This document shows, in pieces, positions 1 through 64,000 of a DNA stretch of 64,000 nt. The translations under genes and the position numbers were made by a program. The DNA comes from Roseofilum acuticapitatum BLCC-M154. Its GTDB lineage: Bacteria; Cyanobacteriota; Cyanobacteriia; Cyanobacteriales; Desertifilaceae. The stretch's first letter is position 1. The number at the start of each line of letters is the position of its first letter. The notes beneath the pieces were generated by a model, which was not told the DNA's origin, ran no database searches, and saw only the letters and a program-made list of their open reading frames with translations. Where the stretch lies: contig NZ_JAQOSP010000104.1 in assembly GCF_030068475.1 (NCBI RefSeq), positions 1 through 64,000 of the forward strand. Direction: 5' to 3'.

Positions 1-153
1 ACCAGAAACGTAAACATCCGAACGATCTTGGAAGTAACATTTGAGAGATTCTACGCCATAAACAAGATAATCGCGAGCGGGGTCACTTTCAGCCATGGGC
101 GCTCCATCGGGTTCGGGGTAGATAATGGGACTTTTTAGGGAAGTGGGGTTCAT
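1..153 (-). CDS. Uma2 family endonuclease, N-terminal fragment (runs off the left edge)
   Basis: The first 51 codons of a minus-strand gene that continues beyond base 1. The start codon is the complement of 151-153. The translation contains a DGAPMAESDPARDYLVYGVE stretch, followed by a segment with CYFQDRSDVYVSG. This is the usual opening of Uma2 (DUF820) proteins, a PD-(D/E)XK nuclease-fold family greatly expanded in cyanobacteria and often linked to transposons or restriction-like functions. The catalytic core lies outside the window, so activity cannot be judged. The next gene upstream on the same strand (181-420) ends 27 bases before this start, so the two may be cotranscribed. Confidence 0.72.
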   Translation of the reverse strand, partial: MNPTSLKSPIIYPEPDGAPMAESDPARDYLVYGVESLKCYFQDRSDVYVSG

Positions 154-180
154 GGTTAACTGGGGATTTAAGGGATAAGT

Positions 181-420
181 TTACTCTCGATCGTCTGAAG
201 ATAATTGGTTCATAAATTCCTCAATGTCTGCTGCTGCCTCATCTAGAGCGGCTTCATCAATTGTTTCCGGTTCTTGAAATTGATGGGAACTGAAGGGGTC
301 TGACTTCTGGGTAGAAGATTGGGGAATTTTACCGGTTTTCAGAGTTTCTCCTAGTTGATGGAGGGAGTGCTGAAATTCTTGTTCGGCATGGGTGTGGGGG
401 TCTTGTGGATGTTGATTCAT
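181..420 (-). CDS. small acidic hypothetical protein
   Basis: A 79-residue protein with no recognised domain. It is very rich in Gln, Glu, Asp and His (N-terminus MNQHPQDPHTHAEQEFQHSL) and ends in an acidic helix-like segment EAALDEAAADIEEFMNQL. No signal peptide or membrane segment is visible, so it is probably cytosolic and partly disordered. It lies just upstream of the Uma2 gene on the same strand and is divergent from lpdA, with a 145-base gap. No function is assigned. It is judged real from its position and its cyanobacterial-looking composition, not from a family match. Confidence 0.5.
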   Translation of the reverse strand: MNQHPQDPHTHAEQEFQHSLHQLGETLKTGKIPQSSTQKSDPFSSHQFQEPETIDEAALDEAAADIEEFMNQLSSDDRE

Positions 421-565
421 AAGAGTAAAAAGGATACGCCAGGTTCCGTTGATGCTACCAAACTTAAGTCTTTCTTCTGTTATAACTCACTCCATCGTCT
501 GAACCCCGAAGCGTTGTAAAATCAAGGGCAAACGAGTTAGTGAATTACAGAAGCCGGAGCAAAAT

Positions 566-1990
566 ATGAGCGAGTTTGATTACGATTTGATCATTATTGG
601 TGCTGGAGTCGGGGGACATGGGGCAGCTCTCCATGCAGTCAGTTGTGGACTGAAAACGGCGATTGTGGAAGCCGCAGAGATGGGGGGAACCTGTGTCAAC
701 CGAGGATGTATTCCTTCTAAGGCTCTGTTGGCTGCTTCGGGACGGGTGCGGGAGTTACAGGATGCGGATCACTTGAAGGATTTGGGGATTCAAGTGGGTG
801 GTGTGAATTTCGATCGCCAGGCGATCGCCGATCATGCTAATAATTTAGTCGATAAAATTCAATCTGACCTGACCAATAGTCTGAAACGGCTGAAAGTGGA
901 TATTCTGCGCGGTTGGGGTAAGGTGGCTGCTCCCCAGAAGGTGACGGTGGAAAATGATGGAGACTTAAAGACGTTTACGGCTAAGGATATTATTGTGGCT
1001 CCGGGTTCGGTTCCCTTTGTGCCTCCAGGGATTCAAATTGATGGGAAAACTGTCTTTACGAGCGATCATTCGGTGCGTTTGGAGTCTTTGCCCCCCTGGA
1101 TTGCGGTGATCGGTAGCGGCTATATTGGCTTAGAGTTTACGGATGTGTATACGGCGTTGGGTTGCGAGGTGACGCTGATTGAGGCGTTGGATAAGTTGAT
1201 GCCGACATTCGATCCGGATATTGCTAAACAAGCGCAACGGGTTTTGATTGCGCCTCGTGATATTGAAACCCGTGTGGGAATGTTGGCGATGAAAATTACG
1301 CCGGGATCTCCGGTGGTGATTGAGTTGGCGGATGCGAAAACGAAGGAAGTTAAAGAGGTTTTAGAGGTTGATGCTTGTTTGGTGGCGACGGGACGCATTC
1401 CTACGGCGAAGAATATGGGCTTAGAGTCGGTGGGGGTAGAGTTGGATCGGCGTGGCTTTATTCCGGTGGATGATACGATGGCGGTGTTGTCGGATGGGCA
1501 GAAGGTTCCCCATCTTTGGGCGATCGGCGATGCGACGGGTAAGATGATGTTGGCCCATGCTGCTTCGGCTCAAGGGATTGTGGCGGTGGAAAATATGTGC
1601 GGTCGTCCGCGTACTATGGATTATCGCTCGATTCCGGCGGCGGCGTTTACCCATCCAGAAATTAGTTATGTGGGGTTGAGCGAACCGCAAGCGAAGGAAT
1701 TAGGTGAGGCGGAAGGTTTTGAAGTGGCTACGGTACGGTCTTATTTTAAGGGGAATTCTAAGGCGATCGCCGAAGGAGACACCGAAGGCATGGCGAAAGT
1801 GATCTACCGTAAGGATAATGGGGAAGTTCTCGGCGTTCATATTATCGGCCCCCATGCAGCCGATTTGATTCATGAGGCATCGGCGGCGATCGCCAAACGG
1901 GAATCTGTCCACACCCTCGCCCATTTAGTCCATACCCATCCTACTCTCTCGGAAGTTCTGGATGAAGCCTACAAACGGGCGATCGGTTAA
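566..1990 (+). CDS. lpdA: dihydrolipoyl dehydrogenase (E3)
   Basis: A flavoprotein that reoxidises dihydrolipoamide using NAD+. It is the shared E3 subunit of pyruvate dehydrogenase and the glycine cleavage system (gcvT also lies in this window). At 474 residues it has the usual length. The N-terminal FAD site is GAGVGG (residues 12-17). The redox disulfide is C43-VNRG-C48 within [13 protein letters not shown]. The NAD-binding motif is [11 protein letters not shown] near residue 180. The C-terminal HTHPT holds the catalytic His (about 458) that acts across the dimer. The start at 566 follows a short purine-rich stretch and gives the standard N-terminus. It is transcribed alone, divergent from 181-420. 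Confidence 0.95.
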
Positions 1991-2013
1991 AGTTTACCGA
2001 TAGTTTAGTTCAA

Positions 2014-2043
2014 GGGTTAGGTTAGTTGATTCTAGCCTGACCC
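2014..2043 (+). terminator. possible terminator of lpdA
   Basis: An imperfect 12-bp inverted repeat (GGGTTAGGTTAG / CTAGCCTGACCC, two G-U pairs in RNA) with a 6-base loop, 24 bases after the lpdA stop. No T-tract follows, so termination is uncertain. Confidence 0.35.
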
Positions 2044-2178
2044 GAATTGGCTCTGGGATCTGGCATTAATATTTAGGTAAAAAATAGTTGCCTTAAAATG
2101 CTCTCTTCTGACTCCCCTTGACAAGGCTCCCAGAGTTTGTGCAACACTATGAGCTTATGGTCTTTTCCTGAATCCTCC

Positions 2179-3078
2179 ATGCAAATTCGTCGTCGTCCCC
2201 CCAGTCCCACCTTTTCCATCAGCCACCTGCAATATCAAGTGAGCGTACCCGGTAGCGAACCCCGCAATATTCTGGAAAAAATTGTCTGGCACAAGGAAAC
2301 GGAAGTACAAGCCCAACGGGAAAAGGTATCCTTAAGCGACTTGAAACGACGCATCGAAGCGGTGGCTCCAGCTCAAGATTTTCTCGCTGCACTGCGTAAA
2401 GGGAAAACCCAACCGGCGGTGATTGCAGAGGTCAAAAAAGCATCGCCATCAAAAGGAGTCATCCGGGAAAACTTCGATCCAGTGGCGATCGCCCAATCCT
2501 ACCAGCAAGGAGGAGCCAGTTGTTTATCCGTATTAACCGATCAGAAATTTTTCCAAGGCAGCTTTGAAAATTTAGCCAAAGTTCGCGCTGCCGTTGATTT
2601 ACCCCTATTGTGCAAAGAATTTATTATATATCCCTACCAAATCTATCAAGCGCGAGTACATGGAGCCGATGCCGTTCTCCTCATTGCCGCCATCCTCTCT
2701 GACCAAGACCTAAAATACTTTAGCAAAATTGTTCGCGCCCTAGGCATGACCGCCTTAATAGAAGTTCATTCCCTGGAAGAACTTGACCGAGTATTAGCCT
2801 TAGATTCCGTAACATTGATTGGCGTTAATAACCGCAACCTAGAAGATTTTACCGTAGACCTCAAAACTACAGAAACCCTCTATAATACTCGCCGCGAACC
2901 GCTCCAAAATCGGGACATTCTGCTCGTGAGTGAATCTGGGCTTCATACCCCTGACGACCTGCAATTTGTCGCCTCCGTAGGCGCTCAAGCCGTCCTCATA
3001 GGAGAATCATTAGTCAAACAAGACAACCCTGGACAAGCAATAGCCGCCCTCTTTTCAGACCAACATCAACTACAATAA
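2179..3078 (+). CDS. trpC: indole-3-glycerol phosphate synthase
   Basis: Converts CdRP to indole-3-glycerol phosphate in tryptophan synthesis, as a cytosolic (beta/alpha)8 barrel. Recognisable elements are [13 protein letters not shown] with the catalytic Lys, [23 protein letters not shown] and LLVSESGL near the phosphate site. An in-frame ATG at 2137 would add 14 residues ([14 protein letters not shown]). The start at 2179 gives the [11 protein letters not shown] opening typical of cyanobacterial TrpC and is preferred. The gene stands apart from other trp genes, as is usual in cyanobacteria, and is followed closely by a small conserved gene on the same strand. Confidence 0.93.
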
Positions 3079-3140
3079 CCAAAAAGTCCCCGATATCCAT
3101 CCCATTGCATACAGCTCTTTTTCCCTCAATCAATTCAACT

Positions 3141-3380
3141 ATGCAGCCTATCCCGGTTCCCTCTCATGTTCACTATGAACTTCTCCTCCAACTCCTAGAG
3201 CGTCAAACTTGGATAGCCGTTGAAGGCCAATCTGTTCAGCGAGAACAAGTTCATCAACTCATTGCCACCCTGCGTAAAGCCCTAGCTCAACAGCGTCAAC
3301 TCGAACAAAGTTGCCAACGCTCTAACTTACCCGTAGAGTATCGTTGGTCTTTAAATGAGGATAGCCCAAAAGAGCGTTAA
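3141..3380 (+). CDS. DUF5340-like small cyanobacterial protein
   Basis: About 79 residues. The opening PIPVPSHVHYELLLQLLERQT matches my memory of DUF5340, a family confined to cyanobacteria with no assigned function. The remainder is a Gln-rich helical segment (REQVHQLIATLRKALAQQRQ). No signal or membrane segment. An upstream in-frame ATG at 3105 would add 12 unlikely residues. It starts 62 bases after the trpC stop and could share its transcript. The family match is from recall, not a search. Confidence 0.7.
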   Translation: MQPIPVPSHVHYELLLQLLERQTWIAVEGQSVQREQVHQLIATLRKALAQQRQLEQSCQRSNLPVEYRWSLNEDSPKER

Positions 3381-3507
3381 ACCCTGGTCATCAATAATGG
3401 GTAATCACTTACTTCTGACCTCTTGTGATCCGGATCGGCCTTCTTATCAGTGATTAGGTTAAAATGAGGTTAAGGGGTCAATCATTGTCAAACTCAACCG
3501 TCCACCC

Positions 3508-3705
3508 ATGTTAAAACCAGGAACTTTAGTGCAGGTTCTCTATCCAGATTATGCAGCCGGTGCATTAGGATATCTCAAAGCCGAAGAAGACAAAGGACGG
3601 TGGATTGTGCAACTGATTCAAAATCCCATAGAAGACCCCAATGAACCTCTACTGTTATCTTTGGAAGAATCAGAATTTGAAGTGATCGATCCCCAACCTC
3701 CATAA
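3508..3705 (+). CDS. conserved small hypothetical protein
   Basis: A 65-residue protein beginning MLKPGTLVQVLYPDYAAGALGY and ending in an acidic tail (LEESEFEVIDPQPP). The first half reads like a small beta-barrel (SH3/KOW-like) alternating hydrophobic pattern: GTLVQVL, GALGYLKAEE, GRWIVQLI. That fold is a guess from pattern alone. No catalytic residues are evident. It lies 32 bases upstream of the next small gene in the same direction, so the two probably share a transcript. Function unknown. Confidence 0.6.
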   Translation: MLKPGTLVQVLYPDYAAGALGYLKAEEDKGRWIVQLIQNPIEDPNEPLLLSLEESEFEVIDPQPP

Positions 3706-3737
3706 AAAACATTGATTCATATCCCTAAAGGAGTCTA

Positions 3738-3968
3738 ATGATGAAAGAACAATTTTTATATCCCCGGAATCCCTACCATGGTAAACTCACCCCGGATCGT
3801 CTGCTTTTTAATGCCAATTTACAAGAATTTGCCCAAAAAGTAAGCATCATCAGCGCCTTAGAAACCAATGGGAAAATCACGCCTCTTGAATCCTATCACC
3901 GCGTCAAAAACTTGTGGGAAGAATTCCACCATACCCGTCAAGGATTAGATATTCAAGATTCAGCTTAA
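3738..3968 (+). CDS. DUF7219-like small cyanobacterial protein
   Basis: A 76-residue protein with the core FLYPRNPYHGKLTPDRLLFNANLQEFAQKV followed by ISALETNGKI and YHRVKNLWEEF. I recognise this as a cyanobacterial family of unknown function, which I recall as DUF7219. It is soluble and mainly helical. AAAGGAG at 3726-3732 provides a good ribosome binding site. ATG at 3738 or 3741 could be used (MMKEQ or MKEQ). It closes the small operon and is followed by a clear hairpin terminator at 4039-4070. Confidence 0.68.
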   Translation: MMKEQFLYPRNPYHGKLTPDRLLFNANLQEFAQKVSIISALETNGKITPLESYHRVKNLWEEFHHTRQGLDIQDSA

Positions 3969-4038
3969 ATCTACGTCTGCTGTTTCTCATCAACCCTAAA
4001 ACAGGATTGGTTAACCCATGAAATACTGGTATAATGGG

Positions 4039-4070
4039 AACCGGATATCTACCGCATATCCGGTTTTCTC
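4039..4070 (+). terminator. hairpin terminator after the small-gene operon
   Basis: A perfect 10-bp stem (AACCGGATAT / ATATCCGGTT) with a 7-base loop, followed by TTCTC. It lies 70 bases after the stop of the gene ending at 3968. No gene lies between it and the minus-strand kinase ending at 4407. Confidence 0.6.
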
Positions 4071-4079
4071 ATATAGTAT

Positions 4080-4164
4080 GTCATTGCGAATGGAGCGGAG
4101 CGGAATGAAGCAATCTCCCCAATTTTGGAAATTGTAGCGATTGCTTCCCTGCGGTCGCAATGAC
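4080..4164. repeat. REP/MITE-like palindromic repeat with GTCATTGCGA ends
   Basis: An 85-base element with perfect 10-bp terminal inverted repeats, GTCATTGCGA and TCGCAATGAC. Internal complementary blocks (GAAGCAATC with GATTGCTTC; CAATTT with AAATTG) let the whole unit fold as one long hairpin. Repeats of this kind are widespread in bacterial intergenic DNA. A diverged copy lies at 44205-44289, with related flanking sequence (TTTAACTGGACTTGATAT here, TTTAAGCGGATTTGATAT there). The open frame at 4141-4332 falls in this repeat DNA and is not taken as a gene. Confidence 0.7.
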
Positions 4165-4395
4165 AAGTATTTAACTGGACTTGATATCATATCATATCAA
4201 GTTCGCTTAAATACCCTAATTAAAAATCCAGGGAGCAAGATGCTCCCACTCCAGTCATATCAAAGAATTCGAGGAGTGCGGGCATCTTGCCCGCTTCTTA
4301 ACAAATTAACTGGACTTGATATCATATCATAAAGATTCCAGGAGTGCGGGCATCTTGCCCACTTCTTAACCCATTGAGACTTCATATCATCCGAT
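4165..4395. repeat. dispersed repeat block (GGGAGC...GCTCCC and GCGGGCATCTTGCCCGC units)
   Basis: Fills the gap between 3968 and 4407. It contains two direct copies of TAACTGGACTTGATATCAT (about 4171 and 4309). It also has a GGGAGCAAGATGCTCCC palindrome near 4230 and two copies of an AGGAGTGCGGGCATCTTGCCC unit. A two-part version of the same block recurs at 47417-47497, and the first part alone at 42108-42150. No coding function is seen. Confidence 0.65.
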
Positions 4396-4406
4396 CCCTA
4401 AAATTG

Positions 4407-6293
4407 CTATATCTCACCATAAGGTAACTGAAGATAAAACTCACTGCCTTGATTTAAAGTCGAATGATAATCCAAAACCCCTTTATGTTTATTCACCACA
4501 ATTTGATAACTGGTAGCCAAACCTAGTCCTGTACCTTTCCCAACCACCTTAGTGGTGAAAAATGGGTCAAAAATTCGATCTCGAATGGTCTCAGGAATAC
4601 CGGTTCCATTATCTTTAATAACCACTTCAATAAATGATGACTTTAAAACATGAGTGACGATCTCAATTTGAGGTTTTTCTAGACTTTGATCCGACCATTT
4701 ACCCTTTTGAGATGCTTCATCTATAGCGTCAATAGCATTACTCAAAATATTAAGAAAAACTTGATTTAAAAGACCAGGATAGCATTGTACTAAAGGCAAT
4801 TTCCCATAATCACGAATAACTTTAATTTCTTGAGAATTCGACTTTAAATATAATCGACTAGCCAGAATGCTCAGAGTCAAGTCTAAATGCTCATTCAGAT
4901 TAATCGATTTACAACCTTCTTCATCCAAACTTGAAAATGTCCGTAATCCTTTGACTAATTGTCGCACTCGCTCAGTACCTGACTGCATAGAATTGAAGAG
5001 TTTGTGCAGATCGGATTCTACAAATTCCCAATCCGTTTCCTCTAACTTTTGGGTAATTTCTTCAGGGGGATTAGGCACATGATCTTGATAGGCTTTAATC
5101 AACTCGGTTAAGTCATTAAAATATTGACGGGCGTAAACTAAATTGCCATGAATGAAATTGACAGGATTATTAAATTCGTGGGCAACTCCAGCGACTAACT
5201 GACCCAAAGAAGACATTTTTTCCGTTTGGACTAATTGCGCTTGGGTGCGTTGGAGTTCTCCTAATGCTTCCGTTAACTCGCGAGCGGTTTGATCCGACTT
5301 TTCTTTGGCTTGACGCAGATAATTTTGTTCCCAGTCTTGCGCTCTCCAAACGACAAAGAGCATGAGCAGAACTAAACAGATGATCATTAATGCCAGAATG
5401 TGTAAAGGTCGCAGATCTTGGTCAATATTCTGGCGAGGGATGACTAAAGCAATAGAAAAATCCGCTTCTTCGAGGGGAACATAGGCCAGATAGTAATCTT
5501 GACCGAACCAACGGACTAAATTGAGTCCCTGTTGGCCGTTAATCATCTGTTGGGCTAACTGCCTTAAAACGGGATCTTTACTGTTGAGTAATGAGGTCGG
5601 TTCATCGGATTCAACTTGAAATATTTCTAGATCGCGAGGCACAAGGGGAACGCCCTGGGAATCGAGCATAAATCCATAGCTTCCCGGCCCATAGGATAAC
5701 TTCTCGATGACTTGGACTAAACGTTTCAGGGGTACTGGAGCGGCGATCGCCCCTTTGGGCTGATTATCTAAGGGGGCATCCGGAGTAATGGGAGCAGCAA
5801 TCACAATCTGTAATAAGCCTGTAGAGCGTGAAACCAGAGGATCGGACACATTCACCCGTCCTTGCATCGCTCGCTGCCAGTACAGGCGATCTTTGGCATC
5901 ACCACTCTTACCTTCACTGGTATAAAACTTTCCTTCAGTATCAAAAAAGACGACAATATTAAACGGCTCAATTCTTTGAGCTTCTTGGATTAAATAAGGC
6001 TGAATCTGTTTCAAGTCTAAGGAGCGAGCCGTAGGACTATTGGCGATCGTTTCCACTTCTGTCTTGCGCTTGCCAATCCATTCATCGACCGCTTGCACCC
6101 CATCTCTTACATCTTGTAGGGCGTTATTCTGAAGTTTGTTGAGCAGAGCATTATAGGCTTTTTGATAAGTATAATAACCAATAATGCCGGAACTCACTAG
6201 GGTCATACCGACGATCGCCGAAATAAAAATACGATGTTTACTCAATGCAGATAATTGCATATTAGAGCGGATCAGTTGCCACATAGCGATCAT
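4407..6293 (-). CDS. membrane sensor histidine kinase with extracellular cache domain
   Basis: A 628-residue two-component sensor. One membrane segment lies near residues 23-45 ([22 protein letters not shown]). A periplasmic dCache-like region spans about 46-295 ([34 protein letters not shown]). The second membrane segment is near 297-317. Then come a coiled coil and the dimerisation/phosphoacceptor helix [19 protein letters not shown] with the phospho-His. The ATPase domain has an N box ([11 protein letters not shown]), G1 (DNGTGIPE) and G2 (GKGTGLGLA). The HEFNNP version of the H box is common in cyanobacterial kinases. No response regulator lies next to it; glcD lies 50 bases upstream on the same strand. 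The ligand is unknown. Start codons at 6293 or slightly inside are equally possible. Confidence 0.9.
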
Positions 6294-6343
6294 CGCCAGC
6301 CATAAAGGGTTAAGGGAGGAGTGTCAATAAATCTATTTTAGAC

Positions 6344-7834
6344 TTAAAATAAATCTACTCCTGTATTCTCATTCACTAATTTGGCTTTCACTTGAGCGGC
6401 TTCTCCACAACTCTTAGGCGTGGGAAACAACTTACCGGGATTAGCTAACCCTTGGGGATTGAACACCGATCTAACCCATTGCATTGTTTCCAAATCTATA
6501 GGGGTAAACATCCGATCCATATAACAGAGTTTATCCGCTCCAATCCCATGCTCTCCTGAAATACTGCCCCCGACTTTTACACAGATTTTCAGAATTTCTC
6601 CCCCTAATTCCTCCACCATTTCTAAAGCTCCGGGAATAGAATTATCATAGAGCAATAAGGGATGAAGATTCCCATCGCCTGCATGAAACACATTTGCAAC
6701 GGGATAGCCATATTTTTCGCTCAGTTTCTCAATTTCTCCTAATACATAGGGCAGTTGAGTCCGGGGAATCACCCCATCTTGGACATAATAATCGGGTTTA
6801 ATCTTGCCCACAGCCGCAAACGCTGCTTTACGACCTTTCCATAATCGTAAACGTTCTTCTGGATCGGTGGCAGTCGTGATATCTCTGGCTCCATTTTGGC
6901 GACAAATTTGGGCAATGCGCTGGGCATTTTCCGCTACTTCTACCTCTAGTCCATCCACTTCGACTAAAAGAATGGCGACCGCATCTCTAGGATAACAATT
7001 GGTGGCGACTACATCTTCAACGGCGTTAATACTAAAATTGTCCATCATTTCCATACCGGCCGGCACAATCCCCGCACTCACGATATCGGAAACCGCAGCA
7101 CCGGCGGCTTCAATACTGGTAAAATCAGCTAGTAGGACTTGAATGGCTTCGGCTTGTTTAATAATCCGCAATCGAATTTCTGTGGCAATCCCTAGGGTTC
7201 CTTCTGAACCCACAAATAATCCGGTCAGGTCATATCCGGGCATTTCCGGGACTTCTCCCCCCACATCGACAATTGAGCCATCGGGAAGAACGAGTTTTAA
7301 GCCGAGAACATGGTTGGTGGTAACTCCATACTTAAAGCAATGAACGCCGCCTGAGTTTTCTGCTACATTACCACCAATGGAGCAAATAATTTGACTGGAG
7401 GGATCGGGGGCATAATAGAACCCTGCACCGCTTACGGCTTGGGTGACCCAGTTATTAATGACAGCCGGTTGGACAATGACCTGTTGATTGTCTAGGTCAA
7501 TATCGAGGATCTGACGCATAAAAGCGGTGGAAATTAAGACCCCATTTTCGACGGGGAGAGCGCCACCAGAGAGTCCTGTTCCTGCACCCCGCGCTACCCA
7601 GGGCAGTTGATAGCGATCGCATAATTTGACGGTTTCTGCCACTTCTTGGGTATTGCGCGGCAGTAACACCAATTTGGGCCGCACCCGATAACTGGTCAAG
7701 CCATCACATTCATAGGTGAGTAGTTCTTCCTTGCGCTGGATAACCCCTTTCCGGCCAAGGACTTGTTCAAAGTCTCGAATAATACGTTTCCAATCGGAGG
7801 TCGTGCGGTCGGTTTGGGGCGGAGAACTGAGCAT
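6344..7834 (-). CDS. glcD: glycolate oxidase/dehydrogenase subunit GlcD
   Basis: An FAD-linked oxidase that converts glycolate to glyoxylate in photorespiration. The FAD-binding PCMH domain has ARGAGTGLSGGALPV and the C-terminal lobe has FHAGDGNLHPLLLYD and GGSISGEHGIG, all diagnostic of GlcD/D-lactate dehydrogenase proteins. About 496 residues from the start at 7834 (MLSSPPQ). An upstream ATG at 7888 would add 18 residues (MMEILRK...) and cannot be excluded. It lies between an inositol-phosphatase-like gene (78 bases upstream) and a sensor kinase (50 bases downstream), all on the minus strand. GlcE and GlcF are not in the window. The substrate (glycolate or D-lactate) cannot be told from sequence alone. 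Confidence 0.9.
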   Translation of the reverse strand: MLSSPPQTDRTTSDWKRIIRDFEQVLGRKGVIQRKEELLTYECDGLTSYRVRPKLVLLPRNTQEVAETVKLCDRYQLPWVARGAGTGLSGGALPVENGVLISTAFMRQILDIDLDNQQVIVQPAVINNWVTQAVSGAGFYYAPDPSSQIICSIGGNVAENSGGVHCFKYGVTTNHVLGLKLVLPDGSIVDVGGEVPEMPGYDLTGLFVGSEGTLGIATEIRLRIIKQAEAIQVLLADFTSIEAAGAAVSDIVSAGIVPAGMEMMDNFSINAVEDVVATNCYPRDAVAILLVEVDGLEVEVAENAQRIAQICRQNGARDITTATDPEERLRLWKGRKAAFAAVGKIKPDYYVQDGVIPRTQLPYVLGEIEKLSEKYGYPVANVFHAGDGNLHPLLLYDNSIPGALEMVEELGGEILKICVKVGGSISGEHGIGADKLCYMDRMFTPIDLETMQWVRSVFNPQGLANPGKLFPTPKSCGEAAQVKAKLVNENTGVDLF

Positions 7835-7912
7835 GGCGATCGGGTAAAAAGGGGTGACTCTTTCTACTTTACGCAAGATCTCCATCATTGGCCAAGATCG
7901 AGAGTCCAGGGA

Positions 7913-8767
7913 TTAACTTTGAATGGAATACACGGCTTTCTGTAATCCAGGTAAGAGTGCGTCAATATAGTCTGGCCAACCAATAACGATCATTTGCTCG
8001 TGGGCTAGGGTATCCGGATGAATGGCATTGGGGCTAAACTCCAGAGGTTGGCCATCAAGATCGCAACACATTAATCCGGCTTTCTGGGCTAAGGCGATCG
8101 GGCCGACGGTATCCCAGAGTTTCACCCGACGATTAAAATAGAAATACAAACCGACCCGGCCAAAAATTACTTCTAACACCTTTAAACCAAAACTCCCTAA
8201 AGAATTAAACTGAATTTGGGGAATAAACTGAGTTAGGGCTTGGCCATAGGTTTTGCGGTCTTGATAGCCAATTTGCACGGGACAGAATGACCCAGAAGGA
8301 GGGGCAGGCATTTGCGGAATGATGGCTTTGGGCAGTTCTTGACCTCGGATTTCAAACAACCCCCAATCCTGGCCGCCATAATATAATCTAGCCCGTGCGG
8401 GGGAATAAATCCAACCGGCGATCGGTTGATAATCCCGCAGCAGTCCCACCATGACGGCATAATCTTGACGGCCATTAACTAAGCTTTCTGTACCATCTAA
8501 GGGGTCAATACACCATAACTGTTCATATCCTTGATGGAATAAACCCCTAGATTGCTCATTTTCCTCCGTAATAATGCCATCTTGGGGAAACATGCCCCCA
8601 AAAACCTGAGACAGCTTCCGGTCTAAATAGCGATCGACATTCGTTACATAATCGCCCGGCCCTTTTTGATCCACCTCAAAAGACTGGCTCAGTAACTCAA
8701 TTTGTTGACCACACTCTTGTAAGACCTGAGTGATTTTGGGATTAAACTCAGATGCAATCCGATCCAT
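7913..8767 (-). CDS. inositol monophosphatase family phosphatase (SuhB/CysQ/HisN-like)
   Basis: A metal-dependent sugar or nucleotide phosphatase of the Mg2+/Li+-sensitive family. Metal-binding motifs are EEN (in TEENEQ), WCIDPLDGTESLV and the C-terminal VKLWDTVGPIALAQKAG. The first subdomain carries GPGDYVTNVDR. About 284 residues from the preferred start MDRIASEF at 8767; an ATG at 8803 would add 12 residues. Family members act on inositol-1-phosphate, PAP or histidinol phosphate, and sequence inspection cannot separate these. It lies between ycf35 (74 bases upstream) and glcD on the same strand. Confidence 0.85.
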   Translation of the reverse strand: MDRIASEFNPKITQVLQECGQQIELLSQSFEVDQKGPGDYVTNVDRYLDRKLSQVFGGMFPQDGIITEENEQSRGLFHQGYEQLWCIDPLDGTESLVNGRQDYAVMVGLLRDYQPIAGWIYSPARARLYYGGQDWGLFEIRGQELPKAIIPQMPAPPSGSFCPVQIGYQDRKTYGQALTQFIPQIQFNSLGSFGLKVLEVIFGRVGLYFYFNRRVKLWDTVGPIALAQKAGLMCCDLDGQPLEFSPNAIHPDTLAHEQMIVIGWPDYIDALLPGLQKAVYSIQS

Positions 8768-8840
8768 AGCGCTCTCAACATAAAAAAACGGGGTAACCAG
8801 CATTAGGTTAACCCGTTAACTTGGAAACGCGCTAGAGAAA

Positions 8841-9194
8841 TTACTTTTGTACGACCAATTTCACGTTCGCGTTTTGCAGACCAGGACGCTTAACTTCGCT
8901 TAGGGTCTTGTTGACTGCATACTTTTGGTTGATGGAGTTGATCAACTCGGTCTGGTTGTGCTTCTTAGCCACACCCCAGAGGTCAGCAATCAGGTCGAAA
9001 GAACCATCCGCATTGCGAGACCAGCCGAGGTCATACTCACCTTCGAGAACAGCAACGATATCAGCACGAACCTGTTGGCCGTTGTATCCGCGAACATTAG
9101 CTTCACTCTTAACGGAGATACCCAGGTCACGTAAGGAAGACTTCAGGATTTCAGCGTCGGTGATTTTGGTACGCAAGGTGCTAAAGTGAGACAT
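8841..9194 (-). CDS. ycf35: Ycf35 (DUF1257) protein
   Basis: A 117-residue protein, full length for Ycf35, a family conserved in cyanobacteria and red-algal plastids with no settled function. Features are MSHFSTLRTKI at the start, a central GYNGQQVRADIVAVLEGEYD, and FDLIADLWGV. A strong Shine-Dalgarno sequence (AGGAGG) sits 8-9 bases before the ATG. It is soluble, with no membrane segment. ycf46, another plastid-conserved gene, lies immediately upstream on the same strand. Two hairpins (9296-9348) separate them, so ycf35 may have its own promoter or be attenuated. Confidence 0.92.
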   Translation of the reverse strand: MSHFSTLRTKITDAEILKSSLRDLGISVKSEANVRGYNGQQVRADIVAVLEGEYDLGWSRNADGSFDLIADLWGVAKKHNQTELINSINQKYAVNKTLSEVKRPGLQNANVKLVVQK

Positions 9195-9295
9195 TTGAGA
9201 TTTCCTCCTAAGAAAACGGTGTTTGAGAGAAACGACAACTTATGGATTGAAACTATGCCTTCGATCGTTGATGGCGATCGCCGGCGTTGGATGAA

Positions 9296-9348
9296 ACTAG
9301 CGTTAGGGATACGCTAGTCTTTCCTCCTGTTGGGAGCAGGAGAGAAAG
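9296..9348 (-). terminator. two adjacent hairpins between ycf46 and ycf35
   Basis: Read on the minus strand, a stem CTTTCTCTCCTG / CAGGAGGAAAG directly follows the ycf46 stop. A second, perfect 8-bp stem ACTAGCGT / ACGCTAGT follows it. Neither has a long T-tract. They could terminate ycf46 or stabilise its 3' end. Confidence 0.5.
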
Positions 9349-9352
9349 TCTG

Positions 9353-10855
9353 TTAGAACTCCAGTCGCTGATACTCAGCAACCGAAGCAGCCGCAGGTCT
9401 AGCCCGTTGTCTAGCCCAATCTCTTAGGGCCGTTACCTGTTCCTGCATCGTCTTAGACAGGGGCAACGTGGCTTTGACGGTAGCAATGATATCCAGTTGG
9501 GTAAACTCCCGATCCTGGGCAAAAGCTTCATACATTGCTGCAATCAGGGCCTGCTCAATTTCAGCTCCAGAAAAACCATCGCAGACCTTCGAGAGTTGCT
9601 CGATATCGAAGCGGGAAATATCTCGACGGCGTTTTTCTAGATGAATGGTGAAAATATCTTTACGCTCTTGTTCATTGGGTAAGTCAACGAAGAAGATTTC
9701 ATCAAACCGACCTTTACGCAAGAATTCGCCCGGTAAGCGTTCTACACGGTTAGCCGTTGCCATCACAAATACTGGAGAGGTTTTTTCTTGCATCCAGGTG
9801 AGGAACGAACCGAAGATCCGGCTAGAGGTTCCGCCATCAGAATCAGCAGAACCGGTTCCTCCTGCAAAGGCTTTGTCGAGTTCATCAATGAACAAGATAG
9901 CGGGGGAAATGGATTCAGCCGTTTTTAGGGCATTTCGGAGGTTGGCTTCTGAACGACCGACCATAGAACCATCGTAGACTCGACCCATATCTAGGCGCAG
10001 TAGGGGGAGTCCCCACAGGCGAGAGGTGGTTTTGGCAATTAAGGATTTTCCGCAGCCGGGAACCCCTAGAATGAGCATTCCTTTGGGTTGGGGTAATCCA
10101 TATTGTCTGGCTCGCTCAGTGAAAGCATTAGAGCGCTGTTTGAGCCATGCTTTGAGTTCCTCTAAGCCACCCACTGCATCAAGGGTTTCGTCTTCTTCAA
10201 TATATTCTAAAATGCCGTTACGGCGAATCAGTTGTTTTTTCTCAGATAGAACAATTTCTACCTCAGATTCTGTTAATCGACCGGCTGTCACTTGAGCTTT
10301 GCGATAAACCTTTTCCGCTTCATCTAGGGTTAAGCCTAGGGCAGCTTTCAGCAGTTTTTCTCGCACATTAGTCTTGATCCGATTGGAACCGAGTTGGGTA
10401 GATAAGACTTCATTGAGCGCCTCCAAATCGGGGAGGGCAAAGTCAAGGACAATCACTTCTTTTTCCAGTTCGATGGGAATTTCTTGTACAGGAGACATTA
10501 AGATAATGGTCTTCTGAGTTCCCTTAAAATTGGCGATCGCATCGCGTAACCACCGCACGATTGTTGGGGTATAGAAGGAGTGCAAGTCCTTAAAGATAAA
10601 GATCGCGCCTTCTTTCGGAGGTTGGCGAATCACCCATTCGATCGCCGCTTCCGGTGACAACGTATTGTGCTGGGTTACGCTGCGAGGCTCTCCGTACTCA
10701 ACCATTCCTCGCGTCACTGTCCAAACGTAGAGTCGTTTGGGAGACTTGCCTTGAGCAAGATTTGCTATCGATTGCTCTGCCCTCTCTTCCTCAGAAGTTA
10801 CGAGGTAGATTAAGGGATATTGAGCTTTAATCAGAATACTAAGCTGCTCTCGCAT
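9353..10855 (-). CDS. ycf46: Ycf46 AAA+ ATPase
   Basis: An AAA+ ATPase conserved in cyanobacteria and red-lineage plastids. The N-terminal half (about 1-220) begins REQLSILIKAQYPLIYLVTSEEERAE and resembles a degenerate second ATPase lobe. The C-terminal half holds Walker A (GVPGCGKS), Walker B (ILFIDELDKA) and the second region of homology, ending RKGRFDEIFFVDLP. About 500 residues from the start at 10855. An upstream ATG at 10933 would add 26 residues and seems less likely, because the family begins near MREQLS. Its cellular role is not firmly known; links to photosynthetic regulation or CO2 response have been suggested. Followed by ycf35 on the same strand. Confidence 0.9.
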   Translation of the reverse strand: MREQLSILIKAQYPLIYLVTSEEERAEQSIANLAQGKSPKRLYVWTVTRGMVEYGEPRSVTQHNTLSPEAAIEWVIRQPPKEGAIFIFKDLHSFYTPTIVRWLRDAIANFKGTQKTIILMSPVQEIPIELEKEVIVLDFALPDLEALNEVLSTQLGSNRIKTNVREKLLKAALGLTLDEAEKVYRKAQVTAGRLTESEVEIVLSEKKQLIRRNGILEYIEEDETLDAVGGLEELKAWLKQRSNAFTERARQYGLPQPKGMLILGVPGCGKSLIAKTTSRLWGLPLLRLDMGRVYDGSMVGRSEANLRNALKTAESISPAILFIDELDKAFAGGTGSADSDGGTSSRIFGSFLTWMQEKTSPVFVMATANRVERLPGEFLRKGRFDEIFFVDLPNEQERKDIFTIHLEKRRRDISRFDIEQLSKVCDGFSGAEIEQALIAAMYEAFAQDREFTQLDIIATVKATLPLSKTMQEQVTALRDWARQRARPAAASVAEYQRLEF

Positions 10856-10999
10856 AGCCATCGACCTACTTGCAACAGTGGGAATACCGGTTGCGGCTAG
10901 ACTAACCTGACCGAGACTAAACTCACAAACCAAGGTTTGGATATTTAGCTTAAAATCGGATTAGTCCGGCCGTTCCTGTCGGATACGATCCAACAATGT

Positions 11000-11347
11000 T
11001 TAGCACGGAACTAATTCTTCCTCGCCTGATTGAGAAGTGCGGTTAATATTTGACACTCTCTCAATGGGCAGTTCCTCTTCAGACAGCACAGTGGGCTGAT
11101 TCTTAAGAGTGACCAGTTCTCCATCATTGATAACGACTGAACTTTTACATTCTGGACAGGTATGGATTTGATATGTCTTCCCGTGGGAATCGTTCATATT
11201 TTCCACAACCTCTGGGTGTTCCAGGTAGAATGAAACTGCTCGTTCTACAATGGCTGACATCGGTTCTAAATCGACCGCCGCTTGTATTTTTAGCCGACGA
11301 TGGAGTTCTGGGGGAATGTACAGCGTAACTTTTTGCTTGTCTTGCAT
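11000..11347 (-). CDS. ribbon-helix-helix domain protein with C-terminal CPEC motif
   Basis: About 115 residues from the preferred start MQDKQKVTLY at 11347; an ATG at 11437 would add 30 residues. The N-terminal segment QKVTLYIPPELHRRLKIQAA plus the helix EPMSAIVERAVSFYLEHPEVVE is a typical MetJ/Arc (ribbon-helix-helix) DNA-binding unit. The C-terminal part has TCPECKSSVVINDGELV, one half of a possible zinc ribbon, but no second Cys pair is present until the final Cys. It is probably a small DNA-binding regulator. It lies upstream of ycf46 on the same strand (144-base gap) and diverges from the lipoprotein gene at 11428. Targets unknown. Confidence 0.75.
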   Translation of the reverse strand: MQDKQKVTLYIPPELHRRLKIQAAVDLEPMSAIVERAVSFYLEHPEVVENMNDSHGKTYQIHTCPECKSSVVINDGELVTLKNQPTVLSEEELPIERVSNINRTSQSGEEELVPC

Positions 11348-11427
11348 ATAGCTCTGGAGTCGTCCTATCCGGCTATGCCTTATTACCTTATCGATTCTAT
11401 CATTAGCTGTCAAGCCGTAAAGACTGT

Positions 11428-11940
11428 ATGACAGCAATATTGTTACATTTGTTTACAAAACAGCAGTTATGGAGGAAGGCGTTAAAAGCGCTAATCCTTT
11501 TGTGTGTCTTGGTTTCAGTCTCTGCTTGCTCTGCCACTCCTCCATCCAGCAACTGGAAAATTTATCAAAATCCCCGCTATGGATTTACCTTTCCCTACCC
11601 CCACCAATGGCAAGCGCAACCGCCACCAGAAAATCAAGACGGGCAAATTTTCACTCATCCCGATCGCCCAGAGATTCAGATCCAAGGGTTTGCCATTCCA
11701 GGGGAGAGTTTACAGAGTGGAACGAACTTCGTCACCAACCAGGGAATAAAGGGCGTATTAACCCCCACCGTGGAGATCGCCACCAGCCGGTTAACCCTGA
11801 GAATCTATAGCCATCAAGTCTATTATGTTTGGGAGGGGCGATCGCCCAGTTCCGAGTTCGCCCAATATTACCCCCTCTTTGAACAGATCGCCAGGGAATA
11901 TACCATTCCCGTTCGTCAAATCAAGGATAAAAAATCATGA
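11428..11940 (+). CDS. putative lipoprotein, PsbP-like fold possible
   Basis: A 170-residue exported protein. A basic N-terminus and hydrophobic stretch (ALKALILLCVLVSV) end in a lipobox VSAC, so Cys34 is the predicted lipidated residue. The mature part opens NWKIYQNPRYGFTFPYPHQWQAQPP, a pattern seen in PsbP/Mog1-like domains (compare YGFSFEYPSNW). Conservation beyond that is not visible. Its stop overlaps the next gene's ATG (ATGA at 11937-11940), indicating translational coupling with the Rpn-type nuclease. Function unknown. Confidence 0.75.
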   Translation: MTAILLHLFTKQQLWRKALKALILLCVLVSVSACSATPPSSNWKIYQNPRYGFTFPYPHQWQAQPPPENQDGQIFTHPDRPEIQIQGFAIPGESLQSGTNFVTNQGIKGVLTPTVEIATSRLTLRIYSHQVYYVWEGRSPSSEFAQYYPLFEQIAREYTIPVRQIKDKKS

Positions 11941-12932
11941 AATTTATCAGTCCCAAAACCGATTTCGCCTTTAAGCGCATCTTTGGCTCCCAAGAAAGCA
12001 AAGATATCCTAATTAGCTTCTTAAATGCCCTCATTTATGCAGGCGATCCCAAAATCACCGAGCTAGAGATCATCGATCCCTATAATCAAGGCGAGAGTAG
12101 TGGACTAAAAGATAGCTATCTCGATGTCAAAGCCCTCCTAGGTAACGGTACAACCGTCCTGATTGAGATGCAAGTCCTAAATGTCCCCGCATTCAAAAAG
12201 CGAGTGTTGTACAACTGGGCAAAAACCTATAGCAATCAACTGAGCATCGGCAAACCCTATGTGGGGCTACAACCAGTCATTGCTCTGACCATTGTTGACT
12301 TTCCCTTATTTCCCGACGTAGAACCCATTATTACCCACTTTAGTTTAAAAGAGAAAAGCCTATCATCATTGGACTATCCTGACGAACAAATCGAACTAAT
12401 CTTTGTAGAGCTGCGAAAATTCAATAAATCCTTGGAAGACTTAGAAACGCTCACGGAAAAATGGATTTACTTTATGAAAGAAGCGCCCAATCTAGAGATG
12501 ATTCCCAGTTCTCTCGAAGAAGTACCAGAAATCGGCAAAGCATTGGGAATCGCCAATCGAGCTAATTTAAGTGCCAAGGAAGCCGAAGAGTTAGAGCGAA
12601 AAGAACGGTGGATACTTGACCAACAGGGTTATGTCATACAAGCAAGGACAGAAGGGTTAGAAGAAGGACGCGAAGAAGGACGCGAAGAAGGACGTGAAGA
12701 AGGACGTGAAGAAGGACTTCAACAGGGACGTGCCCAAGGGCAATTGGAAGCAGCATTAGGGTTAATTTTGCGTCAACTTCAGCGACGGTTTGGAGAAGTT
12801 CCTGAAGCTACCATAGTCCAGATGCAACAATTGTCTTTAGATGATTTGGATGAGTTAGGAATCGCTATTGTAGATTGGACGAGTTTAGAAGATTTATCCC
12901 CTTGGTTGAGTCAGAGGCGATCGATGGAGTGA
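11937..12932 (+). CDS. Rpn family PD-(D/E)XK nuclease / putative transposase with DUF4351 tail
   Basis: A 331-residue member of the Rpn/PDDEXK_2 family (recombination-promoting nuclease). The N-terminus MKFISPKTDFAFKRIFGSQESKDILISF is the family signature, followed by the nuclease core DSYLDVKALLGNGTTVLIEMQV with D and E-x-Q catalytic residues. Between the core and the C-terminal helical DUF4351-like domain (LRQLQRRFGEVPEATIVQMQQLSLDDLDELG...) lies a charged linker of tandem EEGR units encoded by a 12-bp repeat (12660-12719). It is translationally coupled to the lipoprotein before it. Two other Rpn-like genes occur at 59408 and 62162. Confidence 0.85.
   Translation: MKFISPKTDFAFKRIFGSQESKDILISFLNALIYAGDPKITELEIIDPYNQGESSGLKDSYLDVKALLGNGTTVLIEMQVLNVPAFKKRVLYNWAKTYSNQLSIGKPYVGLQPVIALTIVDFPLFPDVEPIITHFSLKEKSLSSLDYPDEQIELIFVELRKFNKSLEDLETLTEKWIYFMKEAPNLEMIPSSLEEVPEIGKALGIANRANLSAKEAEELERKERWILDQQGYVIQARTEGLEEGREEGREEGREEGREEGLQQGRAQGQLEAALGLILRQLQRRFGEVPEATIVQMQQLSLDDLDELGIAIVDWTSLEDLSPWLSQRRSME
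12660..12719 (+). repeat. 12-bp tandem repeat inside the Rpn-type gene
   Basis: Five head-to-tail copies of GAAGAAGGACG(C/T), the last ending CTT, encode a repeated Glu-Glu-Gly-Arg linker. Unit length is a multiple of three, so copy-number change would lengthen or shorten the linker without a frameshift. Confidence 0.85.
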
Positions 12933-12956
12933 TAACTTAATCAAACCCAAAATCTT

Positions 12957-12984
12957 GTAGGGGCGAACGGCCGTTTGCCCCCAC
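12957..12984. repeat. near-palindromic GTAGGGGCGAAC repeat
   Basis: A 28-base imperfect palindrome centred on CGGCCG, just after the Rpn-type gene. A perfect copy of the same element lies at 56431-56458. This is a dispersed intergenic repeat and a possible transcript-end hairpin. Confidence 0.65.
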
Positions 12985-13049
12985 ATCCTCGACCAAAGCG
13001 AAGCCCTTTATTGCCATAATGCCCAGAGTATCCAACTCTGAGGCAAGAC

Positions 13050-14870
13050 ATGAACCACATACAAATAGAAGAACGCACCGCAGAAATCCTCGTTGTCGGT
13101 GGGGGAACGGGGGGCACTTGTGCCGCCATCCAAGCCGCTCGCAGGGGCGCTCAAACCCTCCTCGTTAGTGAATTTCCCTGGTTAGGGGGCATGTTAACCG
13201 CAGCCGGAGTCTCTGCACCCGATGGTAGCGAGTTGGCCGCCTTTCAAACGGGAATGTGGGGGGCATTTGTGCGGGAATTAGGGCAGAAACAACCGGGAGG
13301 ATTAGACCATAATTGGGTGAGTTTATTTGGCTTTAGTCCCCAAATAGGAGCGCAAATTTTCCAGGACTGGGTAGACGCACTGCCTAACCTAGACTGGATT
13401 TGGGGACAAAAGCCCTTAGAAGTGTATCGAAAGGGTAACCGGGTAACCGGTGTTCGGTTTCAAAACTTGCGGGTTAACGCCACGCTTACCCTAGATGGAA
13501 CTGAACTGGGAGATTTACTCGCCTTAGCCGATATTCCCCATCGTTGGGGATGGGAACTGCAAGGGGAATGGGGAGAACCGAGCGCTCCAAAAGAAGCCAA
13601 TGAACTTACAGAACGCTATCCGGTGCAAGCGCCGACTTGGGTGATTCATCTGCAAGATTATGGAGAAGGAATTAATGCTCCAGAAATTCCTGGTTCTGTT
13701 GATGAATCAGCCTTTGCGGGAGCATGGGAAAATCATGGTGTAGAGAAATTCTTGAGCTATGGCCGTTTGCCCGGTGGCACAATGATGATCAATTGGCCGA
13801 TTAAGGGCAATGACTATGGAGTAAATCTAAATCGCCTGATTGAGTCGCCTCAAAACCACTTTATCCTCTTACAAGAAGCCCTAGAACATAGCCTTAACTT
13901 TGGGCGCACGATTCAAAGCCAACTCGGACAACGCTATGGGTTAGCAGTTAATCAATTTCCTGTCCTCGACTCCACCACCTCCCCCCGCTCTGCACTCCTA
14001 CCTCAATTTCAACAAGGAGTCGCTCTTTACCCCTATTTTCGGGAAAGTCGCAGACTCAAAGGTAAAGTTACCCTGACAGAACAGGATATTTTGCCCCAAT
14101 CGGAGGGAAATGTGGCCCAATTACCCAGAGACAAAACGGGAAAGATTAATAGTATTGTTATTGGCAACTATCCCAACGACCATCATTATCCAGAAGTCTC
14201 CTTTTCCCTTGCTCCCAAAGCTGTGTGCTGGGGGGGACGATGGACGGGAACGCCTTTTACTATTCCCTATGGCTGTTTAGTTCCAGAGGAAATTACTGGA
14301 TTTCTTGTTTGCGAAAAGAATATTTCTGTCTCCCATCTTGCTAATGGAGCTACCCGCTTACAACCGGTGGTGATGAATATCGGTCAAGCCGCAGGAATGG
14401 CAGCCGCGCTCTGTATTCAGCGCCAGGAAGACCCCCAGGATTTACCGGTGCAAGTCTTACAATCGGCCTTATTAACTGATATAAGCGCCCCAGCAGCCGT
14501 TATTCCCTGTTTTAATCTCACCCATGGCTCCCCAGATTGGCAAAAATGGCAATTTCATTATTTAGATGATGGAGAGGAGTATCCCAAAAATGGCAATGCT
14601 CCCTTGTCCCTAGCTGACTTAGGAAAAACTTGTACTGATGGGTTAGAAGTATCAGGACTTTTTAAGCGCTTGGAGGAACAAAGCTATCAGTTGCAAGTCA
14701 ACAGCCCTGACGAATGGGGGGGAAGCAGTTGGCGACTGATTACGACTGAACCTCTAGTGAATGAGGCTTTACAGAACCTGGATAATCAAAAACTGATTCG
14801 TCTGTGGGGACGTATGAACTTAGCCGGTGGTTGGATAGTTGTGGAAGAAATTACGGACGTTTTCAGTTGA
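13050..14870 (+). CDS. FAD-dependent oxidoreductase (FAD_oxidored / xanthan-lyase-like family)
   Basis: A 606-residue flavoprotein. The N-terminal dinucleotide-binding motif is ILVVGGGTGGTCAAIQAARRG (about 13-33), followed by LGGMLTAAGVSAPDG, the typical second FAD contact in the PF12831 family. A C-terminal conserved block TRLQPVVMNIGQAAGMAAAL closes the FAD site. No signal peptide is seen. Substrates of this family are mostly unknown. It stands alone on the plus strand, 117 bases after the Rpn-type gene and just before the patX-like gene, whose promoter element lies in the short gap. Confidence 0.85.
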   Translation: MNHIQIEERTAEILVVGGGTGGTCAAIQAARRGAQTLLVSEFPWLGGMLTAAGVSAPDGSELAAFQTGMWGAFVRELGQKQPGGLDHNWVSLFGFSPQIGAQIFQDWVDALPNLDWIWGQKPLEVYRKGNRVTGVRFQNLRVNATLTLDGTELGDLLALADIPHRWGWELQGEWGEPSAPKEANELTERYPVQAPTWVIHLQDYGEGINAPEIPGSVDESAFAGAWENHGVEKFLSYGRLPGGTMMINWPIKGNDYGVNLNRLIESPQNHFILLQEALEHSLNFGRTIQSQLGQRYGLAVNQFPVLDSTTSPRSALLPQFQQGVALYPYFRESRRLKGKVTLTEQDILPQSEGNVAQLPRDKTGKINSIVIGNYPNDHHYPEVSFSLAPKAVCWGGRWTGTPFTIPYGCLVPEEITGFLVCEKNISVSHLANGATRLQPVVMNIGQAAGMAAALCIQRQEDPQDLPVQVLQSALLTDISAPAAVIPCFNLTHGSPDWQKWQFHYLDDGEEYPKNGNAPLSLADLGKTCTDGLEVSGLFKRLEEQSYQLQVNSPDEWGGSSWRLITTEPLVNEALQNLDNQKLIRLWGRMNLAGGWIVVEEITDVFS

Positions 14871-14887
14871 TAAACTTCTACAGTTTA

Positions 14888-14893
14888 TCCGGA
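14888..14893 (+). promoter_or_regulatory. DIF1-type TCCGGA element upstream of patX
   Basis: TCCGGA lies 46 bases before the ATG at 14940 and 55 before 14949. DIF1 (TCCGGA at about -35) is known from HetR-dependent developmental promoters in Anabaena and is reported within about 70 bases upstream of patX genes. If it occupies a -35 position, transcription would start near 14925, downstream of the ATG at 14910. That favours the later start codons. Confidence 0.65.
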
Positions 14894-14939
14894 TGAACCA
14901 GGGAAACCGATGAGAAGTAGAACAGTTACTTCGAGACAG

Positions 14940-15197
14940 ATGTTTCCCATGCGTACCAACAACTCCATTAAAATTAATCGTTTTCTGTTTTTGTCCTTGG
15001 TGATTGGTTCAATAGGTTGGGTTAACCTACAAACGAGTGCCAGTGTTGCTTCCCAGTCTAGTCTATCGGGTACTTATGCTGAAGATCATCGCGGTAGCGG
15101 ACGCTGTGAGAATGGTTGCCCTTCATCCCAATCCTTTGATAACACAGAAGTTGCTCGTCGAGGCAGTGGACGGATTGATTCTAGTCAATCCACGTAA
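14940..15197 (+). CDS. patX: PatX-like RGSGR peptide precursor
   Basis: A small exported peptide precursor (85 residues from 14940; ATGs at 14910 and 14949 are alternatives). It has the two features described for PatX. One is a hydrophobic N-terminus (NRFLFLSLVIGSIGWV, then a likely cleavage site near TSASVASQ). The other is RGSGR, the pentapeptide that binds HetR. Unusually, there are two RGSGR copies, at 15090-15104 (in EDHRGSGRCENGC) and 15159-15173 (in ARRGSGRID). PatX, PatS and HetN peptides inhibit HetR, the regulator of differentiation in filamentous cyanobacteria; PatX accompanies hetR even in strains without heterocysts. A TCCGGA element lies upstream and a perfect terminator downstream, so it is a single-gene unit. 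hetR is not in the window. Confidence 0.78.
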   Translation: MFPMRTNNSIKINRFLFLSLVIGSIGWVNLQTSASVASQSSLSGTYAEDHRGSGRCENGCPSSQSFDNTEVARRGSGRIDSSQST

Positions 15198-15272
15198 GGG
15201 GATAGTCAGGAGAGAGTGTTTTCTAGTCCTGCACCTTTAATATCATGATGATCGGCGTTAATTTCTATAAAT

Positions 15273-15300
15273 CCCCCATAATCGTTATGGGGGTATTTTT
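15273..15300 (+). terminator. intrinsic terminator of patX
   Basis: A perfect 9-bp stem CCCCCATAA / TTATGGGGG with a TCG loop, followed by TATTTTT. It lies 75 bases after the patX stop and directly abuts the first possible ATG (15301) of the next gene. Confidence 0.88.
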
Positions 15301-15318
15301 ATGGCTGTGGAGGGCAGG

Positions 15319-16548
15319 ATGATTAAGGTTTTACATTTATCGGATATTCATTTGGGGAGTGGGTTGAGTCATGGACGGGTGAATGGGGAAACGGGTTTGA
15401 ATACCCGCTTGGAGGATTTTATCAGGAGTTTGTCGAAATGTATCGATCGCGCGATCGCCGAACCGGTCGATTTAGTCTTATTTGGGGGCGATGCATTCCC
15501 GGATGCGACTCCTCCTCCCTATGTCAGTCAAGGGTTTGCGCGGCAGTTTTACCGTTTGGTGGAGGCGAATATTCCTACGATACTCTTGGTGGGAAATCAC
15601 GATCAACATGCCCAAGGGAAGGGGGGAGCGAGTTTATCGATTTACCAAACATTAGGGGTTCCAGGGTTTATTGTGGGCGATCGCCTAGCCTTGCATCAGA
15701 TTACCACTGCCCACGGCCCCATACAAGTGATTACCCTCCCCTGGTTAACCCGTTCGAGTTTATTTACTCGTCCAGAAACCCAAGAATTATCCCTTTCAGA
15801 CATTAATCATCAATTAATTGACCGGTTGCGAACTGCCCTCGAAGCCCAAATTCGTCGCCTAAATCCCAATATTCCTACCCTTCTTTTAGCCCATGTGATG
15901 GTCGATAATGCCCACTATGGCGCAGAACGATTTTTAGCCGTTGGTAAAGGGTTTACCATTCCCTTGTCTATCCTAGCCCGTCCCTGTTTTGATTATGTGG
16001 CTCTTGGCCATGTTCACAAACATCAAATTTTATGTGACGATCCTCCTGTAGTCTATCCCGGCAGTATTGAACGGGTAGATTTTAGTGAAGAGAAAGAACA
16101 GAAGGGTTATGTGCTGGTCGAAGTAGAAAAAGGACAGGCTAAGGTCGAGTTTTGTCCCTTATCTGTGCGGGTATTTAAGACGATTAAAGTCAATTTAACC
16201 CAAGCAGAAAACCCCCAAGCACAACTCATCCATACCTTAGAAAAATCATCCATTGAAGATGCGGTTGTTCGCTTAATTTATCAAATTCGATCCGAGCAAT
16301 TAGACTCGATTGATTCCCAGCACCTTCATGAACGTCTAGAACTCGCCCATAGTTATACAATTCAACCCGAATTAGTCAGTCCAGTTTCCCGCACCCGACT
16401 GCCCGAATTAGGGAAAGGACAAGAAATCGATCCCCTATCCGCTCTACAAGCTTATTTAGACAATCGCGAAGATTTACAAGAGTTAGTTCCACAGATGTTA
16501 GAAGCAGCCCAAGAGTTATTGAGTGCGGGCAATTTTTTAGATTCTTAG
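15319..16548 (+). CDS. sbcD: DNA repair exonuclease, SbcD/Mre11-type metallophosphoesterase
   Basis: About 409 residues from ATG 15319. It is a calcineurin-like phosphoesterase with metal motifs in order: LSDIHLGS (Asp, His), LVLFGGDAFPD, LVGNHDQH, LLAHVMVD and LGHVHKHQ. The C-terminal region fits the SbcD capping domain. With SbcC it would trim DNA ends and hairpins; SbcC is not in the window. The ATG at 15301 sits inside the terminator T-tract. GGAGGG at 15309-15314 is correctly spaced for 15319, which also restores the family start MIKVLHLSDIH. It converges on the pentapeptide gene. Confidence 0.88.
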   Translation: MIKVLHLSDIHLGSGLSHGRVNGETGLNTRLEDFIRSLSKCIDRAIAEPVDLVLFGGDAFPDATPPPYVSQGFARQFYRLVEANIPTILLVGNHDQHAQGKGGASLSIYQTLGVPGFIVGDRLALHQITTAHGPIQVITLPWLTRSSLFTRPETQELSLSDINHQLIDRLRTALEAQIRRLNPNIPTLLLAHVMVDNAHYGAERFLAVGKGFTIPLSILARPCFDYVALGHVHKHQILCDDPPVVYPGSIERVDFSEEKEQKGYVLVEVEKGQAKVEFCPLSVRVFKTIKVNLTQAENPQAQLIHTLEKSSIEDAVVRLIYQIRSEQLDSIDSQHLHERLELAHSYTIQPELVSPVSRTRLPELGKGQEIDPLSALQAYLDNREDLQELVPQMLEAAQELLSAGNFLDS

Positions 16549-16557
16549 AAAGAGTCA

Positions 16558-16588
16558 GAAACCGGGTTTATTCAAGAAACCCGATTTC
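16558..16588. terminator. bidirectional hairpin between convergent genes
   Basis: GAAACCGGGTTT and AAACCCGATTTC form a 12-bp stem (one mismatch) with a 7-base loop, between the sbcD stop and the stop of the pentapeptide gene. AGAAACCGGGTTTCTTG-type repeats are common in cyanobacterial gene ends. Confidence 0.6.
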
Positions 16589-16607
16589 TCGGAAAGGATA
16601 TTATGGC

Positions 16608-17177
16608 TTATTGTGTAGATTCACAATAGCGACGCTGTGCCCGTTCTTCTCTTGCGGTTTGAAAGTCTAACGTATTCAAATCGACAGGTTCTCGCATCTG
16701 CTCTGGAGTTTCCGGATCGCCTTGATAAATTGTCGCTCCATCCGGCATTTTAGCACCATTGAGTTTAATGTTATTATCGACGATCGATCCGGTAAAATCA
16801 GCTCCGGTTAAGTCCGTATTTCTTAAATCTGCACCCCGAAGATCGACCCCTTGCAGATTAGCATCCACAAAGTTAGACCATCTAAAGTTTCCACCTTGCA
16901 GATCGGCATTGCTCAAATCGGCACAAGTGAAGTAAGATCCTTCAAAGTTACTGTTACTTAAGTTGGCATTCATAAGGCGAGATTGCCGAAGTTGCGAGCC
17001 TTTAACCGTTCTGCCCGTAATGTTACTTAAATCTGCATCCGTAAGATCGCATCCTTGACAGGTGCGACCTCCGTTAAGCAGTTGGGAAACGTGATCGGGG
17101 TTAGCAGCGATCGCCACAGTTGTCAATCCGATACTCAGTCCGATCGCCATTCCTAAACTTTTTTTGAGCTTGATCAT
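16608..17177 (-). CDS. secreted pentapeptide-repeat protein
   Basis: About 189 residues from ATG 17177 (an ATG at 17204 would add nine). The signal peptide is MIKLKKSLGMAIGLSIGLTTVAIA, cleaved before ANPDHV. The mature part starts with LLNGGRTCQGCDLTDADLSN, a small two-Cys cap. Then come about 16 pentapeptide repeats A(D/N)LXX (MNANLSN, ADLSNADLQG, ANLQGVDLRGADLRNTDLTGADF), which form a right-handed beta-helix. The last 45 residues are charged and unrelated. It is probably periplasmic or lumenal. The biochemical role of such proteins is mostly unknown. Confidence 0.85.
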   Translation of the reverse strand: MIKLKKSLGMAIGLSIGLTTVAIAANPDHVSQLLNGGRTCQGCDLTDADLSNITGRTVKGSQLRQSRLMNANLSNSNFEGSYFTCADLSNADLQGGNFRWSNFVDANLQGVDLRGADLRNTDLTGADFTGSIVDNNIKLNGAKMPDGATIYQGDPETPEQMREPVDLNTLDFQTAREERAQRRYCESTQ

Positions 17178-17332
17178 AGTTACTGAAATCCTTGAAGAAA
17201 GCACAATAAAGAAATTGAGTATTGTTGATGATGATTATACATTCTTAATTGAGATTCTCAACTTAAAAAAACATTAATTTTCTCGGATTTAATGATAGAA
17301 TCATTTGGCCTGTAATCAGAAGCAAAGAATAT

Positions 17333-17572
17333 ATGTATCATCCACAACCCTTTGTCGTACAAAACCCTACCCTGTCTCCGAGTCCTGAACCTTTGCCAGA
17401 ACCGGTAGATCTGGTCTCAGAGAATGGCCAAATCATTGTTTATATTGGTGTCTTTTTATTAATTGTCACTCTGATCGTTATTACGGGTATAATCAATAAA
17501 AAAATCGAAAAAGCGCTAATTGTTTCCGCCCTACTCAGTTTGCTTTTAATCCCCCTATTATGGTTAATCTAA
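17333..17572 (+). CDS. small hypothetical membrane protein
   Basis: A 79-residue protein with a Pro-rich N-terminus (NPTLSPSPEPLPEPVD) and two predicted membrane helices, GQIIVYIGVFLLIVTLIVITGII and ALIVSALLSLLLIPLLWLI, separated by a short basic loop NKKIEK. No family recognised. It lies between the divergent pentapeptide gene and msrP on the plus strand; a 78-base gap to msrP leaves cotranscription possible. Confidence 0.6.
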   Translation: MYHPQPFVVQNPTLSPSPEPLPEPVDLVSENGQIIVYIGVFLLIVTLIVITGIINKKIEKALIVSALLSLLLIPLLWLI

Positions 17573-17650
17573 AGCGTCAAAATCAAAAAAACAGATTACA
17601 ATAGAACAGAAAATGATTTTGATTGCCGCTTTGAGTATTTACCAATTGTC

Positions 17651-18631
17651 ATGACCTTAATCAAAGTTTCCCAAATCTGGGATATACCCGATCGCCAAAT
17701 CACTCCAGAGTCCGTCTTCATGAATCGTCGGAAATTGCTCAAGGGGTTGATGGGAGCGGGAATTACCGCCAGTCTACTCCCCTTAACCGCTTGTCGTACA
17801 ACCGGTGAATCCAATTCTACCCTCTCTCCTTATCAAACCCCAGAGTCCATTATTCAAAATCCAGAATTTCCCCAGGGAGATTTGCAAATTACACCCCAAT
17901 CCCTTTCTTCCCAATATAATAACTTTTACGAGTTTGGCACGACCAAATCCATTCAACAAGCCGCCCAAGCTTTACCCACGGAAAACTGGAAAGTTGAGGT
18001 AGGAGGATTAGTCAAAAATCCCCAAACCTATGACATCGATGATTTACGCAAAACTTTTGACCTAGAAGAGCGAGTGTATCGATTTCGCTGTGTGGAAGCT
18101 TGGGCCATGGTTGTGCCCTGGTTAGGTTTCCCGATGCGTAAACTCATAGAAGCAGTCGAACCTACCTCCGAGGCGAAATTTGTCCGGTTTACCTCCTGGT
18201 ACGATAAAGAGATTAGTACCGGCCCCTCCTGGAGTCCCTTTTCCAACATTCCCTGGCCCTATACCGAAGGCTTGCGAATTGAGGAAATGGCCAATGAACT
18301 CGCCTTTTTTGCCACGGGAATTTATGGCAAAGATTTACCCAAACAGCATGGCGCACCCATCCGCCAAGTTATTCCTTGGAAATATGGATTTAAGGGAGCA
18401 AAATCTATTGTCAAAATTGACTTTCTCGACACTCAACCGGCCACCTTTTGGAATACCATCGATGCCAATGAATATGATTTTGAAGCCAATGTGAACCCAG
18501 ATAAGCCCCATCCCCGATGGTCTCAAGCCACGGAACGGGTGATTAGTGAAGGAGCGCCGTTCACTTGGCCGAGGCAACCCACCTTACCCTATAACGGTTA
18601 TGGGGAATGGGTGGCTCATTTATATGGTTAA
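17651..18631 (+). CDS. msrP: protein-methionine-sulfoxide reductase catalytic subunit MsrP (YedY)
   Basis: A molybdopterin oxidoreductase that repairs oxidised methionines in exported proteins. At 326 residues it has the family length. A twin-arginine signal is present (MNRRKLLKGLMGAG, residues 24-37), followed by LTAC (45-48), which reads as a lipobox, so it may be a Tat-exported lipoprotein. The Mo-ligand Cys lies in RFRCVEAWAMVVPWLGFP. Other conserved parts are FVRFTSWYDKE, HGAPIRQVIPWKYGFK and a C-terminal W-rich tail. E. coli MsrP gets electrons from the heme membrane protein MsrQ. No MsrQ is visible here, but a DUF4079 membrane protein is encoded two genes downstream. Confidence 0.93.
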   Translation: MTLIKVSQIWDIPDRQITPESVFMNRRKLLKGLMGAGITASLLPLTACRTTGESNSTLSPYQTPESIIQNPEFPQGDLQITPQSLSSQYNNFYEFGTTKSIQQAAQALPTENWKVEVGGLVKNPQTYDIDDLRKTFDLEERVYRFRCVEAWAMVVPWLGFPMRKLIEAVEPTSEAKFVRFTSWYDKEISTGPSWSPFSNIPWPYTEGLRIEEMANELAFFATGIYGKDLPKQHGAPIRQVIPWKYGFKGAKSIVKIDFLDTQPATFWNTIDANEYDFEANVNPDKPHPRWSQATERVISEGAPFTWPRQPTLPYNGYGEWVAHLYG

Positions 18632-18686
18632 GCCTATGCTTTAAAGAGTGTGAGCATCAAACCTAACCGTTAAAAGGTGATGAGGA

Positions 18687-19160
18687 GTGAAAACTAAATA
18701 TTGGAGATTAGCAGGACTAGGGGCCATCATCGCCAGTCTAGTCCTGTGTGTGTTTCCTGCTTGGGCAGAGCTACAGCGCTATCAGATCATAGCGCTCGTC
18801 GAAGCTCTGCGAGAGTCCGCCCCCCAAGGGCAAACCGCCGAACCCCTGTATGGCCCATGGAAAATTCGGCCCAATAACATTACCCGATGGTCTAAATGGT
18901 GTCTGGGAGAATCCGTAGATCCGGAAGCGTTTGCTGCTAATCTCAGTCAGACCAGAGCCGTTTTAGTTTGTATCGTTGGCGAAGTTCTAGCCGAAGAATA
19001 TGACCGGACTGCTGAAAATGAAGACCTTGCCATCCGCAGAACAGCCGCTTGGTGGGTATCGGGTGATGCAAATTTGTATGATCAAGGGGACATAGCTGTT
19101 TACACTAATAAAGTGTTGGAGTCTTATCAAGGCTTCAGGAACAACCCCACAGACTTTTAG
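18687..19160 (+). CDS. secreted hypothetical protein in the msrP cluster
   Basis: A 157-residue protein with a GTG start. The preceding TGAGGA supports it, and the overlapping ATG at 18680 runs into a stop. The signal peptide is KTKYWRLAGLGAIIASLVLCVFPAWA, cleaved before ELQRYQI. The mature protein has two Cys (KWCLGES and VLVCIVG) that could pair, and Trp-rich motifs (RPNNITRWSKWCLGE, RTAAWWVSGD). It lies 55 bases after msrP and 57 before the DUF4079 gene, all plus strand, so a three-gene operon is likely. No known family identified; a periplasmic accessory of the methionine sulfoxide repair system is possible. Confidence 0.75.
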   Translation: MKTKYWRLAGLGAIIASLVLCVFPAWAELQRYQIIALVEALRESAPQGQTAEPLYGPWKIRPNNITRWSKWCLGESVDPEAFAANLSQTRAVLVCIVGEVLAEEYDRTAENEDLAIRRTAAWWVSGDANLYDQGDIAVYTNKVLESYQGFRNNPTDF

Positions 19161-19217
19161 ATTCCAAAGTCTGGAAATAGCAAACCACTTGACTTAAATC
19201 ATTACTCGGATTACTCC

Positions 19218-19712
19218 ATGGACACCATTAGAGACCTTCTGCAACCGATTGTTAACCCTATTGCCGATTATTTCGCCGGTTTGGGTATTCCTGAACCCAT
19301 CACCCATTGGGGGCATCCCCTGATGATGGGTATTGTTGTTTTTGTGTTGGGCAGTTTTGTGGGCTTTGTCGGATGGCGCGGACGTAATGCTACCGATGAA
19401 GAGGTGAAAACTCAAAATATGCTTAATCACCGCAAGCTGGCCCCGTTTTTGACCTTATTCTTAGGACTTGGATATACCGGAGGGGTGTTATCTCTGGTGA
19501 TGCAAGGGCAACCGATTCTGGAAAGCCCCCATTTTTGGACGGGTTCCATTGTCTTAGTGATGCTGGGTCTTAATGGGGCAATTTCGATTACCAAGTTTGG
19601 GGGAGATAATAAACCCTCCTTGCGTACCCTTCATGCTTATTTGGGTACGGCAGCCTTGGCGTTGTTGTTTATTCATGCCTTTTTAGGTCTGAACTTAGGC
19701 TTATCGATTTAA
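19218..19712 (+). CDS. DUF4079 membrane protein, likely heme-binding
   Basis: A 164-residue protein with four probable membrane helices (GIVVFVLGSFVGFVGW; LAPFLTLFLGLGYTGGVLSLV; FWTGSIVLVMLGLNGAIS; TLHAYLGTAALALLFIHAFLGL). This matches the cyanobacterial and plant DUF4079 family. His residues recur at helix ends (THWGHPL, LNHRKLAP, SPHFWTG, LRTLHAYLG, LFIHAFLGL), a layout like cytochrome b561 or MsrQ-type di-heme bundles. It is the third gene of the msrP cluster. An inference is that it feeds electrons to MsrP in place of MsrQ. Heme binding is inferred only from His placement. Confidence 0.82.
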   Translation: MDTIRDLLQPIVNPIADYFAGLGIPEPITHWGHPLMMGIVVFVLGSFVGFVGWRGRNATDEEVKTQNMLNHRKLAPFLTLFLGLGYTGGVLSLVMQGQPILESPHFWTGSIVLVMLGLNGAISITKFGGDNKPSLRTLHAYLGTAALALLFIHAFLGLNLGLSI

Positions 19713-19824
19713 GCTGTAATTTTGGGTAGAGAGGGTAGGGGGGAGGGTTTGTTGCTCCTCTGCCCTTCTCTAATTGTTTGATTACGATAGAAGATTGATG
19801 GGGGAGATGGTCTAAAACCCTATA

Positions 19825-21243
19825 TCAAGCTTGATGGCCCTGCAATTTTGTCAATAATTCGTCTTTAATCCGATTTAAGATGGAAGTCTCATCTAAACCC
19901 GATAAAATGCGGCTAACTACGGCTTTTGGCCCGTCGGGCCCCCAGGATGCGCCATTGGCTAAGTATTCTTTGGTGACTTGGCCAATGCCATAGGAGGATA
20001 GGGCGGAAATTGCTGCTTGACTGATGGCGACAGAGAGATAGGGGCCGATCGCCGCACCTGCGGTTATAGGAGTGGCTAAACCGAGCAAACCCTTTAGGCT
20101 ACTGAGTCCGAGATTGGCGAATAATTCTCCGGCGCTGATTCCTCCCATGGCGATCGCAATTTTTTGTAGTAAATTCAGTGCCCCTTGTTGGGTCATGGGA
20201 ATACCATAGAGTTGGGATAACTTCAGGATCATGACCAGATCAATCACGGCTGCACTGAGTAAATCGATCGCCGTCACCGGATTCAGGGCGATCGCCAATC
20301 CCTTGACTTTGACAAAATTCCAGATAATTTGATTCCCCTTCCCCTCGCGAATCTCCATCTTGCGCTTCACTAAACGCTCATTGACTGTATCCGCGTAAAG
20401 CATCGTATTTAAAGCCACTAAAGATTTACCTTCGCGATCGAGCAGATCCAAGATTTTCAGCTTCAAATCCTCCACTTGCGGTTCTCCCCGCACCAACCTC
20501 ACCCCCAAACTGCCATCCGACCGACGCACCCCTTCCGGAACCAACGGACAAGCAGCCGCCATCACAATCTCATCCGGAGATAACAACTCCTTCACCCGTT
20601 CATCACGAATTTTTTCATAAATCATCATCCGATCCGTATCCGGATACTGATCGATCTTATTAAACACCAACAAAATCGGCTTACTCTCCGCACGCAACAG
20701 AGACAAAGCCTCATATTCCACCTGGGTCATATCCCCAGCAATCACAAACAAAATTAAGTCCGACTGTTTCGCCACCTGGTGAGCCAACTGCGCTCGCTGC
20801 TGGCCATTCACCTCATCAATTCCTGGCGTATCCATCAACTGAATCTGGGCCTGTCCTTGCCTGCCAATAGTCACCCGGACTAACTCCGACTCCTCTTGAT
20901 AAGCCACTTCCCAGGACGCTCCATGAATAGCACGAGTGACCCCATGGGTAGGGCCCGTTTCAAACACGGGATTTCCCAACAACGCATTCAGAACCGAAGA
21001 TTTTCCCCGTCCCACCAAACCAAACACGGCAATTTGTACTCGACTTTGTTCTAACTTATCGAGCATTCCTTCTAAATCTTCAATTTCTGCTTCTAGTCCC
21101 GACCGTTCTGAGTCACTCAAATCCAAATTCCTGACCAAGGACTGCAACGACTCCGTAGCCTGCTTATAGTTTAATTCTGCTTGAATATCAGCAAAGCTAA
21201 GGAGAGTTTGTTCGAGCTGTTGCTCAAAATCTGCGTCACTCAT
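19825..21243 (-). CDS. Era/dynamin-like GTPase with C-terminal membrane-active DUF697-type region
   Basis: A 472-residue GTP-binding protein. A helical N-terminus (about 1-65) precedes the G domain: G1 VFGLVGRGKSSVLNALLG, G3 MDTPGIDE, G4 LVFNKIDQYPD. The C-terminal half has long hydrophobic Ala/Gly/Leu-rich stretches (AAVIDLVMILKLSQLYGIPM, ALNLLQKIAIAMGGISAGELF, LLGLATPITAGAAIGPYLSVAI), typical of DUF697-type GTPases on cyanobacterial and plastid membranes. It has no close same-strand partner. Its 5' end abuts the left end of the TnpB element, only 23 bases from the LE hairpin, so the insertion may have displaced its promoter. Confidence 0.85.
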   Translation of the reverse strand: MSDADFEQQLEQTLLSFADIQAELNYKQATESLQSLVRNLDLSDSERSGLEAEIEDLEGMLDKLEQSRVQIAVFGLVGRGKSSVLNALLGNPVFETGPTHGVTRAIHGASWEVAYQEESELVRVTIGRQGQAQIQLMDTPGIDEVNGQQRAQLAHQVAKQSDLILFVIAGDMTQVEYEALSLLRAESKPILLVFNKIDQYPDTDRMMIYEKIRDERVKELLSPDEIVMAAACPLVPEGVRRSDGSLGVRLVRGEPQVEDLKLKILDLLDREGKSLVALNTMLYADTVNERLVKRKMEIREGKGNQIIWNFVKVKGLAIALNPVTAIDLLSAAVIDLVMILKLSQLYGIPMTQQGALNLLQKIAIAMGGISAGELFANLGLSSLKGLLGLATPITAGAAIGPYLSVAISQAAISALSSYGIGQVTKEYLANGASWGPDGPKAVVSRILSGLDETSILNRIKDELLTKLQGHQA

Positions 21244-21351
21244 CAGAAAAATTGGGTCTGAAACCCCGCCCTTCCAGGGCGGCTTTACTAACCATAGGCT
21301 ACCACAATTACATCTTAGGTGCTACCCTGTGAAAAATCCTTTGACTCACAC

Positions 21352-22524
21352 ATGGAAAGAGCATTTAACTACCGATTTTACCCAACCTTAGAGCAAGAGT
21401 CGCTATTGCGGCGAACTTTGGGTTGTGTAAGATTAGTTTACAACAAAGCGCTCCATGAAAGAACTCAGGCTTGGTATCAACCACAAGAAAGAATCGATTA
21501 CGCTCAAACCTCTTCAATGTTGACCAACTGGAAAAAACAAGAAGAGTTAGATTTCTTAAATGAGGTAAGTTGTGTCCCCTTACAACAAGGATTAAGACAC
21601 CTACAAACCGCATTTACCAACTTTTTTGCCAAGCGTGCTAAGTATCCCAATTTCAAGAAAAAACACCAAGGAGGTAGTGCGGAATTTACTAAATCTGCAT
21701 TCAAGTTCAAAGAAGGTCAAATCTATTTAGCCAAATGTAAAGAACCCTTAGCCATTCGTTGGTCTCGTCAGATCCCATCCGGTTGTCTCCCAAGTTCTGT
21801 AACCGTAAAACTCCATCCGTCAGGACGTTGGCATATTTCCATTAGATTTGATGACCCCACCATTAAACCTTTACCTGCTAACGATAAAGCGGTAGGTATT
21901 GATTTAGGAATTAGCAGCCTATTAACTACCAGTGATGGAAACCAGGTAGCTAACCCCAAACCCTTAAAGAAACACTACCGTAAATTAAGGAGACTTCAAA
22001 AAAGCTTATCAAGAAAACAGAAAGGCTCTAACAATAGATATAAGTCCAGAGTAAAACTGGCTAGAGTTCACCAAAAAATAGTCGATACTAGAACTGACCA
22101 TTTACATAAGCTAACCACTCAACTGGTGCGCGAAAACCAAACGATAGTGGTTGAGGACTTAGCTGTTAAGAATATGGTTAAAAATAGAAAGCTGGCACAA
22201 GCAATATCAGACGCAAGTTGGGGAGAACTGACTCGACAATTGGAATACAAATGCCGATGGTATGGCAGAAACTATATTGAGATAGATAGGTGGTTTCCTA
22301 GTTCTAAGCGTTGTAGTAATTGCGGGCATGTGGTTGAAAAAATGCCGTTAAATATTCGGCAATGGGAATGCCCTAAATGCCAAACCCGGCATGATCGCGA
22401 TATCAATGCCAGTTGTAATATCTTGGCCGCAGGACTTGCGGTGTCAGTCTGTGGAGCGAGTGTAAGACCAGAGCAGAGTAAATCTGTGAAGGCAACTGCG
22501 AAGAAACAGAAACCTAAATCGTGA
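21352..22524 (+). CDS. tnpB: TnpB RNA-guided endonuclease
   Basis: About 390 residues from ATG 21352 (MERAFNYRFYPT, the family start; the frame opens at 21319). N-terminal helix-turn-helix/REC-like region: EQESLLRRTLGCVRLVYNKAL. RuvC residues are all present: Asp in AVGIDLGISS (codon 21901-21903), Glu in IVVEDLAVKNM (codon 22153-22155), Asp in HDRDINAS (codon 22399-22401). The zinc ribbon is CSNCG ... CPKC. TnpB proteins are OmegaRNA-guided DNA nucleases that help retain their elements. The reading frame is intact, so the protein may be active. The usual C-terminal tail is basic (KATAKKQKPKS). Confidence 0.92.
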   Translation: MERAFNYRFYPTLEQESLLRRTLGCVRLVYNKALHERTQAWYQPQERIDYAQTSSMLTNWKKQEELDFLNEVSCVPLQQGLRHLQTAFTNFFAKRAKYPNFKKKHQGGSAEFTKSAFKFKEGQIYLAKCKEPLAIRWSRQIPSGCLPSSVTVKLHPSGRWHISIRFDDPTIKPLPANDKAVGIDLGISSLLTTSDGNQVANPKPLKKHYRKLRRLQKSLSRKQKGSNNRYKSRVKLARVHQKIVDTRTDHLHKLTTQLVRENQTIVVEDLAVKNMVKNRKLAQAISDASWGELTRQLEYKCRWYGRNYIEIDRWFPSSKRCSNCGHVVEKMPLNIRQWECPKCQTRHDRDINASCNILAAGLAVSVCGASVRPEQSKSVKATAKKQKPKS

Positions 22525-22566
22525 GATTTAGGAATCACGGTGGCTTCAGCCCGGTGAGGATGTCAA
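22400..22566 (+). ncRNA. probable omegaRNA (reRNA) at the tnpB 3' end
   Basis: In TnpB elements the guide RNA scaffold overlaps the 3' end of tnpB and runs to the element's right end, with the guide just beyond. Here the tnpB stop lies inside hairpin 22513-22532, followed by a second compound hairpin ending near 22566. That is the expected layout. The 5' limit is arbitrary. If the end is right, the guide would begin GGATGGGTTAAGAGG, which is local host sequence. Confidence 0.45.
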
Positions 22567-22609
22567 GGATGGGTTAAGAGGATGGGCAATGATAACGGTG
22601 TCATTGAAT

Positions 22610-23707
22610 TTACTCAGCCCGATAAAAGGGTTTTTTCACCACTTTCATCGGATAGCGTTTGCCGCGAATTTCTACTTCTACTTCTTGACCAATTTTAGCC
22701 CATTTTTTGGGTAAGTAAGCCATGGCAATGGGATAACCGAGGGTGGGGGAAAGGGTTCCACTGGCAACTTCAGAAATTACTTCTCCAGCAGCCAAAAGGG
22801 GATAACCATGACGAGCAATATGGCGACCTTCTCCTTGTAGTCCGACTAACCGTTTGGAGACTCCATTGGCTTGCTGCTCTTCTAAGACGGAGCGACCGAT
22901 AAAATCACCTTTGGTTTTGAGGTGGACTAACCATTTTAATCCGGCTTCTAGGGGGGTGGTGGTTGAGTCAATATCTTGACCGTAGAGGGCTAAGGCTGCT
23001 TCTAGGCGTAGGGTATCTCTGGCTCCTAAACCGCAGGGAGTAACGCCGGACTTGAGGAGGGTGTCCCAAAGTTGTAGGGCTGTGTCTGGGTTGAGCATTA
23101 TTTCTACTCCATCTTCGCCGGTGTAGCCGGTGCGAGCGAGGAAGGCGGGACTACCGAGGAGAGACAGGGTGGCGTGACCGAAGCGGGGAATGGATGAGAG
23201 GTCTGTTTCGACTAGAGGTTGTAGGGTTTCTATGGCTCTGGGGCCTTGCACCGCGATTAGAGCTTGAGTGAGGGTGCGATCGCTAAATTGGATTTTATCG
23301 CGATCGAGGTGTTTTTCGATCCATTGGCGATCGCCTTCACAAGTAGCAGCATTGACAATAATGGCCACTTTTTCCTCTCCATTGGCCTCTTGGCTTTGCA
23401 GATAGACAATAATATCGTCAATTATGCCGCCTTCTGGATTCAGCAGCACCGTATACTGGGCTTCACCTGGTTTTAGACGAGCTAGATCAGAGGGGACAAG
23501 CCCTTGTAAACTGGCAATGACCGATGGGCCGCTGAGGAAGAATTTGCCCATATGGGAGATGTCAAACATCCCGACTTGGGTTCTAACCGCTTCATGTTCT
23601 TGTTTGATTCCCGAAAATTGCACCGGCATTTCCCAACCGGAAAATTCCGTCATCTTTGCCTTGAGTTTTACACACGAGTCAAACAGTGGAGTATGAAGTA
23701 AAGCCAT
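22610..23707 (-). CDS. gcvT: aminomethyltransferase (glycine cleavage T-protein)
   Basis: The T-protein of glycine decarboxylase. It transfers the methylene group from aminomethyl-lipoyl H-protein to tetrahydrofolate. In cyanobacteria it works in photorespiratory glycine breakdown. At 365 residues it is full length. Conserved segments are FSGWEMPVQFSGIKQEHEAVRTQVGMFDISHMGKF at the N-terminus, ARTGYTGEDGVEI, GLGARDTLRLEAAL and the C-terminal GCV_T_C barrel with LSPTLGYPIAMAYL. It stands alone on the minus strand, divergent from rbcL across a 482-base gap. glcD and lpdA of the same route also occur in this window but are not clustered with it. Confidence 0.95.
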   Translation of the reverse strand: MALLHTPLFDSCVKLKAKMTEFSGWEMPVQFSGIKQEHEAVRTQVGMFDISHMGKFFLSGPSVIASLQGLVPSDLARLKPGEAQYTVLLNPEGGIIDDIIVYLQSQEANGEEKVAIIVNAATCEGDRQWIEKHLDRDKIQFSDRTLTQALIAVQGPRAIETLQPLVETDLSSIPRFGHATLSLLGSPAFLARTGYTGEDGVEIMLNPDTALQLWDTLLKSGVTPCGLGARDTLRLEAALALYGQDIDSTTTPLEAGLKWLVHLKTKGDFIGRSVLEEQQANGVSKRLVGLQGEGRHIARHGYPLLAAGEVISEVASGTLSPTLGYPIAMAYLPKKWAKIGQEVEVEIRGKRYPMKVVKKPFYRAE

Positions 23708-24189
23708 AGTGATTGTCGTAATGATCCTACAGGCACTATAGCAAAGGATGCCCCCATGCTAGAAGCTCTGCCACAGTCTTGGCTAAGTACAGGGGGCGAT
23801 CGCAAAACCCACCATAAAAGTTATCTTTTGTCAAAAATGATGTCCAGATCGTAACATTCTTCTCTAGTATTCCTCTTCAACAAGATAACGTTATATTGCG
23901 TTATGTGAGGAGAAAAAACAAGGATATTTACTCATCAATCCTGGAAAGGTTCGGTTTATTGGCGATCTCCAAACCAACCCTGAAAAATCAGGCTTAACAT
24001 TTTCTTAATAAATGTAGACTTTTGTCAAGATCATTGTGATAAAGCTTAATGATTCCTGTAAACATAAGTAAGGATTATTTGCAAAACAAGTAGAAGTGAA
24101 CAAAAAAAGGCCCGAATCTTGATATATTCTTAAACATCTAGCCAATCGGCACAAAACGTATTAAGTGCTAGTTTTTAGGAAGGGATTTC
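23708..24189 (+). promoter_or_regulatory. intergenic control region upstream of rbcL
   Basis: A 482-base AT-rich gap between divergent gcvT and rbcL. A candidate sigma-70 promoter for rbcL is TTGTCA (24022-24027), 17 bases, CTTAAT (24045-24050), giving a leader of roughly 130 bases. AT-rich inverted segments such as TTAACATTTTCTTAA near 23994 could bind a LysR-type regulator (RbcR/CmpR class), but no clear consensus match is seen. AGGAAGGG at about 24177 is the ribosome binding site. No ORF of note. Confidence 0.45.
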
Positions 24190-25620
24190 ATGTCTTACGC
24201 TCAAACTCAAGCCCAGTCTAAATCTGGGTATCAAGCTGGTGTAAAGGATTATAAGTTAACCTACTACACACCAGACTACACACCGAAAGATACCGACGTA
24301 CTAGCTGCATTCCGGATGACCCCGCAACCGGGCGTTCCTCCTGAAGAAGCAGGCGCTGCGGTAGCTGCGGAATCCTCCACCGGAACCTGGACAACGGTAT
24401 GGACTGACCTATTAACCGATCTCGATCGCTACAAAGGTCGTTGCTACGATATTGAAGCGGTTCCTGGAGAAGATAACCAATACATTTGTTATGTAGCTTA
24501 TCCTCTAGATCTGTTTGAAGAAGGCTCCGTAACCAATATGTTGACCTCCATTGTAGGTAACGTATTTGGTTTCAAAGCCCTGCGTGCCCTGCGTTTAGAA
24601 GATATGCGGATTCCCATCGCTTATCTGAAAACCTTCCAAGGCCCTCCCCACGGAATCACCGTAGAACGGGACAAACTCAACAAATATGGTCGTCCCCTGC
24701 TCGGTTGTACCATCAAACCCAAACTCGGTTTATCCGCTAAAAACTACGGTCGTGCCGTATACGAATGTCTGCGTGGTGGTCTAGACTTCACCAAAGACGA
24801 CGAAAACATCAACTCTCAGCCCTTCATGCGCTGGAGAGACCGCTTCCTGTTCGTTCAAGAAGCTATTGAAAAAGCCCAAGCGGAAACCGGTGAAATTAAA
24901 GGTCACTACCTCAACGTAACCGCCCCCACCGTAGAACAAATGATGCAACGGGCCGAATTCGCCAAAGAAATCGGCACTCCCATCATCATGCATGACTACC
25001 TCACCGGAGGATTCACCGCGAACACCACTCTTGCCAGATGGTGTCGTGACAATGGCGTACTGCTGCACATTCACCGTGCGATGCACGCTGTTATCGACCG
25101 TCAGAAAGCCCACGGAATTCACTTCCGCGTTCTCGCCAAATGCTTACGGATGTCCGGTGGTGACCACCTGCACTCTGGAACCGTTGTGGGTAAACTCGAA
25201 GGTGAAAAAGGCATCACCATGGGCTTCGTTGACCTCATGCGCGAAGACCATATTGAACAAGACCGTCAACGCGGGATCTACTTCACCCAAGATTGGGCTT
25301 CCATGCCTGGTGTAATGCCCGTTGCTTCTGGTGGTATTCACGTATGGCACATGCCTGCTCTAGTAGAAATCTTCGGTGACGATTCCTGCTTACAGTTCGG
25401 TGGTGGAACCTTGGGTCACCCCTGGGGTAATGCTCCGGGTGCAACCGCCAACCGTGTGGCTCTGGAAGCTTGTATCCAAGCTCGTAACGAAGGTCGTAAC
25501 CTCTTCCGCGAAGGTGGAGATGTCATCCGCGAAGCTTGTAAATGGTCTCCTGAATTGGCCGTTGCTTGCGAACTGTGGAAAGAAATCAAGTTCGAGTTCG
25601 AGGCCATGGATACCCTCTAA
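24190..25620 (+). CDS. rbcL: ribulose-1,5-bisphosphate carboxylase/oxygenase large subunit (form IB)
   Basis: The catalytic subunit of Rubisco in carboxysomes. At 476 residues it has the standard length. The active-site loop with the carbamylated Lys is [17 protein letters not shown]; the upstream [19 protein letters not shown] holds the catalytic Lys. Loop 6 is [13 protein letters not shown]. The C-terminal lid is FEFEAMDTL. The N-terminus ([30 protein letters not shown]) is typical of beta-cyanobacteria. The codon usage is clearly biased towards favoured codons, unlike many neighbours, as expected for a very highly expressed gene. First gene of rbcL-rbcX-rbcS. Confidence 0.99.
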
Positions 25621-25660
25621 TCTCTGTCCAGAGTTAGAGCATCCGTTAAGAGGAAGAAGA

Positions 25661-25690
25661 GGCAAGAGTGTTGTTCATCACAATCTTGCC
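25661..25690 (+). other. possible attenuating hairpin between rbcL and rbcX
   Basis: GGCAAGA (25661-25667) pairs with TCTTGCC (25684-25690), with further partial pairing inside. It is followed by a second small CTCC/GGAG stem. No T-tract follows. A hairpin here could protect the rbcL 3' end or reduce read-through into rbcX. Confidence 0.3.
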
Positions 25691-25745
25691 CCTAGTCTCC
25701 CTCTAAAATCGGAGATTCTTTCATCTTAGCGGCCGAGATTAGGAC

Positions 25746-26132
25746 ATGGATATTAAAAACGTTGCCAAAGCGACTAGCCGTGTAATGGCGAGTTATCTCA
25801 CTTATCAAGCGGTGAAAGTAGTCACGAACCAGTTAAGAGAAACCAATCCCGGTGAAGCGGTTTGGCTGAGTGGATTTTCCTCAACGGGGAAAATTCAGGA
25901 TGGGGAAGCCTATCTTGATGAACTTTTCCAAGCTAAACCAGAGATGGCCTTCCGGGTGATGACGGTACGAGAACATTTGGCCCAAGAAGTTACTGAATTC
26001 TTACCTGAAATGGTTCGCAGTAATATTCAACAAAGCAATATGGAACATCGCCGTCAATATCTTGAACGGGTAACGCAACTTAATATCCCTGATTCTTCTT
26101 CCGATACCCAATCCCCAGCCGATTCAGATTGA
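25746..26132 (+). CDS. rbcX: Rubisco assembly chaperone RbcX
   Basis: A homodimeric chaperone that clamps the C-terminal tail of RbcL during assembly of the L8 core. 128 residues, all-helical. Recognisable segments are DIKNVAKATSRVMASYLTYQ, VVTNQLRETNPGEAVWLSGFSS and the central groove region RVMTVREHLAQEVTEFLPEM. The C-terminal tail (SSSDTQSPADSD) is variable and acidic. It lies 125 bases after rbcL and 54 before rbcS; the three genes form the usual beta-cyanobacterial operon. Confidence 0.97.
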   Translation: MDIKNVAKATSRVMASYLTYQAVKVVTNQLRETNPGEAVWLSGFSSTGKIQDGEAYLDELFQAKPEMAFRVMTVREHLAQEVTEFLPEMVRSNIQQSNMEHRRQYLERVTQLNIPDSSSDTQSPADSD

Positions 26133-26186
26133 GGATTGCTGGATTACTTTGAGTCCAATATTCTAGACACAACTGCTTAAAAAACC

Positions 26187-26528
26187 ATGCAAACTTTACC
26201 TAAAGAGCGCCGTTACGAAACGCTTTCCTATCTGCCTCCTCTGACTGATGCTCAGATCAAGATGCAAATCCAATATATTTTGGATCAAGGCTATATTGCT
26301 GGTGTGGAATTTAGTGAAGATTCCAGCCCGGAAATGCACTACTGGACGCTGTGGAAACTGCCCCTTTTCCATGCTAGAACCGTCAATGAAGTGATGGCTG
26401 AAATTGATGCTTGTCGTGCTGAATATCGCGAAAGCTATGTTCGGGTGATGGGATTTGACAATATTAAACAGTGTCAAGTTCTGAGCTTCATTGTTCACAA
26501 ACCGAATGCGAACCTCCGTCGTTACTAA
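26187..26528 (+). CDS. rbcS: ribulose-1,5-bisphosphate carboxylase small subunit
   Basis: The small subunit capping the RbcL octamer. 113 residues. Family landmarks are [52 protein letters not shown] and the C-terminal [11 protein letters not shown]. Last gene of the rbcLXS operon, followed 30 bases later by an 11-bp perfect terminator stem. Confidence 0.98.
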
Positions 26529-26558
26529 GTTGTAAATTGGTAAATTAGTCGGGTTTGA

Positions 26559-26590
26559 GGAGGGGTAAGTTGCTTACCCCTCCTTTGGTT
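26559..26590 (+). terminator. intrinsic terminator of the rbc operon
   Basis: A perfect 11-bp stem GGAGGGGTAAG / CTTACCCCTCC with a TTG loop, followed by TTTGGTTATTTTTT. Strong rho-independent terminator. Confidence 0.92.
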
Positions 26591-26626
26591 ATTTTTTGCA
26601 GTTGACTCAGGATTGAATCTGGCTCT

Positions 26627-27274
26627 ATGGCTCAAACAATTTGGATTGCACGACATGCTAACCGCTTGGATTTTGTGAATCCGGAGTGGTTTAATACGGC
26701 CGATCGCCGTTACGATCCGCCTTTGTCTGATGATGGTTTGGTGCAGGTGCAGGAGTTGGCCGATCGCCTAAAATCAGAAGGAATTAGCCGAATTTTTGCT
26801 TCTCCTTTTCTGCGAACGGTGCAAACGGCCCATGGGGTGGCGGAAGTCCTCAATTTACCCCTGCGCTTGCATTGGGGCTTGGGAGAGTGGTTAAATCCAG
26901 AGTGGATGACCCAAATGCCTGAAATTCGGTCATGGTCAGAATTGGCGGCTGAGTTTCCCCATCTCGATCCAGAGGTTCCTATTGAGGGAGAACCGGGTTA
27001 TCCTGAAACTGAGGCCCAATGTTTTGCTCGTGCTGGAGAAACTATCCGCACTTTAGTCAATCGGTTTCCGGATGAGGATTTGCTGTTGGTGGGCCATGGT
27101 GCGTCCGTTTTGGGGATGGCGATGGGACTGGTGGATGGGGTGACGGGAGCGGATGTGAATGCGTCTTTGTGCGCTTTGGTGAAGGTGGTCAGAAATGGCG
27201 ATCGCTTCATTATGGAGTTAAATGGGGATACTTCCCATTTAAGTTCTCGTGAAAGTCGAATTCGGTTTAATTAA
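26627..27274 (+). CDS. histidine phosphatase superfamily protein
   Basis: A 215-residue phosphatase of the phosphoglycerate-mutase-like clan. The catalytic His sits in WIARHANR (RHA in place of the common RHG). Further parts are FASPFLRTVQTA with the second Arg and LLVGHGASVLGM with the C-terminal His. The general look (WFNTADRRYDPPLSDDG, PEWMTQ) is closest to the eukaryote-like UBASH3/TFIIIC-tau55 branch, whose substrates are varied. Its stop lies one base before the glucokinase ATG, so the two are translationally linked. A phosphosugar substrate is possible but not shown. Confidence 0.83.
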   Translation: MAQTIWIARHANRLDFVNPEWFNTADRRYDPPLSDDGLVQVQELADRLKSEGISRIFASPFLRTVQTAHGVAEVLNLPLRLHWGLGEWLNPEWMTQMPEIRSWSELAAEFPHLDPEVPIEGEPGYPETEAQCFARAGETIRTLVNRFPDEDLLLVGHGASVLGMAMGLVDGVTGADVNASLCALVKVVRNGDRFIMELNGDTSHLSSRESRIRFN

Positions 27275-27275
27275 G

Positions 27276-28322
27276 ATGACGGTATTATTAGCAGGGGATA
27301 TTGGGGGGACGAAAACGATCCTCAGACTGGTGGAACAAAGCTCTTCAGGGGAACCGTTGAGGGTTTTGGCCCAGCAAAGCTATCCAAGTCAGGAGTTTGG
27401 GGATCTCGTTCCCATTGTCCATCAGTTTTTGCAGGAAGAAGGGCAAGATTGGGGATATCCAGAACGGGCTTGTTTTGCGATCGCCGGCCCGGTGGAGCAG
27501 AATGAAGCAAAATTAACCAATCTCATTTGGCATCTCCAGGGCGATCGCCTGGAAGAGGAGCTACATCTACAACAGGTGAGTTTGATTAATGACTTTGCCG
27601 CCGTGGGTTATGGGATTTTGGGACTCGGCCAGCAGGATCTGTATTGTTTACAGGAAGCCGAAGCTCAACCCCAAGCGCCGATCGCCGTCATTGGTGCAGG
27701 AACGGGTTTAGGACAAGGCTTTTTGCTTCCAGATGCTCAGGGAGAGTATCAGGTATTTTCATCGGAAGGGGGCCATGTAGATTTTGCCCCTCGCACGCTC
27801 CTAGAATCCGATTTATTGCACTATTTGCGAGATAAATATCAGTGGGATCGGGTTTCGGTGGAGCGGGTGGTTTCGGGTATGGGAATTGTGGCCATTTACG
27901 AGTTTTTGCGCGATCGCCAATGGGCTGAAGAATCTCCAGAATTAATACAGGTGTTTAAAACCTGGAAGTCCCAGATCGGTCGCGAAAATAACGAGACCAC
28001 TGTCGATCCGGCTGCTGTGATTTCGCGATCGGCTCAACAAAAGAGCGATCGCCTCAGTGAAGAAACCATGAATATCTTTATGGAGACCTATGGCGCGGAA
28101 GCGGGCAATCTAGCCCTGAAGTTACTCCCCTATGGCGGACTCTATATTGCTGGAGGTGTGGCGGCCAAAAACCTGTCTCTGATGACTGATGGACGCTTTT
28201 TACAGGCTTTCCTGAATAAGGGTCGTATGTCTAGACTCCTCCAAAAAATTCCGATTTACATCATCACCAATCAAGAAGTAGGCTTGATCGGTGCTGCCCT
28301 CTGTGCGGCCAAGAATGAGTAA
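27276..28322 (+). CDS. glk: glucokinase (ROK-unrelated Glk family)
   Basis: Phosphorylates glucose with ATP. About 348 residues from ATG 27276 (MTVLLAGDIGGTKT). A GTG at 27249 is in frame but lies within the preceding gene. Phosphate-1 loop: AGDIGGTKT. Glucose contacts: SLINDFAAVGYG and SSEGGHVDFAPR. Phosphate-2 loop: VIGAGTGLGQGF. The C-terminal LYIAGGVAAKNL is the adenosine site. It begins one base after the phosphatase stop (stop TAA at 27272-27274), a tight two-gene unit probably for sugar phosphate handling. Confidence 0.92.
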   Translation: MTVLLAGDIGGTKTILRLVEQSSSGEPLRVLAQQSYPSQEFGDLVPIVHQFLQEEGQDWGYPERACFAIAGPVEQNEAKLTNLIWHLQGDRLEEELHLQQVSLINDFAAVGYGILGLGQQDLYCLQEAEAQPQAPIAVIGAGTGLGQGFLLPDAQGEYQVFSSEGGHVDFAPRTLLESDLLHYLRDKYQWDRVSVERVVSGMGIVAIYEFLRDRQWAEESPELIQVFKTWKSQIGRENNETTVDPAAVISRSAQQKSDRLSEETMNIFMETYGAEAGNLALKLLPYGGLYIAGGVAAKNLSLMTDGRFLQAFLNKGRMSRLLQKIPIYIITNQEVGLIGAALCAAKNE

Positions 28323-28352
28323 TGGGTAATGAGTAATGAGTAGCTCATTCCT

Positions 28353-28403
28353 CCCCATCTCCCCATCCCCCCATCCCCCCATCCCCCCATCTCCCCATCC
28401 CCC
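28353..28403. repeat. CCCCAT-type low-complexity repeat
   Basis: Six or more irregular CCCCATC(T/C) units between glk and tRNA-Glu. The minus strand has several runs of four or more G and could form a G-quadruplex. A related GGGGAGAT/CCCCCAT pair flanks 38170-38285. Confidence 0.7.
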
Positions 28404-28481
28404 GACTCTCAAAAAAAATTTCCCACTGAGGGTTGACAGCTTAAAAAACCTTAGTTATGATGATTAAGGTGAATAAAACAA

Positions 28482-28554
28482 GCCCCCATCGTCTAGAGGC
28501 CTAGGACACCTCCCTTTCACGGAGGCGACAGGGATTCGAATTCCCTTGGGGGTA
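28482..28554 (+). tRNA. tRNA-Glu (UUC)
   Basis: A 73-base cloverleaf. Acceptor stem GCCCCCA with TGGGGGT (one G-U), discriminator A at 28554, CCA not encoded. The anticodon arm CCTCC-CTTTCAC-GGAGG has anticodon TTC. The T arm GGGATTCGAATTCCC is canonical. In cyanobacteria this charged tRNA also supplies glutamate for tetrapyrrole synthesis. It is followed by a terminator-like hairpin. Confidence 0.96.
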
Positions 28555-28574
28555 TATAAAACAGAATATAGTAT

Positions 28575-28612
28575 TGTAGGGGTAGAAACTTTTCCGCCCC
28601 TACAGTGTTTTT
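28575..28612 (+). terminator. terminator of tRNA-Glu
   Basis: TGTAGGGG and CCCCTACA form an 8-bp stem, with additional GAAA/TTTT pairing in the loop, followed by GTGTTTTT. It may also serve the convergent UbiB-type gene ending at 28625. Confidence 0.65.
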
Positions 28613-28624
28613 AAAGAACCTTAG

Positions 28625-30340
28625 CTAAGAAATACGGTTGAGGCGGTTGCGTAGGGAGAGGCGAAAGAGCGATCGCAGACAGAACACAGTAAACAACCCC
28701 GATCCACACAAAAGGGCGATCGCCCATGCAGAAAATTGGCCCACAAACAAAATGGTGCTGGAAATCAACGTAAAGCCAGCGCCACAGAGATAGAGTAGGC
28801 TTTGTAGTCCTAAGCTGAGAGACTCCAACAGGCGATCGCTCTCTTTCGCTCTCACCGAAAACATCAAGTCTCCCCCATCCATTCGTTTCCCTAACTGCTC
28901 CAAGAATTCATCCGTAACCTTGGACTTTTCAAAGGGGGACTGTACCCACAACTTCACCTGTCTTAGAGTTTCGCCGACTAAATATCCCGTCCCTTTCCCC
29001 GCAGTCACTTCCCGAATAAAGGGTTGAGAAGAGGCAGCGAAATTATATTCTGGGTCTAAAATACGAGCAATACCATCTAAAGTCGTGAGAGCCTTTAACA
29101 CAAACGTCATCTCTGCGGGTAAACGAAAGGGTTGCTGCTCAAACATGGCATAGAGTTCATCTTTAATTAAAGTAAACTCGCGAAAATTCACCGGTCGTTC
29201 TGTAAATCGATCCAACAAAAATGCAATCAAGCGACGCACAGGAGTCATATCCGCCATGGGTTCAATTAAACCCATATTGATCAAGGTCTCTACAACTTCG
29301 TCGGTATCCTTGCGTAAGACCGCAAAAAAATTGCGGATCATTTGGTCTTTGGCCAAAGATTGAATTTCTCCCATCATGCCAAAATCATAGAAAATCAGTT
29401 GTCCTTTAGAGGTAACGGCTAAATTACCGGGATGGGGATCGGCTTGGAAAAAGCCATCTAAGAGGAGTTGCTTGAGATAGCAACAAATGCCAATTTGGTT
29501 GATTTTCTGAGGATCGAGACCGCAGGCGATCAGAGCGGCGCGGTTATCGACTTTAATGCCCGGTAAATATTCAATGGTTAAGACTTTGTGGGTGGTGTAG
29601 CGCCAATAAATCCGAGGGACGATAATTTTAGGGTCTTTGGCAAAGTTTTGCCGGAAGCGGTCTGCATTTAAGCCTTCTTGTTTGTAGTCAATTTCTTGAT
29701 AGAGAATGCGGAAGAATTCACTATAGATGGTTCGCAGTTCATATTTGCGCGTCCAAGCAAACATAAATTCGGTGACTTGGATGGCTCGATAGATGGCTTT
29801 AGCATCGACATCGAATAGGGCTTTGAGTCCGGGACGTTGGACTTTGATCACCACTTCTTCTTGGGTGTGGAGGGTGGCGCGATGGACTTGGCCTAAACTG
29901 GCAGCAGCGAGGGGCAGGGGATCGAAGTCGCGGAAGATCGCCCCTACGGATGCGCCTAGTTCTAGCTCGATAATGGCGATCGCCGTTTGGACTTCAAAGG
30001 CAGGAACTTGATCTTGCAGTTGTTCCAGGGCTTCTACATATTCGACGGGTAAGAGATCGGCCCTAGTGGAGAGAGACTGACCAATTTTAATAAATGTCGG
30101 GCCCAGCTTCAGTAACGTTTGTACTAAACCCCTAGCCCGTTTGCGTTTGAGGGCAGAAGAGGGGCCTCCACGCCAGCGATCCCACAGTAATAGGGTGATG
30201 AAGCGAAAAGCCGCCAAAAAAATTTGAATTTGGCGAATGACTGGAGAATAGGTGAGTTTTTGCCAACGTCGTAGGGAGGAAGGTTGAGTAATTTTGAGCA
30301 TTCTGGGGGCTGACCCGTTAACATTCACAACCGCTATCAC
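28625..30340 (-). CDS. ABC1/UbiB family atypical kinase
   Basis: A 571-residue protein kinase-like (ABC1K/UbiB) member. The family KxGQ motif is in LGPTFIKIGQSLSTRADLLP. It also has the Ala-rich loop AAASLGQVHRA, the invariant Lys VVIKVQRPG, the catalytic loop FFQADPHPGNLAV and the metal site IFYDFGMMGE. Two hydrophobic helices lie at the C-terminus (LLYLCGAGFTLISSTILFVGQF, AIALLCGSGLFTVFCL). Family members support quinone and tocopherol metabolism in thylakoids and plastoglobules. ATG at 30340 or M14 (30301) could be the start. It follows a sensor kinase by nine bases on the same strand, suggesting coexpression. Confidence 0.9.
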   Translation of the reverse strand: MIAVVNVNGSAPRMLKITQPSSLRRWQKLTYSPVIRQIQIFLAAFRFITLLLWDRWRGGPSSALKRKRARGLVQTLLKLGPTFIKIGQSLSTRADLLPVEYVEALEQLQDQVPAFEVQTAIAIIELELGASVGAIFRDFDPLPLAAASLGQVHRATLHTQEEVVIKVQRPGLKALFDVDAKAIYRAIQVTEFMFAWTRKYELRTIYSEFFRILYQEIDYKQEGLNADRFRQNFAKDPKIIVPRIYWRYTTHKVLTIEYLPGIKVDNRAALIACGLDPQKINQIGICCYLKQLLLDGFFQADPHPGNLAVTSKGQLIFYDFGMMGEIQSLAKDQMIRNFFAVLRKDTDEVVETLINMGLIEPMADMTPVRRLIAFLLDRFTERPVNFREFTLIKDELYAMFEQQPFRLPAEMTFVLKALTTLDGIARILDPEYNFAASSQPFIREVTAGKGTGYLVGETLRQVKLWVQSPFEKSKVTDEFLEQLGKRMDGGDLMFSVRAKESDRLLESLSLGLQSLLYLCGAGFTLISSTILFVGQFSAWAIALLCGSGLFTVFCLRSLFRLSLRNRLNRIS

Positions 30341-30349
30341 AGCCTAGCA

Positions 30350-31435
30350 TTAACTCTGGGGAAGGATTAGGGTAAAACAGGTTTCCCAGGATGAGCCAGA
30401 GTTAAGGGGTTGACTGTGGACGGTGATGGTTCCTCCTAATTGTTCCACTAAAGCCTTCACCAGGGCTAGGCCTAAACCGGTTCCGGCGATCGCCCGCTCG
30501 GTGACTCCAGTTCCGCGACGGAATTTCTGGAAAACTTCGCCTAATTCCTCTGCCTGAATTCCCATACCTTGATTGGCGATCGCCACTTGTACTCCTTTTA
30601 TCCCTTCTGCCTGATAGGGTTGCACCAGGATCTTAACCTGACTCTGGGCATCGGAGAATTTGCCCGCATTGGCGAGCAACTCTGCTAGAATGCGCTTGAC
30701 ACTCTCTGGTTCAGTTTCTAGGCTTGTAGCTTCTGGAGCAATCTCTAGGTTCAGAGTCAAATGCTTATGGCTCCATTGGTTCTCAAAACTAGCGGTGACT
30801 TGCTCCATCAACTCTTGCAGATCTAACGCTTGATGGTCAGTCTCTACCGTCTGCTCTTCCAATTCTTGCAGAGCGAGTAAGTCATTAATCAGATGAATTT
30901 CCTGTTGGCATTGACTGTCCAAAATTTCCAGATATTTTTGTTGGCGATCGGCTGAAATTCCCGGTTGGCGTAACATCCGGATCGCCAAGCACATACTGGT
31001 TAGAGGAGTCCGCAGTTCATGGCTAATGGTACTTAAGAATTCATCCTTAAGTTCATTCAGATGGCGTAGCTCTTCCACCTGACGGCGGGTTTGTTCATAG
31101 AGTTTGGCTTGCACTTTCAAGCTCAATTCTAATTGGGCCGTGCGCTCGGCCACTAAGACTTGGAATTGGCGCAGGGTTTGGGGAGTTGGGGAGACAGACC
31201 CCGGAACAGCACTCACCCCAACACAGGCACTGTCTGGTAATGAAAGTCCCCGGTCTAAATTCAAATTTTCCATAGTAGAATTCCATGCTGGAGTACAAGT
31301 ATCACCAGATTCTAGAGTGTAGGGTAGGCTATAATTAGCTCGATCGAGGGTTTGGGTACAATTTATATCCGTATTTTTACCACTACTAAGTCCCTTAAAT
31401 GACATACTTTTTGTACCCCCACATTGATTAATCAT
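30350..31435 (-). CDS. soluble sensor histidine kinase
   Basis: A 361-residue two-component kinase without membrane segments. The first 100 residues are low in recognisable domains. Then come a helical linker with KVQAKLYEQTRRQVEELRHLNELKDEF, the phosphoacceptor STISHELRTPLTSM, an N box (LAELLANAGKFSD), a G1-like segment (IANQGMGIQAEELG) and G2 (AGTGLGLALV). The G1 Asp is replaced (VAIANQGMGI in place of VxDxGxGI), so nucleotide binding may be altered. It lies nine bases upstream of the UbiB-type kinase gene. The 263-base gap before HerA is AT-rich, with TTAATTAATTAATT near 31674 and no visible gene. Confidence 0.85.
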   Translation of the reverse strand: MINQCGGTKSMSFKGLSSGKNTDINCTQTLDRANYSLPYTLESGDTCTPAWNSTMENLNLDRGLSLPDSACVGVSAVPGSVSPTPQTLRQFQVLVAERTAQLELSLKVQAKLYEQTRRQVEELRHLNELKDEFLSTISHELRTPLTSMCLAIRMLRQPGISADRQQKYLEILDSQCQQEIHLINDLLALQELEEQTVETDHQALDLQELMEQVTASFENQWSHKHLTLNLEIAPEATSLETEPESVKRILAELLANAGKFSDAQSQVKILVQPYQAEGIKGVQVAIANQGMGIQAEELGEVFQKFRRGTGVTERAIAGTGLGLALVKALVEQLGGTITVHSQPLNSGSSWETCFTLILPQS

Positions 31436-31698
31436 TGATTCAAAAAACTAAAAGTCTTTAGCTTGAAGGAGATGCCCAAATTGTTAATATTCACAGCTTG
31501 AAACTCACTTCACTCTTCTGATGCATTGGGTTGAGTTACTTATTCATCAACCCCAACTACAGGGTACAATAATGTCCTCCCTAAAGAGATCCGAAAATTC
31601 CACAAACTTTCTCCAAACGACAAGCAACTTACTAGCAATAATCTGCCAATCTAGTTGTTTTTTTTATGTTTTCTTAATTAATTAATTCAGGGTAGACT

Positions 31699-33399
31699 AT
31701 GATCGGTAGACAATCATCCGTATCATCCCAATCCAAGGCTTCGGCTGAGATTATTGGCACGGTCAAAGGCCCAGGTGAAACGGGCAATCAATATGTATTT
31801 ATTACAACGAATAATCGCCAAGTCAAAATCGGCGAATTGGTTTATTATTCGTTGATTTCAGAGGATAAAAATCAGCAAATTCTCGGTAAGATATCAAGTA
31901 TAAGTCTAATCGATCACTTGCCCGATCGCATCTTTGCCGATCCAGAAACGAGTCCAGAGGCGATCGCCGCTTTAGTGGGATTTACGGATAAAAACCCGGA
32001 ATTGTATGAGGTTGGCGTAGAAGTAATTGGGTATTTTCACCCGAATTTAGGATTTCTTAACCCTCGCCAGTCCCCCGATCCGGGAGCGAAGGTGATGTTG
32101 GCGAGCGATCGCCTCTTGCAGTCCGTAATCAACCGCAAACAAGCCGGAGAAGTCGGTAGCGCCCACATGGGATCGATTCTCCTGCGTCCGGGTGGCAATG
32201 TGCCCGTAGTTTTAGATGTAAAAGAATTAGTCAGTACCCACCTAGCTATTCTTGCGGGCACGGGTTCCGGAAAATCCTACACGGCTGGGGTACTGATTGA
32301 AGAGTTTCTCGCCCCCCACAACCGCGCCCCGGTCTTAATTTTCGACCCCCACGGAGAGTATGGAACCCTAGCCGACTTACAAGGCCATGCGGCTTTTCGC
32401 GGTGAAGATGGCTATAGTCCCCAGGTGAAAATTCTGCTGCCAGAAGACGTGCATATCCGGCTGTCGTCCTTGGACTACTATGATATTTTGATGCTGTTGC
32501 CGACCATGAGCGATCGCCAACAGTCCATCCTCCACCAAGCCTTCAGCATCCTCAAAAGACACAAAAACTCCGAATATCGCTGGGATGTACAAGACCTGAT
32601 CGCCGCCGTTTATGAAGCCGATCGCCAAACCGACGACGAAGGGAACGAAAAAGTAGGAACCTCAGCCCCTGCTCTGGAATGGAAACTCGAACGGTTAGAG
32701 CGATCGCCCCATTTCCACGCCTACAAACACCTCACCCCCCAAAACCTCTTTGAACCCGGCCAAGTCACCGTTCTGCAAATGAACGAAATCCCCCAAGAAG
32801 AACAACAAGTCATCTGTGCCGCCCTTTTGCGCCAAAGCTATCAAGCGCGGATGAACACCCAAAAACAAAAGCTCCTCCCCGACGATGATAACTATCTTCC
32901 CTTCCCCGTCTTCATCCTCCTCGAAGAAGCCCATCGCTTCGCCCCCGCTCACGAACCCTCCCGGTGTAAAGCCATGTTGCGAACCATCCTCAGCGAAGGG
33001 CGTAAATTTGGCCTCGGAGTCGGACTGATCACCCAGCGCCCCGGTAAACTCGACTCCGACGTACTCTCCCAATGCATGAGCCAATTTCTACTCCGCATCA
33101 TCAACCCCGTAGACCAAGACAGCCTCAAACATGGGGTCGAAGCAGCCGGACGGGACTTGCTCAACGAACTCCCCGCCCTCACCAAAGGTCAAGCCATCAT
33201 TTCCGGTGCTTGTGTCAATACCCCCGTCCTCTGTCGCATCCGCCAACGGCTCACCCGTCATGGAGGCGACACCCTCAACGCCCCCGAACTCTGGCAACAT
33301 TACTTCCAAAAAGACCAACAGCAACAACGGCAAGCCAGCAGTGCCCCACCCGCCAAACGAGAAGCGCCCCAAGTCTTCAATGGACGTAGTATTGATTAA
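31699..33399 (+). CDS. HerA-like DNA translocase ATPase (DUF87)
   Basis: A 566-residue hexameric FtsK/HerA-type ATPase. An N-terminal HAS-barrel-like region (about 14-130; IIGTVKGPGETGNQYVFITTNN) precedes the motor domain. Walker A is LAGTGSGKSYTAGVL, Walker B is FPVFILLEEAHRFAP, and the sensor/arginine region is LSEGRKFGLGVGLITQRPGKLD. In archaea and many bacteria HerA works with the nuclease NurA in DNA end resection. No NurA lies beside it here, so a distant partner or another role is likely. The C-terminus is Gln/Pro-rich and probably disordered. Confidence 0.88.
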   Translation: MIGRQSSVSSQSKASAEIIGTVKGPGETGNQYVFITTNNRQVKIGELVYYSLISEDKNQQILGKISSISLIDHLPDRIFADPETSPEAIAALVGFTDKNPELYEVGVEVIGYFHPNLGFLNPRQSPDPGAKVMLASDRLLQSVINRKQAGEVGSAHMGSILLRPGGNVPVVLDVKELVSTHLAILAGTGSGKSYTAGVLIEEFLAPHNRAPVLIFDPHGEYGTLADLQGHAAFRGEDGYSPQVKILLPEDVHIRLSSLDYYDILMLLPTMSDRQQSILHQAFSILKRHKNSEYRWDVQDLIAAVYEADRQTDDEGNEKVGTSAPALEWKLERLERSPHFHAYKHLTPQNLFEPGQVTVLQMNEIPQEEQQVICAALLRQSYQARMNTQKQKLLPDDDNYLPFPVFILLEEAHRFAPAHEPSRCKAMLRTILSEGRKFGLGVGLITQRPGKLDSDVLSQCMSQFLLRIINPVDQDSLKHGVEAAGRDLLNELPALTKGQAIISGACVNTPVLCRIRQRLTRHGGDTLNAPELWQHYFQKDQQQQRQASSAPPAKREAPQVFNGRSID

Positions 33400-33514
33400 T
33401 GTTTCGCGATCGCTTTATCGGGATTCTCCAACAGATAAAATAGAAACTGATACCCCCTCTCCCGTGGAAGAAAAAGATAGGGGGTGAGGGCTATAGCGTT
33501 TAGCCAATTTATGA

Positions 33515-35512
33515 ATGGTCAAGATCATGTCTAAATTTTTCAAAAATCAAGGTTCCATCACTCAAAAAACACTTCTTCAGATCAGTCTTAGTGTCACCCT
33601 CATTATTACCGGTTCCACTGCTCTCAACTACTGGCAACTCCTATCGAGCCTCAAGAGCCAAAAACAAGAGCAACTCAAAGAATATGTAATCGAGAGAGTA
33701 GCCAGAGAACAAGAAATTTTCGATCTTGCCGCCGATAATCATGCCATCCTCAAAGAAGCCATTCTGAATTCAGAGCAATCACCCAATTCCCAACAGATCC
33801 AACAAAATTTCGATCGCTTATTTGTCCGCTATACAGATGGAGTGATTCGCAATCGTCCAGAACTCTTTAACGGCACAGAAGAATCCGGTGTTTATATTGG
33901 TAAATCAGCCTCCCTTACCCCAACCCTTCGCCGTCAGATTCCAGAGTGGAAAACCTTATCAGAAACCTATGGCAGAGCCTGGCATAATCGTTTTCAAAGT
34001 ACCTTCTTAATGACCCCCGATAATATTACCATTGTCTACTGGCCAGAAGTCCCCAATTATGTTTATGAAGCCGATGCCAATTTTTATATGCCAGAACAAG
34101 AAGAATATCAAGTGGCTGTGGTTCAAAATAATCCCCTCAGAACAACCGCTTGGACAGCTCCCTACCGTGAAGACGTGAGTCAATTATGGTTAGTAACTGC
34201 GGTTACGCCTGTTGATATCAATGGTCAGCAAATTATATCCATTGGCCATGATGTTATTCTCAATGATTTAGTCGATCGCACTGTAAATAGTACAGTGGAA
34301 GGAGGTTATAACTTAATTTTTCGAGGGGATGGTCATCTGATTGTCCATCCCGAATTAATGAATCAATTGCAAGATAGAAATCAGCCTTTTCTTATTCAAG
34401 AGTCTGGAAATCAAAACTTAATTCATATATTTGAATTAGTTACCCAAGCCGATACCAACAAAATAGTAATTGAGAACACTCAAGACAATCAATATTTAGC
34501 TGTCCAGAAAATCAACGGCCCTGAATTGTATTTTGTTACTGTTTTCCCTAAAAATATTCTCGCTCAAAGAGCTGTCGGTTTTGCTTTATCTAATGTAGAA
34601 ATGGGTTTAGCATTACTGGTGACCATTGTAGGATTTATTATTATTATTCTGAATACCCAAGTCACAAAGCCCTTAAAGCGATTGATCGATGCTACCCAGA
34701 AAATTGCTCAAGGAGATTATCATATCTCTATTCCTGAATATTCTCAAGATGAATTGGGAATGCTGGCCCACTCATTTAATTTAATGGCAACAGAGCTTTT
34801 ACATCGGCAGAAAGCAATAGAAACAGCTCTTCAAAAAGAAAAAAACTTAGCGGATAAAGTTACTAATACCCTGGAAAGGCAAGCCAGCTCTGTACAGCAA
34901 GTAACGACAACCATGGATGAGCTAAATGCATCGGCTCAGGTTTCAGCAAACCAAGCCTCAGAAGCGGCGATTAGTGCCCAAGAAATCTTAGATTTACTAG
35001 AAGGAAAGCATGAAAGATTATCCACAGATGGCTATTCTAATTTAAAGGATAAAATTGAAAAGTTAGCTAAAGAAATTTCTCACTTAAGTGAACAAATTGG
35101 TAAAATTGGGATGATTTCGGGAGTGGTTAGTGATTTGGCTAATCAAACCAATATGTTAGCCTTGAATGCAGCAGTTGAGGCAGTACGAGCAGGAGAAAAT
35201 GGTCAAGGGTTTAGCGTTATTGCGACAGAGATTCGCAAATTGGCGGATCAAAGTCGAGCTTCAGCAGAGGCGATTAATAATTTAGCGATCAATATTCAAA
35301 AGGCGATGAATTCTACCGTTGATATTACTGAGTCAAGTAAAAATTCTTTTAATACGATGATTGACTCTGTGAATCATATTGTGATTAATTCTGAACAATT
35401 GTCCTTGAATGCGAATCAGCAAGCGATGGCGATTGAACAAGTTTTAAATGCTATGAACGAGTTGAATCAGTCTACGACCCCTTACAGCACCTTGCGCGGT
35501 AATGAGGTGTAG
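33515..35512 (+). CDS. methyl-accepting chemotaxis-type receptor with shortened C-terminus
   Basis: A 665-residue transmembrane receptor. Helix 1 is near 20-42 ([21 protein letters not shown]). A periplasmic dCache region follows to about 360 ([41 protein letters not shown]). Helix 2 is near 363-385 ([20 protein letters not shown]), then a HAMP domain ([18 protein letters not shown]). The signalling domain tip is [24 protein letters not shown]. The last residues, [13 protein letters not shown], do not continue the expected heptad pattern, and a palindromic repeat begins nine bases after the stop. The end therefore looks truncated. No CheA/CheW lies nearby. Likely a phototaxis or chemotaxis (pilJ/hmp-like) sensor. 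Confidence 0.88.
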
Positions 35513-35520
35513 TCGTAAAA

Positions 35521-35566
35521 GATCCCCCCTAACCCCCCGGCTTAAAAAGGGGGATTTAGGGGGATC
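35521..35566. repeat. GATCCCCC...GGGGGATC palindromic repeat
   Basis: A 46-base element with inverted ends GATCCCCC and GGGGGATC and an inner CCCCCC/GGGGG pair. It is a familiar cyanobacterial intergenic palindrome, directly after the shortened receptor gene. It may also act as a terminator for the flanking convergent genes. Confidence 0.75.
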
Positions 35567-35676
35567 AAAGTGTTCTGCATAGCAGAGAAAACTGCTGTAT
35601 TTGGAGTAATTTGGAGTAATCAACCATAAATTGTATGGAGACTCGGCGATCGCCCTACAACCCTCCAACCCCCAAC

Positions 35677-36321
35677 TTAACCCCTCTTCAGGGACTCCCC
35701 GCGCAACTGAGTAATCCAATCATCAATCCCCTCCACATTCAAGCGATAACTTAAAGGATGGGCAATCAAATAAGCGGTACTATCAAATAACTTCTTAATT
35801 TCTACTAACCCATTTTCCTTCAAGGTTTTACCCGTAGAAACCAAATCGACGATCGCCTCCGACATATCCGTAATCGGCCCTAACTCTACAGAACCATACA
35901 ACGGGATAATCTCCACCGGTAAATCCAAACCATAGAAATAATCCTTAGCACAGTTCACCGACTTAGAAGCCACTCGACAATGGGCAGGTAAATCCAACAC
36001 ATCTTGATACGGACTCGACTCCTTCACCGCCACCGACATGCGGCAATACCCAAAACCGAGATCCGCAATTTGGGCAACATTCGGCTTCTTTTCTCGCAGC
36101 ACATCATAGCCCACAACCCCCAATTGGGCTTGTCCATATTCCACATAAACCGGCACATCTTGAGCGCGAACCAACAACCCTTTCATCGTTCCCGTCGGAT
36201 CGACAATTTGCAGTTGACGGTTACTGGAGTCTAGAAAGGCACTAAAATCAAGACCCACTTCCTGGAGCAGTTGAATGGTTTCTTTAAGTAAAGCCCCTTT
36301 GGGGAGAGCAACAGTGAGCAT
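35677..36321 (-). CDS. hisG: ATP phosphoribosyltransferase, short form
   Basis: The first enzyme of histidine synthesis, joining ATP and PRPP. 214 residues from ATG 36321 ([16 protein letters not shown]); an ATG at 36342 would add seven. Landmarks are the N-terminal [32 protein letters not shown] and the PRPP-binding [13 protein letters not shown] plus [15 protein letters not shown]. It lacks the C-terminal regulatory domain, so it is a HisGs form that needs HisZ for activity and feedback control. HisZ is not in this window. Transcribed alone on the minus strand. Confidence 0.94.
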
Positions 36322-36359
36322 GGTATGGTAATTAATGAACAATTAACAATGGATTTTTA

Positions 36360-36416
36360 GGGGCGGGTTTAACCCATAACTAGAAGACTCACCAGCCCAT
36401 GTTGTAAACCCGCCCC
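36360..36416. repeat. inverted repeat GGGGCGGGTTTA / TAAACCCGCCCC
   Basis: Perfect 12-bp inverted arms separated by 33 bases, in the gap between hisG and lpxD. It resembles dispersed cyanobacterial palindromes and shows no coding potential. Confidence 0.65.
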
Positions 36417-36462
36417 TTTCCTTGGTCTCTCCATACTTTACTATCTAGGAGACACCAACCAA

Positions 36463-36491
36463 AAGCGGGGCTTCTGCCAGAAACCCCGCTT
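36463..36491 (-). terminator. hairpin AAGCGGGG / CCCCGCTT
   Basis: A perfect 8-bp stem with a 13-base loop. Read on the minus strand it comes 17 bases after the stop of the short frame at 36509-36604 and continues TTGG. AGAAGCGGGGTTTCTGGCAG-type hairpins are common at cyanobacterial gene ends. Confidence 0.5.
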
Positions 36492-36508
36492 CTCGGAACA
36501 TGAAGATA

Positions 36509-36604
36509 TTAAGCAATGGCTAACCCATCCTTGTTATTGGGAGCTAAAGACAACAGAGCCGCCGTTTCCTTTTGAATCCTAGGGGGCAGGAGGATAAGGG
36601 ACAT
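36509..36604 (-). CDS. candidate 31-residue short ORF
   Basis: A minus-strand frame, MSLILLPPRIQKETAALLSL followed by APNNKDGLAIA. An in-frame stop two codons before the ATG fixes the start. GAAGG lies immediately before it, closer than ideal for a ribosome binding site. A terminator-like hairpin follows 17 bases after the stop. The segment ETAALLSLAPNN is amphipathic and reads like real protein rather than random sequence. It could be a small gene or the tail of a decayed one. No family recognised. Confidence 0.35.
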   Translation of the reverse strand: MSLILLPPRIQKETAALLSLAPNNKDGLAIA

Positions 36605-36664
36605 CCTTCAACCCTTTTTCGGTAAACTATGCAGAGATGCCTTTAGAGTTGGGTGATACTCTCT

Positions 36665-37705
36665 ATGAAACTCAGTGAAATGATTGAAAAGTTGGGTCAG
36701 GTGGCTGGAGAAAATTCTTTACCGGATCTCGATCCAGAAGTTGTAGGAGTGGCTCCAGTAGACCAAGCGACACCCCAGAGTCTGAGTTTCATTGAGGGTG
36801 CGAAGTTTGCCAGTCAGATCGATACCACAGAGGCGATCGCCCTGATTATCCCCCCCAATTTAGCCCCAGCCGCCACAGAGCGGGGCATTGCCTGGATCGC
36901 GACTAGGGAACCGCGCCTCTTATTCGCCCAAGCGATTAACCTGTTTTATCAACCTTTCGATCCCGAACCCCAAATTCATCCCACTGCCGTGATTGCCGAG
37001 GATGTAGAGTTGGGAGAAGGAGTCTATATCGGCCCCCATGTGGCGATCGCCTCCGGAGTTAAAATTGGTGATGGAGTCCGTATCCATGCCAATGTGGCGA
37101 TCTATCCCCAAGTGGAAATCGGCGATCGCACCCTTCTCCATGGCAACTGTACCATCCACGAACGATCAAAAATTGGTAAAGATTGCGTCATTCATAGCGG
37201 TGCAGTTATCGGCGCAGAAGGGTTTGGATTCGTTCCCACTCCCAAAGGTTTGTACAAGATGCAACAATCTGGGATCACCGTATTAGAAGACGGCGTAGAA
37301 GTCGGCTGTAATAGCGCCATAGACCGTCCAGCCGTCGGTGAAACCCGCATCGGTCGCTACACCAAAATCGATAACCTCGTCCAAATTGGCCATGGTTCTC
37401 AGATCGGCTCCAATTGTGCGATCGCCGGTCAAGCAGGCATGGCAGGCGGCACAAAAGTCGGTAATAATGTCCTCCTCGCCGGACAAGTGGGAATTGCCAA
37501 CAATACCATTATTGGCGATAATGTAATCGCCTCCGCTAAAGCCGGAGTCCATGGAACCATTCCCCCTGGGTCGGTCGTGTCTGGCAACCCAGCCGTCAAT
37601 CATCCCATTTACCTCAAAGCATCTGCCATCTATAAGCGTCTGCCCGATTTATATCAGTCCTTAAAACAGTTGCAACAGCGACTGAGTAACTTAGAATCTC
37701 GCTAA
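36665..37705 (+). CDS. lpxD: UDP-3-O-acylglucosamine N-acyltransferase
   Basis: The third step of lipid A synthesis, adding an N-linked acyl chain. 346 residues from ATG 36665 (MKLSEMIEKLGQVAG); an ATG at 36653 is in frame. An N-terminal uridine-binding domain (about 1-100) is followed by a long left-handed beta-helix of hexapeptide repeats (VIAEDVELGEGVYIGPHVAIASGVKIGDG...), with the catalytic His in the QIGHGSQIG region. A C-terminal helix ends YQSLKQLQQRLSNL. Other lpx genes are not adjacent. It heads a plus-strand series ending in glycosyltransferases, consistent with outer-membrane surface sugar synthesis. Confidence 0.93.
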   Translation: MKLSEMIEKLGQVAGENSLPDLDPEVVGVAPVDQATPQSLSFIEGAKFASQIDTTEAIALIIPPNLAPAATERGIAWIATREPRLLFAQAINLFYQPFDPEPQIHPTAVIAEDVELGEGVYIGPHVAIASGVKIGDGVRIHANVAIYPQVEIGDRTLLHGNCTIHERSKIGKDCVIHSGAVIGAEGFGFVPTPKGLYKMQQSGITVLEDGVEVGCNSAIDRPAVGETRIGRYTKIDNLVQIGHGSQIGSNCAIAGQAGMAGGTKVGNNVLLAGQVGIANNTIIGDNVIASAKAGVHGTIPPGSVVSGNPAVNHPIYLKASAIYKRLPDLYQSLKQLQQRLSNLESR

Positions 37706-37720
37706 CTCTGCACCGATCAG

Positions 37721-38194
37721 ATGCATAGCCCTATTGAACGGCCCCATTTTCCCAAGCATAAACCCCCCCGCTTGAGCCGCCATCAAAACCAAGATTATCC
37801 CGATCGAGCCATCCATTTGCTTCATAATATTGAGGCGATCGCCCGCCAATGGCAAGATGAGTTAGATAAGATTCATCATCAAATTACCCAGCTCTATAAC
37901 CAGGGGCCGATCGTTGAAGGATGGCTCGAATCTACCCCTAATTTAACCCCTAACTCTGCTCATGCCAGCGCTCGCACGACTTACCGACTCTGTAAACTCA
38001 ATGAAAATGGAGAAGTTTCGAGTCGTCCCTGTCTCCCCGAAGAAGTGGCATCGATTAGTTTAGCCCTTCATCGCTATCAACAACTACGGCAGTTTCTCAA
38101 CCAAAAGCATATCCTAGAAGAGCGTCTATTCCAACTCGCCCAATCTTTAAACAGCTTGCATAGTCAATTAGGAGATGGGGAGATGGGGGGATAG
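37721..38194 (+). CDS. conserved hypothetical protein
   Basis: 157 residues, soluble and mostly helical. The N-terminus is basic and Pro-rich (ERPHFPKHKPPRLSRHQNQD). The middle has IEAIARQWQDELDKIHHQITQLYNQGP and TYRLCKLNENGEVSSRPCLPEEV. A coiled-coil-like end follows (LRQFLNQKHILEERLFQLAQSLNSLHSQ). The last residues (GDGEMGG) are encoded by a low-complexity GGGGAGAT repeat, so the original C-terminus may have been replaced. It starts 15 bases after lpxD. Function unknown. Confidence 0.65.
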   Translation: MHSPIERPHFPKHKPPRLSRHQNQDYPDRAIHLLHNIEAIARQWQDELDKIHHQITQLYNQGPIVEGWLESTPNLTPNSAHASARTTYRLCKLNENGEVSSRPCLPEEVASISLALHRYQQLRQFLNQKHILEERLFQLAQSLNSLHSQLGDGEMGG

Positions 38195-38285
38195 GGGGGT
38201 TGGACAAAATTGGAAAATTGAGTAAAACAGAGATGGCATCTATCAATCCAAGACAGTCCCCATTCCCCCGCTCCCCCATTTCCCC

Positions 38286-39212
38286 ATGAGTGTCCAAATC
38301 TCAGCTATTATCTGTACTCACAACCGAGATCGATATCTTGGTGGAGCCATAGAAAGCTTACTCAACCAAGATCACCCGGATTTTGAAGTCATTGTCGTTG
38401 ATAATGCCTCCAGCGATCGCACCCCAGAAGTCATCGAATCCTTGCAACCCCATCCCCGCTTAAAATCCGTTTATGAACCCGTCACCGGCTTATCTGTGGC
38501 TCGCAACACTGGAGCTAAAACCGCCAGTGGAGAAATTTTAGCCTACCTAGATGACGATGCGATCGCCACCCCCACCTGGTTAAGCACCCTCTCAAACGCC
38601 TACGCAGAGAACCCTAAATTGGCGATCGCCGGCGGTAAAGTCACCCTCATTTGGCCCCCCGACATCATCCCTCCCCCATGGCTCTCAGAGGGTTTAGCGG
38701 GTAATCTCGGAGCCTATGATTTAGGCGATGACCCCCTGTTTATCACCCAACCTAACCACACCCCCAGAGGCTTAAACTACTCCATCCGCCGCAGTTTCCT
38801 CGAAAAAATAGGTGGCTTTGACCCCAATTTAGGACGAGTCGGCAAAAAATTGCTCTCTAACGAAGAACTGGTGATGACCGAGTTGGCCTTACAATCGGGA
38901 TGGCAAGTCAGCTATATTCCCCAAGCCTTAGTCGCCCATAATGTCGCCCCAGAGCGCGTCAACCGCTCTTGGTTTCTGCGTCGAGGCTGGTGGCAAGGGG
39001 TGAGTGAATGCTACCGCGAACAACTCTCCAACCGAGCAGGAATGCACCAATTTTCGCGGGGAGGAGAGCGCATGATTCGGGGACTCTATAAATCTGTCAA
39101 ATACATCGGCGATCCGGCCCTCCGTTTTGATAACCTAGTCTATGCCTATGGTCAAATCGGTTATCTCAAGACGGCGATCGAAGGCCTATGGTCTAAACCA
39201 TCTCCATCCTAG
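38286..39212 (+). CDS. family 2 glycosyltransferase
   Basis: A 308-residue GT-A fold enzyme. Nucleotide-sugar site: AIICTHNRDRYLGGAIESLL and VIVVDNASSDRTPEV. Metal-binding DxD: AYLDDDAIATPTW. Acceptor loop: GGFDPNLGRVGKKLLSNEELVMTEL. The C-terminal part (NRSWFLRRGWWQGVSECYREQL) is shared with cyanobacterial exopolysaccharide glycosyltransferases. The preceding 91 bases hold a CCCCCAT-rich repeat. It lies in a surface-polysaccharide group with the next two genes; a hormogonium-polysaccharide (hps) type role is possible but unproven. Confidence 0.88.
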   Translation: MSVQISAIICTHNRDRYLGGAIESLLNQDHPDFEVIVVDNASSDRTPEVIESLQPHPRLKSVYEPVTGLSVARNTGAKTASGEILAYLDDDAIATPTWLSTLSNAYAENPKLAIAGGKVTLIWPPDIIPPPWLSEGLAGNLGAYDLGDDPLFITQPNHTPRGLNYSIRRSFLEKIGGFDPNLGRVGKKLLSNEELVMTELALQSGWQVSYIPQALVAHNVAPERVNRSWFLRRGWWQGVSECYREQLSNRAGMHQFSRGGERMIRGLYKSVKYIGDPALRFDNLVYAYGQIGYLKTAIEGLWSKPSPS

Positions 39213-39350
39213 TCAATCAATCTCTACTCCCTTGAACTTGGCCACTAGACCAAAACTGTTATAACTGAAAGAGAAAAATGCAGATCCGAAAATTCAAATT
39301 TTGAGATCGATCTGATATCCTAAACGTTGTCTCATCCCCCCCATGCCCTT

Positions 39351-40304
39351 ATGACCTCTGAAGCTGTTAAAGTCCCGGTCTCGATTATTATCCCCGCGAA
39401 AGATGAAGAAGATAATATTGCCGCTTGCCTAGAGAGTTTGCAACCGGCTGATGAAATCTTTGTCGTCGATTCCCAAAGTGGCGATCGCACCGCAGAAATT
39501 GCCGAAAGCTTAGGGGCCACAGTCGTCCAATTTAAGTTTAATGGGTCATGGCCAAAAAAGAAAAATTGGTCTTTAGAAAATCTTCCTTTTCGCAATGAAT
39601 GGATCTTAATTGTCGATTGCGATGAACGCATCACCCCACCCCTATGGGAAGAAATCAAACAAGGGATTCAAGACAGCAATATGAATGGGTATTATCTCAA
39701 TCGCCGAGTCATTTTTCTAGGCTCTTGGATTCGCCATGGGGGACGCTATCCCGATTGGAACTTACGCCTATTCAAACACCAAAAAGGACGCTACGAAAAC
39801 CTGAACGTGGAAGATGTCAGAAATGCCGGAGATAACGAAGTTCACGAGCATGTGATCCTTGAAGGGAATGTCGGTTACCTCAAAGAAGACATGCTCCATG
39901 AAGACTTTCGCGATATCTATGCTTGGTTAGCTCGCCATAACCGCTATTCTAATTGGGAAGCGAGAGTCTATTACAATCTTATCGAAGGCATGGATGAAGG
40001 CAATACCATTGGTGCGAACTTATTTGGTGATGCAGTGCAGCGCAAGCGCTGGCTGAAAAAAATCTGGGTGCGCCTCCCCTTTAAGCCCACCATTCGCTTT
40101 ATCTTGCATTATATTCTGCAACTGGGATTTTTAGACGGTCGAGCCGGATATATTTATGCCCGTCTTCTCAGTCAATATGAATATAATATTGGTGTAAAAT
40201 TATTTGAACTCCGCCAATTTGGAGGCCATATTAATCCCAAGAAAGCGCAAATTTCTGGAACTCAATCTTCCCCTACCCATGTCAACCCCTCCCTTAAGTC
40301 CTGA
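39351..40304 (+). CDS. family 2 glycosyltransferase, KdtX/WaaE-like
   Basis: About 317 residues from ATG 39351 (MTSEAVKVPVSIIIPAKDEE). An in-frame TTG at 39327 is less likely. GT2 elements are PVSIIIPAKDEEDNIAACLE, EIFVVDSQSGDRTAEIA and the metal site WILIVDCDERITPPLW. Then come RRVIFLGSWIRHGGRYPDWNLRLF and EVHEHVILEGNVGYLKEDMLHEDF, the hallmark of WaaE/KdtX beta-1,4-glucosyltransferases and similar cyanobacterial enzymes. Its 3' end overlaps the next gene's start (ATG at 40279), so they are coupled. Confidence 0.87.
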   Translation: MTSEAVKVPVSIIIPAKDEEDNIAACLESLQPADEIFVVDSQSGDRTAEIAESLGATVVQFKFNGSWPKKKNWSLENLPFRNEWILIVDCDERITPPLWEEIKQGIQDSNMNGYYLNRRVIFLGSWIRHGGRYPDWNLRLFKHQKGRYENLNVEDVRNAGDNEVHEHVILEGNVGYLKEDMLHEDFRDIYAWLARHNRYSNWEARVYYNLIEGMDEGNTIGANLFGDAVQRKRWLKKIWVRLPFKPTIRFILHYILQLGFLDGRAGYIYARLLSQYEYNIGVKLFELRQFGGHINPKKAQISGTQSSPTHVNPSLKS

Positions 40305-40893
40305 ACCCTCTTTATCCTATCGCTTAGATGCCCCTTCCTGGATCGATTTACGCCACTACGATCAGTCCAATTTCGATCGCGGTCGTCCCACTTGGGTGAT
40401 TATTCTTTGGTGGTTTGTACAAGCGGTTACTTTTCCCTTAACCCTCCATAATTGGCATGGTATTCGGGTGATGCTGTTGCGCTGGTTTGGGGCCAAAATT
40501 GGTCAAGGAGTGGTGATTCGGCCTACAGCTCGCTTTACCTATCCCTGGAAAGTCAGCATTGGCGATTACAGTTGGATTGGTGATGATGTGGTGTTCTATA
40601 GCTTAGATGAGATTGAAATTGGCCAACATTGTGTGATTTCCCAAAAAAACTATCTGTGTACGGGTTCCCATGATGTGACAGACCCCCATTTTCGCCTCGT
40701 AACTGCCCCGATTCGGATAGGGAATGGGGTATGGATTGCGACCGATTGTTTTGTCTCTCCAGGGGTAGAAATTGGAGCCAATACGGTGGTTGGGGCCCGT
40801 AGCAGTGTGTTTCGCTCTTTACCCGAAGCCTACATTTGTTGGGGTACACCCGCTAAGGCCCATACTCCCCGTCCTCCCTTGAAGTCCAAATAA
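40279..40893 (+). CDS. WcaF-like hexapeptide acetyltransferase
   Basis: 204 residues from ATG 40279 (MSTPPLSPEPSLSYR). The longer frame from 40204 lies inside the preceding gene. The N-terminal part has a hydrophobic segment (VIILWWFVQAVTFPLTL). Beta-helix hexapeptide repeats follow (GAKIGQGVVIRPTARFTYPWKVSIGDYSWIGDD), with the catalytic His in the ITEIGQHCVIS/CTGSHDVTDPHF region. This is the WcaF family of putative colanic-acid O-acetyltransferases. It overlaps the upstream glycosyltransferase and closes the polysaccharide group. Confidence 0.87.
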   Translation: MSTPPLSPEPSLSYRLDAPSWIDLRHYDQSNFDRGRPTWVIILWWFVQAVTFPLTLHNWHGIRVMLLRWFGAKIGQGVVIRPTARFTYPWKVSIGDYSWIGDDVVFYSLDEIEIGQHCVISQKNYLCTGSHDVTDPHFRLVTAPIRIGNGVWIATDCFVSPGVEIGANTVVGARSSVFRSLPEAYICWGTPAKAHTPRPPLKSK

Positions 40894-41021
40894 AAGTTTT
40901 CTTGCAGAAAAAATAAGTATTTATACGGTTGAAAATATGCTCTTTTTATGGATTTAGAATGGCTGAATCGATCCTAAAAATTCCCTTTTCTAAAATTCAT
41001 GAAAATTGCGGAAGTAGGGGG

Positions 41022-41027
41022 TATAAT
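41022..41027 (+). promoter_or_regulatory. candidate -10 box before the first desA-like gene
   Basis: A perfect TATAAT 30 bases before the ATG at 41058. No good TTGACA-like -35 is found 16-18 bases upstream (ATGAAA at 40999), so an activator may be needed. The 164-base gap from 40894 otherwise shows nothing. Confidence 0.4.
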
Positions 41028-41057
41028 GATGCAATTGTTAACTGAGGAACTTTTAGC

Positions 41058-42107
41058 ATGGAAACAGCGATCGCCAATCCCTCGGCGGAGCTTAGATCAA
41101 CGGGACGACCGCAGCTCGATCGCAATTTGCGCTTAAAAGATGTCTTAAAAACCTTACCTAAAGATGTTTTTGTCAAAAATAAATTCAAAGCTTGGTTTGG
41201 TTTTCTCTCCAACGTCGTTCTCGTCAGTTTAGGATGGTGGGGAATCGCGATCGCCCCCTGGTACTTACTGCCCCTACTCTGGCTCTTTACCGGAACCTGT
41301 TTTTTCGGCTTATTTGTGATTGCCCATGACTGCGGCCATCGTTCCTTTGCGAACAAGAAATGGGTGAATAATCTCGTCGGTCATATTGCCCTAACCCCCT
41401 GCATTTATCCCTTCCATCCCTGGCGGATTCAACATAACATTCATCATAAACATACCAATCATATCGATCGCGATAACACCTGGAATCCCTTCTACGTGGA
41501 ACAGTATGAAGCCCTGAATGGCTTTGAAAAAACGGTTTATCGCTCCCTCCATGGCAAATTCTGGTGGTTAGGTTCCATTGTCCATTGGTTTCAACTCCAC
41601 TTTCAATGGTGGACAATTGAGCCAGGAAAAAAACGGGAACAATTCCGATTTTCTGCCCTATTCGTAATCGCAGAAATGGCGATCGGTTTTCCCCTCCTGA
41701 TTGCCACTACCGGATGGTGGGGCTGGTTTTCCCTCTGGTGTATGCCTTGGTTGGTCTTCCATTTTTGGCTGAGTACCGTTACTCTCCTGCACCACACTTT
41801 GCCCGATCTCAGATTTGAACCCGACGGAAAATGGCATGAAGTCACCGCCCAACTCGTCGGTAGCACGGATTGTAAATATCCTTGGTGGTTTGAGTGGATT
41901 TGCCATGATATTAACGTTCATGTTCCCCATCATTTAACCACTGCCATTCCTTGGTATAACCTGCGTAAAGCACATGCCAGCATTGAAGAAAATTGGGGAG
42001 AATATATCACCAGAAATCGCTTTTCTTTCCGTCTGCTGTGGCAAATCACTGATGTTTGTCACTTGTATGACGAAGAAAAGGGGTATCGTACCTTCTCCGA
42101 ATCCTAA
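41058..42107 (+). CDS. desA: acyl-lipid fatty acid desaturase, DesA (delta-12) type, copy 1
   Basis: A 349-residue membrane di-iron desaturase. Histidine boxes are HDCGH (IAHDCGHRSF), HNIHH (RIQHNIHHKHTN) and HVPHH (INVHVPHHLTTAIPWYNLR). Membrane-spanning stretches lie around VVLVSLGWWGIAIAPWYLLPLLWLF and the EMAIGFPLLIATTGWWG/MPWLVFHFWLSTVTLLHH pair. The overall pattern (LPKDVF near the start, CHLYDEEKGYRTF at the end) matches DesA, which introduces the delta-12 double bond in glycerolipids using ferredoxin. A second, closely related copy follows in tandem. Substrate position is inferred from the family only. Confidence 0.9.
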   Translation: METAIANPSAELRSTGRPQLDRNLRLKDVLKTLPKDVFVKNKFKAWFGFLSNVVLVSLGWWGIAIAPWYLLPLLWLFTGTCFFGLFVIAHDCGHRSFANKKWVNNLVGHIALTPCIYPFHPWRIQHNIHHKHTNHIDRDNTWNPFYVEQYEALNGFEKTVYRSLHGKFWWLGSIVHWFQLHFQWWTIEPGKKREQFRFSALFVIAEMAIGFPLLIATTGWWGWFSLWCMPWLVFHFWLSTVTLLHHTLPDLRFEPDGKWHEVTAQLVGSTDCKYPWWFEWICHDINVHVPHHLTTAIPWYNLRKAHASIEENWGEYITRNRFSFRLLWQITDVCHLYDEEKGYRTFSES

Positions 42108-42150
42108 ATTAAGGAACTAGGGAGCGAGACGCTCCCACTCCCAGATATCC
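42108..42150. repeat. GGGAGCGAGACGCTCCC dispersed repeat
   Basis: The palindrome GGGAGCGAGACGCTCCC (42120-42136) with flank ACTC lies directly after the first desA-like stop. The same GGGAGC(...)GCTCCCACTC unit occurs at about 4230 and 47429, and a GCGAGCGAGACGCTCGC variant at 59338. Confidence 0.65.
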
Positions 42151-42203
42151 CAGTGGATGGTCTCCACCCCAAATCTAGAAACAATACAACAGGAAAATTT
42201 CGC

Positions 42204-43253
42204 ATGAAAACAGCGATCGCACAACCGTCTGAACGCCTGCAAGCAGACGCAAAGATCGGACTCGATCCCAATATTCGCCTTAGAGATATTTTAGACACCC
42301 TTCCCAAAGAAGTGTTTGTCAAACATCCCTTGAAAGCCTGGACAGGGGTAATCACCAATATCATCCTCGTCGGTTTAGGATGGTGGGGAACCGCTAACGC
42401 CCCTTGGTACTTACTGCCCCTTCTCTGGCTCTTCACCGGTAGCGCCTTCACCGGCCTATTCGTTATCGCCCATGACTGCGGACACCGGTCTTTCTCCAAT
42501 CGTAAATGGGTGAATAACCTCGTCGGCCATCTCGTTCTCATTCCTTGCATTTATCCCTTTCACGCTTGGCGCATTCAACATAACATCCATCATAAATACA
42601 CCAACTGCCTAGAAATCGATAACGCTTGGAAAGCCTATTCTCGCGAAGAATACGACAGTTTCCCTGCGATCGAAAAATGGGCCTATCGCCATCTGCGAGG
42701 TAAATTTTGGTGGTTAGCCTCCGCCGTTCATTGGGCAAAACTTCACTTCCAATGGTGGACTTTTGAAGGCAAACAAGTCGAACAAGTGCGCTTTTCCGTC
42801 CTCTTTGTCCTGGCTCAAATGGCGATCGGATTCCCCTTACTCATTGCCACCACGGGATGGTGGGGCTTGGTTAACTATTGGCTAATGCCTTGGCTCGTCT
42901 TCCATTTCTGGATGAGTACCATCACCCTCCTGCACCACACCAAAGCCGATATTCCCTTTAAACCCCAATCGGAATGGAATGAAGCCGAAGCCCAACTGAT
43001 GGGAACAGCCCATTGTCAATATCCCCGATGGTTTGAATGGATGGCCCATGATATTAATGTTCATGTTCCCCATCACATCTCTACTGCTATCCCCTGGTAC
43101 AATCTCCGTCAGGCTCATGCCAGTCTAGAAGAAAATTGGGGAGAATACATGACCACTAATGAATTTTCCTTCTCTTCCCTCTGGAAAATTACTAGCGTTT
43201 GTCACTTATACGATGAGGACAAATGCTATCAACCCTTTACCCAGCAAGGGTAA
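42204..43253 (+). CDS. desA: acyl-lipid fatty acid desaturase, DesA (delta-12) type, copy 2
   Basis: About 349 residues from ATG 42204 (MKTAIAQPSERLQ); the frame opens at 42153 but the aligned paralogue supports 42204. His boxes are AHDCGHRSF, QHNIHHKYTN and HVPHHISTAIPWYNLR. It aligns end to end with copy 1 with most residues conserved; differences are clustered in the N-terminus and around CLEIDNAWKAYSREEYDSFP. It is a tandem duplicate that may differ in regulation (cold) or acyl position. It follows copy 1 by 96 bases with a repeat between. Confidence 0.9.
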   Translation: MKTAIAQPSERLQADAKIGLDPNIRLRDILDTLPKEVFVKHPLKAWTGVITNIILVGLGWWGTANAPWYLLPLLWLFTGSAFTGLFVIAHDCGHRSFSNRKWVNNLVGHLVLIPCIYPFHAWRIQHNIHHKYTNCLEIDNAWKAYSREEYDSFPAIEKWAYRHLRGKFWWLASAVHWAKLHFQWWTFEGKQVEQVRFSVLFVLAQMAIGFPLLIATTGWWGLVNYWLMPWLVFHFWMSTITLLHHTKADIPFKPQSEWNEAEAQLMGTAHCQYPRWFEWMAHDINVHVPHHISTAIPWYNLRQAHASLEENWGEYMTTNEFSFSSLWKITSVCHLYDEDKCYQPFTQQG

Positions 43254-43336
43254 TCCCAATTCGCACCGAGTGGGTTTGAATTGGCGAACCCCTCTTGTGT
43301 TCAAAGACTTAACCGATTTATCCAAGGTAACGTTTG

Positions 43337-44194
43337 ATGATCAAACAAGTTAGTTCAGAAACAACTATTCCTGAAACCGCTATTCCTGAAACTGCATCCC
43401 CTCCCCAATTAAACTGGATCATCATAGCTGTGATGATTGCCATGCATATCGGGGCCGTTTTAGCCTTTTTCCCCCCATTTTTTAGTTGGTCGGCTGTGGG
43501 CGTTTTTCTGGTTCTGCACATTATCACCGGTTCAGGAGTGGAAATTGGCTGGCATCGTTTAGCGAGCCACCGTAGCTTTACTTGTCCGAAATGGGTTGAA
43601 TATTTTTTTGTCTTCTGTGGAACCTTTAGTGGTTTGTCTAGCCCCATTGATTGGGCGGGAACCCATCGCATCCATCATGCCCATTCCGATAAGGAGGGGG
43701 ATTATCACAATATTAATAAGGGATTCTGGTGGAGCCATTTTATCTGGATTCTCTATCATAAACCGGACATAGATGACCAAGTTGCCAAAGTCACTAAAGA
43801 TATTAAAGACGATCCATTCTATCAATTCTGCGATCGCTATCTCCTCGTCTTGCACTTCGGTCTCGCTGCCATCCTCTTTGCCCTGGGAGGCTTACCTTGG
43901 GTAATGTGGGGAAGCGTTGTCCGCGTCGTTCTCCTTTGGCATGGTGCTTGGGGTGTCAACAGTTTTGCCCACGCTTTCGGCTATCGAACCTATGACACCG
44001 ATGATAAATCCACCAACCTTTGGTGGTTAGTCCCCTTGACTTACGGACAAGGTTGGCACAACAACCATCATGCCTTTCCCTACTCTGCTCGTTGTGGCTT
44101 AAAATGGTGGGAAATCGATCCCAGTTGGGGAGTCATTAGCCTGTTACATCGAGTCGGCTTAGTGACCAAAGTCCGACTTCCCAATCAATCCTAA
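43337..44194 (+). CDS. desC: acyl-lipid desaturase, DesC (delta-9) type, copy 1
   Basis: About 285 residues from ATG 43337 (a TTG at 43334 is in frame). His boxes are HRLASH (GWHRLASHRSF), HRIHHAHSD and HNNHHAFPYSAR, as in stearoyl-CoA/acyl-lipid delta-9 desaturases. The segment before box 1 reads ITGSGVEIGW, one residue shorter than copy 2 (ITGSLGVEIGW) and the usual TGxLGxTLG pattern. The N-terminus has a repeated PETAIPETA stretch. The last 36 residues are identical to copy 2 at 46232. It probably introduces the first double bond in membrane lipids. Confidence 0.9.
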   Translation: MIKQVSSETTIPETAIPETASPPQLNWIIIAVMIAMHIGAVLAFFPPFFSWSAVGVFLVLHIITGSGVEIGWHRLASHRSFTCPKWVEYFFVFCGTFSGLSSPIDWAGTHRIHHAHSDKEGDYHNINKGFWWSHFIWILYHKPDIDDQVAKVTKDIKDDPFYQFCDRYLLVLHFGLAAILFALGGLPWVMWGSVVRVVLLWHGAWGVNSFAHAFGYRTYDTDDKSTNLWWLVPLTYGQGWHNNHHAFPYSARCGLKWWEIDPSWGVISLLHRVGLVTKVRLPNQS

Positions 44195-44204
44195 ATAACG
44201 CCTA

Positions 44205-44289
44205 GTCATGGCGAATATAACGCAGTGAAATGAATCCATCTCCAGCCTCTCGATAGTGTTGGAGATGGATTCTCTGCGATCGCGATGAC
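44205..44289. repeat. diverged GTCAT-type REP/MITE-like hairpin
   Basis: 85 bases with ends GTCATGGCGA / TCGCGATGAC (one mismatch) and inner complementary pairs CGCAG/CTGCG and AATCCATCTCCA/TGGAGATGGATT. Same length and fold as the element at 4080-4164, but with a different core. Confidence 0.65.
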
Positions 44290-44318
44290 AACTGTTTAAG
44301 CGGATTTGATATTACAAT

Positions 44319-44831
44319 CTAGAAGATAGGAACCCTACGTTTTAGGTTCAACAGGAACTTAAGCCATGCTCTTGCTGGCTTATCATAAAAAACAAAAATA
44401 TCTCCAAATGCTTCATGAGCATTTTTATGGTGTTGCCAATGGAATTCAGGGGTAACAATACCCAAATATTGACAAACTTTGCTGATCTTTTCAGGCGTTT
44501 GCCAACTTAGGGCAGTTGTATGTCTCCAAATGACATGACCCTGACCGCATAAATAACATAAAATACAGCCCGAAACTGAAATGGGTAAAAAAATAGGTAA
44601 AAGAAGGAAGTAAGGCGCAATTCCCAATACTCCATCGAGTAAAACCTTCCATTGTGGACTCAGAACAGCATAATGATAGAAATCCTTGTTTTTACTATGG
44701 TGAACTGTGACATGAAACTTACCAAAAGCATGTTCTGGGACGTGGTATATAAATGTAGATAGGAAATCTCCTAAGATGAGTCCCACAATCGAAACTATGA
44801 TTGCTTTCAAGACGATCGCTAAAATAATCAC
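44319..44831 (-). CDS. fatty acid hydroxylase / sterol desaturase superfamily membrane protein
   Basis: 170 residues with two or three membrane segments (IVLKAIIVSIVGLILGDFLSTF; APYFLLLPIFLPISVSGCILCYL). Three His clusters fit a membrane di-iron site: YHVPEHAFGKFHVTVHHSKNK, GHVIWRH and FHWQHHKNAHEAFGDIF. The order and the ending FGDIFVFYD resemble PF04116 (HxxxxH, HxxxHH, HHxxxH ... YGDxFxxWD). It lies among acyl-lipid desaturases but on the opposite strand. Hydroxylation or desaturation of a lipid is inferred. A plasmanylethanolamine-desaturase (CarF/TMEM189) relation was considered and fits less well. Confidence 0.72.
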   Translation of the reverse strand: MIILAIVLKAIIVSIVGLILGDFLSTFIYHVPEHAFGKFHVTVHHSKNKDFYHYAVLSPQWKVLLDGVLGIAPYFLLLPIFLPISVSGCILCYLCGQGHVIWRHTTALSWQTPEKISKVCQYLGIVTPEFHWQHHKNAHEAFGDIFVFYDKPARAWLKFLLNLKRRVPIF

Positions 44832-45053
44832 TGTTTACTTCTCTCCATATCAGTTGACTGTTGATCGTAATTTGAGGAACTACTCCCTAGGCGCTAACAT
44901 TATAGGGCCATGTATCCTCCTCGTAAACTGTTTATTGTATACAAATCTATTTAACTTCCTTTTAACTTGAGTTGCGATATGGCTCTTTGGGTGTTATCTT
45001 TTTGAAAGCTTCAGGATAAATTAGTTTATAAATTTTCAATCTTCTTAAATAAG

Positions 45054-46157
45054 ATGCTAGAAAAGTTTACCTTACTCTCAGAGTTAACAGAATCACAGCG
45101 CCAACAAGTTGAAAAGGCTTGCGATCGCCGTTTTTATGCAAAAGGTGATATTCTGTTCCAGGAAAATGACACAACAGATGAAATTTACTTTCTCCTGTCG
45201 GGTAAGGTTGAATTGTGTAAAATAGAGCTAGGAACTCAGAATAACCTTAAGTTTAAAGAGATGTTTCCAGGAGAAAGCTTTGGTGAAATGTCCTTTATTG
45301 ATGGTTCTCCTCGCAGTTGTTCGATTATTGCTGCTGAAGATAGTGAAGTATATATTCTGGATCGGCATAAATTAATTGATACAGCATCAGAAGTCAGTGA
45401 AATTATCAGTACATTTGGATTAACGATTACTCGCCAAGTTAATAGCTACTTACGATATTTGAGCGATCGCCACGTTTCCACCCTACAAGAGCAAATCAAT
45501 GAACTCCAGGAAAGAACTAATTTTGCCAACTTCCTAGTATTTCTACTAATCGTCCTCTTTATTACAGCAATTGTCAATTCAGCCATTCACCAATTCTTTT
45601 CTGAGTCAGTCCTCAAAACCAAATTATTTAGTTGGTCTTTTCTCATCATTGGCTTTGGCATCCCTTTAGTCTTAGCCTCCTGGAAAACCAAACTCTCTCC
45701 CCAAGAAATTGGTTTCACAACCAAAAATCTCAAACGATCCACTATGGATGGTATTTTATTGACCAGTATAGGAATCTTTCTGGTTTTGCTCATTTGCGTC
45801 GTTGTTGATGCCATCATTCCCGGTTCCCATCTCGTGCAAAATTTCCGTAATATGACTTTACCTCTATCTTCTTTGACCTACTTCGTTCATAGCTATATAC
45901 AAGAAGCCTTACGAGCCATTATCCAAATTTCTTTACAAAAATTTTTAGTTTACAGAAAAGAGATCTCAGCCATCTGTATCACGGCTTTAACCTTTAGCAT
46001 GTGCCATATGCACTTTGGTATAGTTGCCATTGCGGTCACTTTATTCTCTAGTATCCTTTTCGGGTTTATCTATATTCGTACCTACAACTTACTCGGTGTC
46101 AGTATATTTCACTTTATCATGGGTTTTGTCGTGTTCAAAACTCTCCTAGGATTTTAA
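45054..46157 (+). CDS. cyclic-nucleotide-binding domain fused to a CPBP-type membrane domain
   Basis: 367 residues. Residues about 1-125 are a cAMP/cGMP-binding domain with a good phosphate-binding cassette (PGESFGEMSFIDGSPRSCSII, with the Glu and Arg retained). A coiled-coil linker follows (STLQEQINELQERTNF), then about six to eight membrane helices. The second half resembles CPBP (CAAX protease/bacteriocin-processing) proteins. Motif 1 is degenerate (YIQEALRAI in place of EExxxR), while FSMCH and a later H (SIFHFIMG) are present; the usual final Asn is Gly. Peptidase activity is therefore doubtful. It lies between the hydroxylase-family gene and the second desC, all within the desaturase island. 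Confidence 0.8.
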   Translation: MLEKFTLLSELTESQRQQVEKACDRRFYAKGDILFQENDTTDEIYFLLSGKVELCKIELGTQNNLKFKEMFPGESFGEMSFIDGSPRSCSIIAAEDSEVYILDRHKLIDTASEVSEIISTFGLTITRQVNSYLRYLSDRHVSTLQEQINELQERTNFANFLVFLLIVLFITAIVNSAIHQFFSESVLKTKLFSWSFLIIGFGIPLVLASWKTKLSPQEIGFTTKNLKRSTMDGILLTSIGIFLVLLICVVVDAIIPGSHLVQNFRNMTLPLSSLTYFVHSYIQEALRAIIQISLQKFLVYRKEISAICITALTFSMCHMHFGIVAIAVTLFSSILFGFIYIRTYNLLGVSIFHFIMGFVVFKTLLGF

Positions 46158-46231
46158 GTCAGGCAAATTACTCAACTAACGTACTGTATCTGAAAGAAGC
46201 CATAGCGAGTAACTAACTTAATGTAAAAAAT

Positions 46232-47077
46232 ATGATAGAATCCACCTCTTCTCAAGCCATTCATACCGAAAACCCACCTTCTCTAAAATTAAATCCGATT
46301 ATCCTATGTTGGATTACTATAATCCATTTAGGGGCGATTTTCGCCTTATTACCCCAGTTTTTTAGTTGGTCTGGTGTCCTGGTTTGTGTTCTCTTGCACT
46401 GGATTACCGGAAGTTTAGGCGTTGAAATTGGATGGCATCGTTTAGGGAGTCATCGAAGTTTTAGTTGTCCCCAATGGGTTGAATATTTTTTGGTCTTTTG
46501 TGGAACACTCAGTGCCATGTCTAGCCCAATTAGTTGGGTCGGAACTCATCGCCTTCATCATGCCCATTCCGATCGCGATGGGGATTATCATAATGCAGCA
46601 CGGGGATTTTGGTGGAGCCATGTCCTGTGGATTTTCTATCATAAACCTGGCTTAGAAACGAAAATTCCTGAAGTGACCCATGATTTACAAGACGATCCCT
46701 TTTACCAATTTTGTCACAAATATTTGCTTGCTCTTCAATTAGCGTTAGCCGCCATCTTATTTGCTCTTGGGGGTTGGTCTTGGGTGATGTGGGGAATCTT
46801 CTTTCGTCTGGTGACTCTGTGGCATAGTGTTTGGATCATTAATAGTCTAGCTCACCGTCTTGGCTATCGTAATTTTGATACGAATGATCTCTCTACTAAT
46901 GTTTGGTGGTTATTTCCCATAAGCTACGGGAGTTGCTGGCATAATAACCATCACGCCTTTCCCCATTCTGCTCGTTGCGGCTTAAAGTGGTGGGAAATCG
47001 ATCCGAGTTGGGGAGTCATTAGCCTGTTACATCGTGTTGGCTTAGTGACCAAAGTTCGGCTTCCCAATCAATCCTAG
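46232..47077 (+). CDS. desC: acyl-lipid desaturase, DesC (delta-9) type, copy 2
   Basis: 281 residues. His boxes are GWHRLGSHRSF, HRLHHAHSD and HNNHHAFPHSAR. It has the full ITGSLGVEIGW spacing before box 1. Overall it is clearly paralogous to the gene at 43337. The N-terminal 30 residues are unrelated, while the final 36 residues are identical and their DNA differs only at synonymous sites. Some cyanobacteria carry two DesC enzymes acting at different glycerol positions (DesC1/DesC2); which is which cannot be told here. It follows the CNBD-CPBP gene by 74 bases in the same direction. Confidence 0.9.
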   Translation: MIESTSSQAIHTENPPSLKLNPIILCWITIIHLGAIFALLPQFFSWSGVLVCVLLHWITGSLGVEIGWHRLGSHRSFSCPQWVEYFLVFCGTLSAMSSPISWVGTHRLHHAHSDRDGDYHNAARGFWWSHVLWIFYHKPGLETKIPEVTHDLQDDPFYQFCHKYLLALQLALAAILFALGGWSWVMWGIFFRLVTLWHSVWIINSLAHRLGYRNFDTNDLSTNVWWLFPISYGSCWHNNHHAFPHSARCGLKWWEIDPSWGVISLLHRVGLVTKVRLPNQS

Positions 47078-47086
47078 TCTGTTGAA

Positions 47087-47386
47087 CTAACGCTTAGAGG
47101 GATGAAACTTCCGGTATAGCATCCCCTTCACCGGGTTTCCCCCTATCAAATGCCGCTCCACCACCGCAGGCACTTCCTGGGGAGAAACCCGACAATACCA
47201 AACCTCTTCCGGTAAAACCAAGACCATCGGCCCATTGCCACATTGTCCTAAGCAATGAACTGCTATCACTTCTACACCCTCGACGGGATAAAGTTCAAAG
47301 GCCTCCAATACCTGAGTTGCGCCTAACTTACGACAGCTTTGATGCTGACACACTCGCACCTGTTTGGTTGGTTTGGTTTCATTCAT
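47087..47386 (-). CDS. thioredoxin-like [2Fe-2S] ferredoxin
   Basis: A 99-residue protein of the NuoE/Shethna-type thioredoxin-fold ferredoxin family. Cluster ligands are CQHQSC (C-x4-C) and CLGQCG (C-x3-C), the standard pattern. Conserved surroundings are VRVCQHQSCRKLGA and VHCLGQCGNGPMVLVLPEEVWY. The C-terminal tail is basic. It is probably a cytosolic electron carrier or a regulatory Fe-S protein; cyanobacteria have several of unknown partner. It converges on desC copy 2, with a nine-base gap. Confidence 0.88.
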   Translation of the reverse strand: MNETKPTKQVRVCQHQSCRKLGATQVLEAFELYPVEGVEVIAVHCLGQCGNGPMVLVLPEEVWYCRVSPQEVPAVVERHLIGGNPVKGMLYRKFHPSKR

Positions 47387-47416
47387 ATCGTGATTTCAAG
47401 TCTGGTTAAAAACCAT

Positions 47417-47497
47417 AATTAAAAATCTAGGGAGCGAGAGGCTCCCACTCTAGTAATATCAAGGGATTTCAGGAGTGCGGGCATCTTGCCCGCTTCC
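47417..47497. repeat. copy of the GGGAGC / GCGGGCATCTTGCCCGC repeat block
   Basis: Matches the block starting near 4217 over about 80 bases (ATTAAAAATC, GGGAGCGAG, GCTCCCACTC, then AGGAGTGCGGGCATCTTGCC). It lies between the ferredoxin and cysteine synthase genes and may act as a terminator. Confidence 0.7.
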
Positions 47498-47503
47498 ATG
47501 TTT

Positions 47504-48478
47504 TTAATCCGGTAGCAAATTCTTGGAGGCTAACCACTCCCGATTATACAGTTTTGACTGATAGCGAGCGCCCCCATCGCATAAGACCGTGACAATGGTA
47601 TGTCCTGGCCCCATGTGTTTGGCTAAGGCTACGGCAGCACCGACATTAATACCGACAGAACCGCCCATAAATAAACCATCCCGGCGTAATAACTGATAGA
47701 TGACTCGGATACATTCAGCATCATCGACTTGAATGGCATCATCGATGGGCACGCCTTCCATGTTTTTGGTAATCCGAGAATTCCCAATTCCTTCAGTGAT
47801 TGAACTGCCTTCTGGCTTCATTTCTCCAGTTTTCACATAGGAATATAAACCACTGCCTATGGGATCGGCAACCACCACCTGAATATTGGGGTTTTTCTCC
47901 TTCAAGAAAAGAGCCACTCCCGCATAGGTTCCCCCGGTTCCCGTGGCAGCTACCCAACCATCAATTTTACCGTCGGTCTGTTGCCAGAGTTCTGGCCCGG
48001 TGGTTTCATAATGGGCTTGGCGATTGGCTAAATTATCAAATTGATTGGCCCAAATGGCGTTATCGAGTTCAGCCGCAACTCGCCCTGATAATTTCACATA
48101 ATTATTGGGGTCTCGATAGGGTACAGCCGGAACCGTTTGCACATCTGCCCCTAGAGTTCGTAGGGCCTCTATTTTTTCCTGGGATTGGGTGTCGGGGATA
48201 ATGATTTTACAGCGATAGCCTTTAGCATTACAAATATGGGCTAAACCAATGCCCGTATTGCCTGCCGTTCCTTCCACTACTGTACCACCGGGTTTGAGGA
48301 GTCCTTGTTTTTCCGCATCTTCAATCATATAGAGGGCGGCGCGGTCTTTGACGGAACCCCCTGGATTGAGGAATTCTGCTTTACCGAGAATTTCGCACCC
48401 AGTTTCTTCGCAAAAACTGTTTAATCGAATCAGGGGCGTGTTGCCCACTGTGGCTATAAATCCTGCTTTGATATCCAT
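47504..48478 (-). CDS. cysK: cysteine synthase (O-acetylserine sulfhydrylase)
   Basis: A PLP enzyme that forms cysteine from O-acetylserine and sulfide. 324 residues. The PLP Lys lies in FLNPGGSVKDRAALYMI. The substrate loop is EGTAGNTGIGLA. The phosphate-binding loop is AATGTGGTYAGV, and GLFMGGSVGINVGAA carries the pyridine-N contact. In place of the typical TSGNTG motif it has TAGNTG, a variant common in one cyanobacterial/proteobacterial cysK branch that also includes homologues of cystathionine beta-synthase. No serine acetyltransferase gene is nearby. Confidence 0.88.
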   Translation of the reverse strand: MDIKAGFIATVGNTPLIRLNSFCEETGCEILGKAEFLNPGGSVKDRAALYMIEDAEKQGLLKPGGTVVEGTAGNTGIGLAHICNAKGYRCKIIIPDTQSQEKIEALRTLGADVQTVPAVPYRDPNNYVKLSGRVAAELDNAIWANQFDNLANRQAHYETTGPELWQQTDGKIDGWVAATGTGGTYAGVALFLKEKNPNIQVVVADPIGSGLYSYVKTGEMKPEGSSITEGIGNSRITKNMEGVPIDDAIQVDDAECIRVIYQLLRRDGLFMGGSVGINVGAAVALAKHMGPGHTIVTVLCDGGARYQSKLYNREWLASKNLLPD

Positions 48479-48602
48479 CCGTTTGCTTACCGAACTTTCA
48501 GCTATTCTACTTTTATCCTATAGGCCGCTATGCATGAATTCATTCAGTCTCCTGCTATAAAGGATCGTAAAATTGCCAATCATAGACTTGAAGGATGCTG
48601 TT

Positions 48603-48905
48603 ATGCTGACGATGATTGATCTGTTATTTCGCCTTCGGGAAGCGATACAACCGTTCCTTGTGCCGATTTGCTTTATCAGTGCTTGGGTTTTCATCGCGGG
48701 AGTAGCCTGGACATTAGGGAGGGCGATGGGAGATACTCTAGCCCAGGCTAAACAAATGCATCAGATTCCCTGTGCTTACTGTCAATTTTTTACCAATGAC
48801 CACCGGCTTAAATGTACGGTACATCCCCACTATGCTAATTCTGAACGGGCGATCGATTGCCGGGACTACAAACCGCATCAATCAAAGGGCCCAGGAAGTC
48901 GATAG
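48603..48905 (+). CDS. conserved hypothetical membrane-anchored protein with Cys/His cluster
   Basis: About 100 residues from ATG 48603 (MLTMIDLLFRL); an in-frame start at 48573 is less likely. One membrane helix (FLVPICFISAWVFIAGVAWTL) is followed by a soluble tail. The tail has IPCAYCQFFTNDHRLKCTVHPHYANSERAIDCRDY, in which four Cys and nearby His could bind a metal. I recall similar cyanobacterial proteins of unknown function. It lies 69 bases upstream of the DICT-domain kinase gene. Confidence 0.7.
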   Translation: MLTMIDLLFRLREAIQPFLVPICFISAWVFIAGVAWTLGRAMGDTLAQAKQMHQIPCAYCQFFTNDHRLKCTVHPHYANSERAIDCRDYKPHQSKGPGSR

Positions 48906-48974
48906 AATGAAAACTTAGACGAACTAAACTTTAAGTTAAGTGTGGAGTTGTCCTGACTGGGCGAAGCAGCGTTA

Positions 48975-51032
48975 ATGAGTAATTACACTTCCGTGTTGGC
49001 TGACCTTTTAAAAAGGTTACCCCAATTGCGATCGCAAATCTATTTTAAGCCGTCTTTGACCGCCCTTTCCCATGCCATGGAAGATCAGGTATTGGCTGGA
49101 GGGGATCGGCCCCTGGTGATCGCTAATTTCCAGCGAGAACGGTTTTATCGCCAAGAGTCTCATCGGTATCGCCGCATTGCCCAGAAAACGGATCAGGTTT
49201 ATATTTTGGCGGCTCCAGAAACGGAATTTAAGAGCGCGTCCCAAGAGTATGAAACCATTGCTTTTGATATGCAGGATGAACTCAAGCAGGAATGGCATTT
49301 GGTGATTATTGGCCAGCAATATGCTACTTGTCTGATTTGTCGAGAACGAGATCCATCGGGGATCGGGATGCCGGAAACCCCCTTGATGACGATGGATCAA
49401 GCCCGACGCTTTGAGGGGATTTGGACGTTTGATCGCCAAGTATGCGAACAAGCAGCCGATGCTTTACTCTCTCGCATTTTAGGCTATCGTCCGGAATTGG
49501 CGGCTAAAGTGGAACAGGCCCAAAGTCGTATCACTCAAGGGCCAGTATGTCAAATTAGTCATGTCGATCCGGCCCCCTTTGCCGAGCGTCTGGTGACCTA
49601 TTTACAGGCGGGTCAATATAAACTGGTGAAGGCTTATACGGCGATCGCCAATCAAGAGAAAAAAGAGCGCCTCGTTAACTCCATTACCGATGCCATTCGC
49701 CGTTCCCTCGATCCCGAAGAAATTTTTCAGATTGCCGCCAAAGAACTCGGCCAAGCGATGGAGAGCTGTCGCTGTCTGATTTATCCCTGTAAAGCCAGCC
49801 AAAAACAGGTGACGATTGAATATGAGTACATGAACTCCCGTAAGCTCTCTTCCCTGAAAGGGAAAACTTGGCCTCTGACAGACCATCCCCTCTTCTCCCA
49901 GGTGGTTGAGCAACATCATCAAGCTTACCTGAGCAATGTTAACGCTGATGCCCTCAATCATCCTACTCTGACGGCCCAGGTAACCCCCGCCAAAACTCAC
50001 TCCTGGTTAATGGTTCCCGTACTCTACAAAGAGGAACTCTTAGGCATGATTGAAATACACCACTGTGGGGATAGCTCCTATACTTGGGCATCGAGTCAAC
50101 TGGAACTGGTTCAGGCGATCGCCTCCCAAATTGGAGTCGCCCTCATCCAAGCCCAAGCCTACGCCAACCTCGAAGACCTCAATCAACAACTCGAAGCCCT
50201 CGATCTCACCACCCGCAACCTGATCGCCATTACCGGACACGAACTCCGAACCCCCCTCTCAACCATCCAAGTCTGTCTAGAAAGTTTAGCCAGCGAGCCA
50301 GACATGCCCCAGGATTTGCGCCAGGTGATGCTCAATACTGCCCTAGAGGATGCCGAACGCCTGCGAGAGCTGATCCAAGACTTCCTGACCCTTTCTCGCC
50401 TCGAAAGTGGCTCCGTAGACTGGAACCCCGAACCCCTACCTCTAGAAGAATGTATTGACCTGGCCATCAGCAGTATTCGTGGCCATCAACCCCATCAAGA
50501 CCTACCCCAAATTATTACCCATCTGCCCAAGAGCTTACCCCTGGTTCATGTAGATGGAGAATGGTTAGTGGAAGTTTTATCTAAACTCTTGGATAATGCC
50601 TGTAAATTTACCCCATCCCCAGGACAGGTGACCATTCAAGCGATCTCTAGTACCCAAAGCAAGCAGTTTGAAGCCCTCGTTCCTCCCCAGAAACGCCCCC
50701 AGAATCACCAAGATATGATTTTGGTGACCGTTGAAGATAGCGGCCGCGGAATCGAACCGAACCGCCTAGAAACGGTCTTCGATCGCTTCTATCAAGAAGA
50801 AGGGGCCCTACGTCGCAGTACCGGAGGCACAGGACTGGGTTTAGCCATCTGCCGCCAAATTGTGAGCAACTGGGGAGGGCAAATTTGGGCTGAGTCGGGA
50901 GGGAAAAACCAGGGCAGTCAATTCCGGTTTACCTTACCCATTGTAGATAAAAACCTGTCCCCCACTTCAGTAAGGGCGAGTAGCTCTTCTGCTTCCCGTC
51001 GTCGCTCCTCCACTCTTGGGCGACAGAAGTAA
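48975..51032 (+). CDS. DICT-GAF sensor histidine kinase
   Basis: A 685-residue soluble sensor. Residues 1-210 match the DICT sensory domain (YKQ-like ANFQRERFYRQESHRYRRIA, YILAAPETEF, WHLVIIGQQYATCLICRE), found next to signalling domains in cyanobacteria and light-linked proteins. A GAF domain follows (about 235-390; DAIRRSLDPEEIFQIAAKEL, SWLMVPVLYKEELLGMIEIHHC). Then come the phosphoacceptor ITGHELRTPLSTIQ, N box (LDNACKFTP), G1 (VEDSGRGIEPN) and G2 (GGTGLGLAI). The Ser-rich tail (SSSSASRRRSSTLG) is disordered. It lies 118 bases upstream of psaD on the same strand. The signal is unknown. Confidence 0.9.
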   Translation: MSNYTSVLADLLKRLPQLRSQIYFKPSLTALSHAMEDQVLAGGDRPLVIANFQRERFYRQESHRYRRIAQKTDQVYILAAPETEFKSASQEYETIAFDMQDELKQEWHLVIIGQQYATCLICRERDPSGIGMPETPLMTMDQARRFEGIWTFDRQVCEQAADALLSRILGYRPELAAKVEQAQSRITQGPVCQISHVDPAPFAERLVTYLQAGQYKLVKAYTAIANQEKKERLVNSITDAIRRSLDPEEIFQIAAKELGQAMESCRCLIYPCKASQKQVTIEYEYMNSRKLSSLKGKTWPLTDHPLFSQVVEQHHQAYLSNVNADALNHPTLTAQVTPAKTHSWLMVPVLYKEELLGMIEIHHCGDSSYTWASSQLELVQAIASQIGVALIQAQAYANLEDLNQQLEALDLTTRNLIAITGHELRTPLSTIQVCLESLASEPDMPQDLRQVMLNTALEDAERLRELIQDFLTLSRLESGSVDWNPEPLPLEECIDLAISSIRGHQPHQDLPQIITHLPKSLPLVHVDGEWLVEVLSKLLDNACKFTPSPGQVTIQAISSTQSKQFEALVPPQKRPQNHQDMILVTVEDSGRGIEPNRLETVFDRFYQEEGALRRSTGGTGLGLAICRQIVSNWGGQIWAESGGKNQGSQFRFTLPIVDKNLSPTSVRASSSSASRRRSSTLGRQK

Positions 51033-51150
51033 GGCTTTTGGTCTCTCAATTATGAACAACTGTAACAGTTCCTAACAAAACTTCTAGTCTACCCCCATCT
51101 CAGTGATAGGATGCCATAAAAATCTTGGTTTAGAGGAGAGAGCTTTAACC

Positions 51151-51576
51151 ATGAGTGAGACACTGACCGGACAAGCGCCCCTATTTGGTGGCAGCACTGG
51201 TGGACTACTGACCAAAGCAGCAGTAGAAGAGAAATACGCCATTACTTGGACATCTCCCAAAGCTCAAGTCTTTGAGATGCCCACCGGCGGTGCAGCCACC
51301 ATGCAAGAAGGTGAAAACCTTCTGTATCTGGCTCGCAAGGAACAATGCTTGGCCCTAGCCTATCGCCAACTGCGGCCGAAATTTAAGATCAATGATTATA
51401 AAATTTACCGGGTTTATCCCAGTGGTGAAGTTCAATATCTTCATCCCGCAGATGGCGTGTTCCCTGAAAAAGTGAACGAAGGCCGGGAGTTTGTTGGTAA
51501 AATTGACCGCAATATCGGCAGTAACCCTGAGCCAGCAACTCTCAAGTTTAGTGGCAAACAACCCTACGAGGTTTAA
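51151..51576 (+). CDS. psaD: photosystem I reaction center subunit II
   Basis: A stromal-side PSI subunit that docks ferredoxin. 141 residues from ATG 51151 ([20 protein letters not shown]); the in-frame ATG at 51103 lies in the leader. It matches PsaD throughout: [78 protein letters not shown] upstream is the ribosome binding site. Single-gene unit with two hairpin terminators after it. Confidence 0.98.
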
Positions 51577-51613
51577 GGCACTCCACTCATATTCCTTGAG
51601 TAAAACTAGCGAG

Positions 51614-51636
51614 AAGCTCCTCTAGAGGGAGTTTTT
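51614..51636 (+). terminator. first hairpin after psaD
   Basis: An AAGCTCC/GGGAGTTTTT stem around TCTAGA with one bulge, ending in TTTTT, 38 bases after the psaD stop. Confidence 0.6.
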
Positions 51637-51653
51637 CAACGGTAAAAGACCGG

Positions 51654-51685
51654 AAAAAGGGCGATCGCTGCGATCGCCCTTTTTT
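51654..51685 (+). terminator. main psaD terminator built on HIP1 sites
   Basis: A perfect 14-bp stem AAAAAGGGCGATCG / CGATCGCCCTTTTT with a CTG loop, followed by TTCTTCTT. Each arm includes most of a GCGATCGC octamer. It probably works in both directions, also for the convergent kinase gene. Confidence 0.9.
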
Positions 51686-51709
51686 CTTCTTATTGCTCCC
51701 CCCTTAAAC

Positions 51710-53299
51710 CTACTTGCCACGCCCTTTCGGTAAAATCGTCCGCCAATTGGTTCGCGCTCGCTTTAACTGCTGCTCCGTCACCTTAGCCCCCGTTAAATTC
51801 GCCCCACATAAATTCGCCCCATTCAAATTCGCACTACTCAAATAGGCATAGCTCAAATCCGCCCCCCGCAGATCCGCCCCCTCCAGATTCGCATAATTAA
51901 AATAAGCCCGACTCAAATTGGCATCCCGCAAAATCGTCTGTTTCAAACGCGCCTTCGTAAAATCTGAGCGAAACAAATTCGCACGAGTGAAATTGGTCTT
52001 CACAAACTTACATTCTCGGAAATTCGCCTCTGGAAACATCATTTCCTGAAGATTAAGGGCACTCAAATCATGATCCACAAAATCTCGGCGGCCCTTAGCA
52101 TAATAGGTAATTAATTCTTGTTCCTTCAAACGAGTGGGAATCTTGGGCTTAGTCCCCCCTGCGCTCGTCCCTGGCGAAGAGTCCGAATTGGCTTGAGTGG
52201 AAAGCGAAGTATCAGAAAACCCGGTATTTCCAGCCCCTCGAAGCCTGGATTGGCGCGAGCGAATCGACACCCCGAAACGAGACAGATGACCCCCAGAGCT
52301 AGAATTACCCGTATTTCGGCCTCCCGTTCCCTTAGAATAACTCTCCGTTGTCGGCTTCACCGGCCCCGTTAGCATCCCCTGGGCCAAACTATCCAAATAA
52401 GGCTCCAACTCCAAAGCCTTCAAAATATCCTGGGCCGACTGGTAACGGTGCTTAACCGACCCCTCCAACATTTTCTTCAACACACGGGTTAAATGCTCGC
52501 TGATTTGTACCTGTCGTTCCCAAAGAATTTCTCCCGTCGCTGGATCATAGCCCAAATCCTTCGGAGACTTACCCGTGAGCAAATAAATACAAGTCACCCC
52601 TACTGCATAAATATCACTGGCATAAACCGGCCTCAGAGCCATCTGTTCGGGGGGCGCATATCCTGGAGTCCCAATGGCAAAAGCTGTTAAAGCTGTTTGA
52701 TCTGAACTATTATCTACTGCCGTGGGATTCACCTGATCCTTAACGGCCCCAAAATCAATCAACACCAACTTCTTATCCTGATTGCGGCGAATCAAATTAG
52801 CCGGTTTAATATCTCGATGAATCACCTGATTGGAGTGGATATACTCGATTACAGGCAACAGCTCGCTAAGAAATTGCTTAATTCCTGCCTCCGTAAATGG
52901 CCCTCCCCGCTTCACCTCCCGGCTTAAGGTCCCTCCGCTAATGTACTCCTGAACTAAATAAAATTCTTGTTCCGTCTCAAAATAATCGAGTAAACCGGGT
53001 AATTGGGGATGATTGCCAATCTTGCCCAAGGTCTTCGCTTCTCGCCGAAACAGCTCTCTAGCCATTTGCAGCGTTTGAGGAGAGGTAGAAGCCGGGCGCA
53101 ATTGTTTAATCACACAATAGGGATTTCCCGGAAGAGATATATTTTGAGCCAAAAAAGTTGCCCCAAATCCACCTTGTCCCAACAATTTAGAAACATGATA
53201 ACGCTCTCGAAGCAAGAGTTTCGAGCCACAAGCAGCACAAACTTGAGCATTGGGAGAATTTTCTGGATTTGGACAAACTGGGTTAACGCAGTAGCTCAT
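51710..53299 (-). CDS. spkB: serine/threonine protein kinase with zinc ribbon and pentapeptide repeats (SpkB-like)
   Basis: 529 residues. The N-terminal zinc-ribbon-like part (YCVNPVCPNPENSPNAQVCAACG) carries two CxxxxC/CxxC pairs. The kinase domain (about 34-300) has the P-loop LGQGGFGATF, Lys in VIKQLRP, catalytic HRDIKPANL, metal DFGAVKD and APE in GYAPPEQM. A Ser/Gly-rich linker follows, then pentapeptide repeats (ANFRECKFVKTNFTRANLF, ADLRGADLSYAYLSSANL). This order matches Synechocystis SpkB, a Hanks-type kinase linked to motility and oxidative-stress signalling whose N-terminal Cys matter for activity. The window's 277-base gap after its start holds only a doubtful frame (53352-53552). 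Confidence 0.87.
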   Translation of the reverse strand: MSYCVNPVCPNPENSPNAQVCAACGSKLLLRERYHVSKLLGQGGFGATFLAQNISLPGNPYCVIKQLRPASTSPQTLQMARELFRREAKTLGKIGNHPQLPGLLDYFETEQEFYLVQEYISGGTLSREVKRGGPFTEAGIKQFLSELLPVIEYIHSNQVIHRDIKPANLIRRNQDKKLVLIDFGAVKDQVNPTAVDNSSDQTALTAFAIGTPGYAPPEQMALRPVYASDIYAVGVTCIYLLTGKSPKDLGYDPATGEILWERQVQISEHLTRVLKKMLEGSVKHRYQSAQDILKALELEPYLDSLAQGMLTGPVKPTTESYSKGTGGRNTGNSSSGGHLSRFGVSIRSRQSRLRGAGNTGFSDTSLSTQANSDSSPGTSAGGTKPKIPTRLKEQELITYYAKGRRDFVDHDLSALNLQEMMFPEANFRECKFVKTNFTRANLFRSDFTKARLKQTILRDANLSRAYFNYANLEGADLRGADLSYAYLSSANLNGANLCGANLTGAKVTEQQLKRARTNWRTILPKGRGK

Positions 53300-53576
53300 T
53301 GAGGCCTTACTCGCTTCTTAAGTTTGACTGCCAGGATAGGACGATCCTAGATTGATTATGACTCAGTTAAGCATGTATTGGATCGTCATTGTCGCTCTAA
53401 TTGCTACCTTTTTCTGGAAGTTGAGAGTAATTATACCAAGGGAGTGGCAGAGCGATCCAATCATGAATCACAATCTAGGTATGACTTTCGAGTTATGCAT
53501 CCCTACTTATCATCATACCTTGTCTTTTAGGAACTTGACAGTTAACCGTTAACCTTGAGAATAGCCTCAGTTATCC

Positions 53577-54221
53577 TTAAGAGTGAAACGAGGGACTGTG
53601 GCGAATCAAGCTCATAAACTCTTGGCGGGTTTTGGCATCTTCGGCAAAAACTCCCTGCATGGAACTGGTTACTGTCCAAGAACCTGGCTTTTGTACCCCC
53701 CGCATCACCATGCACATATGGGTGGATTCTATAACGACAGCTACGCCTTGGGGTTTGAGCAAACCCTGTAGAGCATGAGCAATTTGTTGGGTGAGCCGTT
53801 CCTGAACTTGTAGACGACGGGCATACATTTCACAAATACGGGCTATTTTGGAAAGACCAATGACTTTACCGTTGGGGATATAGGCGATGTGGGCACGTCC
53901 TAGGATCGGTAAAATATGATGTTCGCAGGAACTAAAGAGATCGATATCTCTGACCAACACCATTTCATCGGTATCTTCGTGAAATACAGCGCCATTGAGC
54001 AATTCATCCAGGGATTGGTGATAACCAGAGGTGAGAAATTGGAGGGCTTTAACGACTCGTTTAGGAGTATCCCGCAAGCCTTCGCGATCGGGGTCTTCTC
54101 CCAATCCCAATAACAAGGTTCGCACGGCTTGTTCCATCTCGGGTTGGGAAACCTGTGGCTGAGGTTGGGCAGAAATGGTTTGATCGACAGATAGGTGATG
54201 AGGAGGCATTTGGGCAGTCAT
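53577..54221 (-). CDS. folE: GTP cyclohydrolase I (type IA)
   Basis: The first enzyme of folate/pterin synthesis: GTP to dihydroneopterin triphosphate. 214 residues, with the usual 25-30-residue variable N-terminus ([10 protein letters not shown]). Zinc ligands are the Cys and His of [12 protein letters not shown] and the second Cys of [11 protein letters not shown]. Also present are [12 protein letters not shown] and [13 protein letters not shown]. It is the Zn-dependent type. It lies 88 bases downstream of a COG0523 metallochaperone gene on the same strand, below a Zur-box-like site, so its zinc supply may come from that partner. Confidence 0.95.
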
Positions 54222-54309
54222 GGCATTTTAGGGAAATATAACGACAGTTCAGAGTTGAGAGGTGTGGAGGTTGCGCCCTCCTAGATGGAGAAAATTAAGG
54301 AATCAGGAA

Positions 54310-55353
54310 CTAGAATCCTTCACACAGGGCGAGTTGGTGACGAATTTCTTCGCTGTTAATGTGCCGCCCAATGACTACGAGTTGGTTACTAGGGGTGGCA
54401 GTGTCCCAGTCTTCAGCGCTTAGAGTGAAGCGTTTGCCACAGAGCTGAAAGATGTGTTTGTGAGGACTTTGGGTAAACCAGAGCAAACCCTTAGCCCGAA
54501 ATATGTTAGCGGGTAAGGTATCGAGAAATTCTTCAAACTTCTGTAGGGAGAAGGGGCGATCGCTGCGATAGGATACGGACACAAACCCATCGTTATCCAA
54601 ATGATCGGAGTGATGGTGATGATGTTCGTGATCGTGATGATGGGGATCGTGGCGATCGAGCTGGGTTTTTTCAATCTCTTCTTGGACGAGATCGGCGTAG
54701 GATTCTTGGTTGTTATATCCCACATCCAAAATGACCGGCAGAGGCACTTTCCCATTTTGGCAGCGCATCATGCGAGGCTTTTCTTTGATCGCCTGAATGT
54801 GACCTTCCAATTCCTCGACTTTTTCAACAGCAACTAAGTCGGTTTTATTGAGCAGAATAATGTCCCCATAGGCAATTTGTTTCAGGGCTGCTTGGCTATC
54901 AAAATGTTCTGGGGTAAATTCAGACGCATCCACTAGGGTAATTACAGAGTCAAGATGGGTTAGATCTCGTAACTCAGTACCCAGAAAGGTGAGCATGATG
55001 GGCAGGGGATCGGCGATGCCTGTGGTTTCAATCACCAGATAGTCAATGCGATCGCTGTTTTCTAAGACGTTGTACACTGCGTCTACCAAGTCATCATTAA
55101 TGGTGCAGCAAATGCAGCCATTACTCAGTTGCACCATCTCTTCATCGATAGACACCAGCAGTTGACTATCGATATCAATGTCGCCAAATTCATTCACCAA
55201 TACCGCTACTTTCAAATCCTGACGATTGCTGAGAATCTGATTGACTAGGGTAGTTTTGCCACTGCCCAAGAAACCGGTGATGATGGTCACTGGCATCCCT
55301 CGCTTGGGAATCTCAAGTGAGGATGGAGTGATGTCGCTGGATGTAAGGGTCAT
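54310..55353 (-). CDS. COG0523 (CobW/ZNG1-like) GTP-dependent zinc metallochaperone
   Basis: A 347-residue P-loop GTPase. G1/Walker A: ITGFLGSGKTTLVNQIL. The metal-binding CxCC is in SNGCICCTIND. Then come the Walker B-like ETTGIADP and the guanine motif LLNKTDL. A His-rich stretch (DPHHHDHEHHHHHSDHLD) lies at about 237-254, before the C-terminal CobW_C domain (VSVSYRSDRPFSLQKFEEFLDTLP). Members deliver zinc to client enzymes in a GTP-dependent way. A near-perfect Zur box at 55369-55383 and the adjacent folE favour a zinc role over cobalamin synthesis. Confidence 0.9.
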   Translation of the reverse strand: MTLTSSDITPSSLEIPKRGMPVTIITGFLGSGKTTLVNQILSNRQDLKVAVLVNEFGDIDIDSQLLVSIDEEMVQLSNGCICCTINDDLVDAVYNVLENSDRIDYLVIETTGIADPLPIMLTFLGTELRDLTHLDSVITLVDASEFTPEHFDSQAALKQIAYGDIILLNKTDLVAVEKVEELEGHIQAIKEKPRMMRCQNGKVPLPVILDVGYNNQESYADLVQEEIEKTQLDRHDPHHHDHEHHHHHSDHLDNDGFVSVSYRSDRPFSLQKFEEFLDTLPANIFRAKGLLWFTQSPHKHIFQLCGKRFTLSAEDWDTATPSNQLVVIGRHINSEEIRHQLALCEGF

Positions 55354-55368
55354 AGATTGAAAATAAAA

Positions 55369-55383
55369 TGATAATCATTCTCA
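55369..55383 (-). promoter_or_regulatory. Zur-box-like palindrome
   Basis: TGATAATCATTCTCA matches the Zur consensus TGATAATnATTATCA at all but one base of the paired arms. It lies 16 bases before the COG0523 start codon, where repressor binding would block transcription when zinc is ample. A Fur site has a related core (GATAATGATAATCATTATC) and fits less well. Confidence 0.75.
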
Positions 55384-55475
55384 CAAATAGGATGATACCA
55401 CAAAAATCAAGTCAAGGATCAAACCTTCTTTGGGGAATCGTGGATTGTTTCGCCTAAAATATTGCATTAGCTGCG

Positions 55476-55517
55476 GTTCGGTGTTGGCGCTTTAGCGCTA
55501 AAGCACTAACACCGAAC
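55476..55517. repeat. long inverted repeat GTTCGGTGTT...AACACCGAAC
   Basis: 42 bases with near-complete self-complementarity (GTTCGGTGTT, GCTTTAGCGCTAAAGC, AACACCGAAC). It is a common cyanobacterial intergenic palindrome, between the Zur site and the VapBC-like pair. Confidence 0.75.
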
Positions 55518-55633
55518 GAAATCTAGGGTATGACCAACTCAGTAATTTGGCAGAGGTTATCTATGTCCAAGAATTTGCTAAGTTTCCTGATTTTATACTA
55601 AAATCAAGTTAAACAATCAAAAAATAAAAAATC

Positions 55634-55894
55634 ATGAATTCAGTAAACTTACGACAAAAAATCGAAACTCAGCTTAATCAACTTTCCCCAGAACGACTGG
55701 CCTTAGTAAGTAACTTTATTGAATCTATTCAAGCCTTAGAAAACATCGAACCATCTTCTTTACAAAAATCGCCCCCGATTAAAAGAGGTAAAACTGCCGC
55801 AGATTTAGTAATATTTGCGGCAACCTGGCAAGGTGATGACCTCGAAGAATGCTTGAACATTGTCCATAAAAACCGATCGCCCGCTCAGTTTTAA
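55634..55894 (+). CDS. putative VapB-type antitoxin
   Basis: 86 residues. The helical N-terminal half (NLRQKIETQLNQLSPERLALVSNFIESIQALE) is typical of cyanobacterial proteins paired with PIN toxins. The C-terminal half has a basic linker (SPPIKRGKTAADLV) and an acidic end (WQGDDLEECLNIVHKNRS) that could wrap the toxin. No DNA-binding fold is obvious, so autoregulation is uncertain. It ends five bases before the PIN-domain gene start, in line with a toxin-antitoxin operon. Confidence 0.75.
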   Translation: MNSVNLRQKIETQLNQLSPERLALVSNFIESIQALENIEPSSLQKSPPIKRGKTAADLVIFAATWQGDDLEECLNIVHKNRSPAQF

Positions 55895-55899
55895 TTCCC

Positions 55900-56346
55900 A
55901 TGTCTTATCTTCTAGATACTAACCACTGTAGCTATATCATTAATGGCGATCGTCAAGTAATTAATCAATTAAATACTCATGGAAGTGATACTGTTGGAAT
56001 TAGCATTATTACTTATGCAGAACTGCTATACATGACAGATAAATCCCAAAAGCCTTTAGAAAACAAACGAGCAATTGAAGCATTTTTAACTTATATAGAC
56101 TTGTATTTTATAGATAAAGAAACAGCCGTTATCTATAGCAGAATAAAATCCGCAATTTTTAATCGCTTTGCTCCAAAGGATAAAAACAAGCGTCGCCGTA
56201 CCAGTATAATTAACTTAGGATTTACTGACCATGACCTATGGATTGTTTCCACAGCCATCCAACACGGGTTAATCTTAGTTTCTGCTGATAGTGACTTTAA
56301 AAGAATTAATCAAGTTGAACCCTTCTTTTGGGAATCATGGATTTAA
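55900..56346 (+). CDS. vapC: PIN-domain toxin, VapC family
   Basis: A 148-residue PIN-fold ribonuclease. Acidic active-site residues are Asp in YLLDTNHCSYI, Glu in ITYAELLYM, Asp in GFTDHDLWIVSTAI and Asp in LVSADSDF, all present. VapC toxins usually cleave tRNA or rRNA; the target here is unknown. A basic insertion (RFAPKDKNKRRRTSII) near 85-100 is longer than in many members and could bind RNA. It is paired with the upstream small gene. Confidence 0.85.
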   Translation: MSYLLDTNHCSYIINGDRQVINQLNTHGSDTVGISIITYAELLYMTDKSQKPLENKRAIEAFLTYIDLYFIDKETAVIYSRIKSAIFNRFAPKDKNKRRRTSIINLGFTDHDLWIVSTAIQHGLILVSADSDFKRINQVEPFFWESWI

Positions 56347-56672
56347 ATTATCTGATAACGATATCAAGCAGATCCTTGCTGGAGCAAGGCCTCTTTTCTA
56401 GCCCAACTTACTCCTTTTGCTCTATAGCATGTAGGGGCGAACGGCCGTTCGCCCCTACAGATTTTGAAGGTGGGTAGGGGATAAACCACATCATTCAAAT
56501 TCTACAAGCATATCCTGCCCACCCTACGATGATTTGCTGCTCTAGGTGGTTTTATTGAGTTGAGGATGAACCCATTCCCCTGTCCTGACGCGCCCATCTT
56601 GGCAAAGGGCCCCGTAGGAGCGCACAATAAACAAAGGATTGAGAGAGACTTTTAGAGAACAAACCCCCATCC
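56347..56672. repeat. gap with palindromic repeats before pheT
   Basis: 326 bases without a convincing gene. It holds a perfect 28-bp palindrome at 56431-56458 (arms GTAGGGGCGAACGG), related to 12957-12984. It also holds a looser inverted repeat with arms GGTGGGTAGGGGATA and TATCCTGCCCACC (about 56467-56522). The pheT promoter must lie in the last 150 bases, where no strong consensus is seen. Confidence 0.6.
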
Positions 56673-59264
56673 ATGCGTATCTCACTGAACTGGCTGCAAG
56701 AACTTGTCGATATTACCCTGTCTGCTGATGAACTCGCTCATACTTTGACCATGGCAGGCTTTGAAGTGGAAGACATTGAAGACCGCCGCACTTGGGCTGA
56801 GGGAGTGGTGGTTGGCGAAATTGTGGAAGCTGCACCCCACCCCAACGCTAATAAGCTTCAAGTCTGTCAAGTTAATGTCGGCGCGGATGAACCCCTGAAT
56901 ATTGTCTGTGGAGCGGCTAATGCTCGCCAGGGTATTCGCGTCCCGGTGGCGGTGGTGGGGACTTATCTGAGCCAAATTGACTTGAAGATTAAACCGGCGA
57001 AACTGCGGGGAGTGAAATCTCATGGCATGATTTGCTCTCTGTCGGAATTGGGACTGGAAAAAGAGTCGGAAGGGATTCATATTTTTAGCCAAGAGGACTT
57101 AACTCTGGGTGCTGATGTGCGTCCCTTGCTGGGTTTAGATGATGTGGTTCTGGATCTGACTTCGACGGCGAACCGCGCTGATGCTCTGAGTTTGGTGGGT
57201 ATTGCTAGGGAAGTGGCGGCGCTCACGGGAGCGGCGCTGAAATTGCCGAATCTGGAGCCGTTTAATCCCCCTGGGCAGAATGGGAAGGTGGTGGTGAAGC
57301 TCGAAGAACAGCGCGGGAAGACGAAGAATGATAGCCCTTATCCTTGTCCAGTTTATATCGGTACGGTGATTGAAGGACTGCAACTGATGCCTTCTCCGGC
57401 TTGGCTACAGCAGCGTCTGGTGGCTTCGGGAGTGCGGCCGATTAATAATGTGGTGGATATCACTAATTATGTGCTGCTGGAATGGGGGCAACCGCTCCAT
57501 GCTTTCGATTACGATCGCCTCTTAAGCGTCACCAACACAGAATCCCCTACCCTTGGGGTACGCTTTGCCCGCACTGGGGAAACCCTGGTGACGCTCGATG
57601 GGCAATCTCGCAATCTGGGGGCTGGGGCGAAGTCGGATACTCTGGTGATTACCGCCAATGACCAACCCGTTGCCCTCGCGGGGGTGATGGGGGGAGAAGC
57701 CACAGAAGTCCATGACGAAACTACCCGCATTTTACTCGAAGCTGCCCTCTTTACGCCCATCGTCACCCGCCGCTCTGCCCGCTCCCAAGGACTGCGAACG
57801 GAAGCTTCTACCCGATATGAGCGCGGGGTGAATCCGGTGGAGTTGGAAGTGGCGGCAGCACGGGCGATTCAACTGTTGCAAGAGTTGGCTGATGGGCAAG
57901 TGGTGGCTGGAGATATGGCGGATTTTCGAGGCGATCGCCAAACCTGGGATCGGCAAATTTCCCTGCGTTGCGATCGCGTCAAACAAGTATTAGGTTCGCC
58001 GTTAGCCAATCCCGGAGATCCCGATGCTGAACCAGAGGAAGGGGAACTGCTACCGGAGGATGTGGAACGGATTTTAACGGCTTTGGGCTGTACTCTGGAA
58101 CGACAAGAAGGAGATTCTCTAACCTGGTTAGTCACGATTCCCCCCTATCGCACCCGTGATTTAGAGCGGGAAATCGATCTGATTGAAGAAGTGGCTCGCT
58201 TGTATGGCTATGATAATTTCTGTGAAACCCTACCGGCTCAATCGGAACCGGGATATCTACCGGCGGATGAGTGGATTGTGCGGCGGTTGCGGGAGGCTCT
58301 GCGAGGAGTTGGCTTGACGGAAGTGATGCATTATTCCTATGGTCTCAGTCATCTGCGCCAAGATAGTTTGCTGTCGGCAGATTCGACTCAGGTGGCGATC
58401 GCCAATCCCCTGTTTACGGAATACTCCACCCTTCGCACCGAGTTATTATCGAACCTGATCTTGGCATTTCAGTACAATTTACAACAAGGAAATGGCCCCC
58501 TAAATGGCTTTGAAATGGGCAGAGTCTTCTGGCGTGATGAAGATGGACTCATGGAAGCGGACTCTGTAGCGGGTATCATTAGTGCGGCTAGTGTGGGCAA
58601 TTGGGTGCGCGGGGGCAAACCGGCAACCCTAAGCTGGTATGAAGCTAAAGGGCTTTTAGAGGCAGTGTTTGAGCGGGTGGGATTATCGACTCCAGGGGGT
58701 ATGTTGCCCGGTTCAGGCATTGCCCAAACCCAAGTCGAGTATCAACCCCATCAACAGGATAAGCGCTTTCACCCAGGACGCACCGCTTCCTTGTGGTTGC
58801 AAGGGGAACGGTTAGGAACCTTTGGCCAACTTCATCCCCAGTTGTGTCAGGAGTTGGATATTCCTGATGAAGTGTATGGGTTTGAGCTGGATTTAGAGGT
58901 AATTTTGGCAACTCTAGAGCAGGATGAAAAGCTACAACCGATTTATAAAGGCTATTCCACTTATCCGGGGAGCGATCGCGATCTAGCCTTCTTTGCCGAT
59001 CGCCAAATTTCCGTCGCTGACATTGAGAAAGTGATGGCGAAAGCAGCAGCGAAAGGACAACCGAAAGGCTCATCCTTATTGGAATCTGTGGAAGTCTTCG
59101 ATCAGTATCAAGGGGAAAATGTGCCGGAAGGACAACGCTCTTTAGCCTTTCGTCTGGTGTATCGAGCAGGCGATCGCACCTTAGCCGATACTGATGTCGA
59201 ACCCATCCATCAACAGGTTCGCGATGCCTTAGTCGAGAAATTTAGCGTCACCCTGAGAAGTTGA
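56673..59264 (+). CDS. pheT: phenylalanine-tRNA ligase beta subunit
   Basis: The tRNA-binding subunit of the alpha2beta2 PheRS. 863 residues, somewhat longer than the common 800-810. Order: N-terminal [20 protein letters not shown] tRNA-binding domain (about 39-150; [20 protein letters not shown]), B3/B4 editing domain (about 210-390; [25 protein letters not shown]), B5 domain, core synthetase-like domain ([15 protein letters not shown]), and C-terminal anticodon-binding FDX-ACB ([21 protein letters not shown]). Extra length is spread over acidic loops such as [16 protein letters not shown]. pheS is not adjacent, which is usual in cyanobacteria. Confidence 0.97.
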
Positions 59265-59274
59265 TGGGGTTTTC

Positions 59275-59360
59275 AAGGAAGGAGCGCGTAGCGTAGCGTG
59301 TCCGCAGGACAAAGATCTTGCTCGCTAGAGAAAGGCAGCGAGCGAGACGCTCGCACTCCT
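59275..59360. repeat. repeat segment with GCGAGCGAGACGCTCGC palindrome
   Basis: Includes GGAGCGCGTAGCGTAGCGTG and a GCGAGCGAGACGCTCGC palindrome (59338-59354), a variant of the GGGAGC-type repeat. Occupies most of the gap between pheT and the convergent DUF2887 gene. Confidence 0.55.
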
Positions 59361-59407
59361 CTATTGCACTATTCTAATGCGGTCACGGCACTAGGGTTGC
59401 TTCCCCT

Positions 59408-60217
59408 TTACTCCGGCTGATTTAAATGAGCAAGAGTCTCGGTAACCGTTTCTAGGGGTAAATCCAGTAATTCGGCGATCGTCTCCGCAGGCAGTCCATA
59501 ACTGAACATACGAGGAATCGCTTGTAATTTAGCCTCTTGCTCCCCACGCTGTTGCCCCATTTGTTCCCCTTCAGTAAACGCTTCTTGATACACTTTGGTT
59601 TGTTTAATGTCACTGAGTCCTAGCATGGCTTCTATTTCCTCCCGGCTTTTTTGCGGCAATTTGTAAACAATAATCGTTTCAATTAAATCAATCAGGTTTT
59701 GCTGTACCTGTTGTGCGCTCAATTGGCTTTTGGTTTGTTCAATCAGCCTTTTAGCCAATTGGGGCGCTGTTTGTTCTTTCTCTATTATTAGCTTAAGCAC
59801 CCCCAACCCTAGGGAGCTTTGGGGCAGTTCATTCAGGTAAATGCGTGTCACTTGGGGAAGCAGCAGTTGAGTGCTAAAGTGGAGGGCATTTTCCCGTTCG
59901 ATGTTGCGGTTGGGGTAAATCACCACAACTTGCCAAGGGTGAGGAGGTTGGTATTGTTTGAGGTAGAGGAACAGTTCGCTAAAGAGTCGATAGTAGAGAG
60001 TCTCATCCGGTTGAAATTGGACTTCCGTGAGGTAAAAGGGGAGTTCTGGGTTAGGAGTGCTGGGGAGAAAAAGTCCATCTAAGCGAAAAGCCAGTTGTTT
60101 GACTTCAACGGAGCTGAAGGTATAGAGGTTAGCGGTACTGGAGGGCAGTCCGCATACTTCAAAGAAGAATTCAGGGAAATCTTGGAAGACTTTGTAGAAC
60201 AGGGTGTCGGTTTTCAT
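59408..60217 (-). CDS. DUF2887 / Rpn-related PD-(D/E)XK protein
   Basis: A 269-residue protein beginning MKTDTLFYKVFQDFPEFFFE, the usual DUF2887 opening. The nuclease-like core follows: FRLDGLFLPSTPNPELPFYLTEVQFQPDETLYYRLF, with Asp and E-x-Q spaced as in PD-(D/E)XK enzymes. The C-terminal half is helical with a short EGEQMGQQRGEQEAKLQ linker and LPAETIAELLDLPLETV, a recurrent tail in this family. These proteins are numerous in filamentous cyanobacteria and related to Rpn transposase-like nucleases. Its role is unknown. It converges on pheT and lies 28 bases after the GDPD gene's stop region. Confidence 0.82.
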   Translation of the reverse strand: MKTDTLFYKVFQDFPEFFFEVCGLPSSTANLYTFSSVEVKQLAFRLDGLFLPSTPNPELPFYLTEVQFQPDETLYYRLFSELFLYLKQYQPPHPWQVVVIYPNRNIERENALHFSTQLLLPQVTRIYLNELPQSSLGLGVLKLIIEKEQTAPQLAKRLIEQTKSQLSAQQVQQNLIDLIETIIVYKLPQKSREEIEAMLGLSDIKQTKVYQEAFTEGEQMGQQRGEQEAKLQAIPRMFSYGLPAETIAELLDLPLETVTETLAHLNQPE

Positions 60218-60245
60218 TAGCGGCTGACACTTGAGGATGATTTAA

Positions 60246-61175
60246 TTATAGATCGACATCTGGAAAATCGGTAATTAAACCATCAATACCCAAATTCATA
60301 AATGCGTACATTTCTTGCTGCCAATCTCCAGAAAAATCGGGTAAAACGAACTGAGATTCACGGCGAAATGTCCAGACATTGACGGTTAAATTCAGATCGT
60401 GACATTGCTTCACTAAATCTTGTCTACCGTTTGACCACAATATTTCTTTATGTAATCCCAGACCACTGGCATATTGGGCGATTTTAGTTAATTCGGGAAT
60501 ACTGAGCAACTGTTGATAGGTTACGGGATCTCCTTGAACCATGCGATCGTAGGGTTGATCCTCGGCTTGTGCCATCAGTTGAATAAGACGCAAACCGGTT
60601 AAAGAGCGCAAATACTGCAAGCTTTCGATTTCAAAGGATAGAATTAAAATTGGGTCTAGGGAAAATTTATCGCCTTTGTTGTTCAGTAATTCGATTAATC
60701 GATCTTCAATGGGTAACCCAATACTGCGAAAATAATGGGAATGTTTAATTTCGATATAGAGAGTGATGGGGCGCTGTAGTTTCTGTTGGCTGACTTCATG
60801 CCATTGCAAAACTTCCGACAGGGTTAAAATTGGATATTGGAAATCATAATCGGAGGAGCGAAAACTAAAGGGTTCTTTGGCGCGTAAAGTCTTGATTTCT
60901 GCTAGGGTTAAATCTTCCGTAAACCAACCCTCTAGGGTATGCCCATAGATGGTTTTAGTGGTTCGATAATGGGATAACTCCGGATGGCTGATGATATCGG
61001 TGCTGTCGCTTAATTCAGAATCATGACGCACCACTAGCTCGCCGTCTTTAGTGGGGACAATATCTAATTCTATCGCCTCCGCACCTTGGGCGTTCGCCAA
61101 CTCATAAGCTGCGATCGTATGCTCCGGGCGATATCCACTCGCTCCCCGATGGGCAATAATCACCGGTTTTGACAT
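60246..61175 (-). CDS. glycerophosphodiester phosphodiesterase
   Basis: A 309-residue GDPD-family TIM-barrel enzyme that hydrolyses deacylated phospholipids to glycerol-3-phosphate and an alcohol. The catalytic signature HRGASGYRPEHTIAAYELA contains the first His and Glu/His. Metal ligands lie in EAIELDIVPTKDGELVVRHD and YIEIKHSHYF. The C-terminal NVWTFR and GIDGLITDFPDV are also conserved. No signal peptide is seen, so this looks cytoplasmic (UgpQ/GlpQ-type without export). It lies 41 bases downstream of an alpha/beta hydrolase gene on the same strand; a joint role in lipid turnover is possible. Confidence 0.92.
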   Translation of the reverse strand: MSKPVIIAHRGASGYRPEHTIAAYELANAQGAEAIELDIVPTKDGELVVRHDSELSDSTDIISHPELSHYRTTKTIYGHTLEGWFTEDLTLAEIKTLRAKEPFSFRSSDYDFQYPILTLSEVLQWHEVSQQKLQRPITLYIEIKHSHYFRSIGLPIEDRLIELLNNKGDKFSLDPILILSFEIESLQYLRSLTGLRLIQLMAQAEDQPYDRMVQGDPVTYQQLLSIPELTKIAQYASGLGLHKEILWSNGRQDLVKQCHDLNLTVNVWTFRRESQFVLPDFSGDWQQEMYAFMNLGIDGLITDFPDVDL

Positions 61176-61195
61176 CCTAAAACACTCCCGACATG

Positions 61196-61229
61196 AAAAT
61201 TTTTAATTTTTAATTTTTAATTTTTAATT
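61196..61229. repeat. TTTTTAA tandem repeat
   Basis: Four to five head-to-tail TTTTTAA units across the stop codon of the alpha/beta hydrolase gene. Copy-number slippage here could alter the last codons or the 3' end of that gene. Confidence 0.7.
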
Positions 61230-62137
61230 GATCTAATCCACTGTACCAGCGCTTGATTCACCTCTTGCGGTTGTTCATCATAAACACAGTGTCCGGCTGC
61301 TTCAATTTCCACCAACTGAGCCAGGGGATTTTGGGCAGCAAGCTCGCGAGCTTTGCGAATTGAAAAAATGGGGTCTTGCTTGCCCCAAACCAGTAAGACA
61401 GGCATCTTTAGCCGGGGAAACACCCGCCCCACATGGGGGGTATACTCCCGATTATTTTTCGACAGGAACAGACGACAGAGAACCTCTACTGCTCCGGGAT
61501 CTTGGGGAGGGGTAGTAAAACTTTCCACTAGCTCCTCATCCACGAGATCCTTATTCACATAAACCGATCGCAACCCTTGACGCACAAAGGGAACCAACAA
61601 AGGGGGATAAAACAGGAGACGAAACAGAGGAACCAGTAGAAACTTAGGTGTGAGTAGCCCTTCCAAGGAAGCGAGGTTAGCTTGCACTTCAGACTCAAAC
61701 AGCTCTTCGCGGGAAGGGGGAATAGTGAACAATACTAATCCTTGTACCATATCTGGATAAGTATCGGCGATCGCCAGCGCCACCGAAGCCCCCAAAGAAT
61801 GTCCCGCCAAAATCACCGGGCGCTTAATCATCGTCCGCCAAAACTCATACACCTGAGCCATCCATAACGGCGAACCATAGCGCTCTGGAGCCTTTTGCGA
61901 CATCCCAAACCCCAATAGATCCAGAGCATAAACCGAATGAAACTCACTCAAGGGTTGCAGATTATAGCGCCATTGGGCAAAACTAGAGCCAAACCCATGC
62001 AAAAACACAATCGGGATCGCCTCCAAGCGCGATAAACTGCGAATATAGGTATAGCGGATACGCCATCCTCGCCAGATCCAAGTCCGTTGTGCCCCCATCG
62101 ATTGATGAGTAGATTTAAGATTCATCATCTGGATCAT
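61217..62137 (-). CDS. alpha/beta hydrolase
   Basis: 306 residues. Alpha/beta fold with the oxyanion motif VFLHGFGSSFAQWRYNL, the nucleophile elbow AGHSLGAS (Ser near 117), the acid in LLVWGKQDPIF and the catalytic His in AAGHCVYDEQPQEV. A cap region lies between (SREELFESEVQANLASLEGLLTPKFLLVPLFRLLF). This resembles cyanobacterial/plastid hydrolases related to lipid or pigment esters, but the substrate cannot be assigned. M2/M5 starts are also possible (62134-62122). Its stop lies in a TTTTTAA repeat. Divergent from the DUF4351 gene at 62162. Confidence 0.87.
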   Translation of the reverse strand: MIQMMNLKSTHQSMGAQRTWIWRGWRIRYTYIRSLSRLEAIPIVFLHGFGSSFAQWRYNLQPLSEFHSVYALDLLGFGMSQKAPERYGSPLWMAQVYEFWRTMIKRPVILAGHSLGASVALAIADTYPDMVQGLVLFTIPPSREELFESEVQANLASLEGLLTPKFLLVPLFRLLFYPPLLVPFVRQGLRSVYVNKDLVDEELVESFTTPPQDPGAVEVLCRLFLSKNNREYTPHVGRVFPRLKMPVLLVWGKQDPIFSIRKARELAAQNPLAQLVEIEAAGHCVYDEQPQEVNQALVQWIRSIKN

Positions 62138-62161
62138 CCTCCCTATTTTCTCCTAACTCTC

Positions 62162-63091
62162 ATGATTGACCACGATCGCCTATTCAAGGAACTCCTCTCA
62201 ACCTTTTTTCTCGAATTTCTGGAGTTATTCTTCCCTCAAGTCATCCACTATATCGACACACAATCTATAATTTTACTCGACAAAGAAGTATTTACTGATG
62301 TCACCGAAGGCGAGAGACATGAAAGCGATTTAATCGCCCAAGTCCAGTTTCGCGGCAAACCCTCTTATTTTCTCATTCATATAGAAGCCCAAGCCAGTGC
62401 CCAAAAAGACTTTGAGCGACGAATGTTTGTCTATTTTGCTCGCTTGCATGAAAAATTTTCCTTACCGGTTTATCCCATCGTCCTTTTTTCCTATGATACA
62501 CCACTCAAAGAAGCCAAAAACCAATATAAAGTTACCTTTCCTGATTTAAATGTTTTAGAATTTAAGTATCAGGTGGTGCAACTCAATCGCTTAAATTGGC
62601 GTGATTTTCTTAATCAGCCCAATCCCATCGCTTCTGCTTTGATGGCTAAAATGAGAATTGACCCTCAAGATAGACCCAAAGTCAAGGCCCAATGTTTACG
62701 ATTATTAACCACATTGAAGCTAGATCCAGCCCGGATGCAGTTAATCTCAGGATTTGTGGATACCTATCTCAAGCTGAATCGCTCAGAAGAGCTAGAATTT
62801 GAACAGGAAATTAGTACATTTACCCCATCGGAACAGGAGTCAGGTATGGAAATTATCACCAGTTGGATGGAAAAAGGAATTGAGCGAGGTATTGAGCGAG
62901 GCATTGAACAGGGATTTATCCGAGAGAAGGAATTAATTCTGCGTCAAATGAAGCGTAAATTAGGCGAGATTGATTCGGAACTTGAAACTCAAATCAAAGC
63001 TCTGGATATTGAGCGAGTAGAAGCTTTGGGAGAAGCTTTACTAGACTTTAATTCGGTTCAGGATTTAACGGACTGGTTCAATCAAATCTAG
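62162..63091 (+). CDS. Rpn-type PD-(D/E)XK protein with DUF4351 tail
   Basis: About 309 residues from ATG 62162 (MIDHDRLFKELLSTF); the longer frame from 62087 overlaps the divergent hydrolase. The nuclease-like core is VTEGERHESDLIAQVQFRGKPSYFLIHIEAQASAQKDF, with Asp and E-x-Q. The linker has three GIERGIERGIEQ units. The C-terminal LRQMKRKLGEIDSELETQIKALD...LLDFNSVQDLTDWF is DUF4351. It is the same architecture as 11937-12932, with a different repeat linker. Family members are taken to be transposon-related nucleases; activity here is not shown. Confidence 0.85.
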   Translation: MIDHDRLFKELLSTFFLEFLELFFPQVIHYIDTQSIILLDKEVFTDVTEGERHESDLIAQVQFRGKPSYFLIHIEAQASAQKDFERRMFVYFARLHEKFSLPVYPIVLFSYDTPLKEAKNQYKVTFPDLNVLEFKYQVVQLNRLNWRDFLNQPNPIASALMAKMRIDPQDRPKVKAQCLRLLTTLKLDPARMQLISGFVDTYLKLNRSEELEFEQEISTFTPSEQESGMEIITSWMEKGIERGIERGIEQGFIREKELILRQMKRKLGEIDSELETQIKALDIERVEALGEALLDFNSVQDLTDWFNQI

Positions 63092-63155
63092 GGTGAGGAT
63101 TAAGTCAAGTATACAAATAAAAGGGTGAAGCTTTGCCTAATGCATGAACCTCCCC

Positions 63156-64000
63156 CTATCTTTTGGTCGTGGCATTCACGATCTTAAAAATTCCTTTCCA
63201 GCTATCTTCTAGCAAGGTATATAAAACCGGGACAACAATTAAACTTAATAGAGTAGAAGTGAGCAATCCCCCCATAATTGCCACTGCCATGGGTTGCCGC
63301 AATTCTGCCCCTGCACCCAATCCAAGGGCAAGAGGTAGCATTCCCAGTAGGGTCGATCCGGTGGTCATTAAAATGGGTCTGAGGCGCACTTTTCCGGTTT
63401 CTAATAAGGCAGTATGGCGGTCAATTCCTTTCTGGCGTAATTGGTTGGCATAGTCCATTAAAAGCAGGGCATTTTTATCTAATAATCCGAGGAGAAAAAT
63501 CAAACCCAAAAGGGAAATCATGCCAAAATCACTTTGGGTCATTAGTAAGGCTAACATGGCTCCGACAATAGATAAGGGGAGACATAAACCGACAACGATT
63601 GGCTCTTGCAGACGACCAAATAAGAGCCAAAGTAGCACGAGCATGGAGAGAACAGAAAAGATTAAGGTTGTACCAAAGCTACCAAAAACTTCGCTACTCG
63701 ATGCTCCTTCACCACTGATAATGAGGTGGATATTTTCTGGAAGGATGCTATTAGCAACTTGAGTGATTTTATCGCTGATATTGCCGATCGCCGCTCCATC
63801 GGTTAAATTAGCACTGAAGAGAATCACCCGCTCTCCCTGGTAGCGATCGATGCGTGTGGGTAGCTCTCCAGATTGATTCACTCCGGTTTCCGTAACCTCT
63901 AAATCGGCTAATCCAGGCAGTTGGGCTAACTCCTGCTGAAACTCTTGCCCGACTTGGGTTAGGAGCGCTAAATCCTTTCCCGCTAACATCACTTGCACCG
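63156..64000 (-). CDS. RND efflux transporter permease, C-terminal part (runs off the right edge)
   Basis: The last 281 or so residues of an AcrB/MdtB-type inner-membrane permease whose start lies beyond base 64000. It includes the end of the second porter region (QEFQQELAQLPGLADLEV), then helices FSVLSMLVLLWLLFGRL, PLSIVGAMLALLMTQ and ISLLGLIFLLGLLDKNALLLMDYA. The conserved loop ETGKVRLRPILMTTGSTLLGMLPLALG follows, with the final helices GLLTSTLLSLIVVPVLYTLLE. The substrate is not deducible; heavy-metal (HME) and drug (HAE) classes differ in the missing part. Confidence 0.92.
   Translation of the reverse strand, partial: VQVMLAGKDLALLTQVGQEFQQELAQLPGLADLEVTETGVNQSGELPTRIDRYQGERVILFSANLTDGAAIGNISDKITQVANSILPENIHLIISGEGASSSEVFGSFGTTLIFSVLSMLVLLWLLFGRLQEPIVVGLCLPLSIVGAMLALLMTQSDFGMISLLGLIFLLGLLDKNALLLMDYANQLRQKGIDRHTALLETGKVRLRPILMTTGSTLLGMLPLALGLGAGAELRQPMAVAIMGGLLTSTLLSLIVVPVLYTLLEDSWKGIFKIVNATTKR

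Follow-up and report, generated by a model that had tools for sequence, protein, structure and literature searches.

PatX, reportedly described by Elhai and Khudyakov in 2018, forms with the cell-fate regulator HetR what is described as an ancient pattern-forming pair. Roseofilum, the source of the DNA analyzed here, is a filamentous cyanobacterial genus known from coral disease. PatX is reported to be exported and matured by PatP into a hexapeptide inhibiting HetR, and PatS, which has 17 residues, to be processed to RGSGR or ERGSGR (PMC12756182). HetN also contains RGSGR and inhibits HetR, as reported in PMC12756182 and PMC7761841. The C-terminal carboxylate of PatS6 is described as lying by R223 of HetR, and changing HetR residues R223, E253, E254, D256, D270, or D278 as weakening or abolishing PatS6 binding (PMC4649674). 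The DIF1 promoters of patS, patX, and hetR are reported to depend on HetZ (PMC7377430).

An earlier note on the window, a stretch of 64,000 nucleotides (64 kb) from Roseofilum acuticapitatum BLCC-M154, had proposed a PatX-like gene with its own DIF1 element and terminator at positions 14888 to 15300, and the presence of these elements is confirmed. The open reading frame at 14949 to 15197 of the forward strand is a genuine PatX gene, variant through its tandem motif. It resembles published PatX in encoding a short exported-type protein with RG(S/T)GR, in the DIF1 element ~60 nt before the ATG, and in the presence of hetR in the genome, but differs in having two RGSGR motifs, a tail after the motif, a score below the cut-off of the family model, and no NtcA box upstream of DIF1, and in belonging to a genus in which R. 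reptotaenium is described without heterocysts (PMC4906641). PatS has the signal pentapeptide and a DIF1 promoter in common with patX of the window, but it is described as devoid of a Sec signal peptide (PMC12756182) and is far shorter. HetN is described as a different protein with the pentapeptide alone in common with PatX (PMC7761841). Points beyond the earlier note are the tandem motif, a start codon farther downstream, a second DIF1 peptide gene, and the location of a nif cluster on the contig of patX.

Coding sequence and signal motifs

The gene encodes 82 residues and ends at a stop codon in positions 15195 to 15197 (forward strand). The protein begins with MRTNNSIKI followed by the hydrophobic stretch NRFLFLSLVIGSIGWVNL; visual inspection and a run-length rule place this N terminus in the export type, as had been proposed, and it is conserved across Roseofilum. 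The single RGSGR previously named is present, but the sequence has two, the first at 15090 to 15104 in the context HRGSGR and the second at 15159 to 15173 in the context RRGSGR (both forward strand), the second beginning 69 nt past the first. A six-frame search of the 64-kb window yielded no other RG[ST]GR. Elsewhere in the genome, a search confined to CGN-coded arginine found four more in-frame RG[ST]GR sites, located in frames of 9 to 52 residues with no export-type start.

Conservation in Roseofilum

The sample comprised 147 genomes of the order, of which six, the genome of the window (G000) and five others, form genus g1, called Roseofilum here. A protein search with patX of the window returned E values of 7e-50 to 3e-20 in these six genomes, the best E value in the other genomes being 0.097. 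The closest named record was that of Roseofilum halophilum BLCC-M91, with 85% identity across the open reading frame; in the patX region, this record is identical to G127, and UBA2566 to G057. The six genomes and these two named records are referred to below as the eight Roseofilum loci.

Both RGSGR motifs and TCCGGA are kept in all six genomes, so that the lack of conservation which the earlier note had named as fatal to its reading was not encountered. Over the ten motif codons, 59 pairwise differences were synonymous and none nonsynonymous (27 and 0 for the first motif, 32 and 0 for the second), these differences being non-independent events because some of the six genomes are closely related. 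The linkers do change, pN being 0.30 for the one that precedes the first motif and 0.19 for the one that separates the two. An accidental conjunction of RGSGR and TCCGGA in a chance open reading frame could draw on the frequency of its parts, since TCCGGA is not rare, with 18 occurrences in the window, and since 386 of 200,000 shuffled 48-residue tails contained RG[ST]GR. The 18 occurrences correspond to an expected 0.0028 per 10-nt slot. Conservation of the open reading frame, of both motifs, and of the DIF1 spacing in all six genomes, with synonymous-only change of the motifs, rules out this reading, to which we assign a negligible probability.

Start codon, promoter, and terminator

As the earlier note had described, the DIF1 motif TCCGGA is present, at 14888 to 14893 on the forward strand; the distance of about 50 bases given there suits an intermediate ATG at 14940. 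The motif is identical in the six genomes. The program-made list of open reading frames places the start at 14910, giving 95 residues. The true start is most likely the ATG at 14949, which is preferred because it follows DIF1 by 61 nt in each of the eight Roseofilum loci and because 18 other PatX loci with an exact TCCGGA have 59 to 64 nt between that word and the ATG; locus L156 has one at 88 nt instead. On this spacing, the in-frame extension at 14910 to 14948 (forward strand) is likelier to be promoter and 5′ leader than coding sequence.

The spacing was further analyzed in a promoter set of 44 clusters, obtained from 81 rows by removing those with short upstream parts or more than 72% identity. 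TCC-N-GA occurred between −68 and −56 in 31 of the 44 clusters, versus 0.9% of shuffles, and in 0 to 1 of the 44 in other slots of equal width; the exact word was TCCGGA in 11 clusters and TCCTGA in 17. TCCTGA also precedes PatX in G004 and G110, one from each of the two genera that share the family with Roseofilum. The exact word and the family spacing to the ATG thus point to a DIF1 promoter with TCCGGA at the −35 position in the window. TAGAAC at 14918 to 14923 (forward strand), picked out by eye, is an uncertain candidate for a −10 or start-region element: TAGAA follows TCC[GT]GA by ~29 nt in several other PatX promoters and by 24 nt in patX of the window, and the element is altered in two Roseofilum congeners (both by eye).

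An NtcA box (GTA-N8-TAC) upstream of DIF1 was found in none of the eight Roseofilum loci, an absence that is new here, and in none of 65 other loci. Such a box starts 28 to 29 nt upstream of DIF1 in five of seven loci of family f33, the source of the four best matches of the NCBI heterocyst PatX model among the matches listed and presumably a family that forms heterocysts. In locus L050, the inverted repeat TCCGTATCAGG-N10-CCTGACACGGA occupies about −41 to −10 before patX, and like repeats are present in L059, L120, L131, L140, and L155. By eye, the repeat of these non-Roseofilum promoters stands between the −35 element and the ATG and shows paired changes in both arms; it is possibly an operator. 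In Roseofilum, leader inverted repeats were at chance level, and a pooled position test picked out no such position.

The perfect terminator of the earlier note was recovered at 15273 to 15293 on the forward strand, where a 9-bp stem resembling an intrinsic terminator and closed by the loop TCG (CCCCCATAA-TCG-TTATGGGGG) is followed by the T-run TATTTTT. A terminator scan found two candidates over 801 bases versus a mean of 1.0 in shuffles, a result that is weak taken alone.

PatX family and co-occurrence with HetR

Profile A1, built from 42 PatX proteins drawn from the same 147 genomes, with a few rows found through adjacency to hetR, retrieved patX of the window at an E value of 5.6e-14, a partly circular match because the profile includes this gene and three congener genes. 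The NCBIfam model NF047413 (heterocyst_PatX) gave 12.4 and 13.2 bits for the protein of the window, versus a curated cut-off of 30. The comparison with PatX families that had been proposed as a check succeeded with A1, subject to its circularity, but not with NF047413. PatX (A1, E ≤ 1e-3) and HetR (over cut-off) were both detected in 71 of the 147 genomes, PatX only in 2, HetR only in 14, and neither in 60, kinship being uncorrected. NF047413 reached its cut-off in 53 of the 147 genomes and, of the 71 genomes with both hetR and an A1 PatX, missed 20 or 21, including all six Roseofilum genomes. We read these misses as low sensitivity of the model rather than exclusion of Roseofilum PatX: the standard model undercounts PatX. 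A class of genomes with hetR and without patX (pattern 0110) is reported to make up 12.0% of 474 genomes (PMC12756182), and the undercount may explain part of that class.

HetR and HetZ

The earlier note had made its reading depend on a hetR gene in the genome. One was found, with an E value of 9.8e-40 for the HetR_C domain and of 3.6e-152 against a solved HetR, and each of the six Roseofilum genomes carries a single copy. The identity of the gene of the window as patX is thus supported by hetR together with the conserved RGSGR and TCCGGA. All six residues that matter for PatS6 binding (R223, E253, E254, D256, D270, and D278) are retained in HetR of the six genomes. Compared with solved HetR of the Anabaena/Fischerella type, HetR of G000 (L001) carries an insertion of four residues close to WADSPGEETP in the C-terminal domain, also present in the other five genomes, and a further two-residue insertion ahead of it. 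The 5.5 kb examined around this hetR gene contain no TCCGGA; the closest similar word is a TCCTGA 118 nt ahead of the hetR ATG.

A hetZ gene, looked for in G000 only, is present at L169:2489-3607, where NF037963 passes barely (550.3 bits versus a cut-off of 550). G000 contains two more HetZ relatives (627 bits versus a cut-off of 612 for NF037964; 573.7 versus 400 for NF037965). The gene directly after hetZ, encoding 400 residues, matched nothing, and PatU could not be named.

The gene could be a true PatX by descent whose main target in Roseofilum is not HetR, its peptides acting on another receptor or as a signal between cells and control of HetR being vestigial. In Leptolyngbya BL0902, for which patX, hetR, and double mutants are described, patX is reported to affect the transcriptome in a manner basically independent of hetR (PMC11298460). 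Two draft genomes with PatX only (G008 and G143) keep intact PatX genes with RGSGR, and no HetR was found in them by domain or full-length search. PatX-type open reading frames with variant motifs also exist: several A1 matches without RG[ST]GR carry RASGR, RGNGR, RGSSGR, RGGGR, RGEGR, RGCGR, or PGCGR, and RASGR occurs in four copies in an open reading frame beside hetR in G003. The very strong co-occurrence of PatX and HetR, the invariance of both RGSGR motifs in Roseofilum, and the retention of all six contact residues of HetR argue against another main target, which we regard as unlikely. Variant-motif open reading frames were noted at L215, L221, L213, L148, L152, L137, and L146, and five of these seven have TCC-N-GA 61 to 65 nt before the match.

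Precursors with several motifs

At least 24 of the 147 genomes encode PatX with two or more RG[ST]GR motifs after an export-type N terminus, with 2 to 17 copies; this number is a lower bound because it comes only from the PatX loci that were fetched. The precursors fall into six families (f1, f8, f11, f20, f28, and f32), and most PatX open reading frames read in the order have a single motif. Two copies are present in the six Roseofilum genomes, G110, G047, G088, and G105; three in G032, G074, G108, G136, G020, G069, and G087; four in G115 (L115), G055 (L116), and G122 (L210); five in G104 (L114); six in G121 (L113); eleven in G008 (L112); and seventeen in G096 (L160). In the family of Roseofilum, G004 has one motif, in a PatX adjoining hetR. 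Because G110 of the same family also has two copies, motif doubling may predate Roseofilum. Precursors of the yeast alpha-factor type likewise carry several copies of an active peptide behind an export signal, a comparison that implies no homology, PatX of the window having two copies and that of another genome up to 17. The tandem motif of Roseofilum PatX, as one of a set of multi-motif precursors, is new here, although it may already stand in Elhai and Khudyakov 2018. That article was outside the reach of our literature search, which found no paper on plural "RGSGR motifs" and none joining PatX and hetR with non-heterocystous Oscillatoriales.

The two motifs may be unequal, one RGSGR being released and the other acting as a spare or as a recognition site for processing. 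Their contexts differ: the preceding residue is H for the first motif in five of the six genomes (R in G093) and R for the second, while the following residue is C for the first and I for the second, each in five genomes. The prevalence of single motifs in the order points in the same direction. Against this stand the exclusively synonymous change in both copies and the occurrence of multi-motif precursors in six families. We consider such inequality rather doubtful, albeit compatible with two peptides being encoded by an inhibitor precursor of HetR.

A second DIF1 peptide gene

Outside the window, on another contig of the same genome, a second peptide gene was found by A1 (E = 6e-5) at C56:6434-6628 (L203:1435-1629; reverse strand). 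It encodes 65 residues with a hydrophobic N terminus and the C terminus PRGGTGRRRIMA, and TCCGGA stands 58 nt ahead of the ATG. The gene is present in all six Roseofilum genomes, with TCCGGA at 57 to 58 nt, and its end, GGTGRRRIMA, is invariant although encoded by five different DNA sequences. RG(S/T)GR is absent, the corresponding sequence being PRGGTGRRRIMA, or PSGGTGRRRIMA in G093. The DIF1 spacing of 57 to 58 nt, the size, the N terminus, and a profile-against-profile match to PatX with 74.9% probability suggest that the product may work like PatX. Binding to HetR is doubtful because the opening R of the pentapeptide is not invariant, being S in G093; the product may serve as a competitor or as another kind of signal, or may be no more than a derived PatX. 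The gene adjoins one with GAF and SpoIIE domains.

A widespread family was rejected, since profile A2 found the gene in only the six Roseofilum genomes of the 147. The three matches in the 141 other genomes had E values of 0.006 to 0.015; two were inside frames of 537 and 1,817 residues and one had three stops. In this sample of 147 genomes, the second gene is a genus-specific companion of patX that is new here, and a literature search on RGGTGR found no related paper.

The pattern TCCGGA-N20-31-TAGAA matched G000 at 42 sites, and the 32 sites inspected include both peptide genes. Among those inspected, the sites outside open frames of at least 90 residues were that of the second peptide gene, C147:62788, and C19:34385 only, patX being absent from this filtered list because DIF1 lies within its own open frame. 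The C147 and C19 sites do not precede exported-type small open reading frames, and neither recurs in the list of G034; a match in G093 (C2:302271) starts like the C19:34385 site. The reversed pattern gave 6 matches versus 42, an unfair control because it tests a different word. Among the inspected sites of G000, this pattern revealed no wider DIF1 regulon.

Nitrogen fixation genes and genomic neighborhood

NifH was detected in G000 with 451 bits (cut-off of 394), and nifE, nifK, nifD, nifU, and nifS also exceeded their cut-offs on the same contig, ~100 kb from patX, in a cluster at C104:112000-122400 (L117). The nifD frame of G000 matches with about 50 extra residues. NifH over the cut-off was found in G000, G057, and G076 and was not found in G034, G093, and G127, patX being kept in all three of the latter. 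Five Roseofilum metagenome-assembled genomes are reported to carry nifHDK (PMC5394123). A literature search on hetR in Roseofilum found nothing beyond "hetr" within a reference title in PMC4906641.

No link to patX emerged for its flanking genes, which encode an FAD-dependent oxidoreductase and a metallophosphoesterase. A pentapeptide-repeat protein with a signal-like N terminus is encoded 1.4 kb downstream of patX (16611 to 17204, reverse strand). HetL, also a member of the large pentapeptide-repeat family, is reported to shield HetR from PatX peptides (PMC7476756).

Proposed role of PatX in Roseofilum

Roseofilum patX quite probably encodes a DIF1-driven, exported precursor of two peptides that inhibit HetR within a negative feedback loop involving HetR and HetZ. 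This explanation, the best available, is supported by the gene, its two conserved motifs and DIF1 element, a HetR that keeps the six contact residues in every Roseofilum genome, HetZ in the case of G000, and the co-occurrence of PatX and HetR across the order; export, processing, HetR binding, and HetZ control would follow by analogy with other cyanobacteria. The DIF1 promoter would produce a short patX mRNA, and the 82-residue precursor would leave the cytoplasm via its N-terminal signal. Cleavage outside the cytoplasm would then release small peptides with HRGSGR and RRGSGR, two per precursor. Because the C-terminal carboxylate sits by R223, release should require cleavage directly behind the R that ends either motif. 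The loop would be closed by HetR and HetZ raising patX expression through DIF1. Several points weigh against this explanation: the NF047413 score far below cut-off; PatX that may act without HetR, as reported for Leptolyngbya (PMC11298460); PatX without detectable HetR in G008 and G143, and 14 hetR genomes without an A1 match at E ≤ 1e-3; no TCCGGA in 5.5 kb around hetR of G000; and the need for cutting both motifs right past the last R.

We infer, as the earlier note did, that PatX controls cell fate or filament behavior in Roseofilum. In filaments devoid of heterocysts, the loop probably selects the responding cells, for instance in how necridia or break points are spaced or in a nitrogen response, its phenotype being our guess. 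Khudyakov and colleagues are reported to conjecture nonrandom fragmentation through necridia (PMC7761841). Tentatively, in filamentous cyanobacteria the precursor of a HetR-type inhibitor with an evolving copy number of its motif (2 in Roseofilum, up to 17 elsewhere) might act as a knob for the dose of lateral inhibition, to which Roseofilum might add a two-signal code (RGSGR and GGTGR) without heterocysts. A definition of PatX by RG(S/T)GR hides the second DIF1 peptide gene of this genus. With nif-bearing and nif-lacking members in one genus, an invariant double-motif PatX, and intact HetR and HetZ, Roseofilum offers a clean test case for the role of PatX and HetR without heterocysts.
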